Source: Richelia sp. SL_2_1
GTDB lineage: Bacteria; Cyanobacteriota; Cyanobacteriia; Cyanobacteriales; Nostocaceae
Length of the DNA stretch: 64,000 bases
Direction of reading: 5' to 3'
Assembly (NCBI GenBank): GCA_012033205.1
Contig: JAAUSO010000011.1
Coordinates: 1-64,000 of the forward strand
The notes beneath the pieces are model-generated. The model made no database searches. It was not told the DNA's origin and saw nothing but the letters and a program-made list of their open reading frames with translations. Each line of letters starts with the position of its first letter. The stretch's first letter is position 1. The position numbers were made by a program, and so were the translations under genes. Below, piece after piece: positions 1 through 64,000 of this stretch.

Positions 1-102
1 TCCTAACTCCTAACTCCTAACTCCTAACTCCTAACTCCTAACTCCTAACTCCTAACTCTTAACTCCTAACTCTTAACTCCTAACTCCTAACTCCTAACTC
101 TT
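1..102. repeat. Tandem heptanucleotide repeat (TCCTAAC/TCTTAAC)n
   Basis: About 14 consecutive copies of tcctaac with tcttaac variants directly abutting the guaA 3' end; window edge truncates it. Confidence 0.95.
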
Positions 103-107
103 ATTAA

Positions 108-1736
108 TTACTCCCATTCAATAGTTCCAGGTGGCTTAGATGTAATATCAAGCACAACTCTATTCACACCTTTAACTTCATTTACAATCCGATTAGAAAT
201 AACTTCGAGTATATCGTAAGGTACCCGCGCCCAATCTGCGGTCATTCCATCTTCACTGGTAACTATCCGTAATACTACTGGATAAGCATAAGTCCTTTGG
301 TCGCCCATAACACCTACGCTCCTGACTGGTAATAGTACAGCGAAGGCTTGCCAGTATTTGTTATACAGATTATTACGGTTAATCTCTTGACGCACAATTA
401 AATCAGCGTCTCGTAAAATATTTAACCGTTCGGCGGTGACTTCCCCAATAATACGAATAGCTAAACCTGGACCAGGAAAAGGATGACGTTGGACAATTTC
501 TTCTGGTAAACCGACGCAAAGTCCTACCTTACGAACTTCATCTTTAAAAAGTTTTCGTAGAGGTTCTACTAATTTGAAACGCAAGTCTTTGGGTAAACCA
601 CCAACATTGTGATGGCTCTTAATTTTGACTGCTACTCGTTCTCCAGTTTGGGGATCAACATTGGTATCTGCTGATTCAATTACGTCGGGATATAAGGTTC
701 CTTGGGCTAAATAATCAAAAGGACCAAGCTTTTTGGATGTTTCTTCAAATGCGTGGATAAATTCACGTCCAATGATACGTCGCTTTTCTTCTGGATCGGT
801 GATTCCATCTAAGGCTTTAATAAAGTGTTCGCGAGCGTTCACATATTCAACCGGGATGTGAAACTGTTCTGAGAATAATTTGAGCAAGCGTTCCGGTTCT
901 AACTTCCGCATAAAGCCTTGGTCGATGAAAACGCAAGTTAATTGATCTCCAATGGCTTTATGTAGCAAAAATGCCAGTGTCGAAGAGTCAACTCCTCCGC
1001 TGAGTGCTAACAATACTCGCTTGTCACCAACTTTAGCGCGAATTTCTCTAATGGCTTCTTCTACAAAAGCATCGGTTGTCCAGGTAGGTTCGCTTTCACA
1101 GATTTGATAAACAAAATTACGGATTAACGAGAATCCACCCACAGAATGCACTACTTCTGGATGAAACTGCACACCGTAAAGTTTCTTCTCATGATTTGCG
1201 ATCGCCGCACAAGGAGTATTCGCTGTATGGGCTAATAATTCAAATCCGGGAGGCATTTTAATTACCGAATCACCATGACTCATCCACATGGTAGTACCAT
1301 CTTCAACGCTGGTAAGCAAGTTTGTCGCGTCGTCTATATACAAAGCGGCTTTACCATACTCACCGCGTTCGGATTTTTTAACTTCTCCACCGAGTTGCTG
1401 CACCATCAGCTGCATACCGTAGCAGACACCCAAAATCGGGATTCCCAAATGCCATATTTCGGGATCGCAATGGGGAGCTTTGACATCATAAACCGAACTC
1501 GGTCCACCTGAAAGAATGATTCCTTTAGGATTAAGTTGACGAAGCTGCTCGGCTGTGGTGCGATAGGAAATAACTTCGGAATATACTTGAGTTTCGCGGA
1601 TTCTACGAGCAATTAGTTCGGAATACTGAGAACCAAAGTCGAGAATCGCAATCATTTGACGATTAATTTGCTTTTTCGATTCTACTTTTTGAGCTTGAGG
1701 AGCATCTTTACTTAGTAGACTCACCGCTGTGTTCAT
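108..1736 (-). CDS. guaA: GMP synthase (glutamine-hydrolysing); start probably at internal Met (MNTAVSLL..., ~1736) rather than ORF start 1796
   Basis: [18 protein letters not shown] GATase N-term, [21 protein letters not shown]-PPase motif, C-term [11 protein letters not shown]. Confidence 0.97.
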
Positions 1737-2261
1737 AATGGGGAAATTAGAAGAGTAAGGATTTACGATAGCTTCCGATTTGGCTAAATACCACAAGGGC
1801 TAGCTGTATTCAAGCAAGGTTTTTTAACTACTTTCACATCAAACGCAAAATCGATATATGCGCCTGCTGTAATTCTTATATCTGTTAATGCTATTAAGAT
1901 TAAAAAGTTACCTTAAACTGGCTCCAAAAAGATATATTTATTTATTTGGATTTCTTATGTTTATTTTTATTAACTTACCATAAGTTGGTCATTTTGCGTC
2001 AAAGAAACTTTGTTTTTTTTGCAAAGAATCCAATTTTTTGAAGTTCATTATGGTTGTATTATCTAGCGATAGCTTAGTTTTTGAGGCAAATCAATTAAAA
2101 ACAGACGAAAATTAGACAAAGAACGGTCATATTTTCCATAAGACATTTTGTGTAATATATCAACCCATAAGAGGGGTATTATCTCTTGTATAAACATCAA
2201 TATAATATAAATATAATATATAAGTATAAATTTTCAATTTACCTAAAGAATTTTAATTTTT

Positions 2262-2561
2262 TTACACGTTGGCTTGTGCGAGTAAGGTTTGCATCTGTTC
2301 TATAGAAAGTCCTTGCTCGATATATTGAGGTGAGTCTGGATTATAAGGACTTTTTAAACGGTCAATACTAATAATATTTGCTTGTTGGGGTATGACGGGA
2401 ACATCAGGATCGAAAGCAGTTGGACGCATTAAAGAACTAGAAAAGCCTTTAAAAATAGCAACTTCGTCTCGTTCACCGTTTATTTCCACCGTTACAAGTA
2501 AGACTTCTTGAGGACGTTTAGTCGTGTATTGTTCAAGTCGTTTATTAATTGGACTATTCAT
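2262..2561 (-). CDS. Conserved hypothetical protein (99 aa)
   Basis: Intact ORF with plausible cyanobacterial conserved-hypothetical composition. Confidence 0.65.
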   Translation of the reverse strand: MNSPINKRLEQYTTKRPQEVLLVTVEINGERDEVAIFKGFSSSLMRPTAFDPDVPVIPQQANIISIDRLKSPYNPDSPQYIEQGLSIEQMQTLLAQANV

Positions 2562-2569
2562 GGAAATTG

Positions 2570-2775
2570 TGAGGAGTGAGGAGTGAGGAGTTAGGAGTTA
2601 GGAGTGAGGAGTTAGGAGTTGGTGGTTGGTGGTTAGTTGTTCGTTGGTGGTTGTTAGTGGTTGGTGGTTGGTTGAGGAGTTGGTGGTTGTTAGTGGTTAG
2701 TGGTTGCTGGTTGGTTGATGGTTGTTTTTCTAATAACCACTGTCCCAGGTCAACTGTCCCAGGTCAACTGTCCCC
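2570..2775. repeat. Low-complexity direct repeats (gaggagttag, ggtggttggt, gtcccaggtcaact)
   Basis: Serial short direct repeats; GTCCCAGGTCAACT occurs twice in tandem at ~2752-2772. Confidence 0.9.
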
Positions 2776-2783
2776 CATCTCTC

Positions 2784-3377
2784 CTACTGCGGTGCAGCAG
2801 AACGTCCTTGCTTGCCGAGTTTGACGGCTACAAAATAGATTAGGCAAAGAACGTAAAAAACTAAGCCAATGATACCTAGAAAGCCTAATAATCCGGTATT
2901 AATGTTGGGATGGAAATACTCTTTGAATAATAATGGTGCTTCCAACCAAACTTTGCAGTAAGAAGACTGGAGAACCGTTTCCGAAAAAGCACAACCTAGG
3001 AATGGAATGGTTACAAGCGCTCCTAAAATACAATAAATGGTTGTAGCCCAACGCCAAGAGGTAAAAACAAATTTTAATGCTCCCTCGGAACCGTACTGAA
3101 TCTCATCATTTAAGTCTATCCAGAACCATAAGGCAATTGGGATCAAGATACGCGCCATTAAAGATGAAATAAAGCTGACACCAAAACCACCAATCATCAA
3201 ATAAACTGTAATTGCAAGTAAACTTGAGACTCGCCAATAAATAGTCAATAGACGTTGGATTGCTTCAGCTTTTTCAACGAATGCCCAAATCAGTAACACT
3301 AAAGGAATCAACACCGTAAATAAAACCGCCAAACGGTAGTCCATCCAAACTAACGGGCGAAACCAAATATCATTCAT
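2784..3377 (-). CDS. DUF3177-like integral membrane protein
   Basis: MNDIWFRPLVWMDYRLAVLFTVLIPLVLLIWAF; several hydrophobic segments; resembles cyanobacterial DUF3177 family. Confidence 0.75.
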   Translation of the reverse strand: MNDIWFRPLVWMDYRLAVLFTVLIPLVLLIWAFVEKAEAIQRLLTIYWRVSSLLAITVYLMIGGFGVSFISSLMARILIPIALWFWIDLNDEIQYGSEGALKFVFTSWRWATTIYCILGALVTIPFLGCAFSETVLQSSYCKVWLEAPLLFKEYFHPNINTGLLGFLGIIGLVFYVLCLIYFVAVKLGKQGRSAAPQ

Positions 3378-3772
3378 AATTATTCACTATATACAATTTA
3401 AGACTTTAACCAAGAAAGCCAATATTTAAAAGTCAAGTATCTAAAATATTGTGAGTATTTTGAGGAATTGATTATAAAGATTTGATCCGGCAATTGTCAT
3501 CTGTGGGTTACTTGCTTCCACAATCGAGTTTGTCTGTAACATGAATTTGCTACAAAATGAAAAGCTTGATTCCTCCCAAGTTCAGGGAGAGCTAAAAAAC
3601 TCACCCTGACTATCCCAAGTCGCTAGTTCCTCATGCTGATTTATGGGGGATAAAATTGCATGAGCAATGAGATTTCAAACTTTTGTGAGTTTAAAACGAT
3701 TATCTAAAGCATGAGGAGCAATCTGGTTGCTTGAGTGGGAAAAGAAATATACATTAATGACGAACTTAATTT

Positions 3773-3994
3773 TTAGTCGTCGTAAACTCTGCACTCATCA
3801 GCTTCAGGGTTTTCATCACAGTACTTCTCTAAGGAGTTTTTGGGCTTAGATTGACGTTGGTGAGAAGCTTCTGCTTGTAATTCTTCTACTGCATCCCAAG
3901 CAGCAGCGCACTCTGCGGAGTTGCTTCCTGAAGTATCGCAAACAGCGCGAGCTTCTTGGAGTTCTTCTTGGATTTTATCTTTGATATCGCTCAT
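3773..3994 (-). CDS. cp12: Calvin cycle regulator CP12
   Basis: 73 aa with N-term Cys pair (AVCDTSGSNSAECAAAWDAVEELQAEASH) and C-term CDENPEADECRVYDD. Confidence 0.97.
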   Translation of the reverse strand: MSDIKDKIQEELQEARAVCDTSGSNSAECAAAWDAVEELQAEASHQRQSKPKNSLEKYCDENPEADECRVYDD

Positions 3995-4349
3995 GGCTTT
4001 TATTGTGTTAGACGGTTCTTAATACAAGTATAGAAAAAGTTTGGCAAAGACAGTTTGACGGTATTAATCATTTTACCTACCTTTGTGCGTTAGTAAAGGC
4101 GATGTAGTCAAGCGGCACTATCAAAATACCGCGAATATTCTGATCTATGGAGCCTCCAACTTAAACTTTTAAGATTTTGAAGATTTTTGCTAAGTTTTCA
4201 TACCCAGTTTCCGAATAAATCCACCGAAACAGTCAATTATTGTAAGATGCAGTTAAGGTTCCTGGGCATAGAAGAGAAATATAAATCAAAATCAAAATCA
4301 AAAGTATGATTCCTCAAAACATCAAAATATAACAATTTTTATTAAATTC

Positions 4350-5582
4350 ATGGTAGATAAAATGCAGTGGATAAACGTCTTGTCAACCCGCCCTTCTCTG
4401 GAAGCAGCAATTTCTGAAGTTGTAGAAGAAGCTTTAATTAAGTTATCGGCAAAACCAAATTTAGGACTAGTGTTCATCTCGTCTGCTTTTACAAGTGAGT
4501 ATTCACGACTCTTGCCTTTACTTGCACAGCAACTAAATGTACCCGTATTAATTGGCTGTAGTGGAGATGGTATTGTGGGTACAAATGGTTGGGGGCAAGC
4601 TCAAGAATTGGAAGCACAAGCGGGTTTATCGCTGACTTTAGCCTGTTTACCATCGGTAAATATTCGTCCGTTTCATATTGTTGCTGAAGAGTTACCGGAT
4701 TTAGACAGTTCACCGGATGCTTGGATCGATTTAATTGGTTTACCACCGAACCCTACGCCCCAATTTATTTTACTTTCAAGCAACTTCGCAAGTGGTATCA
4801 ATGACTTGCTAAAGGGTTTAGACTTTGCTTATCCTGGTTCTGTCACCGTCGGAGGACAAGCAAGCGGTGGTGGGATGGGAAATAATATTGCTTTATTCTG
4901 TAACAATAAGCTTTATCATCAGGGTACTGTAGGAATAGCTTTAGCTGGCAATATTAAATTAGATCCAATTGTCGCTCAAGGTTGTCGTCCAATTGGTATT
5001 CCGTACCAAATTAGCAAGTGCGATCGCAATATAATTTTAGAACTTGACGAACAAGTGCCATTGATTTTGTTGCGTGATTTGATTGCGAGTTTAAGTGAAG
5101 AAGAAAAAATCCTCGCTCAAAATTCTTTGTTCGTGGGTGTAGCGATGGATGAATTTAAACAAGATTTACATCCAGGAGACTTTTTAATTCGTAATATTTT
5201 GGGAGTAGATCCAACAACTGGTGCGATCGCAGTTGGTGATTACCTGCGTCCCGGACAAACAATACAATTTCACCTGCGTGACGCTCAAACTTCCGCCCAA
5301 GATTTAGAATTTTTGCTCAAAAAATATCGAGAAGAAAAAACTTCAGATCCATCACCTGTGGGTGCTTTAATGTTTTCCTGTTTGGGTAGAGGTCAAGGAC
5401 TTTATCGAAAGCCTAATTTTGATTCTACATTATTTCGGCGTTATATCAAAGATATACCTGTGGGAGGATTTTTCTGTGGAGGTGAAATTGGCCCGGTTGG
5501 TGCTAGTACTTTTCTCCACGGTTACACCTCGGTTTTTGCGATATGTAGGGAAATCGGGAATAGAGTCGGGGAAAGACGATGA
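4350..5582 (+). CDS. FIST N-/C-domain sensory protein
   Basis: LGLVFISSAFTSEY, GCSGDGIVG, GGQASGGG, C-term GALMFSCLGRG and GGFFCGGEIGPVG typical of FIST proteins. Confidence 0.88.
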   Translation: MVDKMQWINVLSTRPSLEAAISEVVEEALIKLSAKPNLGLVFISSAFTSEYSRLLPLLAQQLNVPVLIGCSGDGIVGTNGWGQAQELEAQAGLSLTLACLPSVNIRPFHIVAEELPDLDSSPDAWIDLIGLPPNPTPQFILLSSNFASGINDLLKGLDFAYPGSVTVGGQASGGGMGNNIALFCNNKLYHQGTVGIALAGNIKLDPIVAQGCRPIGIPYQISKCDRNIILELDEQVPLILLRDLIASLSEEEKILAQNSLFVGVAMDEFKQDLHPGDFLIRNILGVDPTTGAIAVGDYLRPGQTIQFHLRDAQTSAQDLEFLLKKYREEKTSDPSPVGALMFSCLGRGQGLYRKPNFDSTLFRRYIKDIPVGGFFCGGEIGPVGASTFLHGYTSVFAICREIGNRVGERR

Positions 5583-5840
5583 AATGAGTCATGAGTAAAT
5601 ATCAACGTTTTCAACTTATGCAAAAATCCGGCGATAACCAAAGTTAAATCTGGCTTTTCCCGCTTCTGTCTTGCTTGTCTGCCCTTCAGAAGAATATGCC
5701 TTTTGTTCTGCATTATCGCAGATGGAGATTAATCAATCATCCGAAATTAACAATAATCCGATGGTAGATTTACATTAAAGAGCCATTATTCTGCGTAAGT
5801 TTCTACATCATCTTTTTGCTTTTAATAGGTAAGCATTTAC

Positions 5841-8800
5841 ATGAGTAAATTAGTTGTCATCAATCTGGGATATGGTGACTTGGAACAAGGATTTAAGCAA
5901 GTAACTGCTCAATTATGGGAAGTAGGTAATCCTCTTCCAGAAAAATTTGTAGCTTCCTTAGCTCCAGCAGTCGAAATAATTACACTGTATCAAAATTGGC
6001 AGATGGGTTATCAAACCTTGTGTAATCGTCTGCCTTCACGTTCAATGGATGAAGATGACGAAATAGAAATTGATGCCGCTGGTATTACTAATGTTTCGGA
6101 TATCGATTTTAATCAGTTAAGTCAAAAATTACAAATATCTCTAAATGATTGGCTAAAATCTGTAGATTTTCTCAACATTGATCGCAAACTGCGATCGGCA
6201 TTAAACTCAACAGAAGAAATACAAGTAATTATTGAAACTAATAATATATTACTACGACGATTACCTTGGCATTGCTGGGATTTTTTTGATGATTATCCTG
6301 ATTCGGCAATTGCTCTTTCTCAACTGGAATATCAACGGATCGCAAACTCAAAACAGTCAAAATTCCCCAGACAAAAAGTGAGAATTTTAGCAGTTTTAGG
6401 GAATAGTCAAGGTATTAATTTGGAAGCAGAAACCAGATTTTTAGAAAGCTTAAAAGATGCAGAAGTTGAGTTTCTTGTTCAACCTTCACGGACTATATTT
6501 AATAACTATCTTTGGGATTCTCAAGGTTGGGATATTCTCTTTTTTGCAGGTCATAGTCAAACAGAAGGAAAAACCGGGCGAATTTATATTAATGATAAGG
6601 ATAACAACAATAGTTTAACTATTGAACAGTTAGAAGAAGCCCTTAAACAAGCAATTGAAAAAGGTTTAAAATTAGCAATATTTAATTCCTGTGATGGTTT
6701 GGGATTGGCAGATCAATTACTTTTATTGCATATCCCTACAGTTATTGTGATGCGGGAACCAGTACCAAATCTGGTTGCTCAAAAGTTTTTTGAGTATTTT
6801 CTCGAATTTTTTGCGATTGAAAAATTTTCTTTATATTTAGCAGTAAAACTTGCACGCAGAAAACTACAAGGATTAGAAAATGAATTTCCTGCTGCTTCTT
6901 GGTTGCCTGTAATTTGTCAAAATCCCAGTACAAATCCATTAAATTGGTTAGATTTAGGTCGTCGTCCTAGTAAAATTAGTCCATATCGCGGTTTGTTCAG
7001 TTTTCGCGAAGTTGATGCACAGTTCTTTTTTGGACGGGAAACCTTCACCCAGATGTTGCTAAATGCAGTACAAAATCAACCTTTGGTTGCGGTGATTGGT
7101 TCTAGTGGTAGTGGTAAATCTAGTGTGGTGTTTGCTGGTTTGGTGAAGCATCTGCGGGATACTGGAGAATGGCATATTCTTGATTTTCGTCCGGGTTCAA
7201 GACCTTTGTTTAATCTTGCAACTGCGATTATTTCACACAAACAAGCTGACAATCATCATCGCACTCAACGATTGCAGGAAATTAGAAATCTTGCCACGGA
7301 CTTGCAAAACTGCCAAAATTACCTACTCGATGTGGTGGATGATATTCTATTTGAAAGTCCTCAACAACGTTTATTGTTAGTCGCAGACCAATTTGAAGAA
7401 CTTTATACTCTTTGTCGAAACTCACCAGAACGTAAAGCCTTCTTGGATAGATTACTAGAAGTAATTAATAATTGTCCTAATTTTAGTTTTGTCATCACTC
7501 TCAGGGCAGATTTTTTAGGACTTGCTTTGTCTTATCGTCCTTTCGCTGATGCTTTGCAGTATGCAGATTTAAAACTGGCTCCGATGACGGACGAAGAACT
7601 GCAAGCGGTGGTAGAAAAGCCTGCTAAGTTGTTGGGGGTAAGAATTGAAGAGGGATTAACAGAACGTATTATTTCTGCGGTGAGTAGAGAACCAGGGGAT
7701 TTACCCTTATTAGAGTTTGCTTTGACTCAACTGTGGGAAAAACAGCAGGATGCCCAGTTAACTCATGCTGCTTACGATGAAATTGGTGGAGTAGAAGCAG
7801 CATTAGCTCGTTATGCCGATCAAGTATATAATCAACTGAATTTTGAGGAAAAAGAAAGAACGCAGCGGATTTTTATTCAATTAGTATATCCAGGACAAGG
7901 GACAGAAGATACCCGTCGTGTTGCTACTCGCAAGGAAGTGGGTGAAGAAAATTGGGATTTGGTAACTCGCTTAGCTAATGCTCGTTTAGTAGTCACAGGA
8001 AGAGATGAGAAAACTGGCTGGGAAACCGTAGAAATTGTCCATGAAGCGCTGATTCAAAATTGGCTGCAACTCAATTTGTGGATGCAATTAGACCGAGATT
8101 TTCGTCATTGGCAAGAACAGTTGCGTTCAGCAATGCGTAATTGGGAGAGTAGTGGTTGTGATCAAGGAGCGCTCTTCAGAGGAAAGCCACTTGTAGAAGC
8201 ACAAGATTGGCAGAGTAAACGCTTTATAGAATTGAGTCCTGTGGAGAGGAGTTTTATTGGGTTGAGTGTGGAACTACGCGATCGCACAATTAAAATCCAA
8301 AAGAACAGGCGAAAATTAACGATTTGGGGATTGTCTATTGGTTTACTGTTGGCGTCGAGTTTGGCTGGAGTGGCTTGGTGGCAATGGCAGAATTCAGTAA
8401 ATAATGAGATTAAGGCTCTGAGTGCATCTTCCCAAGCGTATTTAAGCTCAAATCAACAGTTGCAGGGACTGACAGCAGCAATAAGGGCAGGGCAACAATG
8501 CAAAGGATTGAAATTATCTTGGGTAGAAGCAGATACGCAGACAACGGTTGTCAAAGCGCTACAAAATATGCTTTACAACATTAAAGAGTACAACCGTTTG
8601 TTAGGTCATAAGGGTTCAGTTGACGCAGTTGCAATCAGTCCTCAAGGTACCATAATTGCCACTGCAAGCCAGGATAACACTGTCAAACTTTGGTACCCAG
8701 ATGGCAAGCTATTGAAAACACTCGAAGGGCATGATGCTCAGGTTTATGCAGTTGCTTTTAGTCACGATGGTCAAATAATTGCATCAGGTGGTGAGGATAA

Positions 8801-10451
8801 GACTATCAAACTCTGGAACCAAGACGGTAGATTATTTAAAACAATCCCAGGTCATACAGATGCAGTTAAAGGAGTTACTATCAGTCCCAACGGTAAGTTG
8901 ATTGCATCAGCAAGTTGGGATGGAACAGTTAAAATCTGGAAGCTTGATGGCGCATTGCTAAAAACCATAATTCCAGATGGAGATGTTCGTCAACAGACGA
9001 CAATAGCTTTCAGCCCCGATGGCAAAATCATTGCCTCCGGAGGTTGGGATGGGACAGTTCAACTTTGGAAACTTGATGGCAGCTTGCAAAGAATCTTAGA
9101 AGTAAATAAGGAAAAAGGTGAGGTTTACAAAGTAGCTTTCAGCCCCGATGGCAAAATCATTGCTACATCTGCTGACGACAAAACTGTAAAACTTTGGCGA
9201 GTCAGCGACGGTAAATTGCTCAAAACATTTGAAGGACATAGTGCTGCGGTTAGAGGAGTGGCTTTTAGCCCCGATAGTAAAATCATTGCCTCAGTCAGTG
9301 ATGACGCAACCGTAAAAATTTGGCAGTCAAACGGTATTTTATTACACACCTTTTTCGGACATAATGGTGAAGTTCACGGTGTTGCTTTCAGCCCTCAAGG
9401 TAATATAATTGCCTCCGCTAGTGAAGATAAAACGGTTAAACTCTGGAAACTTGATGGCACATCACTAAAAACTCTCTCTGGATTTAGCAGTTCTGTTTAC
9501 GGAGTTTCCATCAGTCCAGACGGTACATTCATTGCTACAGCAGATGGGGACAAGAAAGTCAAACTGTGGGATAAACATGGAAATTTATTGAAAATACTCG
9601 AAGGACATAGCGATCGGGTTTTTGCAGTTACTTTTAGCCCCGACAGTCAAATAATTGCCTCTGCTGGTGGGGAAGGAATGGTGAAGCTTTGGAAGCAAGA
9701 TGGTACATGGCTTCAAGATTTAAATGAAGTTAATAAACATGATGCGTTTCGCAGAGTTGCTTTTAGTCCAGATGGCAAAATGATTATAGCTGCGGGTGAC
9801 GATGCAACCGTGAAACTGTGGGAACTTGACGGCACGTTGAAGAAAATTATCTCACAGAACACTCTCCGAGGTCATAGTAGTCGGGTTTGGGATGTAAGTT
9901 TCAGTGATGACCAACAATTGATTGCTTCAGCTAGTAAAGACGGTACAGTGAAATTATGGAAGCCAGATGGTACTTTGGTAAACAACATAAATGTACATGA
10001 TGGGGAAGTTTACGGAGTTGCAATTAGTCCCGATAGTAAAATAATTGCCACAGCAAGTGAAGACGGAACAGTTAAACTCTGGAAGCGAGATGGTATTTTG
10101 CAAAAAACTATACTAGTTGAGGGTAAAGGTAGTAAAGTCAAAAAAGTCATTTTTAACCCTCAAGGTAATACGATTGCCACAGCTAGTGAGAATGGAACAG
10201 TAAAACTTTGGAAGCAAGATGGTACTTTGCAAAAAAACCTGGATTTGCATAAGGATGAAGTTTCAAGTATCAGTTTTAGCCGCGATGGTAAAACGCTTCT
10301 CTCAGGGAGTCGTGACAAAAGTGTGATTTTGTGGAATATTCAGCAAGATTTAAGTTTAGATGAGCTACTTAAGTTAGGTTGTGATTGGGCTGGTGATTAT
10401 CTGAAGAACAATTCTGGGGTTAGTCAGAGCGATCGCTATCTGTGTAATTGA
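5841..10451 (+). CDS. CHAT domain - nSTAND ATPase - transmembrane - WD40 repeat protein (1536 aa)
   Basis: FFAGHSQ and FNSCDGLG (CHAT His/Cys), GLFSFREVDAQFFFGRE, Walker A GSSGSGKSS, Walker B LLLVADQFEELY, TM LTIWGLSIGLLLASSLAGVAWW, then more than 10 WD repeats (IASASxDxTVKLWxxDG). Confidence 0.93.
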   Translation: MSKLVVINLGYGDLEQGFKQVTAQLWEVGNPLPEKFVASLAPAVEIITLYQNWQMGYQTLCNRLPSRSMDEDDEIEIDAAGITNVSDIDFNQLSQKLQISLNDWLKSVDFLNIDRKLRSALNSTEEIQVIIETNNILLRRLPWHCWDFFDDYPDSAIALSQLEYQRIANSKQSKFPRQKVRILAVLGNSQGINLEAETRFLESLKDAEVEFLVQPSRTIFNNYLWDSQGWDILFFAGHSQTEGKTGRIYINDKDNNNSLTIEQLEEALKQAIEKGLKLAIFNSCDGLGLADQLLLLHIPTVIVMREPVPNLVAQKFFEYFLEFFAIEKFSLYLAVKLARRKLQGLENEFPAASWLPVICQNPSTNPLNWLDLGRRPSKISPYRGLFSFREVDAQFFFGRETFTQMLLNAVQNQPLVAVIGSSGSGKSSVVFAGLVKHLRDTGEWHILDFRPGSRPLFNLATAIISHKQADNHHRTQRLQEIRNLATDLQNCQNYLLDVVDDILFESPQQRLLLVADQFEELYTLCRNSPERKAFLDRLLEVINNCPNFSFVITLRADFLGLALSYRPFADALQYADLKLAPMTDEELQAVVEKPAKLLGVRIEEGLTERIISAVSREPGDLPLLEFALTQLWEKQQDAQLTHAAYDEIGGVEAALARYADQVYNQLNFEEKERTQRIFIQLVYPGQGTEDTRRVATRKEVGEENWDLVTRLANARLVVTGRDEKTGWETVEIVHEALIQNWLQLNLWMQLDRDFRHWQEQLRSAMRNWESSGCDQGALFRGKPLVEAQDWQSKRFIELSPVERSFIGLSVELRDRTIKIQKNRRKLTIWGLSIGLLLASSLAGVAWWQWQNSVNNEIKALSASSQAYLSSNQQLQGLTAAIRAGQQCKGLKLSWVEADTQTTVVKALQNMLYNIKEYNRLLGHKGSVDAVAISPQGTIIATASQDNTVKLWYPDGKLLKTLEGHDAQVYAVAFSHDGQIIASGGEDKTIKLWNQDGRLFKTIPGHTDAVKGVTISPNGKLIASASWDGTVKIWKLDGALLKTIIPDGDVRQQTTIAFSPDGKIIASGGWDGTVQLWKLDGSLQRILEVNKEKGEVYKVAFSPDGKIIATSADDKTVKLWRVSDGKLLKTFEGHSAAVRGVAFSPDSKIIASVSDDATVKIWQSNGILLHTFFGHNGEVHGVAFSPQGNIIASASEDKTVKLWKLDGTSLKTLSGFSSSVYGVSISPDGTFIATADGDKKVKLWDKHGNLLKILEGHSDRVFAVTFSPDSQIIASAGGEGMVKLWKQDGTWLQDLNEVNKHDAFRRVAFSPDGKMIIAAGDDATVKLWELDGTLKKIISQNTLRGHSSRVWDVSFSDDQQLIASASKDGTVKLWKPDGTLVNNINVHDGEVYGVAISPDSKIIATASEDGTVKLWKRDGILQKTILVEGKGSKVKKVIFNPQGNTIATASENGTVKLWKQDGTLQKNLDLHKDEVSSISFSRDGKTLLSGSRDKSVILWNIQQDLSLDELLKLGCDWAGDYLKNNSGVSQSDRYLCN

Positions 10452-10711
10452 AGGTGAATTTGACAGCGATTGCAGAAGTCGGGTGTTTACGATCTTCTAA
10501 CCGCAGTACCAGACAATCTTGATCAAAACCCGACTTCTAAACCCACAAAAAATCAAAGTTTGACAACTTCTTTGTTGTAGGAACAGTTCTGGAGAAGTCC
10601 ACATCGAACTGACGTTAATTGAATGCTCAAATTGATTAAAGTGCATCAGAACAAAGAGTTTGCAACTATTTATCTGATGTAATTTGATTTACTGCACTTG
10701 GAGAAGAGAAA

Positions 10712-11533
10712 ATGTCTAGTGTTTCAAATATTAAGTGGACAGGTGTACGTTCATCCCCCTACGGAATAGAGCCGTTTCCTCAACCAGAATATTGGAATAA
10801 AGCTATGAAAACTATGACTGGATACTTCTCCGGTTCCATTCCAGTAGCTGTCTGGGGAATTGGAGAAATTATTTTCGATGATACAAATAGCGGTATGAAA
10901 ATGGGTTTCCCAAATCCTGCTGGCAAGTATAATGATGATAATGGAAAAATTCGTTTTTCAGAGGAAGATAAGTACGAAAAGTATTTTAGTTATTTTGATA
11001 GCCAGGGAATTCAAGTTTTTTTACAAGTTGAATCGGGCTTTGCTGATATTGGGCTTCTAATTGACGCAACCTTCCAACAGTATGGACATCATCCAAGTAT
11101 CATCGGGTTTGGTGTTGATGTAGAGTGGTATCGGAGCAAATGCGATGGCTGTAAAAATGAACCAGTCACAGACGAACTGGCGAAAGTTTGGGAAGAGAAA
11201 GTAAAATCATACAATCATAGCTATCAACTTTTTCTCAAGCACTATGATAAATTTCAACTACCCCCTACTTACCGGGGCGATATTATCTTTATTGATGATA
11301 CTCAGAAATTCTCCAGTTACGAAGAATTTTTGAATGAAATGATCGATTTTGCCGATTACTTTGGTACAAACTCGGTAATGTTCCAGATTGGTTACAAAAG
11401 CGATAAGCCCTGGTGGGAGCAGCTACCTCAACCAATTCCGCAAAAAATAGGTCAAGACTTGGCTCAAAAATCCAGCAATCGAGATGTGGGAGTGATTTGG
11501 GTTGATTTTACCCTCAAAGAGATTATCCCTTAA
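10712..11533 (+). CDS. Hypothetical protein, possibly TIM-barrel glycosidase-like
   Basis: Intact 273-aa ORF; motifs IGFGVDVEWY and FIDDTQKFSS suggest a TIM-barrel hydrolase-like fold, not certain. Confidence 0.6.
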   Translation: MSSVSNIKWTGVRSSPYGIEPFPQPEYWNKAMKTMTGYFSGSIPVAVWGIGEIIFDDTNSGMKMGFPNPAGKYNDDNGKIRFSEEDKYEKYFSYFDSQGIQVFLQVESGFADIGLLIDATFQQYGHHPSIIGFGVDVEWYRSKCDGCKNEPVTDELAKVWEEKVKSYNHSYQLFLKHYDKFQLPPTYRGDIIFIDDTQKFSSYEEFLNEMIDFADYFGTNSVMFQIGYKSDKPWWEQLPQPIPQKIGQDLAQKSSNRDVGVIWVDFTLKEIIP

Positions 11534-11664
11534 ACTTAGTGAAATTGGCGAAAGTGCAATAATTTTGTATTAACCAGTTCCGACATCTTCGTTTCACCCC
11601 CACTTTACTCGGACTTCTAAGATGGGGTGAATTTAAACTTCTACAGTTACCTAACCTAAATCAT

Positions 11665-12513
11665 TTATTGAGGAATACAAAGCTTCCATCCCGGTTCAAT
11701 TTGTTCAGGTACGCTAATCAAATCTTTATTCGCTTCATAAATTTTCCTCCAGGATTGTTCGCTGCCATCTCGGTAAAATTTTTCGGCTATCTTTGATAAA
11801 TCGTCACCAGATTGTACTTCGTAAATTTGAGAATTTGGCGGACATTTTCGCTGAGGAGGTTGTGGTGTAGACGATAGGAGTTGTTCAATAGTGACAAAAC
11901 TCAGTCCTCGTTGTTTTAGTTGGGGAATAGCAATATCAACTGCTTTGACTGTATCCTCTCCCCGTGGTTTGTTCCCCTCCCCAGGTAAATCGTGACACAG
12001 AATAATCGAACCATTTTTAGCAGATAGCAAAGTTTTAACAATTGAGTCTACTCCAGGACTTTCCCAATCTTTCGTATCACCACCATCTGACCAGTGAATA
12101 TGAGCTAGTCCAAGAGTTTCTGCTAATTTAGTTACTCGGTTGCGATCGTCACCTCTGTTATCCCCAAAAGGAGGTTCACCCATCGGGGGACGAAAATATT
12201 TGGCGGTATACCCGGTTACTTGTTTAATTACTTCGTTAGTATCGCGTAATTTATTGATAATTGTATTATCATCCAACGTCCGAAGACTTTGATTATCATT
12301 AGAATGATTTGCGATCAGATGACCTTCTTTATAGGTCTGCTGGACAATTTCGGGAAGCTCTAGAATACGTGGAGCAATGCAAAAAAAAGTGGCTTTAATG
12401 TCGTGTTTGCGGAGTACATCAAGCAGTTTTCGGGTTATTTCATAGGGTCCGTCGTCGAAAGTGAGAGCAATGTAAGGTTTGTTCGGATCACCTGAGTAAA
12501 TTGGTTCTGACAT
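11665..12513 (-). CDS. Polysaccharide deacetylase with C-terminal LysM
   Basis: IALTFDDGP, HSNDNQSL (NodB H-S/T-x3-4), RPPMGEP; C-term YEVQSGDDLSKIAEKFYRDG LysM. Confidence 0.93.
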   Translation of the reverse strand: MSEPIYSGDPNKPYIALTFDDGPYEITRKLLDVLRKHDIKATFFCIAPRILELPEIVQQTYKEGHLIANHSNDNQSLRTLDDNTIINKLRDTNEVIKQVTGYTAKYFRPPMGEPPFGDNRGDDRNRVTKLAETLGLAHIHWSDGGDTKDWESPGVDSIVKTLLSAKNGSIILCHDLPGEGNKPRGEDTVKAVDIAIPQLKQRGLSFVTIEQLLSSTPQPPQRKCPPNSQIYEVQSGDDLSKIAEKFYRDGSEQSWRKIYEANKDLISVPEQIEPGWKLCIPQ

Positions 12514-12629
12514 GATAGTTTTTTCTCACTAATTCCATAGGAATTACTAGATACCAGGGTTTTCAACTTATGCAGTTGCAACAATAAAATCAAATAAGAG
12601 GTTGTAATGCAAGGTTTTTACATTATTAT

Positions 12630-14039
12630 TCAACCGTCTTTCCAAGTACCGTGAAAACCGGGAGGAATGACGCTGGGTAAACTCAATTTACAAACAGGTT
12701 GTTTATCTAAATTATCAGCATCAAATATCCATATTTGACTATTATCAGAATTACCATCATACACAACTGTTAAAATCCAACCTTGTGCATAAATTGGTTC
12801 GGAAGGATAGAGATTATCTTCAAAGTTTGCTTCTATCAAAGTATTAGTTTGATGGTCAAAGCAAGCAATTCTATTTAATATTTCTTGACTAATATCTGTA
12901 CCTTCCTTAACTGTAGAAATATAGGTATATCGGGAATATTTTCCGACATTTTGCTGCGGTACAATGGGAAATTCACAATGTCTATCAAATAATGCTTCTA
13001 TATTACTAACTTTACCAGTTTGCGGATTTAATTTTATTCGCGTTAAGCTACTTTTTGCCGCAGTATGAGTTTCACCTGTTGCAAGTTCTTTAAGATATTG
13101 ATTAGTTTGAAAGTCTTGATAACTAGCGATATCAACAATGACTGCGCCACTATTATCTACGTAACCATTAGAAAAATGCCATTGAAACCAAGATTCTGTT
13201 TCACTACGGCTGATAATATCTAAAGTATTACGGTCAATAACTAAAATTTGAGTTCCTTGACTTGGTTGCCATTCTAAGGCATCACTATAGCAACTCAATC
13301 CTATTGCTGGCATCAATAAATTTAACCGCACTGGAGGAATAAAAAAGATTAAATATTCTCCTGCTAACACAAAATCATGTACTAAAGGTACACCATCAAT
13401 TTGATGTGCTGCTTTTTTGATAATCTTTCCTGTAGCATCACTTTTATAAATATTAAGAGTTGCATTTAATCCAGGTGAAATCCCAAAATTAAAAATTTCT
13501 CCTGTTTGAGAATCAACTTTCGGATGTGCAGAATATGCTAAACCATTATCCAATCCGCCTAAATTATCTTTGCCAAAAGTATCGAGATTCTCTAAATCAA
13601 GTGCGTGGGGGTTATCACCTTCCCATAATGCTAAAAGTTTATCAGGTAGCGCTAAAACCGAAGTATTTGCCGCATTTTTAATTGGTTTTAACCACTGATT
13701 CCAAATTGCTCCCGGTGCTTTCATCCCATAATTACCGTAGAGCAATTTACCTGCACTCGCTTCTTGTTTAAATTCCTGAGTTTGTACATAACGATAAACC
13801 GCTGATGGGTTATTCCCCGTCAAATGTACCGCCAGAATTGCACCATCCCCATCAAACCAGTGTCCTACAGAAATTCCACCACGCTGCAACCTTCCTGGTC
13901 CGTTACGATAAAGGGTACCATTTAGACTTGCGGGAATTTCACCATCAATTATTGATAGTGGAGTTAAAGGAAATTCCGTCGCGGGTTTTTCTAAAGCTTT
14001 AGCCCAAGCTTTTTTTGCGGATTTTTGAATTGTTTGCAT
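12630..14039 (-). CDS. Carotenoid oxygenase family protein
   Basis: LNGTLYRNGPG, GHWFDGDGAI, FHGTWKDG C-terminus; conserved His positions of carotenoid cleavage dioxygenases. Confidence 0.93.
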   Translation of the reverse strand: MQTIQKSAKKAWAKALEKPATEFPLTPLSIIDGEIPASLNGTLYRNGPGRLQRGGISVGHWFDGDGAILAVHLTGNNPSAVYRYVQTQEFKQEASAGKLLYGNYGMKAPGAIWNQWLKPIKNAANTSVLALPDKLLALWEGDNPHALDLENLDTFGKDNLGGLDNGLAYSAHPKVDSQTGEIFNFGISPGLNATLNIYKSDATGKIIKKAAHQIDGVPLVHDFVLAGEYLIFFIPPVRLNLLMPAIGLSCYSDALEWQPSQGTQILVIDRNTLDIISRSETESWFQWHFSNGYVDNSGAVIVDIASYQDFQTNQYLKELATGETHTAAKSSLTRIKLNPQTGKVSNIEALFDRHCEFPIVPQQNVGKYSRYTYISTVKEGTDISQEILNRIACFDHQTNTLIEANFEDNLYPSEPIYAQGWILTVVYDGNSDNSQIWIFDADNLDKQPVCKLSLPSVIPPGFHGTWKDG

Positions 14040-14231
14040 ATTAAAATTATAGATTGTTTCTTAACCTTATTACTATCTAAATTTTACAAGTAATTCCTCA
14101 CGAGATAATTGGATAATTAAAAAAACTCTGAGTTCCTCGGCGCTTCCTTTGCGTGCCTCTGCGTTTACAAATAGATAATTCCATAATTCCAATTACTCTG
14201 ATTCGTAATAATTCTTGAAGCTAGTCATGAG

Positions 14232-15365
14232 ATGATGTTTATTAGTGATAAAATTTGTGAAAGTATCTTAAATACAAAAAGCATTATGTCACAACTAGAA
14301 TATTTTTTATTAACTCGCGTTTTACTGGATTTCGAGCAGAATGCTAGCGATATCATCAGCGATATTTCTGCTGGGACTTTTAGTGATGATGGTAGTCTGT
14401 GGGTTGGTTCTGATGAAATGGTTGGGGTTGAGCGTCTTTCTCCTATCGATTGTCATTATTATGGTAAACATCAACGGTTTTTGTTAAAGGATTATCTAGA
14501 CTTATTTGATGATGATGAAATTGATATTGAAGGAATGGATTTTAGTGGTGGTTATCTGTGGTTGACTGGTTCTCACAGTACCAAAAGAAAGAAACCCAAA
14601 GGCAAAGATTTGCAAACCGATTTAGCAAGACTTGCCACTATTACTACTGACTTAAATCGTTTTATTTTAGCAAGAATTCCTGTGATTAATGGTGAATTAA
14701 TTAAATCTTATGTTCCTGTTGAAGGAGAAACTAAAACAGCAGCTTGTTTACAGAAAATCGACGAACGTAATTTGTTATTTGAAGTCTTAAAAGAAGACGT
14801 ACATTTACAACCATTTATTACGGCAAGAATACCTTCTAAAGATAATGGTTTGGATGTTGAAGGTTTAGCGGTAGCAAGTAATAATCGGTTGTTTTTAGGA
14901 TTGCGAGGACCTGTATTACGGGGATTAGCTGTAATTTTAGAAATACAGATCACAGAATCCGAACCTGGTGTTCTCGTGCTGGAAGAAATCACCGACGAAG
15001 GAAGAAAATACAAAAAGCATTTTCTCGATTTGAATGGTTTGGGAATACGAGAATTATGTTTACAAGATTCAGATTTGATTATTTTAGCAGGACCGACGAT
15101 GGCTTTAGAAGGGGAAATGGAGGTATTTCGCTGGAAAAATGCGGTTAATAATTCCAGTAATAGTGATAACATTCACAAACAGGATAAGGATAGCTTGTTT
15201 CCTTTATTTGACTTACCTTTTACCATTGGTTCCGATCATGCTGAAGGATTAGCATTATATCCCTGTTGGGGAGAAAAAAATAGCTTGATGATATTTTATG
15301 ATTCTCCTAACGTTCGCCGTTTACGAGGAGATAAACAAATATTTGTTGATGTTTTTGAAATTTAG
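14232..15365 (+). CDS. DUF3616-like protein; start may be ~14286 (MSQLEYFLL)
   Basis: DVEGLAVASNNRLFLGLRGPVLRGLAVILEI and SDHAEGLALYP typical of DUF3616 proteins. Confidence 0.82.
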   Translation: MMFISDKICESILNTKSIMSQLEYFLLTRVLLDFEQNASDIISDISAGTFSDDGSLWVGSDEMVGVERLSPIDCHYYGKHQRFLLKDYLDLFDDDEIDIEGMDFSGGYLWLTGSHSTKRKKPKGKDLQTDLARLATITTDLNRFILARIPVINGELIKSYVPVEGETKTAACLQKIDERNLLFEVLKEDVHLQPFITARIPSKDNGLDVEGLAVASNNRLFLGLRGPVLRGLAVILEIQITESEPGVLVLEEITDEGRKYKKHFLDLNGLGIRELCLQDSDLIILAGPTMALEGEMEVFRWKNAVNNSSNSDNIHKQDKDSLFPLFDLPFTIGSDHAEGLALYPCWGEKNSLMIFYDSPNVRRLRGDKQIFVDVFEI

Positions 15366-16042
15366 TTAAATTCCTCAACTATCTTACCTTCTCCATTGTG
15401 CAATCGACTCAAATTGCTTTCCACAGTCTTCGTATAAGGATGTTCCTCCCCTAACACAGCAAGACAAATATCTAATGCTTGTTGAAAAATCGGTTCAGCT
15501 TTGACTGTAAACCCTTGACAAAGATACATTTGTGCCAAATTATTTAAAGTTGTACCCGTGTGAGGATGCATTTCTCCAAAGTTGTTTTGACAGATTTCTA
15601 ATGCTTGTTCAAAAAGAGGTTTGGCTTGGTGATACTTCCCCATGCAGCAGTATAATGCAGCTAGACTATTCACACTCTCAGCGGTGGTAGGATGTTGCTC
15701 TCCAAGGATTTGAGAACGAATTTGCAGCGCTTTTTTTAAATAAGTTTCTGCGGTATCGTATCGCCTTTGAGATTTGTAAATTAGTCCTAAATTGTGGAAA
15801 CTTTCGGCTGTCTGGGGATGTTGTTCGCTAAGTATTTTACAATTAATCTCTAGCGCTTGTTGTAAGAAACTTTCTGAAGAAGCATAGTTTCCTTGTTGAT
15901 AAAGTAAGTAACCGATTTTGTTAAGTCTATCAGCAACAGCAGATGTTTCTTCAAAGTAACTAATTTCCATGTTGACATGGCGACGTTGTGTGAGAAAATC
16001 TACTGTATCGCATTCGCCACGGATGCGGGAAAGATTTATCAT
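15362..16042 (-). CDS. Tetratricopeptide (kinesin light chain-type TPR) protein
   Basis: 42-aa repeats: HPQTAESFHNLGLIYKSQRRYDTAETYLKKALQIRSQILGEQ. Confidence 0.92.
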   Translation of the reverse strand: MINLSRIRGECDTVDFLTQRRHVNMEISYFEETSAVADRLNKIGYLLYQQGNYASSESFLQQALEINCKILSEQHPQTAESFHNLGLIYKSQRRYDTAETYLKKALQIRSQILGEQHPTTAESVNSLAALYCCMGKYHQAKPLFEQALEICQNNFGEMHPHTGTTLNNLAQMYLCQGFTVKAEPIFQQALDICLAVLGEEHPYTKTVESNLSRLHNGEGKIVEEFN

Positions 16043-16900
16043 TGCAGTAATTCATTGTAGCGTTTGGGAATGTGGTAAACCAAGGCTAATTTCGCCGATT
16101 TCTCAAGCTAGTTTGTATGCTTCACAGTTATTACTGATGTGTTAAGTAATCCAAATTATTGTAAATATTGCCTAAGATTTAGTGACAGAAAAACCCTAGA
16201 AAGTGATTTTGATCTACAAGTTGTAGGATATTCAAAGTTTGTTGCAACTGCTTTGATGCTGTACCCAAATTTTTCTCACTAGATTCTTTTTCTACTTTTT
16301 TCCGCTCAGCTTCATGGGAAATTAGACGTTCTCAGATTTTTAAAAACATCTTTAAAGCGCCGTCTATTATTTAGATTCCTGACTTGAAGTCAGAAAAATT
16401 ATTTCCCTCAATTTAGAAATTAGAATAGAGAATTTAGTTACTAATTACAAAACGAGCCGATAGGGAAAACAAATACGGATTATTTCTACTTAGGAACTCT
16501 AATTATCTAATATGATTTAATTTTTGAGAATGCATTTCTACACTGAAAAAGATAAGTTGAAAATCATGTTGAGCAAAAAACAAAATTATTCAAGCTATCT
16601 TCAGATATTGCGCTCCTGATTAACTCCAGTATAAATTATTGCTATGGATTCATATGTATATCCAGATAAACTTCATGTAATATAAATAAAAACTTCACTA
16701 TTTTTAGGGATTGACTAATAGATTAATATGTGTAATGTAAATATATATTCTTTTCTTTTCTTTTCTTTTCTAAAATTAAAGTCTTGGCATTATTATTTGA
16801 TATTAATCGAAAGTGACGGAGAAATATTTTTCGATATTTCGATATTTTTAATTTTTATGTATTATTTAAAAATCTATTTCCCCGTCACGATTTTACAGTT

Positions 16901-18303
16901 CTACAACTGTTTAACTTCAGAAACTAACTTACCTACCATGTCTTTAGCACTACCAAAAAGCATCGAGGTTTTATCTTTATAGAACAGGCTATTATCAACA
17001 CCTGCAAAACCTTTACTCATACCGCGCTTAATTACAATCGTTTGTTTAGCGCGATCGACTTCTAAAATAGGCATACCATAAATCGGACTATTTTTATCAC
17101 TTCTAGCGGCCGGATTCACCACATCATTTGCCCCAATAATTAAAGCAACATCAGTTTGTTCAAATTGGGGATTGACATCTTCCATATCATAAAGCTGTTC
17201 GTAGGGAACGTTTGCTTCAGCAAGTAACACATTCATATGTCCGGGCATTCTTCCAGCTACCGGATGAATGGCATACTTAACATCTACACCCATGCGCTCC
17301 AATTGATCAGCTAATTCGCGAACACCGTGCTGTGCTTGAGCAACAGCCATTCCGTAACCGGGAACGATTACCACAGAACGAGCATAACCCAGCATCATCG
17401 CACCTTCTTCGGGATCAATACTGCGAACAACTTGCTCGGTTGCGCTACCACTAGCACCAGCACCACCACCACCATCTGTACCGAAAGCACTAAATAATAC
17501 ACTGAACAAAGAACGGTTCATTGCCTTACACATGATTTGTGTGAGGATTAAACCACTGGCTCCCACCAATGCACCAGCGATGATTAACATATTGTTCATC
17601 ACCACAAAACCAGCAGCAGCCGCAGCCAAACCAGAAAGTGAGTTTAACAGCGAAATTACTACCGGCATATCACCACCACCGATGGGGATAACGAACAATA
17701 TACCTAGCAGTAATGAAATGCCAACTACCCCTAAAAATACGGGTAAATTGTAAGGATTTATAATCAACAATCCACTACCGACAATATAAGCAACTAACAG
17801 CAAAATATTGAAAGGCTGTTGTAAAGGATAAGTAATCGGCGTACCTTTGAGAATTCCTTGCAACTTAGCAAAGGCGATTGTACTACCTGTAAAAGTGATA
17901 CCACCGATAAATACATCAAGCAGCATGGAAATATTTACATCCAAACCAATTGGTTGAGAAGTTTCTAGTAACCGCCAAAACTCAGCAACCGCCACCAAAG
18001 CAGAAGCAGAACCCCCCAAACCATTGAGTAAACCTACCATTGGGGCATTTGCGTCATCTGTACCGTATAAGCAGCAACAGCCCCGATAGCGGAGCCAATT
18101 GCTAAACCCAACAGAATCATCTGATAATTCAACACCTGCTGATTGAGCAGAGTCGCGGCGATGGCTAATAACATCCCTACAGCGGCTATCACATTACCGT
18201 TTCGTGCGGTAGCAGGTGAACCTAACTTTTTTAAACCCAGAATAAACAAAGATGCAGCAACTAAATAAGTTAACTGAATTCCAGTTGGCAGAAAATCGCT
18301 CAT
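16901..18303 (-). pseudogene. pntB: NAD(P) transhydrogenase subunit beta, split by an apparent -1 frameshift into ORFs 18034..18303 and 16901..18040
   Basis: N-term fragment ends MTQMPQW* and downstream ORF starts MVGLLNGLGGSASALVA; one extra A (CAA ATG GTA) would restore MPQMVGLLNGLGG. Confidence 0.9.
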
Positions 18304-18309
18304 ATTTTT

Positions 18310-18470
18310 GTTTGATAATTGATAGTTGACAGTGGAGAGTTGACAGTTGACAGTTGATTACAACTAATTCTTAACTCCTAACTCCTAACTCTTAACTCCT
18401 AACTCTTAACAGTTGACAGTTGAGAGTTGATTACAACTAATTCTTAACTCCTAACTCCTAACTCTTAACT
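18310..18470. repeat. Heptanucleotide repeats between pntA2 and pntB with a 46-nt direct duplication
   Basis: agttgattacaactaattcttaactcctaactcctaactcttaact at 18352-18397 and 18425-18470. Confidence 0.92.
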
Positions 18471-18471
18471 T

Positions 18472-18759
18472 TTAACTGGCTTTCTTCTTGAACATTTCCA
18501 ACATTCTATCTGTGACGAGAAAACCGCCAACAACGTTAATAGTTGCTAGTATCACCGCAGTCAAACCTAGAATTACTGAGATATTGGATTCCTTGGCACC
18601 AGCAGCCACAATTGCCCCCAGTACTGCAATACCAGAAATTGCATTAGAACCAGACATCAAAGGTGTGTGTAAAGTTGGCGGTACTTTATTAATGACTTCA
18701 AATCCAATAAAAGAAGCCAAAACAAATACAAATAAAGCCGCAATTAATGCTTCTGTCAT
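18472..18759 (-). CDS. pntA2: NAD(P) transhydrogenase subunit alpha, membrane part (PntA2/PntAB)
   Basis: GFEVINKVPPTLHTPLMSGSNAISGI. Confidence 0.95.
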   Translation of the reverse strand: MTEALIAALFVFVLASFIGFEVINKVPPTLHTPLMSGSNAISGIAVLGAIVAAGAKESNISVILGLTAVILATINVVGGFLVTDRMLEMFKKKAS

Positions 18760-18892
18760 TCAAAAAAACTCCCATAAAATCAGTGAACAGTTATCAGTAA
18801 ACAGTTATCAGTATTACTAGTTCCTAGGCTGAGCCTGCCTGGGAAGTAAGGTTTTGAGACTGAACTGCATCGATTATTGCAATTGCTCATTG

Positions 18893-20053
18893 TTAACTAT
18901 TAACTGTTAAAGCTTGTAAAGCATCTTTTACTCTTTGATTGCGAATTTCACCGTTATGGGTAACGCAAGCAGCATCTACAATGTCGTCGGTAAAATCAAG
19001 ATTCAAAGCTTTATCTTTCACGAGTAAATTCATCAGTGAAACTAAATTTTTTGAATACAATTGACTAGCGTGAACTGGTACTGATGAAGGTAAATTAATC
19101 GGACCAATAATTGTCACACCGTTTTTAACTACATTACCACCAGGTTCGGTATAAGCTGCATTTCCCCCTTGATTTGCGGCTAAATCGACAATCACTGCAC
19201 CGGGTTTCATTTGGGCAATCATTTCTTCTGTTACCAATCGAGGCGCTTTTCTACCCGGTACTTGAGCAGTTGTAATGACTACATCAGCATTTTTTACCCG
19301 CTCGGTAACAGCTTCTTGAGTACGCTTTTTGCTTTCTTCAGAAATTTCTTTAGCGTAACCCCCAGCGGTGGCTGTTTCTTCATCTAACTTAACTTCAACA
19401 AATTTCGCTCCCAAACTTTGCACTTCTTCTTTCACAGCGGGACGAATATCAAAAGCTTCTACCACCGCTCCCAAACGTCTTGCAGTTGCTATCGCTTGCA
19501 AACCAGCTACACCCGCACCCATGACAAACACTTTCGCCGGAGCAATTGTACCGGCTGCTGTTGTCAACATCGGGAAATACTTTGGTAAGGCTTCCGCAGC
19601 GATTAATACCGCCTTATAACCTGCAATGGAAGCTTGGGAAGATAAAGCATCCATACTTTGCGCTCTGGTGCTGCGAGGAATCATTTCTACACTCAAAGCA
19701 GTTACTTTACGCTGTGCTAATTGTTCAATCAGCGATGGATTTGCTAAAGGATTGAGAAACCCCATTAATACGGTTCCTTCCTTCAATAAATCAACTTCCG
19801 AACTGCCATCTTCTCGTTGTTGCGGAGGACTTACTTTGAGTAGGATATCTGCTTCACCCCACAAGGAAGCAGTATCAGAAATAATTGTTGCCCCGGCTGC
19901 TTCGTAATCAGAATCGTTAAATAGTGCTTTTTCACCAGCACCCGCTTCTATCCATACCTCGAAACCTTGTTTAACCAACTTTGAAACAACATCTGGAATT
20001 AATGCTACACGACGCTCGCTAGCTTCTATTTCCTTCGCAACTGCGATTTTCAT
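18893..20053 (-). CDS. pntA1: Re/Si-specific NAD(P)(+) transhydrogenase subunit alpha (soluble part)
   Basis: MKIAVAKEIEASERRVALIPDVV, VMGAGVAGLQAIATARRLGAVVEAFDIRP. Confidence 0.96.
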   Translation of the reverse strand: MKIAVAKEIEASERRVALIPDVVSKLVKQGFEVWIEAGAGEKALFNDSDYEAAGATIISDTASLWGEADILLKVSPPQQREDGSSEVDLLKEGTVLMGFLNPLANPSLIEQLAQRKVTALSVEMIPRSTRAQSMDALSSQASIAGYKAVLIAAEALPKYFPMLTTAAGTIAPAKVFVMGAGVAGLQAIATARRLGAVVEAFDIRPAVKEEVQSLGAKFVEVKLDEETATAGGYAKEISEESKKRTQEAVTERVKNADVVITTAQVPGRKAPRLVTEEMIAQMKPGAVIVDLAANQGGNAAYTEPGGNVVKNGVTIIGPINLPSSVPVHASQLYSKNLVSLMNLLVKDKALNLDFTDDIVDAACVTHNGEIRNQRVKDALQALTVNS

Positions 20054-20759
20054 GAATTCTCCTAATTAATCGTTAGTTATTTTTAGGACTTACTGACATA
20101 TTTTTTTGTAGGGTGCTTGTACACTGCATATGAAAGTGAGAGTACGGCACCTTCCCAGGATTTGATGACAATTGCGTCAGTCCTGATTTTTTTAGAAAAA
20201 GTGAAAATATCTTTGAGTAAGGCATAGCTAATATTAACAGTAGGCTTTGATCTGTAAAGCCGCTGAGTTAAAATTTTCGACCCTAGAAGACTGTGAACAA
20301 AAATAAATTATGGTTTATCCTAAGTCGATTTCCCAACTTTTCTGCTCAATTTTTAACTTTTTTTCGGGATTGAGCATGACTCGAAACCAATTTTACTTGC
20401 TTACACAAAATTATCGTTCCTCATATCAGTATCTATAAATTTGTCAAACTTGAATAATTCAATCATCATTGAATTTCACTTTTAGGTGTCTATAACTTTG
20501 AAGGTAATAACAAGCAAATAAACAGCAAATTAATTCCATTAAATAAAACTTGTCCTTTTGAAGATAGCGTAATTTAGTTGATGATTGTTCGATTCAATAT
20601 TTCAACTTTTTTTACAAAATACTTCATTATTGAAACAGTTCTATATATTTGTAAACACTATCAAATTTTCATTACATTCGATGAATTTAAAACTTTAATT
20701 AATTTTCTGGGATGAAAAATTATGCATTTAGTAAAAGCGTCTAAATACTTATTTAGGTA

Positions 20760-20836
20760 TATAGCAATCCTAAATCATATATGACAACTCATGCTAATTT
20801 ACATCCCCGAATTCTTGAACAAGTCGGGGATCTTAA
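20760..20836. repeat. Dispersed MITE-like repeat, copy A
   Basis: tatagcaatcctaaatcatatatga ... atccccgaattcttgaacaagtcggggatct; matching inverted copy at 62645-62713. Confidence 0.85.
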
Positions 20837-21032
20837 AGTAGTCAACCTCAGTAATAAGAATCATTATTTAGTAGGTCAAAATAAACATTAATTCAGGCGG
20901 AATTTACATATTTATACGTATGAAGACACTTTTTGTAAGTAACTTACGTCCAATATTTAGGATTCAGTAGTAAAGTTTTAGTTACGAGCGTTAAATTCGT
21001 ACTGCCTTTATACACCAATTTCTGCCAGAGGA

Positions 21033-21569
21033 GTGATTATTATGCGACGTTTACTTTCTGCTGTAGCCGTAACTGGCTTTTTGCTTGCAGGAATGCCAGC
21101 AGCCATCACATCCGCACAAGGTTTACCAGGATTAACTTTGTTTAGCGGTGTCAAGAGCGAAAATCAGTTATCATACCGATTAGACTTTGGCGGACAAAAA
21201 AACGACTGGGATAGATACCGTTTAAGAGTTCCCGGCAAAAAATTAAATATGGCAGTTGAAAAGTTTGTCATCGCGTATCCAGATTACTACACTGGAGAAT
21301 TCGATACCAAAAAAGTTGAAATTCAAGTCGGAGGAAAGAAAGGCAAAACAGTTGCTGTCTCCGAAGTCAAATGGGATAAAGCAGGTAAAGTAATTGAAAT
21401 TTATCCTAAAGAACCTATTCCCGCAGGAAAAAGCGTTGAGTTAATTTTATCAAACGTCGAAAACCCAGACTTTCCCGGAACCTTCTACTTCAACTTACTA
21501 GTTCAATCTCCTGGTGATAAAACAGCGTTGACTCGCTATGTAGGAACTTGGATTATCGGTATTAATTAA
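21033..21569 (+). CDS. DUF2808 domain-containing secreted protein
   Basis: Signal peptide MRRLLSAVAVTGFLLAGMPAAITSAQG; LNMAVEKFVIAYPDYYTGEFD; NPDFPGTFYFNLL. Confidence 0.87.
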   Translation: MIIMRRLLSAVAVTGFLLAGMPAAITSAQGLPGLTLFSGVKSENQLSYRLDFGGQKNDWDRYRLRVPGKKLNMAVEKFVIAYPDYYTGEFDTKKVEIQVGGKKGKTVAVSEVKWDKAGKVIEIYPKEPIPAGKSVELILSNVENPDFPGTFYFNLLVQSPGDKTALTRYVGTWIIGIN

Positions 21570-21734
21570 AGATGGGAATAGGGAATACGGAGGATTTAGG
21601 AGTTAGTACCACCGGAGTTAGGAGTTAGTTTTGTAGGGTGTGTGATGCCGAGCTCGTTTATTACTGAAAGAATGTAGATAGAGACGCGAAATTATACCCT
21701 CCGGGCAGGCTTCGCTAATGCGTCTCTATAATCC

Positions 21735-21945
21735 ATCAAAATTAATGAAATGAACTACTACTAGTCCTTTTCATTAGTTCTGATGGGTTAATTAATATAA
21801 AGTTACTAGTAGTCGGATTTTACCAGAAATCTTGTAGAGACGTTACATATAACGTCTCTACATTACGTCGGTAGAGAAACAAAACCTATCAAAATTAATG
21901 AAAAGAACTACTACTCGTGCTTTTCATTAGTTCTGATGGGTTTGT
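21735..21945. repeat. Two copies of a palindromic ~55-nt hairpin element
   Basis: catcaaaattaatgaaatgaactactactagtccttttcattagttctgatggg (~21738) and tatcaaaattaatgaaaagaactactactcgtgcttttcattagttctgatggg (~21888). Confidence 0.85.
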
Positions 21946-22313
21946 AGTTGCGTTAACCTCACCCTCCGGGTGAACGCGAAACGGCTGCTTAGCAGCTTTT
22001 ATCGCTCAAATTAAGGGCGGATATCCCAACTACAAACATTTAAATTTAATCAAAAAGACCACTAGGTCTTAATTTATTTGAATTTGAATTTGAAATTTAA
22101 AAATCCATTGTAAGTGAAGGCAGTCCAGATAATTGTTTTTTACCACTCAGTATGTTCCCCTTTGTCAAAACTTTAGAAGGAGGAAACAGTGAATAAGCGC
22201 GATCGCCAAGCAAAATTTGGCAAAACCATAAGATCAGAAATGCAAAATGTAACGGAATGCAAAGTATAATGAAAACTACGAAATGTTGAAAAATATTAAA
22301 TAAAGTTTGGTAA

Positions 22314-23753
<1,440 letters not shown>

Positions 23754-23766
23754 TTCCCCCCCATGC

Positions 23767-24669
23767 ATGAAAACGTCGGTCTCTGTAGATGAGTCCTACC
23801 AAATTTGTCGGCAAATCACAGCAAAGTATGCCAAAACTTTTTATTTAGGCACTTTGTTGATGAATCCAGCGAAGCGACGCGCAATTTGGGCAATTTACGC
23901 CTGGTGTCGTCGTACTGATGAATTGGTGGACGGTCCTGGTGCTGCTATGACCACTCCCGAAACTCTAGATTTATGGGAGCAGCATCTCGAATCCATTTTT
24001 GCTCAACACCCCCAAGAAAATGTTGATGTAGCTCTTGCGGATACATTAAAGCGCTATCCCATGGATATTCAACCCTTTCGGGATATGATTTCCGGTCAGC
24101 GTATGGACTTGTACCGCAGTCGTTACTCCACTTTTGATGATTTATATCTTTACTGTTATCGCGTAGCCGGTACTGTAGGTTTAATGTCAACGGCGGTGAT
24201 GGGAGTAAATATTGAGCAAAATACTGCTGCTTGGAACCGTGATAAGCAGCTTTATATTCCCTATGAAGAAGCAATCTCTTTAGGAATCGCATCTCAACTT
24301 ACCAACATTCTTCGCGATGTCGGTGAAGATGCCCAAAGAGGGCGAATTTATATTCCCACAGAAGATTTAGCCCGGTTTAATTACACTGAGGAAGATTTAC
24401 TTAAAGGTATAGTAGATGATAGGTGGCGTTCCTTGATGAAATGTCAAATTCAACGAGCGCGGCAATTTTACGCCCAAGCTGAGAAAGGTATTAGTTACCT
24501 CTCTCCCGATGCTCGTTTACCAGTTTGGGCGGCTTTAACTCATTACAGTCGCATCTTAAGCGTTATTGAACGCAATGACTACGATGTGTTCAATCAACGA
24601 GCCTACGTACCACAGTGGAAAAAAATCGGCACCCTGCCCTTTGCTTGGTTGCGATCGCAAATATCTTAG
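23767..24669 (+). CDS. crtB: Phytoene synthase (ORF opens at 23737; likely start MKTSVSV at 23767)
   Basis: YAKTFYLGTLLMNPAKRRAIWAIYAWCRRTDELVDGP, TNILRDVGEDAQRGRIYIP; directly downstream of pds. Confidence 0.97.
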   Translation: MKTSVSVDESYQICRQITAKYAKTFYLGTLLMNPAKRRAIWAIYAWCRRTDELVDGPGAAMTTPETLDLWEQHLESIFAQHPQENVDVALADTLKRYPMDIQPFRDMISGQRMDLYRSRYSTFDDLYLYCYRVAGTVGLMSTAVMGVNIEQNTAAWNRDKQLYIPYEEAISLGIASQLTNILRDVGEDAQRGRIYIPTEDLARFNYTEEDLLKGIVDDRWRSLMKCQIQRARQFYAQAEKGISYLSPDARLPVWAALTHYSRILSVIERNDYDVFNQRAYVPQWKKIGTLPFAWLRSQIS

Positions 24670-24817
24670 GTATAAAGAACATCAACGCACTGGGATATCA
24701 AGTTTATCCTAGTGTGTATACAATTTTTGGATTTAAATTTTTTTTACTTATACTTAAATTTAAATTAAATATTGACTTGTTCTTTATTATCTGCTACTAT
24801 TCATATTTGTTAGACCG

Positions 24818-24906
24818 GGAGAGATGGCTGAGTGGTCGAAAGCGGCAGATTGCTAATCTGTTGTACGATTAAGGTCGTACCGAGGGTTCGAATCCCTCTC
24901 TCTCCG
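24818..24906 (+). tRNA. tRNA-Ser (anticodon GCU)
   Basis: GGAGAGA...TCTCTCC acceptor, cagattGCTaatctg anticodon arm, long variable arm, GAGGGttcgaatCCCTC T-arm, G73; no encoded CCA. Confidence 0.97.
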
Positions 24907-25037
24907 TTACTAAATTTGAATCACTCAAATTAGTTTCTAAATTAAGCAAATACAATTAATGGTGCGTTAAAACAAAAGTTTCAACGCACCATTATTGTTA
25001 TGGAATATAGCGCTTTTCTGATTCATGGTGAAATACA

Positions 25038-25130
25038 AATTTTACCTCACCCCGCCCTCTTAACCCCTCTCCTTCATAAGGAGAGGGGAAGGGGGTGAGG
25101 TTTTAGTCTATTGCACTCAACCGAAAAGGG
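25038..25130. repeat. Palindromic intergenic hairpin repeat
   Basis: cctcaccccgccctcttaacccctctccttcataaggagaggggaagggggtgagg. Confidence 0.85.
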
Positions 25131-25136
25131 CTATAT

Positions 25137-25997
25137 CTATCGAGTGGTTTTAAAACCTCTGAAGTTATAACCAACTCCCACAGAAAGACCAAGGTCAGTT
25201 TCATTAAAAAATGCGGCATTAACAGCTGCTGTAGCGGTAAATTTATCTGATAGCGGTACGTCTACACCACCAGAAATTAAGAACGATAATTGTGAATCAT
25301 TTCCAGTTGCTAAAGCTAAACCGGCTCCAACATAAGGAGCAAAAGGTAATCTTTCACGGAAAGGATCTGTTACTTGCTCGAAAGAAAAATCATAGGTAAC
25401 GGGAACTAAAATTACAGTATCATTACCAAGGACGATTGAAGGACGCACCGACAAAATATCTGTCAATCCAAGTTTACTGATAACCATAAAGTTACCATCC
25501 CCTAAAGCCGAATCACCACCCAAACCGATATTTCCGGCAATACCGACATAGCTCGAACCACCACGGGTAGAACCACCAAAATCAATATCTGCTTGGGCTA
25601 AATCTGAAGAAGCGGGTATAGATGGTTTTAGATTTGCTTGTGGATATTGTAAACTTGTTTGTTGATGACGAGCAAGTTCCGCAGATGAAGTTACTGTTGT
25701 TCCAGGAACAGGTGCGGCATTTTGAGGTATTTGGTTATCCGTATTAGATGTGACTAATTCGGGATTAGCTGACAAATTTGATTGTTCAGAATTTGCATCG
25801 GAAAAGCTGGGGCTGAAATGTTCAACATCACCGCTTTCCTTTTCAGAAGTAACTTGGTTGATTGATGGTACGAAAGAACCATCAGCAGTGTCATCTACTA
25901 TTTGAGCAGAGACAGACAATCCACCACTTAATAATGTAAGGGTTGCCAACGACAGCGAAAAAACGCTTTTACGAACAAAGATGGTATTCACGTCCAC
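25137..25997 (-). CDS. Outer-membrane beta-barrel-like exported protein
   Basis: Signal peptide, low-complexity N-term, C-term YVGAGLALATGNDSQLSFLISGGVDVPLSDKFTATAAVNAAFFNETDLGLSVGVGYNF. Confidence 0.7.
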   Translation of the reverse strand: MDVNTIFVRKSVFSLSLATLTLLSGGLSVSAQIVDDTADGSFVPSINQVTSEKESGDVEHFSPSFSDANSEQSNLSANPELVTSNTDNQIPQNAAPVPGTTVTSSAELARHQQTSLQYPQANLKPSIPASSDLAQADIDFGGSTRGGSSYVGIAGNIGLGGDSALGDGNFMVISKLGLTDILSVRPSIVLGNDTVILVPVTYDFSFEQVTDPFRERLPFAPYVGAGLALATGNDSQLSFLISGGVDVPLSDKFTATAAVNAAFFNETDLGLSVGVGYNFRGFKTTR

Positions 25998-26971
25998 TCC
26001 TAAAACAATATAGCCATTTAAATATTGACTAGCTTATTTCTAATCTATTTTTGGCGATATTGAACATTTAACATCAAAAAAAATACAGCTACATCCATAA
26101 TTAGGGAGAATTTATCTAAATTGACCACATTTAAAGTCTTTGTAATATCCTTAGTTAAACGGTTGACAAAAAGATAATATACATATATGAAAATCGATTT
26201 TTCATCGAACGCGCTTTGGAATCAGCCCTTCGGTTCCTACACTGCACTTTTGACGGAGTAAAAAGTTATTAAGAGGTTACTTTTTAGGTTAGGGTGATAC
26301 TCCCATCAATATTTTTTGATCTCATCTAATGGATTGATCAAATGTTTTGAAAATGCAATTTACAGAAATAAGTCAAAACCGCACATTAGTTTTTTTGTAG
26401 CAATTATAGTCAAAATAATTTAATTATTTATTTATAGAAAAATCATATAATTCTTCTACTTCTTATGCAAAAAAACAAAAATAATTATTGTACTTGATTT
26501 TTATTATATCAACAGAAATATTTGGTAAATATATTTATTTTTGATGAAAAATAAATAAAGATGCAATTTTAAGCAAGAGTTTTATGGTATCTTTATTTAA
26601 TATTAATATCAGCTTTTTTGAAAATACTTAGCAGGTTTTGTTGGTGTTTTTATATACATGAAAAAACTAATTGTATTTCTATTTTTCAATGCTATAAAAA
26701 CCAATTTTCATGAAAATTTTAATTGGTATTTATATTTAATTGTTGTTAACAAAAATAATTTTTTATGAAATTAATTTAAACTTAATTTGAGGCAGCGTGT
26801 AATTTAATTGGCTGAAAAATGATTTTATGTTTTCTGTTACAGAGGTACTATATTTTTTTGATTTTGGAATTAAAGTTATAAAAATAGTATTGCTTCTATA
26901 GTCAACTTTCTTGAGCAATACCTTGAATTTTAAAAATATAAAACTAGTTATTAGAGTTACTAAAAACTATC

Positions 26972-27823
26972 ATGAACAGAGTTAAGATTTTGAACTTGGA
27001 AATAGATAATTGGTCAAGAAAAGAATTGCTTGATAATTTAAAATCAGGAGTAATATTCACGCCAAATGTAGACCATCTCATTAAACTGCAAAGAGATCCG
27101 GAATTTTTTCGAGCTTATAGTCTTGGAGATTATAAAATTTGTGATAGTCAAATAATTATGTACGCATCGAAATTTTTAGGAACACCAATTAAAGAAAAAA
27201 TATCTGGTTCTGATTTATTTCCGGCTTTTTGTAATTATCATAAAAACAATGAGGAAATTAAAATATTTTTATTAGGTGCTGCTCAAGGTGTAGCATATCG
27301 CGCACAAAAAAAGATTAATCATAAAATAGGAAGAATGATTGTTGTTAACACTTATTCTCCACCTTTTGGTTTTGAGCAAAATGAAGCGGAATGTCAGAAA
27401 ATAGTAGATATAATTAATAATTCAGATGCTACGGTATTAGTAATAGGACTAGGTGCGCCAAAACAAGAAAAATGGTTGTACAAATATAAGGATAAATTAA
27501 ACTCTATCAAAATATTTATGGCTTTAGGAGCAACTATTGATTTTGAAGCAGGAAATGTCAAAAGAGCGCCAAAATGGATGAGCGAAATTGGATTAGAGTG
27601 GTTATTTAGATTATTATGTGAGCCAAAAAGATTATGGAAAAGATATTTATTTGATGATATTCCTTTTTTGTTTTTAATTTTGAAACAAAAACTTAATTTG
27701 TATATCAAGAAAGACGTTGAGGATAGCCAAACTTTTTTACACCTATTCCGTTCTAAGATTACCTTTCTCTTTTTACCTCTTTCCTCTGCGCTAAGAGTGT
27801 CTCTGCGGTTTTTTAATCGGTAA
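26972..27823 (+). CDS. WecB/TagA/CpsF family glycosyltransferase
   Basis: TPNVDHLIKLQRDPEF, GSDLFPAFCNY, VLVIGLGAPKQEKWLYKYKDKL, GATIDFEAGNVKRAPKWMSEIGLEWLFRLLCEPKRLWKRYL. Confidence 0.95.
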   Translation: MNRVKILNLEIDNWSRKELLDNLKSGVIFTPNVDHLIKLQRDPEFFRAYSLGDYKICDSQIIMYASKFLGTPIKEKISGSDLFPAFCNYHKNNEEIKIFLLGAAQGVAYRAQKKINHKIGRMIVVNTYSPPFGFEQNEAECQKIVDIINNSDATVLVIGLGAPKQEKWLYKYKDKLNSIKIFMALGATIDFEAGNVKRAPKWMSEIGLEWLFRLLCEPKRLWKRYLFDDIPFLFLILKQKLNLYIKKDVEDSQTFLHLFRSKITFLFLPLSSALRVSLRFFNR

Positions 27824-27958
27824 TCTTCTGCCCGGAAGGGAGTAAGTAAGAAGTCGATTTTTAGTAAAAACCCGACTTCTATTATTTTAATGACCTACTG
27901 AGGTAATCCAAGAGTTCTATTTTTTAGAAAAGACTATATAAAAACTTAAAGACTAAAT

Positions 27959-29149
27959 TTATGCTATCGAAATCATTTCAGCTAAATTCTGTAAATAAGC
28001 TTTTCTAACTAACATTTGAGGTGTGCTATTAAGTCCGACTTTACTTAAAATTTCTTCCCAACGATATACCCAATCATGCCTCAATAATGAGTTAATTAGA
28101 TTTTGTTGACGTATTTTTTGCAATCTTTCCGGTTGTGCATCCAATTCGGCAATGATATTTACTAATTCAGTAGTTTTATCAGGTACCTCAATTACAGCAT
28201 CAGACCAGTCAAAATGTGTATTATAAGCTTCACAAACTGGTGGGGTTCCAATCATTACTGCTCCGGCTGCGGCTCCTTCAAAAAAGCGGGAACCTAATTC
28301 TTCTTGTCCCCCTGTTTGATTACCACTATCAAATTTTGCTTTATTGGCAATGAAATAACGACTTCTTTTGATTAAATTACTATATAAAATTCGATGTTCT
28401 TGATAATTCCTCATTTCTAAACCTTTGAGAGAATCGTAGAGATAAAGGAAGTTTTCTCGTTCGGTTAGCTCTAGTAAAGATTTATGTGTGATTTCTGAAC
28501 GACGGCCAATACTATAAACATCGATATGTCTTTGAGGAAGCTGTGGATAAGGACAGAACTTTACAGCATCGACGGCATAAGGCAAACTATAACAAGGACG
28601 TTTAACTAACTGATTTATAGCATCAACACTTTTACTTTGAGTGGTAAATATATAATCAAAATCTTTTGCTAATTTTAAGCAAAGTGCAGTTTTAGGATTT
28701 TCAACTTCTTTTGCCCAAATTTCATCTATCCATAATACTGCTTTTTTACATTTATCGCGCCATCCTTTGATGGCATTAATACAGGTTATGTCCCAAAAAT
28801 GTTGACAAATAAAGAATAATAAATCATATTCTTTATCTATGATTAATTCTTTACAGCCAGAGTGTAATAATTTGCTTTGACCGAAAGTTGAACCGGCACA
28901 ATTAGCCGCTTTTTTTATTACTTTAGATTTAAAATTAGATAGATATACTGGTGAAAGTAAATCGGCGTAATCAAAATCAGTAATTACATCTTCAAATTCG
29001 TATTCCGCAGAGCGAAAAGCTTCAGAATGAAAACCTCGCATTGATATTATTAAAACACGGGGTTGTTGATGAGAATTAATAGAATAATTTGGGATATTAG
29101 AGTTAAATTTTGATTGGAAATCCAGTTTTTGCTTGATAGTTTCTAACAT
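27959..29149 (-). CDS. Glycosyltransferase (CgeB-like)
   Basis: GGQEELGSRFFEGAAAGAVMIGTPPVCEAYNTHFDWSDAVIEV. Confidence 0.78.
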   Translation of the reverse strand: MLETIKQKLDFQSKFNSNIPNYSINSHQQPRVLIISMRGFHSEAFRSAEYEFEDVITDFDYADLLSPVYLSNFKSKVIKKAANCAGSTFGQSKLLHSGCKELIIDKEYDLLFFICQHFWDITCINAIKGWRDKCKKAVLWIDEIWAKEVENPKTALCLKLAKDFDYIFTTQSKSVDAINQLVKRPCYSLPYAVDAVKFCPYPQLPQRHIDVYSIGRRSEITHKSLLELTERENFLYLYDSLKGLEMRNYQEHRILYSNLIKRSRYFIANKAKFDSGNQTGGQEELGSRFFEGAAAGAVMIGTPPVCEAYNTHFDWSDAVIEVPDKTTELVNIIAELDAQPERLQKIRQQNLINSLLRHDWVYRWEEILSKVGLNSTPQMLVRKAYLQNLAEMISIA

Positions 29150-29238
29150 AATTACAAGATTTATTACAATATTGATGACAAGATTTTGTTAATCGATACA
29201 ATGTGTTTATTGGCATCTATGAATTGAAGAATTTGAGA

Positions 29239-30501
29239 TTAAGATAGTAGCTTACTTAAAAGTGCTTGTTTTGGAGCATTTACTGTTTTCCAGTCATCTT
29301 GTAATATGCCTCCAGTACCTTTACTATTAGGATTCCAGCACCAATAAGCGAAACTCAAATTATTGCGTTTGATGTAATCGACAAACTTTCGCTGCCAGAT
29401 ACCTTCTTTAGATTTACTGTCAACATGATATCCACCAAATTCGCCCACGAAAATGGGAGCAATGCGTTTTGTCGCAATATAGTGGAATCCGATTTCCCAA
29501 CGTTGGTAAAGATTTTTGGGGAATGCTGCATCTTGAAACCAGGAGACTTTTGCACCACCGTATTCGTGAGGAGAATAAACCAGTTTGTGAGGTTTTTTCA
29601 GATGTATGGGATATTCCCGAACACCCTCTAAATTTGCACCCCAAAAGTAGCCATGCTGTCGTTGATTGGGTACATTTTTTTCCACTCCTTCTACTACAAT
29701 CAACCAGTTAGGATTTACCTGAAGAATCTTATTTCCAGCTTTTTGTGCAGCTAAACGCCAATCTGTGGATGTATAATCAGTTCCCCAACTAGCACTACCA
29801 TGGGGTTCGTTTTTCAAATCTGCACCTATAACGTTGGGTTGATTTTTATAGCGTTTTGCTAACAGAATCCAAGTCTCTACCCAATCTTTTTCTGTAAAAC
29901 CATCTCCATACCATAGTTCTGAAATATGTCCATCTTTAAGACAGTGACTATCTAATAAAATCAGCAATCCCTGTTTTCCCGCTTCTTGGATAATTAAATC
30001 CATTACTTCTAGAGGAGTCTTTCCATACAGTTCAATGTTCGCACCAATAGAAAAATCTATACCACTAATCTTAGAAGATTGCAGTGCTTCCACGGAATAA
30101 GGTAAGCGAATTAAGTTATAACCTAAGCTTTTAATATGACGAAGCATTTGTTTGTAGTCTCTTACCCATAAACCATGAGGGGCATGGGTTTCAACTTCCA
30201 TCCCAAACCAATTAATACCCCGTAGGGAGACTACTTTACCTGTACTATCAACTATATGAGAACTTTGTGTAGAAAAGGGAGGCACAATGGTAGTAGCTGC
30301 GACAGAACTATTACCTGTAAATGTCCCGTGAAAAAAGCCAAAACTCAAATTTATACACAAGCATCCAAGTATCAAGCCGGTAAGGATATGTTTTTTGATT
30401 CTTCTCAATTTTGGGCTGGTTTTAGGAATATTAAATAGCCTCCATATACTCTGTTTAAAACTATTGAAGATACTACGGGTAATTGATGAGTTAAGCAGCA
30501 T
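29239..30501 (-). CDS. Glycoside hydrolase family 5 (cellulase-like)
   Basis: SLRGINWFGMEV, VIGADLKNEPHG (acid/base E), PIFVGEFGGY (nucleophile E); N-term membrane/signal segment. Confidence 0.93.
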   Translation of the reverse strand: MLLNSSITRSIFNSFKQSIWRLFNIPKTSPKLRRIKKHILTGLILGCLCINLSFGFFHGTFTGNSSVAATTIVPPFSTQSSHIVDSTGKVVSLRGINWFGMEVETHAPHGLWVRDYKQMLRHIKSLGYNLIRLPYSVEALQSSKISGIDFSIGANIELYGKTPLEVMDLIIQEAGKQGLLILLDSHCLKDGHISELWYGDGFTEKDWVETWILLAKRYKNQPNVIGADLKNEPHGSASWGTDYTSTDWRLAAQKAGNKILQVNPNWLIVVEGVEKNVPNQRQHGYFWGANLEGVREYPIHLKKPHKLVYSPHEYGGAKVSWFQDAAFPKNLYQRWEIGFHYIATKRIAPIFVGEFGGYHVDSKSKEGIWQRKFVDYIKRNNLSFAYWCWNPNSKGTGGILQDDWKTVNAPKQALLSKLLS

Positions 30502-30508
30502 AGTTGTT

Positions 30509-31672
30509 TTACATAGAACTGATTGTACTCTTTACACTGTCATAGAAATGTTCTCGACGCAGCACAGACCATGTAAGTCTGTTGTCAAGCAGTTTTTCCT
30601 GTTCTGCTTTTTTAAACGCTAATAACTGCATTAAACTACGGGCGAAACTTTTTGGATCATCGGCTATTTTGATCGCACAGGGATAGCTAGAGATACCACG
30701 CATGGCTACATTTGTCGCTACTATGGGACTTCCCGAAGCGATAGCATCCAGAGTTTTGATTTGAATTCCACCACCACTAATAGAAGGAATCGCAATCACT
30801 TTTGCTAATCCCATAAATGCTTGTGCATCGGTTACAAAACCGCAATATTTGACATTAGGATATCGTTCGATTAACCATTTTGCACCAGAGCCAGCAACAT
30901 GAATTGAGATATTTGTCGGTAAATGAGGATAAACCGCTTGGAAAAACCACTCTAAACCAGACTTATTTGCTTTCCATGTCCAGCTACCGATGATGCCAAT
31001 ATCATAGTTTTTAATTGCTGAATTTTTTGCTGGTATTGTCCAGCTAGAAGGTAGATGAAACACTTTACTACTTTTATTTTGAGTATAAAAGTAATTGGAA
31101 TCATCAGAGGTTAAAGTCCATACCTGTTTTGAGAAAGTAGCTAAATGGTCTTCTATCTTTTTTATCAAACGAGCTTCTCTTTTGTATATATATTTTGATA
31201 GATATTTTTTGGCATTTTTTAACTGTGTTTCATAAAGTTGATGTTCTACATTGTGAGCAATAAATATAACTTTAGACTTTTGATCTAATAAAGGTAATAA
31301 CCAACCTAATTGAGCATGATCGATGATAATTATATCGTAGCTATTGACCTCTAAAAGATTTTTGATTTTTGTCAAATATGTTTTAGAATAATATTTCGCT
31401 GCTGAATAAGGAAGCTGTTGACCTATGCTTAAAGCCATCCAGATAAATGGATGATATTTCGATTTTTCTGTTTCTATATATCGTTGTTCAACTACAATTT
31501 CATCGCCATTTCCGGAATTAATATCATCTGGACGTTGATATCCGACAACTAATACTTGATGTCCGGAGTATTTTAAAGCGTTAATAAAACATTGAGATGC
31601 AATTTCACCACCAGTTTTTCTTCCACTGGGAAGAACCGTTGTTAGATACAAAATTTTCATTGATTGAGTCAA
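30509..31672 (-). CDS. Glycosyltransferase (GT4/GT1-like)
   Basis: TVLPSGRKTGGEIASQCFINAL, IGSWTWKANKSGLEWF, SGGGIQIKTLDAIASGSPIVATNVAMRGI. Confidence 0.88.
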   Translation of the reverse strand: MTQSMKILYLTTVLPSGRKTGGEIASQCFINALKYSGHQVLVVGYQRPDDINSGNGDEIVVEQRYIETEKSKYHPFIWMALSIGQQLPYSAAKYYSKTYLTKIKNLLEVNSYDIIIIDHAQLGWLLPLLDQKSKVIFIAHNVEHQLYETQLKNAKKYLSKYIYKREARLIKKIEDHLATFSKQVWTLTSDDSNYFYTQNKSSKVFHLPSSWTIPAKNSAIKNYDIGIIGSWTWKANKSGLEWFFQAVYPHLPTNISIHVAGSGAKWLIERYPNVKYCGFVTDAQAFMGLAKVIAIPSISGGGIQIKTLDAIASGSPIVATNVAMRGISSYPCAIKIADDPKSFARSLMQLLAFKKAEQEKLLDNRLTWSVLRREHFYDSVKSTISSM

Positions 31673-31691
31673 CTAAAAATATAGAAAAAAT

Positions 31692-32887
31692 TTAGATTAA
31701 TGATTTAATATCTGATACGACTTCATGTATAACTTGATTACCAAATAGTGATTCAAGTAGTTTTTGCTCAATGTGATTTTGTTGAATGTTGCAGAGTAAA
31801 TTAACAATTGCTGCGGCAAAAGATTGTGTATCTGAAGCAATTTTGAAATACTGTTTAACTGAAAGAGGTAAACCCGCTATTCCTTGGGGTGTAGAGACAA
31901 TCGGTTTACCAGCTACTAACATTTCTAAGGATTTAATACTAACTCCGCTACCTGTTAAAACTGGATTAATTAATACTCTTCCAGAATGATAAATTTCTGT
32001 GGAAGATGACGGATTAATACTTAAATCTACACCATCGATATTTTCACATAGCTGTCTAATTTTATTTATCGGTTTCGCTCCAGCGATTAATACTTTTACA
32101 TTGGATAATTGAGAGCGAATTTCAGGCAAAACTTGAGTTAAAAACCAAATAATACCAGCAACATTATTATTAGAATATAGATTACCTAAAACACAACGTC
32201 ATAGTGAGAATAATGATGATTTTTTTGGTAATTATCATCTAGATTTAGAGACTTATTAAATTCTATTAAAGGAGGTAAATAGCGTCCATTTTTAAATCCA
32301 TGAGACTTCCAGAATTTTAAATCTTCTGGGGAAATGTCATAGAATAAAAGACTATTGTTTAATAAGGATTTTTCATATTTTTCTAAATGAGAAACTGATA
32401 AATATCTTTTAATTTTACTTGTGCCAATTGCAGAATTAAATAATCGTTGATAATACAGATGTTCAATGTTGTGACAGCGAGTAACTATCGGAATATCAAA
32501 ATATTGACTTAATTGAAATGCAACATCTCCACCATGAATACCATCTAACCAAACAACATGAGGTTTAAAAGCACGAACTTGAGAGATTAAATCATTTAAT
32601 TGTTGCCCCCTAACAAGTCTAGAAGTAACTTCTAAAGGATAGCGGAATAGATTTAACATTCTGCTAGCTTTAGCACATAAATTATATTGAAATGGAATCA
32701 AATAAGTAGAATTAACATATTTTTTGATTTCGGCTATTTCGTCATAATCTGGAACTCGATCAAACCAGCATATCAGTTGTAGTTCAACACCAATTTGAGC
32801 AAAAGCCTTGATTCGCCGCCACATATCTATCCGTCCGCCGTGAATAGCAGGATAAGGGATATCATGACATACTAAAGTCATCTTCAT
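31692..32887 (-). pseudogene. Glycosyltransferase split by an apparent -1 frameshift (N-part 32186..32887, C-part 31692..32129)
   Basis: N-part ends HYSHYDVVF*; one extra T (GTG TTT TTA GGT AAT) restores DVVFLGNLYSNNNVAGIIWFLTQVLPEIRSQLSNVKVLIAGAKP. Confidence 0.87.
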
Positions 32888-32938
32888 ATTGTTAGTTATT
32901 TTCGGGAAAGGTTTTCATGTTTATCCATTTTTCTTCGA

Positions 32939-34213
32939 TTAAAGAAGAACTATTATATTGATCGTTTTTAGCGAGAGGATACTCAATAGCAAGGGAAAAA
33001 CAGTAGAAACATAGACTATCCAAAAAATACTATTAGTTTCTACAAGGGTGCTTTCACTGATGTTGTACATCACTAAGAAAGTTAAATATATTAAAGGCCA
33101 AATACCCTCTATACATTTAGTGATTCGCAACCACATTACTCCCCGGAAATAAGTAGTAATAAAGCTCAATAAAAATACCGATAAACCGGCAATTCCTAGC
33201 TCTATAAATAAATCCATAAAGCCGTTGTGTCCATATGGACATTGCCAGGCAAGGGTACGCCAAAGATAAGCTGTAATTTCACTGTTCCAATCCCTCCAGA
33301 CAGCATTAAATCCATAGCCTAACCAAGGACGTTCTCTGATTAAATCAAACATTGCACTCCATATATTGGTGCGTCCAGTTAGAGTTAAATCTCTGCCTAA
33401 TGCATCAGCTACAACTGGTAAATTATCTAGCAATAATGTAGATATACTGCCAACTGTCAGTATTAATGCAATTATCAACGGTATTAATTGGTTGTAATTG
33501 CTTCGCCAACTTCTATAAAGAAATAAAATAACTGTTAGAGATAGAAACACAACTAAAGAGGATTTGGAAGTTGAAAGTACGATTAAAGCGATGGAAAGAA
33601 TATAGCCAGCCCAGGGAATCCAGCGATATTTAATATTACGAATAGGATTACTCATCGCAACAAATAAAAACACCATGCTGCTGAAAACCATCAATCTACC
33701 CAAAATATTTTTATGAGTCATGATTCCCCGCCAAGCACCGGCATGAATTCCTCCTTCTTGAACCGTCATTAAGCCATATTTTGGTAGCGCAATGGCAAAT
33801 ATAAAGCTGAATACAATTACTATGCCTAGAGCCACTGCTAATAGCTGTAATTGTTCTCTTAAAGTGAAACGCATTGCCATGTATACAGCAAATAAGCTTG
33901 TTCCTAACAGTAATCCGCTACGTCGTGGAGTCACATCCGGTGCAAAAGTCCATAAGATTGAGGCTATAACAATTCCTAAAAATAGCCATATCCAAATATC
34001 TTTTTGTGCAACACGAACAAAATTTTTCTGATGGACTGTTATTAGCAAGAAAGTTATTGTATAGATTACCGTAAAGAATTTGGGACTGTAGGGATCACTA
34101 CTTATTCCCCCACTACCTCCACCTTCTATAAGTACAGGTATCAAGGCACTTGTAGAAAGAAAAAGAGTAAATACAACAAATATCTTTTCGGTTAGCTTTG
34201 GTAACTTTGGCAT
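32939..34213 (-). CDS. O-antigen ligase/polymerase (Wzy-like) membrane protein
   Basis: Multiple TMs; RPWLGYGFNAVW and HNGFMDLFIELGIAGLSVFL. Confidence 0.87.
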   Translation of the reverse strand: MPKLPKLTEKIFVVFTLFLSTSALIPVLIEGGGSGGISSDPYSPKFFTVIYTITFLLITVHQKNFVRVAQKDIWIWLFLGIVIASILWTFAPDVTPRRSGLLLGTSLFAVYMAMRFTLREQLQLLAVALGIVIVFSFIFAIALPKYGLMTVQEGGIHAGAWRGIMTHKNILGRLMVFSSMVFLFVAMSNPIRNIKYRWIPWAGYILSIALIVLSTSKSSLVVFLSLTVILFLYRSWRSNYNQLIPLIIALILTVGSISTLLLDNLPVVADALGRDLTLTGRTNIWSAMFDLIRERPWLGYGFNAVWRDWNSEITAYLWRTLAWQCPYGHNGFMDLFIELGIAGLSVFLLSFITTYFRGVMWLRITKCIEGIWPLIYLTFLVMYNISESTLVETNSIFWIVYVSTVFPLLLSILSLKTINIIVLL

Positions 34214-34902
34214 ACCGAATATATTTCCTAATATATTATTTTTCGATGAATAAAAATACCTAAAATTTCCAGGTATTGTTAAACTTCATGCTTTTTAAAG
34301 TGAATTAACTAATGAAGTTTTTTAATTAATGAATCAAGTAAATGATTTTGTCAATAGATGATTTTGATTTGATTTAAACGTTTAAATTATGTTTAATTAC
34401 TTGATTTTTTTATTGATTTAAAGGTTTAAAAAGCTTAGGAGACATATCAAATATGAGTTGTAGAGTTCGGTGCAAAGAGAACATTTTATATATACTGAAT
34501 ATATTATTAAAAGTATTATGCGTGTTTTTACTTTTTTTAGCAATGTTAATAAACCAAGATTTTACTTAATCTTCATCAGCTAGTCCGATTTCAGTAAAGT
34601 TTTGATTAATTCAACAAAATATGTTGAAATTATCCCTCTATTATTAAGTTTCAAACAAGATATGTCTTAGTCTGTCAGAGAAATTATTGAGATGTAGTAA
34701 TATGCAAATACCTTAAAGCTAAACATCTCAATTTCATTACTGTATTAATACAATGCTATGGACGCTGCCAAAAATCAGTAATACGTGAGAAATAACCATA
34801 GTCAGTATTTAAATTATCTTTACGAGCAGGTTAGTAACACAACATTTACAACTGTGTTCTCTACCGAAAACGTATATTAAATTGTTGGAAATGGGATTTT
34901 GA

Positions 34903-37230
34903 ATGGAAACACAAATGCCAATCACAGAAGAAGATTTGCAGTCTCTAAGTAAAACTGATTCTTTATCTAGAGAGCCATATTGGTTATTAAAAAGACCTGA
35001 AAATTTGGAAGAAGATAACATTCCTTTTGGTCGCATTTTCTCAATTTTGCGTCGTCGAGCAGCTTTAATTGCTAGCGTCGCAGTCATCGCAACCACAGGA
35101 GCTGCTTACTTTAGTTCTACTCGTACTCATTCCTATGAAGGCAAATTTCAATTACTAGTTGAACCTTTAAGAAATTCTGAAAGTGAACTGTTAGTTTTAC
35201 TGTCTCAAACTCTTCAGCAAGATGTCAATAAAATTACAAGAGACAATACTACGGCTTTAGATTATCAGGCTTTGCTAGAAGTTTTAAAAAGCCCGAAAAT
35301 TATTGAACCTGTGGTTGAAGAAATACAGGCTAAATATCCTGGAGTTAGTTATAGTAAACTGGTTGGTGGTAGCAATTCGGGGAAAGTTCCTAGCGCTGTT
35401 AAAGATGGTACTTTACACATTAGCCGACTTTCTCAAGGTGAAATTGAATCCAGAGTCATTGAAATTCGCTATAAGAATTCTAATCCCGATCAAGTTTTGT
35501 ATGTGTTAGATAAAGTTTCTCAAGCTTATCGAAAATACAGTCTCGAACAAGAACAAACGAATTTACGTCAAGGAATCAAATTTGTTGAACAGCAGATTCC
35601 CAAATTGCGCTTACGAGTCAATACACTCCAAGGACAAATGCAGCTTTTTCAGCAGAATTACAATTTATTTAATCCTGAACTTCAAGGAGAACAATTACTT
35701 AACAGAGTCGATCAATTACAAGCAACCAAAATAGAAGCCTCGAAAAAACTCGCAGAAAGCAAGTCGCTTTATGCTTCTTTACAAAAACAGTTGGGAATGT
35801 CCCAAGATAGTGCCATCGCAGCTTCAGCTTTAAGCGAATCACCACAATATCAAGAGATACTCAAGCGAGTTAGGGATATAGAAGCGGAAATTGCCACCGA
35901 GTCAGTGCGTTTGAGTGATGCTAATCCGGTAATGCAGTCTTTACGAGAGCGACGAGCCAAATTAATACCTTTATTAAAGCGGGAAGCACAATTGGCTTTG
36001 GGTTCAAATGTTGCCGAAGAATTACAGAATCCCCAGGTAGGAGTTTATCAAAATTCCGTTCGTCGCCAACTGATTCAGACAATGGCTGAAACTGCAAACC
36101 AGATTCAGTTATTAGAAGCGAGCTTGAAAGCTACCGATGATGCTTTAATCGGATTAAATCAACAAATCAAACAATATCCCGTAATTGCTGGTAGATATGC
36201 CAATTTGCAACGGGAATTACAAGTTGCTAGCGATACTCTCAAGCAGCTTTTAGGTAAACAAGAAGCACTACGGGTAGATGCTGCTCAACAAGAAGTTCCT
36301 TGGGAATTAATTATGCCTCCAAGGCTACCCCAAGATAAAAATGGTAACGCCATCGCAGATGCTTCTAAAGGCAAGCTCGATATTATTTTAGGAGGAGTTG
36401 CAGGTTTACTATTAGGTGTTTTAGTTGCTTTTCTTTTAGAGAATGCTCAGAATGTTTTCCACGATTCCCAAGAAGTGAAACGAAGCGCCAAATTACCTTT
36501 ATTAGTGACGATTCCTTATTTAAAAGCAATCAAAAAATTAGCTCCTACTGAACAAGAACTAGTTTATACCCTCGAAACCGAAGAACGCTGGCTTCTCCAA
36601 AATGGTAGTGGTAAAAATCAATATGAAAAAGCTTCTCCCTACACACAAGCTTTTTACTCTTTGTATACCAGAATCCAAGCTTTTCGAGAGCAAACTAATA
36701 TTTGTTCATTAGTTGTGACATCAGCTACTTGTGGAGAAGGTAAATCTACTGTGGCGACAACTTTGGCAAAAACAGCGGCAGAAGCTGGTTTACGAGTGCT
36801 GTTAGTGGATGCTAATTTGCAAAATCCTCAAGTACATCACAGTTTGGGTTTGGTAAATACCCAGGGATTAAGCGAAATACTTTCCCAAGGTTTAGATTTA
36901 AACGATGCAATTGGACAATCTTATCAAGAAGAAAACTTATTTGTAATCACCGCAGGAGAGATACCCCGCAATCCAGCAAAGCTATTTTCCTCACCGAGAA
37001 TGCAAAATTTTGTCAAGCGCTCGCAAGCTGATTTTGATTTAGTAGTTTACGACAGTCCCCATATTTTGGGACGTTTAGATACCAGTATTTTAACGACTCA
37101 TGCCGATGGAATTTTGATGGTTGTAGGATTAGGTAAAACTGTTCGTCCCTCACTTTCAAAAGCATTGGATGAATTGAAAGCTGGGCGGAATCGGATTTTA
37201 GGTTTAGTTACCAATACTTTAGAATCCTGA
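34903..37230 (+). CDS. Polysaccharide biosynthesis tyrosine autokinase / chain length determinant (Wzc-like)
   Basis: Wzz domain, coiled coil, ATPase SLVVTSATCGEGKSTVATTLAKTAAEAGLRVLLVDANLQNPQVH. Confidence 0.93.
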   Translation: METQMPITEEDLQSLSKTDSLSREPYWLLKRPENLEEDNIPFGRIFSILRRRAALIASVAVIATTGAAYFSSTRTHSYEGKFQLLVEPLRNSESELLVLLSQTLQQDVNKITRDNTTALDYQALLEVLKSPKIIEPVVEEIQAKYPGVSYSKLVGGSNSGKVPSAVKDGTLHISRLSQGEIESRVIEIRYKNSNPDQVLYVLDKVSQAYRKYSLEQEQTNLRQGIKFVEQQIPKLRLRVNTLQGQMQLFQQNYNLFNPELQGEQLLNRVDQLQATKIEASKKLAESKSLYASLQKQLGMSQDSAIAASALSESPQYQEILKRVRDIEAEIATESVRLSDANPVMQSLRERRAKLIPLLKREAQLALGSNVAEELQNPQVGVYQNSVRRQLIQTMAETANQIQLLEASLKATDDALIGLNQQIKQYPVIAGRYANLQRELQVASDTLKQLLGKQEALRVDAAQQEVPWELIMPPRLPQDKNGNAIADASKGKLDIILGGVAGLLLGVLVAFLLENAQNVFHDSQEVKRSAKLPLLVTIPYLKAIKKLAPTEQELVYTLETEERWLLQNGSGKNQYEKASPYTQAFYSLYTRIQAFREQTNICSLVVTSATCGEGKSTVATTLAKTAAEAGLRVLLVDANLQNPQVHHSLGLVNTQGLSEILSQGLDLNDAIGQSYQEENLFVITAGEIPRNPAKLFSSPRMQNFVKRSQADFDLVVYDSPHILGRLDTSILTTHADGILMVVGLGKTVRPSLSKALDELKAGRNRILGLVTNTLES

Positions 37231-37281
37231 TTAATCGGTGAAAGCCGATACATCAAAATTTAATAACTTCCGAATCAACAA

Positions 37282-38649
37282 ATGGTGAATTCCTTAAATC
37301 CAATTACCAGGTACATCAAGAAAAAAGTATCTAGCCAGTTCATTCGTAATCTTGGCTGGCTGGGTATGGCTGAGATATTTTATCGAGTCTTACGTTTAGG
37401 ATTAGTAGTGATCATTGCCAGGTATTTAACTCGCTATGATTACGGTTTGGGAGCGATTATTCTGGCGGTGCGAGAGTTTGCAATTACTTTTGCTGATGTC
37501 GGTATCGGTGCAAAGATTATTCAAGCTGATGAGAAAGAACTTCCGCAGTTATGTATTTCTGCTTTTTGGTTAAACTGGTTGATTTTTGCCAGTTTATTCA
37601 TGATTCAAGCGATTGCTGCATTTCCTATTGCTTGGTTTTATCAAAGTAAAGAGATTATTTTTCCGATTATTATTACGGGAATAGCTTATTTAATTTGGCC
37701 TATTCACGGTATTCATAAAACTTTAATTCAAAGAGAAAATCGGTTTAAAGTCATCGCATTTACCAATACAGTTCAATACTCTATTTCGGGTATATTGACG
37801 GCACTATTCGCCGTTATGGGTATGGGAGTATGGGCTTTTGCGCTGCCGGTTGTGATAGTTGCTCCCTTAGAAATCATCATATATTACAAATATCATTCCT
37901 GGCGACCTCGTGAAGGATTTACAACAGTATATTGGGATGAAATATTAAATTTTGGCAAACATATTCTCGGCGTGGGATTGCTGAAAACGTTGAGAAATAA
38001 TTTAGATTATTTAATAGTTGGACGTTTTGTCGGCATTGAAGAATTAGGAATCTACTTTTTTGGGTTTAATGCTGGTTTGGGAATCAGTTTAAGTATCATT
38101 AATGCTATTAGTTCGGTAATGTTACCTCATTTATGTTCAGCACGTACAGAATGGCTGGAATTCCAACATCGTTATTTCCACAGTCTCAGAACTATTGCTT
38201 TGATCATTGTTCCTTTTGTATTGTTTCAAGCTAGTTTAGCTCCTATTTACGTTCCCATTGTTTTTGGTCAACAGTGGATAAGTGCCATCCCAATTTTAAT
38301 ATTAATTTGTTTATCAGCGATTCCCAGGCCTTTTGCAGATGCAGCATCCCAATTATTAGTAGCTGTGGGAAAACCTCATTTAGATTTACGATGGAATGTC
38401 ATATTTACCAGTTTATTTGCTCTGTTCTTATTTATGGGAGTTAATATTCCAATTATTGCCAATACTTTTTTAGATTTCGATACTGTTGATAGTTTGACAT
38501 TAATATTAGGAAAAAATTGGAAAGTGATTGGCATCGCTTTATCAGTTTTATTAGTTCATGGGATTTTCTTACCGTTTTTACCATATGGGCTACAGGTTAT
38601 ATATTTCCCAAGAAATTGCAGAAGTTGTAAATTCAATACCAATTTGTAA
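37282..38649 (+). CDS. Lipopolysaccharide/exopolysaccharide flippase (Wzx/MOP-type)
   Basis: GWLGMAEIFYRVLRLGLVVIIARYLTRYDYGLGAIILAVREF; ~12 hydrophobic segments; C-term may be truncated or replaced. Confidence 0.88.
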   Translation: MVNSLNPITRYIKKKVSSQFIRNLGWLGMAEIFYRVLRLGLVVIIARYLTRYDYGLGAIILAVREFAITFADVGIGAKIIQADEKELPQLCISAFWLNWLIFASLFMIQAIAAFPIAWFYQSKEIIFPIIITGIAYLIWPIHGIHKTLIQRENRFKVIAFTNTVQYSISGILTALFAVMGMGVWAFALPVVIVAPLEIIIYYKYHSWRPREGFTTVYWDEILNFGKHILGVGLLKTLRNNLDYLIVGRFVGIEELGIYFFGFNAGLGISLSIINAISSVMLPHLCSARTEWLEFQHRYFHSLRTIALIIVPFVLFQASLAPIYVPIVFGQQWISAIPILILICLSAIPRPFADAASQLLVAVGKPHLDLRWNVIFTSLFALFLFMGVNIPIIANTFLDFDTVDSLTLILGKNWKVIGIALSVLLVHGIFLPFLPYGLQVIYFPRNCRSCKFNTNL

Positions 38650-38802
38650 ACCTAAAAAACCCGTAACATTTTCATGTTTGCCAGAAGGTTGGGCGATTTG
38701 AATAATTATTCCATTATGTAGTTCATAGCGATTCCCATCCGGCTTTTGAACCAAAAATTCTTGAATGGTTAATATTTGTTGTTTTGATAATGCTTGAGTC
38801 AT
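38590..38802 (-). pseudogene. Truncated Uma2-family (restriction-endonuclease-like fold) protein
   Basis: MTQALSKQQILTIQEFL...NRYELHNGIIIQIAQPSGKHENVTGFLGLQI matches Uma2 N-term; stops at 70 aa inside the 3' end of the flippase ORF. Confidence 0.75.
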
Positions 38803-38876
38803 ACTAATTCCTAGGGTTTGGTAATGAGGAATGAGTTAAGAGTTAACAGTTTATTTTCCCCCATCCCCCCATCTTC

Positions 38877-39818
38877 TTACTCCATACTACAAACTGCTTG
38901 CATAAACTGTTGAGAGACAAATGGTAAAATTTCTCGACTAACGGCGTTTGCTTTCCCTTCTGTAAATACCACTAATACATAAGGACGTTTATCCGGTATC
39001 TCAATATAAGCTGCATCATGACGAACTTGAGAAGTCCAACCGGCTTTTGACCAAATTTTTGCTTCTACAGGAAGACTACCACCTGAAAAACCTGTGATTT
39101 GGTCTTCTTCTACATCTTGGGGTAACTCTTCGGGGTTCAAACTGCGCTTCATGATATTCATCATTTCTTGAGAACGACTTGCACTAACTGCAACCCCACC
39201 CACAATCCCGTGCAATAATCTAGCGATCGCATTAGTAGTTAACATATTCCGATTTTCTAAAAACTGTCCGTAAAAAGCCCGTTCCCGTCCGTAGGGGCCA
39301 TCACCCCAAGTTTTCTGACAAACATTTACTGTTTGTAATTCTTCCCATCCCAAAGATTGTAAATAGCGGTTGACAATATGACGTTGCTGTTTCCAAGTTT
39401 CAAATGGTCCTGGTGATAATTCTGGACCGGAAGTCGTCCCCGTTAATACATCAACAATCAAGCTCGTAGCATCGTTACTTGAATCGATAATCATATCGCG
39501 TATGGCTCGCTGTAGCTCTGGGGAATCTTCTACCATACCTTTTTCCAGCCATTCATGTATCGCGAGCAAATAAAATAATTTGACTACAGAAGCCGGATAA
39601 ACTGTTTCGACACCGCGATAAGTAAAACCACGGACGGGATGATTCCAAAAAGCATCTGGAGTTAAAGCACCACCAGTATTTACAGATACCGGCGGGTCAT
39701 AGATAATCCAAGTTAGAGCAATTTGGTTACGAGCTAACGTAGAAAATTCAGCCCAAGTAGCTTCTAATATACTATTACCAAGTGTTTCGAGTTGTTCGTC
39801 GCGGTTAAAGAAAAACAT
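38877..39818 (-). CDS. Class A beta-lactamase-like serine hydrolase
   Basis: YPASVVKLFYLLAIHEWLEKG (SxxK), MIIDSSNDATS (SxN), WSKAGWTSQVRHD (KxG). Confidence 0.88.
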   Translation of the reverse strand: MFFFNRDEQLETLGNSILEATWAEFSTLARNQIALTWIIYDPPVSVNTGGALTPDAFWNHPVRGFTYRGVETVYPASVVKLFYLLAIHEWLEKGMVEDSPELQRAIRDMIIDSSNDATSLIVDVLTGTTSGPELSPGPFETWKQQRHIVNRYLQSLGWEELQTVNVCQKTWGDGPYGRERAFYGQFLENRNMLTTNAIARLLHGIVGGVAVSASRSQEMMNIMKRSLNPEELPQDVEEDQITGFSGGSLPVEAKIWSKAGWTSQVRHDAAYIEIPDKRPYVLVVFTEGKANAVSREILPFVSQQFMQAVCSME

Positions 39819-39870
39819 CGTTACCGTCCGATTTTGATTTAAACTTCGTTGTTATTACTTACAAAGTTTT

Positions 39871-40578
39871 ATGGTTTCTCAAGAGGAATTGCAAGCAAAT
39901 TTTGAATATGTAACAGAAGCTGATTTAAATATCTACGATTCTGCCGAATGTCTGAGTCTGTCAACTCAAGCCGAAAAAGGCAGATATTTACAAGTAATCC
40001 TAGAAACATTAAATCAAACTTCAGTCAAGGTATGCTTATCTGAAGATAATTATCCCGGTTGGTTGTTAATTAAGGATTTAAACGTATTATCTCCAGCGAC
40101 TGAACCAAAACAAATTAAATCATTTTCCGCAGTTCAAATAAAGCAACTTTTACCGTCAGTCATCGCTTTTACCCAAAAAGCTATGGAACAACCAAATTAT
40201 TACCTTTGGGGTGGTACCACTGGACCAAATTATGATTGTTCGGGACTGATGCAAAAGGCTTTTGCTTCGGTAGGAATTCGCTTACCCAGAGATGCTTATC
40301 AGCAAGAAGCTTTTGTTCAACAAGTTTGTACTGCGGAGAATTTTGATTTAAATTCTTTAGAGCCAGGTGATTTAATCTTTTTTGGCACTCCTCAAAAAGC
40401 CACTCATGTAGGTCTTTATTTGGGAGATGGTTGTTATATCCATAGTTCTGGAAAAGATCAAGGACGAAATGGTATTGGAATTGATTGTCTTTCGGAACAG
40501 GGAGATGAGGTTAGTCGGTCATATTATCAACAGCTACGAGGTGTAGGAAGGGTGGTAAGCAGTTATATCCCTTCATAA
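39871..40578 (+). CDS. C40 peptidase, NlpC/P60 with N-terminal SH3-like domain
   Basis: YLWGGTTGPNYDCSGLMQKAF, LEPGDLIFFGTPQKATHVGLYLGDGCYIHSSG. Confidence 0.95.
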   Translation: MVSQEELQANFEYVTEADLNIYDSAECLSLSTQAEKGRYLQVILETLNQTSVKVCLSEDNYPGWLLIKDLNVLSPATEPKQIKSFSAVQIKQLLPSVIAFTQKAMEQPNYYLWGGTTGPNYDCSGLMQKAFASVGIRLPRDAYQQEAFVQQVCTAENFDLNSLEPGDLIFFGTPQKATHVGLYLGDGCYIHSSGKDQGRNGIGIDCLSEQGDEVSRSYYQQLRGVGRVVSSYIPS

Positions 40579-40609
40579 AGGCTAAGGATAAATGAACGGA
40601 GGGTTTTAG

Positions 40610-41632
40610 ATGAGAAATGGGTTTGTTTCTGGAAGTTTGACGGTTAAGGAAGATGCCATATCTCCCGCTCTCGATGTTTCGGTGGTAGTACCAGTTCATA
40701 ATGAAGTGGAAAGTTTACCTCATTTACTCGAAGCAATTTCATCCACTTTGATTGCAAGTCATTTAAATTACGAAATTATCTGCGTTGATGACGGTTCTAC
40801 TGATGGTTCTGTACAATTACTTAAACAGCAAGCACAAATTCGTACTGACCTAAAAAGTATCATTTTACGACGCAATTACGGTCAAACTGCGGCAATGGCA
40901 GCCGGTTTCTTCCATGCACAGGGCAAATCTATTGTAACTTTAGATGCCGATTTACAGAATGACCCCGTAGATATCCCGATGTTATTGGCAAAGTTAAATG
41001 AAGGTTACGATTTAGTCAGTGGTTGGCGCAAAAATCGTCAAGATGCCGCTCTCACCCGCTTATTACCTTCCAAAATTGCCAATTGGTTAATTCGTCGCAT
41101 CACCAGCGTGAATATTCATGATTATGGTTGTTCTCTTAAAGCCTATCGTAGCGAACTTGTAGCAGATATGAATTTATACGGAGAACTGCACCGTTTTCTT
41201 CCTGCTTTAGCTTATATTGAAGGTGCCAGAATTACCGAAATGCCTGTCCGTCACCACCCTCGTCGTTTTGGTCGCAGTAAATACGGTTTAGGTCGTACTT
41301 TCCGAGTGATGATGGATTTGTTTACTATTGCATTCATGAAGAAATTCCTCAGCCGTCCCATGCACGTTTTTGGACTATGGGGCTTGATTTTTATGGTGTC
41401 CGGTGGCGGAATCAGTATTCATCTAAGTTGGACTAAATTAGTATTAAGTCAAAATATTGGCGATCGCCCTTTATTAATTTTAGCTGTGTTGCTCTTAGTC
41501 ACCGGAGTACAGCTATTTTGCTTCGGGTTACTCGCTGAATTATTAATGCGTACTTACCACGAATCCCAAGGTAGACCTATTTACCGCATCCGCGAAGTTG
41601 TACAACATCAAATCTATCAAGACAATTCTTAA
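40610..41632 (+). CDS. Family 2 glycosyltransferase (dolichyl-phosphate mannosyltransferase-like) with C-terminal TMs
   Basis: VVVPVHNEVESLPHLLEAI, DDGSTDGSV, LDADLQNDP, HHPRRFGRSKYGL. Confidence 0.95.
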   Translation: MRNGFVSGSLTVKEDAISPALDVSVVVPVHNEVESLPHLLEAISSTLIASHLNYEIICVDDGSTDGSVQLLKQQAQIRTDLKSIILRRNYGQTAAMAAGFFHAQGKSIVTLDADLQNDPVDIPMLLAKLNEGYDLVSGWRKNRQDAALTRLLPSKIANWLIRRITSVNIHDYGCSLKAYRSELVADMNLYGELHRFLPALAYIEGARITEMPVRHHPRRFGRSKYGLGRTFRVMMDLFTIAFMKKFLSRPMHVFGLWGLIFMVSGGGISIHLSWTKLVLSQNIGDRPLLILAVLLLVTGVQLFCFGLLAELLMRTYHESQGRPIYRIREVVQHQIYQDNS

Positions 41633-42432
41633 TTCACTGATTTATGTTTCAATCGCAAGAAGTCCCACATCTACCCGTAAGCGAGATGTTTGAGACGCGA
41701 ATAATGCGGGAGGCACAGCCATACCGCATTTTCTCCGTAAAAATACTCCACTTAAATATTATTAGTTCTTATTAAGACTTGTACCACTTAAGTGAAAGTT
41801 ATAAATAAAACATCCATACACTATATATTTCAGTATTTCGTTACAAAAAAATACAATTCTTCTCTCTATTGAAGTTATTCTCATTTGTAATTGCGAATCT
41901 TTTCATTAACCTAACCAATTTAACTTGTTTTTTCGACGTGATATAGATTACTTTTTGTCGTATAATAATTTTGGATACAATCTGTAGGGACTTCTTTATC
42001 TTTATTTTAATTTTCTAATTTTCAATCAAACAACCCATACAACAAAGTTGTCAGATATGCAAGAATTTTTATAATCAATTTTTGAAAAAATTTGAAAATT
42101 TAGAAAAAAAAATTTTATATTTACTGTTTTTCTGGTATTATTATTTTTATAAAGCTTATTTTTCATAATTGGAATATTGCTGCCTCAAAAAAAATTGCTT
42201 AGCTCCGATTATAAGAATATTTTTTTAGCTTTCTCTGATTGTATCACAACCGCTGTATTTTGCAAATTTTGCGGAGAATAAAGCAATAAAAGTACAAAAG
42301 CACTATTTTAGAGAGAATATAAAAAAGATGTAAAGTAATGTAACATAGAAAATGTAGTTTTCGATTTGAAGTGATTTAAGAGCTTCATAACAAACTACAA
42401 ATCACAAACCTCACAGAAGAATTGCATCTGCC

Positions 42433-43677
42433 GTGAAAGTATTATTATCAGTAGATAGGCAAGTACGGCGAAACCTGCTAGCATTATTTGCAGCAGGTTT
42501 GTTATTTTGGGCTAGTTTAGCTTCATTACTGCCAACTTTACCGCTTTATATTGAAGATATAGGAGCAACAAAACAGCAGATAGGCGTAATAATGGGTAGT
42601 TTTGCCATTGGACTATTGATATTTCGCCCATTTTTAGGTCAAATAGCAGATAAACGCGGTCGAAAAATCGTGTTGATAATCGGTATTATATCAGCAGCGA
42701 TAGCTCCCATGGGCTACAATTTTGTGCAATCAATACCATTGTTAATGGTAATACGGGCTTTCCACGGTATTAGTATTGCAGCCTTTTCCACGGGATTTTT
42801 GGCATTAGTTGCAGATATTGCACCAGTAGAAAATCGTGGCGAATTAATCGGCTATATGAGTTTAGTTAATCCAGTTGGTTTAGCAATTGGTCCAGCTTTA
42901 GGTGGTTATTTAATGGAAGCTGCTGGTTATACTTCATTATTTATATTATCTACTGTTTTGGCTTGTCTGGCATTATTATGTACCATACCAATTATCAATC
43001 CCATAGTTCCAGTAGAGGAGCAAGTAGTTGATAACGACAGTCCATTTTGGAAAAAATTGATTAGTCCGAGAGTGAGGATTCCGGCTTTTATCTTGTTAAT
43101 TATAGGTTTGATTCTTGGTAGTTTACATACCTTTGTACCATTATTTATCAAATCAACCGAAGCAGAGTTAAATCCTGGATTATTTTACACCGTAGTGGCG
43201 ATCGCCAGTTTTTGTTCGAGGTTATTTTGTGGAAGAGCCAGTGATCGATTTGGTAGGGGATTATTTATCACTTTGAGTTTAGTTTGTTATAGTTTGGCAT
43301 TATTATTATTATGGACAGCCAATAGTTCAGAGGATTTCTTATTTGCAGCGATAATCGAGGGGATTGGTGGTGGGACAATAATTCCGATGATTGCAGCGAT
43401 GATTACAGATAGAGCTTATCCTCAAGAAAGAGGAAGAATATTTAGTTTATGTATGGTAGGCTTTGATATTGGTGTTGCTCTTGCAGGACCGATTTTTGGT
43501 TTAGTCGCTCAACAAATTGGTTATCGCAACATATTCGGATTTAACTTTGCGATCGCTTTAATCTCAGTAATTATTTTTATGACTTTATCAAGTAAAAATT
43601 TACCTGCTTCCTTACGCTTTGCTTTTGGACGTGGTGTTGATATTTATTCACTCAATAAAGTAGGAGTTAGGAGTTAG
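42433..43677 (+). CDS. MFS transporter (GTG start); terminal residues and stop encoded within a repeat
   Basis: ADKRGRKIVLIIG, RASDRFGRGLFI, ~12 TM segments. Confidence 0.92.
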   Translation: MKVLLSVDRQVRRNLLALFAAGLLFWASLASLLPTLPLYIEDIGATKQQIGVIMGSFAIGLLIFRPFLGQIADKRGRKIVLIIGIISAAIAPMGYNFVQSIPLLMVIRAFHGISIAAFSTGFLALVADIAPVENRGELIGYMSLVNPVGLAIGPALGGYLMEAAGYTSLFILSTVLACLALLCTIPIINPIVPVEEQVVDNDSPFWKKLISPRVRIPAFILLIIGLILGSLHTFVPLFIKSTEAELNPGLFYTVVAIASFCSRLFCGRASDRFGRGLFITLSLVCYSLALLLLWTANSSEDFLFAAIIEGIGGGTIIPMIAAMITDRAYPQERGRIFSLCMVGFDIGVALAGPIFGLVAQQIGYRNIFGFNFAIALISVIIFMTLSSKNLPASLRFAFGRGVDIYSLNKVGVRS

Positions 43678-43830
43678 TTGACCTGGGACAGTTAGGAGTT
43701 AGTACCACCGGAATTGTAGAGACGGGGCGTATTGCTACGTCTGTATCGGAGTTAGGAGCTAGGAGTTTGCAGTTAGAATTTATTACTGATAACTGTTTAC
43801 TGATAACTGATAACTGATAACTGATTACTC
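43663..43830. repeat. Heptanucleotide repeats (ggagtta, tgataac) and GACCTGGGACAG unit
   Basis: aggagttaggagttagttgacctgggacag; tactgataactgataactgataactgatta. Confidence 0.9.
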
Positions 43831-44952
43831 CCCATTGCTTGTTGCTGCTTTTAATAAAGTAAACCAAAATCGAGAACCTGCATTTTCGCGAGGGGTAAAA
43901 CCAATTTGCCCTCCCCAACGTTCTACTGTAATTTTGCAAAAATAAAGTCCTAGTCCAGATTTACCAGATTTTTTTTTACCTTGAGTAAACTTTTGAAATA
44001 AAGTATCGGCAATTTCTTCTGGAACACCACTTCCTTGATCTTCTACACTGACAAGAATATAATCTTCTTGTTGTTGTAAATTGATCGTAACTGTGGTGTT
44101 TGGGGGGCTATGACGAAAAGCATTTTCGATCAAGTTTGCTAAAATCCGATCTAAACGCGATTTATCACCAACTATTCGCCAATCTGCGGTTAAATCTATA
44201 TCGGAGGATAGTTGTAAACGCATTTGATTGAGTGTAAAAGTTGGCGTGAATGATTCGATGGCATCAAATACAGATACTAAAACATCTGGTGCGGTTTCAA
44301 TATCATCTGTAAAGCTTTCTAAAGATTGAATTTCTTGAGAAAATGCGTTTAATATTTCTCGAATCAGCATTTCTTGTTTAATAGTTTGCTTTCTACCGAT
44401 TTCTAAACGTTCTCTACCTTTTTCAGTTAAATTTTCTAATTCTAGTAGAGCCAAACAACAATTAATACCACTTAACTGTCCGGCAACATCGTGTATAATG
44501 CAGTGAATTAAAACTTCTTTTTTCTGATTTTCTTTAAGAATATGTTGATAATTGAGCTTATTTTCTCTAGCTTGCTGAATTAGACTTTGTTTCTCGGTGT
44601 AAGCATCACTCATTCTTTCGACGAGTAATATTTTTTTGTGATTTGCCACAAGAGCGGAAGCTTCAAAATGAAATTCAGTTCCAGATATGTCTAAATCCGT
44701 CCATATTCCAGATTTTAAAAGTTTTTCATCGTTTCTTTGCCAATATTCTTCCGCATCAATCAGAAAGTTCTCTAAAAAAGGAAACTCTTGTTCAGGAATT
44801 AAAATTTCCATTCCTGGTTTAAAAATCTGACGACAAAATCGTCTCACCCATTTAGGGATATTTCCAGAAATTTTAAATTTACCAACATCAAGTCTTTCTA
44901 GAACTAAGATATCTAAAGCAGCAAAAATTTCCGCTGTTATTGATTCACTCAT
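43825..44952 (-). CDS. Sensor histidine kinase
   Basis: H-box VLIHCIIHDVAGQLSGI, N-box RILANLIENAFRHSPPNT, G1 VEDQGSGVPEE, G2 GKSGLGLYFCKITVERWGG. Confidence 0.95.
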   Translation of the reverse strand: MSESITAEIFAALDILVLERLDVGKFKISGNIPKWVRRFCRQIFKPGMEILIPEQEFPFLENFLIDAEEYWQRNDEKLLKSGIWTDLDISGTEFHFEASALVANHKKILLVERMSDAYTEKQSLIQQARENKLNYQHILKENQKKEVLIHCIIHDVAGQLSGINCCLALLELENLTEKGRERLEIGRKQTIKQEMLIREILNAFSQEIQSLESFTDDIETAPDVLVSVFDAIESFTPTFTLNQMRLQLSSDIDLTADWRIVGDKSRLDRILANLIENAFRHSPPNTTVTINLQQQEDYILVSVEDQGSGVPEEIADTLFQKFTQGKKKSGKSGLGLYFCKITVERWGGQIGFTPRENAGSRFWFTLLKAATSNGE

Positions 44953-45073
44953 AATTAAACAGTCGTAGAATTAATATTTTATATCAAGTCCTAATGATTA
45001 GTTATTGTTCCCTGTTAACTGATAACTGATAACTGATAACTGATATTAGATATTTCGTACCGAAATAATATTA

Positions 45074-45454
45074 CTATGATTTGCGCTGCATTAAGTGAGA
45101 AGAATTGACTTGTTGTTGGACTTTAAAGATTTGCATTTCATCCCAAGTTGCATCCAATAGTAAAATCCAATCTCCATCTGTCTCAGGGAACAAATGCACA
45201 TCCGCACAAATTCCATGTTCGATTTTAATACAGGGTAAAAACAGTGGAAAATCATCAAGTGGTAAAAGCCCTTCCAGAAAGAAAATTTGTTGACAAGCGT
45301 CAATTCCCTGTTGTAAATCGACTATTCCATATTCAGTTAATTTACCACCCCAATTAGATAGACATCCATTTTTACCTACAAAAATATATGCTAAAGAACG
45401 ACTTTCTCTCAGAAAATTAACAAGATAATTACTAACAGGGAAAGGGATATCCAT
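45074..45454 (-). CDS. Small PAS-like/sensor protein (126 aa)
   Basis: SLAYIFVGKNGCLSNWGGKLTEYGI...LFPETDGDWILLLDATWDEMQIFKVQQQVN; located between GTPase and histidine kinase. Confidence 0.68.
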   Translation of the reverse strand: MDIPFPVSNYLVNFLRESRSLAYIFVGKNGCLSNWGGKLTEYGIVDLQQGIDACQQIFFLEGLLPLDDFPLFLPCIKIEHGICADVHLFPETDGDWILLLDATWDEMQIFKVQQQVNSSHLMQRKS

Positions 45455-45458
45455 GCAT

Positions 45459-45956
45459 TCATCCTTTCATTATTTTAGAAGCAAGTATATTAAAAATTTC
45501 TTCTACATTTAATCCAGTTTTTGCACTAGTTTTAATCGTAATCCATCCCTTGTTTTCCAGATTTTCAATATTTGTAGAATCTAACTCCCATTCATCTTGT
45601 AAATCCCACTTATTCAACACTAAAATAAAAGGTACTTTACCCAAATTATCTTCAACTCGTTGTTGTAATTCAACAGCTTTTTCCAAAGTAGTTTTTCGTG
45701 TTCCATCCACTACTAACAAATAACCAGATGAACCTCTTAAATAAGAAGTTCTTAATTTTTGAAATTCATCTTCTCCATACAAATCCCACAAAATCAAACT
45801 TAATTCTTGTTCTTTTACTTGTACTGTTTTTTTATCAATTTTTACCCCTACAGTGGTTTGATATTTTTCTGAAAATATGCTGTAAACGAATTTAGCTACT
45901 AAGCTTGTTTTACCAGTAGCAAATGCACCTACCATACAGATTTTTTTCTGGAGCAT
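45459..45956 (-). CDS. Ras/Rab-like small GTPase
   Basis: G1 GAFATGKTSLV, G2 YQTTVGVKI, G3 LWDLYGEDEF, G4 LNKWD, G5 TSAKTG. Confidence 0.95.
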   Translation of the reverse strand: MLQKKICMVGAFATGKTSLVAKFVYSIFSEKYQTTVGVKIDKKTVQVKEQELSLILWDLYGEDEFQKLRTSYLRGSSGYLLVVDGTRKTTLEKAVELQQRVEDNLGKVPFILVLNKWDLQDEWELDSTNIENLENKGWITIKTSAKTGLNVEEIFNILASKIMKG

Positions 45957-45972
45957 TAGCTATTTGACTCCT

Positions 45973-47808
45973 CTATTTATATTTAGTAATGTCGTCTATG
46001 ATAACCTTGAAGGAGACTCTACGATTAAGTTTTTTTTCTTCTTCGGTTGATTCAGGACGTAAAAGATTTTCAGAGTCTAAAGATTTTGTCCGAAAATAAT
46101 TTTTGTTAATACCTTGGGATGTAAGATAAGCTAAAATCTTCTCGGCACGATTTTGAGAAAGTTTGATATTTGCTTGTTTATCTCCTAAACTATTTGCATA
46201 TCCCTCAATTTCGATGAAAATATCTTTTTCTAAAGATTTAGCAGCATCAATCAAATTTTGTAATTTTGGTAATAATTTTAAGAGTTTTTCGGTTTCACCG
46301 GGTAAAAATTGAGTTTTATCATTTTCAAAAAGCAAGATGATTTCTTCAATTTCTTGTTTGTAAGTATTAAGTTGTTCAATATCTAAATTAGTCAGATTTT
46401 CATCTTTATATTGATTAATTCCCAAAATAGATAGGGATGATTGTTGTTCTCTAGCGGATAAAATCCATTCACGAGGGGCAAAACCTGTAGCGTTCAAAAC
46501 ACCATTTTCATCAAGAGTGAAAGTAACAGTTTTCGGTTTTTGTAGAAAATTTTCGGCTCTTTTGATAATAATTTCTTGTTCTAAAGATATAAAAGGTTTC
46601 CATTGATAAACAACTGCTTTTTCATTGATATTCAATTGTTTCATTAACTGATTCGGTTCAACTGCTAAGGGATCGCGCATCCCTGTTACCAAATATTTCC
46701 CATTTATTATATCCGTTTTAGTCACCAAAATTCCCGGTTGAGCTTGCAAAGTTTTGAGATAATTATTCCAACGTTGATTATCTCTAATGACATTAAATCC
46801 CCAAATACCTAATACCGTCGTCAGTATTGCCACAGAAACCCATGCATAAGTATATTTAGTGTTAGTAGGATTTCGATAATGAGATTCTAGACAATTTTCT
46901 AAATACGGCTTACTAGCTACAAACGGTTGAGTATCACCAGAAAAATTTTCAATTTCTCGACTTAATTTTAAATGTATTTTTTCTAAAACATTCTTAAAAA
47001 CAATTCTTAACTCTTCCGGTGCATTTCCGCGAATAATACCCGCTAAAACTGCTGTAGGCCCTTCTTCAATCCAAATTGTCAATTCCCCAAATTCTAAAGT
47101 ATGCAGCCCCTCATGCTTTCGTACTTCAAAAGAGTCTTTGACAAAATCTTGAATCGCTGTCAACATTGCCGAAACCAAAGATGGGTCTTGAGCCGCTACC
47201 TTGGATGCTACTATATGCTGTAAAATCAATCCGCTGTGCCTGTGAATCAGAAATACCTGTTCCACACGGTAAATCAGCGTCCTTAACAGTACAACTTCCG
47301 CAAAGGATTTCCCCGTTTGTCTCGCTTCTATTCTCCACTTCAAACTTTGCGGTGAAGCACTGTATTCTAAAGCCCGATTAAACGACTGTAGCATTTCATC
47401 CAAAGTCGTGGCGATCGCCTTTCTTGTCGCAGGACCAATAATCGGGAAAATCGCTTGGGAAAGTATGTTAATATCTTTTTTGACAGAAGACTCAATGGCT
47501 TGCTCAACAGTAGGAATCATCGCTTCAGACAATTGATCATCTTGCATTGTCCGCAAAATAACCGCTTCGGGAAGCATCTTACTGATATCTTCAGCATCAA
47601 CTTGAGGATTATCCAATTTTTGATAAAACTTATCAAGTTTTGGTTGCTCTATTCCTAAAAGTAAACTTCGCAATTCAGTCAATTCATTCAATTCATTTAA
47701 TTCATCTAATTCATTGAATTGATGATTTTCTTTAATATTATTATTGTGATTATTCTGATGATTTTTTAAAGGTTCTTCTGCTAATCTATTGCCGTTATAA
47801 TTATTCAT
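45973..47808 (-). CDS. OmpA-like membrane protein with large cytoplasmic N-terminal region
   Basis: TM AWVSVAILTTVLGIWGFNVI; C-term IEIEGYANSLGDKQANIKLSQNRAEKILAYLTSQGI...NRRVSFKV (OmpA domain); N-part FLIHRHSGLILQHI...LTIWIEEGPTAVLAGIIRG, possibly roadblock/longin-like. Confidence 0.88.
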   Translation of the reverse strand: MNNYNGNRLAEEPLKNHQNNHNNNIKENHQFNELDELNELNELTELRSLLLGIEQPKLDKFYQKLDNPQVDAEDISKMLPEAVILRTMQDDQLSEAMIPTVEQAIESSVKKDINILSQAIFPIIGPATRKAIATTLDEMLQSFNRALEYSASPQSLKWRIEARQTGKSFAEVVLLRTLIYRVEQVFLIHRHSGLILQHIVASKVAAQDPSLVSAMLTAIQDFVKDSFEVRKHEGLHTLEFGELTIWIEEGPTAVLAGIIRGNAPEELRIVFKNVLEKIHLKLSREIENFSGDTQPFVASKPYLENCLESHYRNPTNTKYTYAWVSVAILTTVLGIWGFNVIRDNQRWNNYLKTLQAQPGILVTKTDIINGKYLVTGMRDPLAVEPNQLMKQLNINEKAVVYQWKPFISLEQEIIIKRAENFLQKPKTVTFTLDENGVLNATGFAPREWILSAREQQSSLSILGINQYKDENLTNLDIEQLNTYKQEIEEIILLFENDKTQFLPGETEKLLKLLPKLQNLIDAAKSLEKDIFIEIEGYANSLGDKQANIKLSQNRAEKILAYLTSQGINKNYFRTKSLDSENLLRPESTEEEKKLNRRVSFKVIIDDITKYK

Positions 47809-47917
47809 CAGTATTCTTTAATTCTCTAATAATTAAACTTAAATAAATTCAATCAAAAAGTCATTCATTTATTTAACAGTTATCAATTAACCGTGATAAC
47901 TGTTAACTGATAACTGA

Positions 47918-48523
47918 TTATTGAGAATTCAACCGCAAAGCTAATTCCGAAAATAAAGCAGCTAATTGAGAACGATCTGTTTTTTCACTACGAAGTTCAT
48001 AGGTTTCTCGCTCTAGTAAACCGACAAGTTCTTCATATTTTTGGCGAATATCATCATGTAAGTTTTGAGATTGATTAAAAATTTGCTGACGCAATTCTCG
48101 CTGAATTTTATTTGCTTCCTCATCAATTTCAGCCATCTTTTTCTCTAAAGATTCAGCAACTTTCTTCTGCTCTTCAGTAATAACTTTCAATGCTTCATCA
48201 CGCTTGACTTGTTCATTTTTCGTTTTAGCACCCAAAGCATCTGTTTCTTCTCTAATATAAGTTTCTAAGGAATCTAATCTTTTTCTCGTCTCATCTCTTA
48301 AATCCGTACATTCTTTAACTAAACGCTCTTCCAAACGAGAAAACTTCTTATCCAATTCTCGCATTTGAGAGCCAACTAAAATATCTCTAACTTTATGCAA
48401 GCTATTATTTTCATGAATCTCAGGATTACTATATCCTACAGGCTTACTAGTATCTCTAGTTGATACTATTTGTCCTGTTTCTCGCGAAATATTATTGTTG
48501 TGTTCTTCCGACGAATTCATCAT
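47918..48523 (-). CDS. Coiled-coil protein
   Basis: Heptad-rich KVRDILVGSQMRELDKKFSRLEERLVKECTDLRDETRKRLDSLETYIREE. Confidence 0.8.
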   Translation of the reverse strand: MMNSSEEHNNNISRETGQIVSTRDTSKPVGYSNPEIHENNSLHKVRDILVGSQMRELDKKFSRLEERLVKECTDLRDETRKRLDSLETYIREETDALGAKTKNEQVKRDEALKVITEEQKKVAESLEKKMAEIDEEANKIQRELRQQIFNQSQNLHDDIRQKYEELVGLLERETYELRSEKTDRSQLAALFSELALRLNSQ

Positions 48524-49165
48524 TCAAATTCCTAATAACATCTTTTTATTCCGCCAAAAAGGTCGTAATTTTATTCATACACTCTGAGAATAATACGTAG
48601 TAACTTATACTCATGTAATTAAGTACAAACTTTAACTACTCAGCTAGGTAGCATCGTAAAAATACCAGTAAAAAAACATCCTCCTTAAGATTGAGATTAG
48701 ATTATACATAAGAAATTATTATTATTACAACTATTATTAACTAGAATAAATAAATTTTAATTAACATTAGATTAATAATATTGAGTTATCTGGACTAAAA
48801 AGCGGGTTGATGACAAAAGTCTGAATTGATCAACATCTTGATTTTTCCGATTGTTGAGAATGGGACGAGACATGATATCACTCATCGTGATTGTGATATT
48901 GAGTTAACAATCAGGAATAAAGAACAGCGAGAAGCAGTAAATAGATTGTTTTAGAGTAATTTTTCTTTAATTAAGTAATCTAAAACAAGTTTTGAGAAAT
49001 TTTTGACAGAAGTATTGTTTGATTCAAAAAATGTGATGTTTATGATTTGGATAATTAAATTTTACCATTATGACTGACCTGAGAAAAAAGGGGTTTTTAG
49101 CTTGATATAGATAAACAAGGAGCATTATAGCCTGACAATAAAGGCAATAAAGTTGTGAAAATTAG

Positions 49166-49458
49166 ATGAAAGATTTTAGTCAGTTACTTATTGATAAAAA
49201 AGAAATAATTGTAGAAAACTGGCTGAAAAAAGTTCATGAGGACAATCAGATTGAAAGTCTAGCTATAGTAAATCATCTTGAATATGTTTTGCTAGCTTTA
49301 GCAACGGTTCTTTGCAAAAATCAACATTTTTGGATTTTGAGTCGGTAGTAGAAGCGAGTTTAAATCATGGAATTCTCCGTGCCGAGCAAGGTTATGATGC
49401 TTCAGAAATAGGTAGAAAATATCATTTGTTTCGTCAAGAGATATTTTCGATTTTATAA
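49166..49458 (+). pseudogene. RsbRD/sensor-kinase N-terminal-like remnant, frameshifted near 49330 and truncated
   Basis: MKDFSQLLIDKKEIIVENWLKKVHED ... then in another frame DFESVVEASLNHGILRAEQGYDASEIGRKYHLFRQEIFSIL*. Confidence 0.65.
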
Positions 49459-49556
49459 GTAAGTAAAAATCAAAATAATTATCATGTGTTACTACCTAAT
49501 CTATGAGAATAACCGGAACTTTTAACGCCGTTCGATTTAATATCCAATATGATAAT

Positions 49557-50285
49557 TTAAAGAAAACCCTCTTCCTTTAAAATTGTTAAAGCATTTTCCG
49601 CAGCCATTTTTTTAGCTTCTGGAATACTTTTTCCCGTACCTTCTCCGTATTTTCGATTATCTACAAATACTTCACAGAGAAATTCTGGAGCATGAGGTAA
49701 ACCACCGATTTTTGTTGAAATATACTTAGGTAGTAATGGTGGATTTTGGGGAATGTGTCGTTGAACCCAGACTTGAAATTGATTTATTGAATCGAGATGA
49801 GAACGAGATTCAAGTATTTCTTCAGGTACAGAATCAAATAACGGTTCAATAACATCGCGTACTACTTCAACATTAAAATTATTATCCAGATAATAAGCTG
49901 CAATTACAGCTTCAAAAGTGTTGCTAAGTAAATTAGGATTTTGAAATCCTTTTTCACGAATAGCACCCTTACCCAATCGCATCTTTTTGTCTAAACCAAC
50001 TTCCAAAGCAAACCTTGCTAACTGCTTTTGATCTACTAATGCTGAACGTCTACGAGTTAATTGATCTTCTTCAATATCTGGATGACGACGATAAAGATAG
50101 TCTCCACTCAGATAGGTTAATAAAGCATCACCCAAAAATTCTAAGCGTTCATTATGTTCTCCTGATTGAGGATTTTCGTGAACGTAAGAGCGGTGAGTTA
50201 ATGCACTATGCAAAAGTGAATTATCTTGAAATTTTTCTTCTTGAATAATTTCTAAAAAGTTATCTTGTTTGGGTTTTTTTTTCAT
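49557..50285 (-). CDS. rnc: Ribonuclease III
   Basis: HSALTHRSYVHE, NERLEFLGDALL signature, C-term dsRBD. Confidence 0.96.
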   Translation of the reverse strand: MKKKPKQDNFLEIIQEEKFQDNSLLHSALTHRSYVHENPQSGEHNERLEFLGDALLTYLSGDYLYRRHPDIEEDQLTRRRSALVDQKQLARFALEVGLDKKMRLGKGAIREKGFQNPNLLSNTFEAVIAAYYLDNNFNVEVVRDVIEPLFDSVPEEILESRSHLDSINQFQVWVQRHIPQNPPLLPKYISTKIGGLPHAPEFLCEVFVDNRKYGEGTGKSIPEAKKMAAENALTILKEEGFL

Positions 50286-50496
50286 TGATTTAGCAACTAA
50301 TAAAACTAAAACTTATTTGATATTATTCTGCTATTTTGACAACAGAAGCAGATATCGCATTCAAAAGTCCAGTTATACTATCAATAGCATTATAACTTTG
50401 ATAATCAACATGGCGATCGCCCTAGCTATATGATTCTCGGCTGCCAAAACAAGGTAAGCTAAATTTAGACTAATTAGACTAATTATTATCTAAAAA

Positions 50497-52536
50497 ATGG
50501 CTGCATCCAGTATTATTTCTACTGTGACAACTTTTCCTTTAACCGCTGTCGTTGGTCAAGAAGCGATTAAATTAGCTTTACTATTAACAGCAGTCGATCC
50601 AGAATTGGGGGGAGTCGCAATCGCAGGACGTAGAGGAACTGCAAAATCAGTGATGGCTCGTGCTATTCACGCTTTATTACCACCGATTGAAGTTGTCAAA
50701 AATTCCATTAGTAATTGTAATCCCAATCAACCGCAAGAATGGGATGACGATTTATTGTCTAGAGAGGTTAAATTTAACGTCTCAGATATGGAAACGGAAA
50801 TTATCCCCGCACCGTTCATCCAAATTCCTTTGGGAGTCACTGAAGATCGACTTTTGGGTTCGGTAGATGTGGAAAAATCTGTCAAGCAGGGAGATACAGT
50901 ATTTCAACCAGGTTTACTAGCAGCAGCTCATCGGGGAGTGCTGTATGTAGATGAAATCAATCTTTTAGATGAGCAAATTAGTAATCAACTTTTAACTGTA
51001 TTATCCGCAGGACGTAATCAAATCGAACGAGAAGGAATCAGTTTTCAACATCCTTGTAAACCGTTATTTATCGCTACTTATAATCCCGAAGAAGGAAATT
51101 TACGAGAACATTTACTTGACAGAATTGCCATTTCCCTGTCAGCAGATAGTGTTTTAGGTTTAGATTTACGAGTTGAAGCAGTAGAACAAGCAATTGCTTA
51201 TTCTCGTTCTCCTCAAGAATTTCTCCAACAGTATACAGAAGATATCGACTCAATCAAAACCCAAATTGTATTAGCGCGGGAATGGTTGAAAGAAGTTACC
51301 ATCACTCACGAACAAATTAACTATCTTGTCGAAGAAGCAATTCGCGGTGTAGTTCAAGGACATCGTGCCGAATTATTTGCAGTACGAGTTGCTAAAGCTT
51401 CCGCAGCCCTGGATGGGCGGGATAAAGTCACTCCCGAAGATTTACGTCGTGCAGTGGAATTAGTCATAGTACCCCGTGCAACAGTAATTCAAACACCACC
51501 AGAAGAACAACAGCCACCTCCTCCTCCTCCACAAAGCCAAGAACAATCAGAAGACGAATCAGAACAAGAGCAAGACGAACAACAAGAAAAAGAGGATACT
51601 GATGACGAATCAAATCAAGATGAACTTGAACCACCAGGAATTCCCGAAGAATTCATCTTTGATCCAGAAGGTGTAATTTTAGATGAAAGTGTGCTGTATT
51701 TTGCTCAAATGGCACAGCGTCAAGGTAACTCCGGAAGTCGCGGTTTAATATTTTCCGACGATAGAGGAAGATATATCAAACCGATGTTACCTAAAGGAAA
51801 AGTTCGTCGTATTGCCGTAGATGCCACATTAAGAGCCGCAGCACCATATCAAAAAGCACGACGACAAAGACATCCCGGTAGAAACGTTATCGTAGAACAA
51901 GGTGATATTCGCGCCAAACGTTTAGCAAGAAAAGCCGGAGCATTAATCATATTCGTTGTAGATGCTTCCGGTTCAATGGCACTCAATCGGATGCAATCAG
52001 CCAAAGGTGCCGTCATGCAATTATTAACAGAAGCATATCAAAACCGCGACCAAGTAGCTTTAATTCCCTTCCGAGGAGAACAAGCAGAAGTCGTATTACC
52101 ACCCACACGCTCCATTACCCTAGCTCGTACCCGTTTAGAAAAGATGCCTTGCGGAGGTGGTTCACCCTTAGCTCACGGTTTAACCCAAGCCGCTCACGTC
52201 GGTTTAAATGCTCAAAGAAGCGGAGATATTGGACAAGTTGTCATAGTCGCTATCACCGATGGAAGGGGTAATATACCATTATCCCGTTCTTTAGGAGAAC
52301 CTCAAGAACCTGGAGAAAAACCAGATATCAAAGGGGAATTATTACAAATTGCCGCCAAAATTCGCGCTTTAGGAATGCAACTGTTAGTAATCGACACCGA
52401 AAGTAAATTTGTGTCTACAGGGTTCGCCAAAGAGCTAGCAAAGAACGCCGGGGGCAAATATTATCATTTACCTAAAGCCACAGATAAAGCCATCGCCGCA
52501 ATGACAAAAGGCGCGATCGCAAATCTCAAAAGTTAG
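50497..52536 (+). CDS. chlD: Magnesium chelatase ATPase subunit D
   Basis: [34 protein letters not shown], acidic/proline-rich linker, VWA domain [13 protein letters not shown]. Confidence 0.97.
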
Positions 52537-52615
52537 TTCGTAGGTTGGGTTAGACGCACGACAATATTTGATAATTAACGGATCAATTGGTATTGCGTCG
52601 TAACCCAACATCAAC
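52536..52615. repeat. REP-like inverted repeat (type shared with 56.4-57.7 kb)
   Basis: gtaggttgggttagacgcacgacaa...attgcgtcgtaacccaacatc. Confidence 0.9.
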
Positions 52616-52731
52616 TTTTTAAGTAATCCCAATCGTTTCAAGCTTTTTGGTTGTTATCGTATATCTTGTTTTATTTACCGCTCCTTAAAACTTAAACAAA
52701 TCTAAACCTTGTTAAACAAGATTACAGGTAT

Positions 52732-54327
52732 TCAAGATGCAGGTCGAGCAGTACTACCTACTTGCGGGGAGGAATCTCGCCTCCCTGATGAAGCACCTTC
52801 GGGTTTCCCATATGACCTGGTTTTATCCTGATCATACAGGCTGACCTCATCCCGGCTGTTAGCCACGCCATAAAAACTATGTCGTCTCAGACTCCATAGT
52901 TGTTTATGTAACATCCTCCAGTAACTCCAAGCGTGCCGATGTCTATCCTCTGGCAGAAATCGGGCGTATCTGGCTGGGGGACGCTCACTTTTATGCAAAG
53001 CTCTACGAGCTAAAACCAGTGCAGCAGCAGTATCTGATGATAGTCCGTAAAGCTTTAAAAACTTTGTTAATCCAATTAATGATGAGTAAGCAGGATTAAC
53101 TTTTATTACTTGAATACCCCATTTCGATGCTCTGGATTCAAGTATTGACAAAAACTGGGAATATGCAAAATTTGAAAGCATCCTTGAATAACGAACACCA
53201 CTTTCTCTCATTGATGCTTTTTTGGCAGAAAAATCAAGTTTCTCAACTGTAATAGGACATTGATAAAAACTTGCTAATTTGACGATATGAGCTACAGTTT
53301 CTCCCAAGGTTGCTTTGACTTGGTGAGAAGAACGGTCACGCAAATTAATTTTTATTTGACCTCGTGCTTTGAGGTTTCCCTCTTGATCAGAATATGCCCA
53401 ACCGATTACCGACGGATTCAAATCGATACCTATCATTCCATTAGAAGAACGGGATTGAATCGGTACTTCGGGACGTTTTACTGTCACAAAAACATACCAT
53501 TTACCATTATCTTTTTTAACAAATCTCCAAGTTAAGGCACTACCCTTTAACAGAGCATATTCTATATTTTGATCACCATATTTAAATTGAATTCTAGAGG
53601 CAAAAACGTACTTACCTTTCTTGTGAGATAAAACTTGTGGCACGCGGATTTTAATATTTCCATCAATTGATAATTGACAATTTTGACATCCTGCTGTTTC
53701 ATCAGATGAACCAACAAGCAGAAATTGTGAGTTACGTTTTTGCTGCCAATCATCTAACCATTCATAATGGTTAGAATAGCCATTTTCTTCTAATTTATGC
53801 TGTGCTTGGAATAATTTACGAGAACCAAAAATTATCCCTGATGTTTTTGTTTTTAATAACTCAAGTTTGTGATTTTTTAGAGATAAACGTCGTTGTTTTT
53901 GATGGATTTCCCATTTTAACTGTTTTTTAAGAGTCTTATAACCGTTAATTCCACAGCATGGATAAAGCTTTTTTAATTTGTTGATTTTGGCTGTAATAGA
54001 TTTCTTTAAACCTTTTATCGATAATTGTAATTCTTTTATATATCTATTTAAACATTCCTTCTCCGAGGATATTTTACCTTTTATTGAAGCGTAAATACTA
54101 TTAAACTGCCGTGCATTTATACCGTATATTGTTTGATATGAAGATTTTAGAGTATTTAACTTTTCACCTCTAGATAATCCAATATAAAGATTTCGCTCTA
54201 CTTTACCAAACAATTTCCCCATCTCTTCACAAAAGTCAATAAGGTAGGACGGGACTAAAGTTTGATAAGTGAGGCAGTGCGGTCTTGGGGGTTTCTCCCA
54301 GGAGCAACTGCCGGTGATGCTGCTCAT
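52732..54327 (-). CDS. tnpB: TnpB family protein (531 aa) with candidate RuvC acidic residues
   Basis: GMIGIDLNPSVIGWAYSD, PITVEKLDFSAKK, GLSSDTAAALVLARRAL; no CxxC zinc ribbon between the last two motifs. Confidence 0.88.
   Translation of the reverse strand: MSSITGSCSWEKPPRPHCLTYQTLVPSYLIDFCEEMGKLFGKVERNLYIGLSRGEKLNTLKSSYQTIYGINARQFNSIYASIKGKISSEKECLNRYIKELQLSIKGLKKSITAKINKLKKLYPCCGINGYKTLKKQLKWEIHQKQRRLSLKNHKLELLKTKTSGIIFGSRKLFQAQHKLEENGYSNHYEWLDDWQQKRNSQFLLVGSSDETAGCQNCQLSIDGNIKIRVPQVLSHKKGKYVFASRIQFKYGDQNIEYALLKGSALTWRFVKKDNGKWYVFVTVKRPEVPIQSRSSNGMIGIDLNPSVIGWAYSDQEGNLKARGQIKINLRDRSSHQVKATLGETVAHIVKLASFYQCPITVEKLDFSAKKASMRESGVRYSRMLSNFAYSQFLSILESRASKWGIQVIKVNPAYSSLIGLTKFLKLYGLSSDTAAALVLARRALHKSERPPARYARFLPEDRHRHAWSYWRMLHKQLWSLRRHSFYGVANSRDEVSLYDQDKTRSYGKPEGASSGRRDSSPQVGSTARPAS
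52735..52830 (-). ncRNA. Candidate omega/reRNA region overlapping the tnpB 3' end
   Basis: GGGAGGcgagattCCTCCC hairpin (52767-52785) within the low-complexity tnpB C-terminal coding tail; position expected for TnpB guide RNA. Confidence 0.4.
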
Positions 54328-54929
54328 TTTAATGAATCTGCTACTTCTCTTAACTGTTGAACGATTTGCTTGTTTTTATGACTATGGCTACCATACAATC
54401 TGGCACTAAATACCGTAATAATTTCTATTACATCTGCGGCTAAATCTTCCTCAAATGTCGAATCTTCTGAGCGATTAATGATAATTACTTCACAGCCAAA
54501 CTGTTGACATAAACTGAATATTAATTCCGAGCCAAATCTTAATAATCTATCTTTATGACATAAAACTAACCGCTCTACTTGATATGTTGTGATTAATTTT
54601 ATTAGCCTAATTAACCCCTTTTTACGGTAATTTAATCCGCTTCCTAGGTCACTGATTATTTCATAACTCCAACCATGTTTAGCACAGTAAGCTTCTAAGA
54701 CTATTTTTTGACGTTTCAAATCTTCTTTCTGGTCATGACTACTGACTCTTGCGTATGCTACTGTTAATGTTGATGCATTTTTATTACCAACCAAACTACT
54801 GACTTCATAACGACGATGACCTCCTGCTGTTCTCTCTGATTTAATTTGACCAGTTCGTTCCCATTCCCTTAAGGTTTTAGGAGTTACTCCAAGTAGGTCA
54901 GCTGCTTGTTGAATCGTCAGTTTGGACAC
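54324..54929 (-). CDS. tnpA: IS607 family transposase TnpA (serine recombinase)
   Basis: LTIQQAADLLGVTPKTLREWERTGQIKSERTAGGHRRYE; AYARVSSHDQKEDLKRQ catalytic Ser motif. Confidence 0.96.
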   Translation of the reverse strand: MSKLTIQQAADLLGVTPKTLREWERTGQIKSERTAGGHRRYEVSSLVGNKNASTLTVAYARVSSHDQKEDLKRQKIVLEAYCAKHGWSYEIISDLGSGLNYRKKGLIRLIKLITTYQVERLVLCHKDRLLRFGSELIFSLCQQFGCEVIIINRSEDSTFEEDLAADVIEIITVFSARLYGSHSHKNKQIVQQLREVADSLK

Positions 54930-55177
54930 ATTGGTGAACTTGAACTACTAACCCATAATACCTTGAATATTGTTCAGCAAAGTATAAGATTGTTTAACTT
55001 TTATGTAGCTGTTGTTAAGCCCCGCTTCGGAAGGATTATTTTTTAGGGTCAACTTGCGATACTTAGAGTGAGACAATAAAAAAAAACTCAATTTTTCAGC
55101 ATTATTTTCTTAATTATTCTGACTTTTCGCTTTGACTTGACTGTAATCTTTTTATACTTCAAGTTGAAGTACAGAAT

Positions 55178-56125
55178 GTGGGTTATAAAGGTAAGTATTG
55201 CCCAATCGAACATTAGTACGAGGGTTGGAAGTAATTTCTGGAGCAAGGTTATCCTGAGTAACTGGGGAAAAGTATAAGCTGGTTGCTCACCCCAGAGCGC
55301 CAAGGCTGAGTCGGCAGGCGGGGGACAATGAGTAATAACCCGTTTGAAGCCCGATGAACAAGGGACAAAACGCTGGCACTCCGTTACAGCGCAAGGTTTC
55401 GAGCCTGGATTTGACTATGACTACGTAAGAAACCTTTGTTAGAAGCGCCCACACCTTGGACGTACTGCTAAAAGATGGAGATGGTACGAGGTATCAGGTA
55501 ACTCAACCTTTGACTCGGTTGACGAAAAGGTCTTTATATGCGGACTGAACCGCTCTAATTATAGGGGTATAAATTATCGGCTGGTATCGGGGACACTGGG
55601 TTTGTGTCTTACGGGCGTAAAGAAGGAGTCTACGGTCAAATGTAATACATACCACTGTGTGAACGTAGGAAGCATGATGGTTGGTCTTTACGAAGACTGG
55701 GCTAACTGCGGCTAATGTAGCCATCATGTGGCAGAGCCGTCGTAGTAGTCGGAGCTAGATAAGTTCTGGCACATGGCGAAGGACGGCAGTCATTGTAAAA
55801 GGAACGGTACAGGGAATTAGAGAGGACTAAGATGTATGTCCGATATTATCAAAACCCAACGTAGCCTAGCCACGAAGGCAGAGCATAATCCTTTACATCA
55901 GTTTGACCATTTGTATCGGTTAATCTGCCGAGAAGATTGGATACGCACTGCATTGAAGTCTTCTATGTAGAAACTGCCATGCTCAAACGTCTTCGTTTGG
56001 CGACCATAGTAGGTTGCAGTGACGGAAAGCTACATGAGCGGGAAACTGTCACGCTTCGTTTGGAGAGAGGGATAGAGAAACAAGCAAGTAGTGATATTTG
56101 AAGGTGCGCTCCGTCCCTACTCTAT
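55178..56125 (+). mobile_element. Internally deleted group II intron (RT ORF reduced to its N-terminus); 5' end tentative
   Basis: Domain I-like GAGCGCCAAGGCTGAGTCGGCAGGCGGGGGACAATGAGTAATAACCCGTTTGAAGCCCGATGAAC; 44-aa RT N-term; domain VI helix AGAGAGGGA/TCCCT-A-CTCT with one bulged A at 56119, 3' end ..CTCTAT. Confidence 0.8.
55836..55970 (+). pseudogene. Truncated group II intron reverse transcriptase/maturase N-terminus
   Basis: MSDIIKTQRSLATKAEHNPLHQFDHLYRLICREDWIRTALKSSM* then direct jump to the intron 3' domains. Confidence 0.85.
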
Positions 56126-56155
56126 CAATTCTGCTACAAATCGACGTAATTATGC

Positions 56156-56416
56156 TTATTCGTCAAGTCCAAACCTGCGTCTAAATTCTTCAAATTTGTC
56201 TGAAAGTATAAAAACTTTATGCATATGTTTTGGATTAGTTGGACAATATATACCAGGTTTAAGCTGATGCTTTCTCGCCAACTCGGCATCTTCATTCCCA
56301 ACGATAACTATTAATTCAGAACCACAAATATGACAAGTAACTATACCTCTTCTTTCATGAACATCAATAGCTTTTTGCAAACTACTACTTGTGCCATCAT
56401 AGTTGAAGGTTTCCAT
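56156..56416 (-). CDS. Hypothetical protein (86 aa, CxxC motif)
   Basis: GIVTCHICGSELIVIVGNEDAELARKHQLKPGIYCPTNPKHMHKVFIL. Confidence 0.6.
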   Translation of the reverse strand: METFNYDGTSSSLQKAIDVHERRGIVTCHICGSELIVIVGNEDAELARKHQLKPGIYCPTNPKHMHKVFILSDKFEEFRRRFGLDE

Positions 56417-56476
56417 TTTTATCTCCTACGCTAAATATTTGATTAAATATCAAAACGGTGATTTTCCTACTGGTAA

Positions 56477-56893
56477 ATTAGTTCGTAGTTCGTAGGTTGG
56501 GTTGAGGAACGTTCACCGCTAGTTCGTAGGTTGGGTTGAGGAACGAAACCCAACATAACCTAGAAGACTAAACCAAATAATTCAACTTAAAACAAGATTA
56601 AACATCCAAGAAAACAACGCGCTTCATTCAAAAATCAAGGTTGGTATGAAATCAAAACACTGATGTTGGGTTACGACGCAATCTAAATTAATTCCTTAAT
56701 TGTTAAAACTTGCGGTGCGTCTAACCCAACCTACGAATACGATAACTTGTCGTGCGTCGTGAAGCCAACCTACAAGTAAACTGCCCGTCCAAATCTACTT
56801 CATAACAATAATCAAATAACTGATGTTGGGTTACGACGCAATTTCAATCACTGGTTGATTTTTAAATATTGTCGTGCGTCTAACCCAACCTAC
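56477..56893. repeat. Cluster of REP-like inverted repeats downstream of RAYT
   Basis: gttcgtaggttgggttgaggaacg (2 copies); gatgttgggttacgacgcaat...gtgcgtctaacccaacctac at ~56660-56735 and ~56821-56893. Confidence 0.93.
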
Positions 56894-56897
56894 TATG

Positions 56898-57440
56898 TTA
56901 TTCATTCCCTACCCAATCGGGAAATTCTAATTCTACTCCTGCACCCCAATCAATATCATAAATACCTCGTTTAACATCACGATGAAAGCTTGAATACTTC
57001 CAATCTTTGGGTGCTTTGACATATCCATGTAGCACAGGATTGTAATGAATATAATCCACATGGGAAATAAAATCTGCTTCATCGCGGATTTGATGTTCCC
57101 AAAAACGACGCTGCCAAACTCCTTGTTCTTTTTTACTCTGCCGCGATGCAGATATTTTTCCTTTATATTTCGGATGACACAGACGACTAAAACCACCTTT
57201 AATCAAGTTCCAACGAGTTGAAAAGTCATCATGATTTGGTGGTAAAGTCCAAATACAATGCAAATGTTCGGGTAAAATTATTATTGCGTCAATTGTAAAG
57301 CGGTGCTGCTGCATTACCCGTTTGAATATCTTTCTTAGTAATACAATATTTTCTTCGTTACACAAAAATTTACGGCGATTCTGAGTGACAACCGTAAAAA
57401 AGAAAGTACCTCCCTTTATTTTTGCTCTACGGTATTCCAT
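56898..57440 (-). CDS. REP-associated tyrosine transposase (RAYT, HUH family); start likely MEYRRAK near 57440, not ORF start 57542
   Basis: FFFTVVTQNRRKFL, ILPEHLHCIWTLP (HUH), GVWQRRFWEHQIRDEADFISHVDYIHYNPVLHGYV. Confidence 0.93.
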   Translation of the reverse strand: MEYRRAKIKGGTFFFTVVTQNRRKFLCNEENIVLLRKIFKRVMQQHRFTIDAIIILPEHLHCIWTLPPNHDDFSTRWNLIKGGFSRLCHPKYKGKISASRQSKKEQGVWQRRFWEHQIRDEADFISHVDYIHYNPVLHGYVKAPKDWKYSSFHRDVKRGIYDIDWGAGVELEFPDWVGNE

Positions 57441-57477
57441 TTGTATTATTAGATAAATAAATACAATTATATTCATT

Positions 57478-57725
57478 TTGTAGGTTGGTTTAGTTCGTAG
57501 GTTGGGCTGAGGAACGTTCACCGCTAGGTGTGCCGGAGGCACAGCCCAATATCATCTGGATAATTCAACTAAATAACTAAACTTAAAACAATCTTAAACA
57601 CCCAACCAAACAAATCGCTTCAGGGTAATTTCGTATAAATCAAAATGCTAATGTTGGGTTACGACGCAATTTCAATCAATTACTCAATCATTAAATCTTT
57701 TCGTGCGTCTAACCCAACCTACAAT
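57478..57725. repeat. REP-like inverted repeats upstream of RAYT
   Basis: gtaggttggtttagttcgtaggttgggctgaggaacg; aatgttgggttacgacgcaat...cgtgcgtctaacccaacctac. Confidence 0.92.
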
Positions 57726-57927
57726 TACGTCCTACTCCCAATTCCTTAATCTTTAAAAACCGCTCCCCGCGACTGCAATTCAAACTTCATCTGCTCAGAA
57801 ATACCCGTATTCCAACCAAATCGGGCATTACTAACTGTACTGTCTCCAAGGTTAATAATTATCATGAAATGATAACTAAGAAAAGCTGATTCATAATTAA
57901 ATTTGTAACTCCTAACTCTTTCTTCCC

Positions 57928-58896
57928 ATGCCCAAACTCTTAAGTATTGCCCCAATGATGGATCGAACAGACCGTCATTATCGTTATTTTATGCGACAAA
58001 TTACCCGTCACACTTTACTTTATACGGAAATGGTAACGAGTGCGGCAATTTTACATGGAGATAAGCAACATTTATTAGGTTTCTCTCCGGAAGAAAAGCC
58101 CCTGTCACTACAAGTTGGGGGTGATAATCCCCTGGATTTGGCAGAATGCGCTCGCATTGCCGAAGCTATGGGTTATGACGAAATTAATTTGAATGTCGGT
58201 TGTCCTAGCAGTCGGGTACAAAGCGGTAATTTTGGTGCTTGTTTAATGGCAAAACCGCAAGAAGTAGCCGATTGTGTCGCAGCAATGATTAATGCAACCA
58301 AAATTCCTGTTACTGTCAAACATCGTATTGGTATTGATGATTTAGACCGTTACGAGGACATGGTAAATTTCGTTAATATAGTTTCTCAAGCTGGTTGTCG
58401 CCATTTCACTGTTCACGCTCGTAAGGCTTGGTTACAAGGGTTAAGTCCTAAAGAAAACCGCGATGTTCCTCCTTTAAGATATGATGACGTGCATCGATTA
58501 AAACAAGATTTTCCTGATTTATTTATTGAAATTAATGGTGGATTTACAACTTTAAACCAGGTTATGCAACACTTACAGTCAGTTGATGCCGTGATGATTG
58601 GACGTGCTGCTTATGATAATCCCTACCTTTTTGCTACTGTTGATCGAAGTATTTATATGCAAGAAATTCCATCTTTAACTAGACATCAAGTCGTAGAAAA
58701 TATGCTCGATTATATAGATAAGTGGGTGGCAAAAGGTTTAAAACTCAATAAAATTACCAGACATATGCTACAACTCTTCACCGGAAAACCCGGTAGTCGC
58801 GCTTGGAAGCAGTATATTACAGAAAATTCATCTCGTTTCGGAGTTGGTTCTGAAGTTGTACGGGAAGCTTTAACAAAAGTACCTTCCATTTTTTAA
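57928..58896 (+). CDS. dusA: tRNA-dihydrouridine(20/20a) synthase
   Basis: SIAPMMDRTDRHYRYFMRQIT, INLNVGCPSSRVQSGNFGACLM. Confidence 0.96.
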   Translation: MPKLLSIAPMMDRTDRHYRYFMRQITRHTLLYTEMVTSAAILHGDKQHLLGFSPEEKPLSLQVGGDNPLDLAECARIAEAMGYDEINLNVGCPSSRVQSGNFGACLMAKPQEVADCVAAMINATKIPVTVKHRIGIDDLDRYEDMVNFVNIVSQAGCRHFTVHARKAWLQGLSPKENRDVPPLRYDDVHRLKQDFPDLFIEINGGFTTLNQVMQHLQSVDAVMIGRAAYDNPYLFATVDRSIYMQEIPSLTRHQVVENMLDYIDKWVAKGLKLNKITRHMLQLFTGKPGSRAWKQYITENSSRFGVGSEVVREALTKVPSIF

Positions 58897-59326
58897 CAAA
58901 CTCAGATTAATTTATATTTTGAGTTATTTACATTGTAAATTTTTATAAAATCACTTGCTTATTTTTCCTTTTTTTGAATTCACTATTTAATTTATTTTAT
59001 TAGTCAAATTAGCATATAAAGGTCCATACAGATTGTACATATTTTTTTTTAAAGTGAAAAAGTGACTTAGATAACATCTCAAAAAACAAGTTAAACTCGT
59101 TGATTTAATAATAATTTTTAGCATTATAAATGACCTAATTCTCAACTAATGCCGATTTAGGTTAATTTTTATAACAAAATACGGAATTTTTGGATATTTT
59201 AAAATGTATTTTATACTTACGAATAAGTATACTTAGTATTTCAAAAAACTATTGAAAAGTAAAAAGCAGTATTTTTATGTAAAAAGAGATGAGAAATAGT
59301 CCTACCTTTAATATGGAGAGTTTTAA

Positions 59327-61011
<1,685 letters not shown>

Positions 61012-61012
<1 letters not shown>

Positions 61013-61165
61013 CAGTTATCAGTTATCAGTTATCAGTTATCAGTTATTTTCCCCGCGTATAACGTGGGAGATAAGATAGAGAGCATATCAGATAATTGTT
61101 CACTGTATGTCACTACGTGCCACGCTGCACTACACTGATAACTGTTTACTGATAACTGTTTTATC
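61012..61165. repeat. Heptanucleotide (CAGTTAT)n repeats
   Basis: acagttatcagttatcagttatcagttatcagttat; inverted counterpart actgataactgtttactgataactg near 61133. Confidence 0.92.
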
Positions 61166-61377
61166 CCCATTACCGAATATATTTAATTTAGTTAAAAACT
61201 TTGTTGCTGATGTTTGGGAAGGGAGTAAGTCGAATAGGCGATCGCCATGTGATGAATTTGGTCAATTGATTGATATATGGGTTGAATATATGACAAATTT
61301 TTGAGGCGCAATAAAATTTTCATTGACCAATCAATTGCTATATATAAACCGATTAATTGGGCAAAATTTTACCCATA

Positions 61378-62169
61378 TCATCGAACGGTAGCTGCTACTG
61401 GTTGTGGTTGTTGCATTAAACCCATTAAGTCATCAATTCCTTTTTGTAGATACCGGGTTACTGTCATTGGACTAGTACCAATTTTCTTGGCTGCATCTTT
61501 ACGGGAAAATTCCTTTAAGAATACCAATTCTACTGCCATCCGAGGCTTTTCTTCTAACATTCCCATAGCCCCATGAAGTTGTTGACGCTCTTCTTCTAAG
61601 TGTTGTTGAGCGGCTGTATGAGGACAAGGCAATGCTTCACCCAAGGTAATTTGACAATCAACATAGTTCACAACAGTTGCATCTAAACTTAAAGGCATCC
61701 GATTTTGAACCGCTAATTTAGTTTCTTGCCATTCTTGTACCGACACTTTCAGTTCGCGAGCAACTTCCAAATCCTTGGGCTGTCTTCCTAAAGCATCTGC
61801 TAATTCTTTACGCACCTTTTGTCCTTCATTGTACAGTTCTTGCCAACGACGAGGAATTTTTAATAAAGTACTGCGATCGCGTAAGAAGTGCAGCATTTCA
61901 CCCCGAATATACGGAACAGCAAAGGAACTAAATGCGTATCCTTGGGTGGGATCGAAACGTTCAATTGCCCTAATTAAACCGAAGTAGCCAATTTGTTCTA
62001 AATCTTCATAAGGTTCATTACATTGATGACTAAATTTATGAGCCATTTTTCGTACTAAACCACTATGCAATTTTACGAGTCTGTTACGAAGTTTAACAGA
62101 AGGATTCTGGTGATATAGACATAATAATTCCATACCATCAGACCGAAGAGAGGACTGAATTACTGCCAT
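61378..62169 (-). CDS. sigF: RNA polymerase sigma factor, group 3 (SigF-like)
   Basis: YEDLEQIGYFGLIRAIERFDPTQGYAFSSFAVPYIRGEMLHFLRD; region 4 SRKDAAKKIGTSPMTVTRYLQKGI. Confidence 0.9.
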   Translation of the reverse strand: MAVIQSSLRSDGMELLCLYHQNPSVKLRNRLVKLHSGLVRKMAHKFSHQCNEPYEDLEQIGYFGLIRAIERFDPTQGYAFSSFAVPYIRGEMLHFLRDRSTLLKIPRRWQELYNEGQKVRKELADALGRQPKDLEVARELKVSVQEWQETKLAVQNRMPLSLDATVVNYVDCQITLGEALPCPHTAAQQHLEEERQQLHGAMGMLEEKPRMAVELVFLKEFSRKDAAKKIGTSPMTVTRYLQKGIDDLMGLMQQPQPVAATVR

Positions 62170-62644
62170 ATAATTTCCTTTAGGGACTCTTTTTCCTGTA
62201 AAAAAAACTGAGCCGAGTAAAGTTTCATCAAAGCTGTAATTATTTTCTAAGCTAATCCTTTTTCACACCATTCGTTGTTTCACTGAATTTACAAGGTGCT
62301 AAACCCCTTAAATACGTATTTGTACGCATTTTTCTGTTCTTCACTATTCAGGTTATATGTCAAGATAAATAGTTTTTATTCGCTCAAAACTTGAACTGGA
62401 CTAAGTTTGATTACTGATAATTTATCAGTAGCACGGTTACGGAGAGTACAGATATTCCAGAATCTAAATCGAATATCGGAAGCATTACCCATTACACTCT
62501 AAAAATATGCTGCCTATCCGCTCTCCGACAATACACACTCCGAAGGGGATTGATAACTAACTGATAATTGTTAACTGTAAACTGTTAAATAATTACTTGT
62601 GCCAAGATTTTGTTTAAATAAAGAATAGTTAGTTTGTGGTTTTC

Positions 62645-62713
62645 AGATCCCCGATTTCTTGAAGAAGTCGGTAATCTAAATTCTCATATATGATTTAGGA
62701 TTGCTATATATGA
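62645..62713. repeat. Dispersed MITE-like repeat, copy B (inverted relative to 20760-20836)
   Basis: agatccccgatttcttgaagaagtcgg...tcatatatgatttaggattgctata. Confidence 0.85.
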
Positions 62714-62820
62714 CTAAGCAGTAAATATATATAAATAATCAAGGGTGTGAAACGGTTAACTACTTACAAGTACCGTTATCAGTCAAAATTCTTAAAGTAA
62801 AGAAAATTGGTCAACTAAAC

Positions 62821-63795
62821 ATGGATATTAAAAATGGTTTTGTCGGTACTGTCGGAAATACACCGTTAATTAAATTAAACAGCTTTAGCGAACAAACGGG
62901 ATGCGAAATCTTGGGTAAAGCAGAATTTCTCAATCCCGGTGGTTCTGTTAAGGATAGAGCGGCTTTATATATCATTGAAGATGCTGAAGCTAAAGGTTTA
63001 CTCAAACCTGGTGGCACTGTTGTTGAAGGAACTGCTGGTAATACAGGTATTGGTTTAGCACATATCTGCAATGCCAAAGGTTACAAATGTTTAATTATTA
63101 TCCCCGAAACCCAATCACAGGAAAAAATGGATGCGCTTCGAGCTTTGGGAGCAGAAGTTCGTCCGGTTCCAGCTGTACCCTACAAAGACCCCAATAATTA
63201 TGTAAAATTATCTGGTAGAATTGCCTCTGAAATCGAAAATGCTATTTGGGCAAACCAATTTGATAATTTGGCAAACCGTCAAGCCCATTATGAAACTACC
63301 GGACCGGAAATTTGGACGCAAACTGATGGTAAAATTGACGCTTGGGTAGCTGCTACTGGCACTGGCGGAACTTTTGCTGGTGCATCAATGTTCTTGAAAG
63401 AAAAAAATCCCGATATTAAATGCGTTGTTGCAGATCCGATGGGCAGTGGACTTTACAGTTATATCAAAACTGGTAAAATTCAAATCGAAGGTAGTTCCAT
63501 TACTGAAGGTATTGGTAACAGTCGCATTACTGCCAATATGCAAAATGTACCCATCGATGATGCTATCCAGATTGATGACAAGGAAGCTTTACGAGTCGTT
63601 TACCAACTTCTCAACAAAGAAGGTTTATTAATGGGTGGTTCTACTGGAATCAATGTTGGTGCTGCTGTTGCATTAGCCAAAAAAATTGGACCGGGACATA
63701 CTATTGTAACTATACTTTGCGATAGCGGCGCTCGTTATCAATCTCGGATATTCAATCCCGAATGGTTAAAATCAAAGAGTCTTGAAATTACTTAA
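62821..63795 (+). CDS. cysK: Cysteine synthase A
   Basis: VGNTPLIKLNSFSEQTGCEILGKAEFLNPGGSVKDRAALYII, VEGTAGNTGIGLAHI, ATGTGGTFAG. Confidence 0.96.
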   Translation: MDIKNGFVGTVGNTPLIKLNSFSEQTGCEILGKAEFLNPGGSVKDRAALYIIEDAEAKGLLKPGGTVVEGTAGNTGIGLAHICNAKGYKCLIIIPETQSQEKMDALRALGAEVRPVPAVPYKDPNNYVKLSGRIASEIENAIWANQFDNLANRQAHYETTGPEIWTQTDGKIDAWVAATGTGGTFAGASMFLKEKNPDIKCVVADPMGSGLYSYIKTGKIQIEGSSITEGIGNSRITANMQNVPIDDAIQIDDKEALRVVYQLLNKEGLLMGGSTGINVGAAVALAKKIGPGHTIVTILCDSGARYQSRIFNPEWLKSKSLEIT

Positions 63796-63907
63796 AAGTT
63801 TTAGAGACGTAATCATACTACGTCTCTCATCAAGTTAAGATTTGTAAAATAGTATTGAGTTATACTGTTTAATTATTGATGTTATATATTCACTAACAAT
63901 TAATAAT

Positions 63908-64000
63908 ATGAAATGGGTTCGAGTTTGCCAAAATCGTAGTTGTAAAAAGCAAGGTGCTGTTAAAGTATTAGCAGCTTTTAAAGCTAATGTTGTTTCTGAA
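63908..64000 (+). CDS. (2Fe-2S) ferredoxin domain-like protein, partial (runs off window)
   Basis: MKWVRVCQNRSCKKQGAVKVLAAFKANVVSE... Confidence 0.65.
   Translation, partial: MKWVRVCQNRSCKKQGAVKVLAAFKANVVSE

Follow-up and report, generated by a model that had tools for sequence, protein, structure and literature searches.

A Group 1 Rup GTPase operon in Richelia sp. SL_2_1, with a predicted longin/roadblock-type domain in its OmpA protein

The window analysed here, a stretch of 64,000 nucleotides from the genome of Richelia sp. SL_2_1, contains a five-gene operon that, on the sequence features set out below, is a Group 1 Rup system, a further member of a family known since 2014, and the cytoplasmic N-domain of its OmpA protein is predicted with moderate confidence to adopt a longin/roadblock fold. 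Such a fold suggests that this domain may be the long-missing partner of the Rup switch and a candidate regulator. Group 1 Rup systems have been described computationally by Wuichet and Sogaard-Andersen in 2014 (PMC4316618), as a neighbourhood made up of a coiled coil, an ‘unknown domain’-TM-OmpA protein, the Rup GTPase and an output (cyanobacteria included), and the Rup family is reported there as never coupled to MglB. The initial annotation was made without knowledge of this description; the architecture has been in print since 2014, in computational form, and the literature search returned no experimental study of Rup Group 1, no named regulator and nothing after PMC4316618. New here are the predicted longin/roadblock fold, the co-occurrence of the N-domain with Rup, the free-standing PAS module and the non-canonical residues of the GTPase.

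The minus strand from 48523 to 43825 holds exactly five ORFs, all co-oriented, which encode in transcription order proteins of 201, 611, 165, 126 and 375 aa and are separated by 109, 16, 4 and 121 bp. The five tightly spaced same-strand ORFs of the initial annotation, with their order and sizes, are hence all borne out, the strand being minus. Among the encoded proteins, Pfam identifies an OmpA domain (PF00691; E 1.5e-12), a Ras domain (4.4e-33) and HATPase_c (5.8e-26), and no Pfam family reached the cut-off for the coiled-coil and the 126-aa proteins. The coiled-coil protein (201 aa; 47918..48523, minus strand) is the product of the first gene and has a short N-terminal motif (VRDILVGSQ...) in common with the OmpA protein (LRSLLLGIE...). 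The search for gene-neighbourhood conservation across genomes, proposed at the outset as a check, was run on 80 loci retrieved via the OmpA protein. In 79 of these 80 the GTPase gene has a homologue, the remaining locus being interrupted by a contig end, and the coiled-coil gene likewise has one in 79/80. The full five-gene set, with its order kept, is found in most Nostocales loci of this sample, and co-occurrence of the coiled coil, the OmpA protein and the GTPase extends over cyanobacteria, Desulfobacterota, rhizobia, Acidobacteriota, Planctomycetota and further groups. The genes flanking the operon in the window recur only in four Rivularia/Calothrix-type relatives, and the unit therefore consists of the five genes, whose association across the 80 loci is far beyond chance. 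Promoter and terminator scans of the operon gave scores no better than those of shuffled sequences, so the reading as a single transcript rests on spacing and conservation. A defence-system identity was also considered and rejected, as only generic domain matches were obtained (e.g. to the OmpA part of ZorB).

The GTPase (165 aa; 45459..45956, minus strand) is assigned to Rup Group 1 of the Ras superfamily by its Pfam Ras match, its motifs and the alignment of its homologues. It falls within the size range of the group (<240 aa), and the Gln of G3 is absent, as in other members: a Glu occupies the position of Gln61 (WDLYGED), and almost all of the roughly 80 homologues have Glu there as well. 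Moreover, a Phe is found at the position of Ras residue 12. The label of a ‘canonical’ Ras/Rab-like GTPase given to it earlier is right as to the family, but does not hold for these two positions, and GTP hydrolysis should therefore need help in trans. Switch 1 reads YQTTVG in the window; its Tyr is present in 100% of the homologues, while the following Lys is replaced by Gln, Leu or His (YQ/YL/YH) in most of them. The top PDB sequence match is Rab23, and a very close similarity of Group 1 Rup GTPases to the eukaryotic Rab/Ran/Ras/Rho proteins has been reported (PMC4316618).

The 611-aa protein (45973..47808, minus strand) comprises a helical N-terminal part, the predicted longin/roadblock domain, one TM helix (residues ~323-341; 46786..46842), recognised by hydropathy and with a similar peak in most homologues, a periplasmic part and an OmpA domain of the peptidoglycan-binding type (residues 494-596; 46021..46329). 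A coiled-coil gene and a gene for a conserved domain-TM-OmpA protein thus adjoin the GTPase gene, as in Group 1. Structure prediction of the N-terminal part had been set as a check on the earlier suggestion of a roadblock/longin fold, which it supports at moderate confidence: in the AlphaFold2 model of residues 41-320, a core with the order E-E-H-E-E-E-H (residues ~181-281; 46966..47268) is predicted, the mean pLDDT being only 65 and that of the core mostly 75-88, with one weak stretch. Foldseek comparison of this model with the PDB yielded 29 matches at E <= 1e-3 and probability 1.00, every one of the longin/roadblock type, with TM-scores (by target) reaching 0.67; the set includes Mon1-Ccz1 (best), TRAPP, MglB, an Asgard roadblock, AP small subunits, Fuzzy and Ragulator. 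At the sequence level, hhalign comparison of the N-domain with 35 roadblock sequences (narrow and wide alignments, with shuffles and decoys) was not significant, the Pfam roadblock family PF03259 has no match in the OmpA protein (the sole PF03259 protein of the genome sits on a different contig), and a profile search of the PDB with the N-domain gave chance-level matches only. When 291 cyanobacterial genomes were scanned in all six frames with the MON1/FUZ longin model of Pfam, one match was obtained (E 1.3e-4), which falls within the N-domain of a paralogue whose gene does not adjoin rup, and the Pfam longin match was not reproduced in 22 further Rup-bearing genomes. Fuz_longin_1 has a best score of 24.4 bits, below its curated cut-off of 26.1, in one relative only.

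The pairing of this N-domain with the GTPase, proposed in the initial annotation, is tied across genomes. In two independent searches over 339 cyanobacterial genomes, the N-domain was found in 40 genomes and Rup in 40, with both present in 39 (hypergeometric p about 7e-49, a value which ignores genome relatedness), and 41 of 46 Rup genes have an N-domain gene at most 6 kb away.

On the output side, the 126-aa protein (45074..45454, minus strand) is a stand-alone PAS module, homologous to the N-domains of Rup outputs in other phyla; elsewhere the module shares a chain with a class III cyclase or a kinase. Its AlphaFold2 model (pLDDT 89.6) has PAS domains as top Foldseek matches (FlrB, bacteriophytochromes and Aer2; best E 1.3e-3, probability 1.00), and the earlier ‘PAS-like’ label is thus right. 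Across the loci, the module is fused to an active cyclase, fused to a degenerate cyclase, stand-alone or absent. The soluble histidine kinase (375 aa; 43825..44952, minus strand) has an N-domain of its own type, a candidate phospho-acceptor His154 and a HATPase at residues 262-367, and no response regulator gene adjoins it. Homology between the 126-aa PAS module and the kinase N-domain was not detected, and the two are therefore counted as two output-domain types. In line with the Group 1 pattern of an output N-terminal region with an invariant Gln, both carry such a residue, namely the conserved Gln113-Gln114 in the PAS exit helix (45113..45118, minus strand; 67/69 and 68/69) and the invariant Gln126 in the kinase, which are candidate equivalents of the residue reported in 2014; across three output-domain types, conservation is 67-68/69, 40/40 and 6/6.

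Alongside the gene set, its conservation, the GTPase family, the co-occurrence and the PAS homology, all documented above, a model for this operon appears reasonably probable, in which a wall-anchored longin/roadblock platform regulates the Rab-like Rup GTPase, with the soluble histidine kinase as output. The OmpA protein would cross the inner membrane once, grip peptidoglycan on the periplasmic side and display its longin/roadblock-fold domain to the cytoplasm, where this domain, probably dimeric and jointly with the coiled-coil protein, would bind the Rup GTPase. The state of the envelope would in this way set the nucleotide state of Rup, and loaded Rup would be read by PAS-type output domains with a conserved exit-helix Gln; in this operon that part would fall to the 126-aa PAS protein, which is free-standing, and to the histidine kinase, which may pass its signal to an unlinked response regulator. 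For the roles in polarity, motility or envelope stress suggested in the initial annotation, the analysis brought out no support and nothing to the contrary.

What such a domain might do to the GTPase can be read in more than one way. That it is an MglB-like GAP, which binds GTP-loaded Rup and turns it off, with envelope signals relieving or imposing this effect, is unlikely. MglB and the CvnB/MfpD roadblocks are GAPs, the hydrolytic help that Rup should need would be supplied, and the helix AIQDFVKDSF, containing Gln220, is nearly invariant among homologues of the OmpA protein; on the other hand, position 220 is Arg in type B proteins, roadblock profiles give no sequence match, and in MglA, unlike in Rup, the catalytic residues that MglB positions belong to the GTPase itself (PMC4316618). 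Action as a GEF for Rup, in the style of the tri-longin RabGEFs (Mon1-Ccz1, Fuzzy-Inturned), would agree with Mon1-Ccz1 as top fold match, with the MON1/FUZ longin model as sole Pfam cross-match and with Rab23, the best PDB sequence match of Rup, being the substrate of Fuzzy-Inturned (PMC6864590). It is nevertheless unlikely, since these RabGEFs require a switch-1 Tyr-Lys/Arg motif in their substrate (PMC12383261), of which Rup keeps the Tyr and lacks the Lys, and this absence rules against the tri-longin catalytic mechanism.

The missing help might instead come from the outputs, whose PAS domains would act as GAPs and complete the active site of Rup with their conserved Gln, as proposed in 2014; the 126-aa protein would then be a free GAP. 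Such a role is possible, if doubtful: nearly all Rup proteins lack the G3 Gln, and the Gln is kept in three output-domain types, but a kinase-type output domain elsewhere (L054) has Arg in its place, and Fischerella relatives retain Rup while the 126-aa gene is missing. A Gln at the equivalent site is also not rare in the signalling (exit) helices of ordinary PAS domains. Longin folds serve in roles unrelated to GTPases as well (SNAREs, adaptor subunits), and six surveyed N-domain genes lie away from rup, as might be expected if the domain dimerised or scaffolded the wall-anchored protein and the GTPase had other targets; this is improbable, given that Rup is present in 39 of the 40 N-domain genomes, mostly adjoining, and that proteins known to regulate or bind GTPases make up most of the fold matches.

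Under the preferred reading of a wall-anchored platform regulating Rup, the predicted longin/roadblock domain is a concrete candidate for the regulator and offers a route for wiring a GTPase switch to the cell wall, which bears on the origin of the GTPase-longin partnership, and the series of PAS module states hints at how one switch gets re-plugged into different outputs. It is rather unlikely that the domain is, beyond the shared fold, homologous to the longins of eukaryotic RabGEFs, with Rup forming a bacterial GTPase-longin pair. If this were true, bacteria would have the Rab-longin partnership in the form of a switch that senses the envelope, and the Rup family would have its missing regulator in the domain that received no assignment in 2014.

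Several known systems resemble this arrangement. The MglA-MglB polarity switch (Myxococcus, Thermus) likewise combines a Ras-like GTPase with a longin/roadblock-fold partner, and by predicted structure, at moderate confidence, the partner in the window has such a fold; however, the MglA/MglB pairing invoked in the initial annotation does not carry over, as the GTPase belongs to the Rup family and its partner lies outside PF03259, with no significant match to roadblock profiles. The actinobacterial conservon (CvnA-D; Mfp in mycobacteria) also has a small GTPase, a roadblock-fold partner, a kinase and an accessory protein, but there a GTPase of the MglA family is accompanied by CvnC and by CvnB, an MglB-type roadblock protein with a gene of its own (MfpD, the homologue of CvnB, is a GAP), and the kinase-like protein is the membrane sensor, whereas the Rup operon has a soluble kinase, GTPase motifs that fit Rup and no separate roadblock gene, its longin/roadblock-like part being located within the wall-anchored protein. 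Tri-longin RabGEF pairs likewise join a Rab-type GTPase (Rab23 by best sequence match) and a longin partner (Mon1-Ccz1 by best fold), but in the Rup system each chain carries just one longin-like domain, in fusion with TM-OmpA. The closest counterpart is Rup Group 1 itself (PMC4316618), with the same gene set, a GTPase lacking Gln61 and an output N-domain with an invariant Gln; compared to that description, the conserved domain left without assignment is here predicted to have a longin/roadblock fold, the outputs, there mainly GGDEF/EAL or kinase, here also include PAS modules, class III cyclases and outputs of the HD type, and in Nostocales the PAS module is encoded by a stand-alone gene.

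The five open reading frames exist as initially annotated; they lie on the minus strand (48523 to 43825), with intergenic gaps of 109, 16, 4 and 121 bp. Pfam matches across the five proteins were OmpA, Ras and HATPase_c, while neither the coiled-coil protein nor the 126-aa protein matched any family above the cut-off. The host genome is a cyanobacterial assembly of 7.55 Mb; among the relatives fetched, the nearest by OmpA protein identity are Plectonema cf. radiosum (94%) and a Rivularia bin (93%). The coiled-coil and OmpA proteins have a short N-terminal motif in common (score 20.4, with shuffles reaching at most 12.6; probability 60%), which may be a docking site shared by both. Just upstream of the operon, an RsbRD_N domain (PF14361; 49166-49458, plus strand) is split over two reading frames, apparently the remnant of a broken gene.

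The GTPase, initially annotated as canonical, departs from that description. In its family, Rup, the G1 motif reads GxFxxGKT and 98% have Phe where Ras has residue 12, switch 1 is YxTTVG, and G3 is WDxxGED, in which Glu replaces Gln61. The best PDB match of the GTPase profile is Rab23 (132 bits), followed by a Thorarchaeota Rab (110), an order that ranks similarity and is not a tree.

The cytoplasmic N-domain of the OmpA protein was modelled with AlphaFold2 from residues 41-320 and 40 homologues (pLDDT 65 on average, and mostly about 75-88 in the core strands and the C-terminal helix), residues 181-281 being modelled as E-E-H-E-E-E-H. Foldseek against the PDB returned 29 matches (E <= 1e-3), all longin/roadblock-type folds, including Mon1-Ccz1, TRAPP, MglB, Asgard roadblock, AP small subunits, Fuzzy and Ragulator. 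These predictions support the fold guessed initially and make a longin/roadblock fold for the N-domain highly probable. The two subtypes differ mainly in an N-terminal helix versus an extra C-terminal helix (PMC10933270), and the model, with helices on both sides, may be of either subtype. The MglA/MglB framing was not supported: roadblock profiles had no match in the N-domain and the GTPase is a Rup; the 2014 analysis found no Rup coupled to MglB (PMC4316618). Across 291 cyanobacterial genomes the Pfam FUZ/MON1 longin model gave one sub-threshold match, in the N-domain of a type B paralogue (L120) not itself adjoining rup, with no repeat in 22 other Rup-bearing genomes. Sequence support is weak, and therefore a fold is claimed for the N-domain and family membership is not. 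The sole canonical roadblock protein (PF03259) in the host genome, at G000:C345:15055-15324 (loci L083, L086), adjoins a globin-like sensor gene, and no GTPase gene was seen in the 6.8 kb read.

GTPase and coiled-coil homologues were each present in 79 of 80 fetched loci, which span Nostocales, Acaryochloris, Desulfobacterota, Mesorhizobium, Rhizobium, Planctomycetota, Acidobacteriota, SAR324 and others; recurrence of the genes flanking the window operon is limited to four close relatives. When the same 339 cyanobacterial genomes were searched independently for the N-domain and for Rup, each turned up in 40 and both in 39, a co-occurrence whose p-value ignores relatedness and whose matches cover about 25 genera, and an N-domain gene lies within 6 kb of 41 of the 46 Rup genes. 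The window operon is of type A (OmpA protein ~600 aa); type B combines a protein of 700-1270 aa, in which BON and OmpA domains are both present, with a GDFGVGKT GTPase and PAS-kinases. The helix AIQDFVKDSF of the N-domain is near-invariant in type A, and type B has Arg in place of Gln. A second rup operon in the host genome, of type B (L085, contig C40, 3389-7372), comprises a coiled coil, a Rup (42% identical, G3 WDIEGSS) and a hybrid kinase; it has no longin/OmpA gene, and the only N-domain found in this genome is that of the window. Mesorhizobium and Rhizobium loci (L058, L060, L062 and others) are Rup systems with an enlarged OmpA protein of about 750-1000 aa. N-domain proteins without an adjoining rup gene occur at L120 (6417-10028), where a long N-terminal extension matches the domain's helical part repeatedly, each time in part, and in genomes G189, G330, G038 and G197.

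Tri-longin GEFs depend on a Tyr-Lys/Arg pair in the substrate's switch 1 (PMC12383261). Rup switch 1 keeps the Tyr, and because the Lys is absent an identical mechanism is unlikely; the N-domain may act as a platform, a GAP or another kind of GEF. The roles initially proposed (polarity, motility, surface sensing or envelope stress) were not supported.

On the output side, the profile of the 126-aa protein finds N-terminal regions of output proteins from other phyla (E about 1e-37 to 1e-6), proteins whose attached parts are class III cyclases or hybrid/other kinases. In L058 the PAS module lies N-terminal to a guanylate/adenylate cyclase, and an N-terminal PAS also occurs in other Mesorhizobium/Rhizobium outputs. 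The module is fused to a degenerate cyclase in two Acaryochloris-type bins, a Pseudanabaenaceae bin and L040 (hhalign probability 98%, E 1.9e-13); these fusions, with no Pfam match on the cyclase part, lie at L040 3531-4448, L042 8305-9480, L050 6065-7105 and L061 8327-9271, and by inspection the metal-binding Asp residues are absent. Their form lies between that of outputs with an active cyclase and that of the PAS that stands alone in Nostocales, where Fischerella relatives are without the PAS gene; the order of the active-cyclase, degenerate-cyclase, stand-alone and absent states, taken as an evolutionary series, is inferred. The PAS module model is confident (pLDDT 89.6) and places Gln113/114 in the exit helix. 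The kinase N-domain differs from the PAS module and resembles N-domains of HD-type and kinase outputs elsewhere; its Gln126 is invariant (40/40), and type B outputs have Gln at a like place (6/6). In Rup the G3 Gln is missing, and its supply in trans has been suggested (PMC4316618). The conserved Gln in these output types widens the 2014 observation of an invariant Gln in output N-termini, catalysis not being thereby proven.

The Rup family was defined by Wuichet and Sogaard-Andersen, with no member experimentally characterised as of that work (PMC4316618); our literature search, whose coverage is thin for subscription journals, found no experimental study after 2014. Group 1 rup genes have three kinds of neighbour (PMC4316618): one encodes a coiled coil; one encodes a conserved unknown domain, to which a TM helix and OmpA are often appended; and one encodes an output protein, typically of GGDEF/EAL or kinase type, with an invariant Gln in its N-terminus. 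Every feature of the window operon fits this description: the system is already described, not CHARACTERISED. It belongs to a known, uncharacterised kind, and what is new is a testable assignment for the unknown domain.
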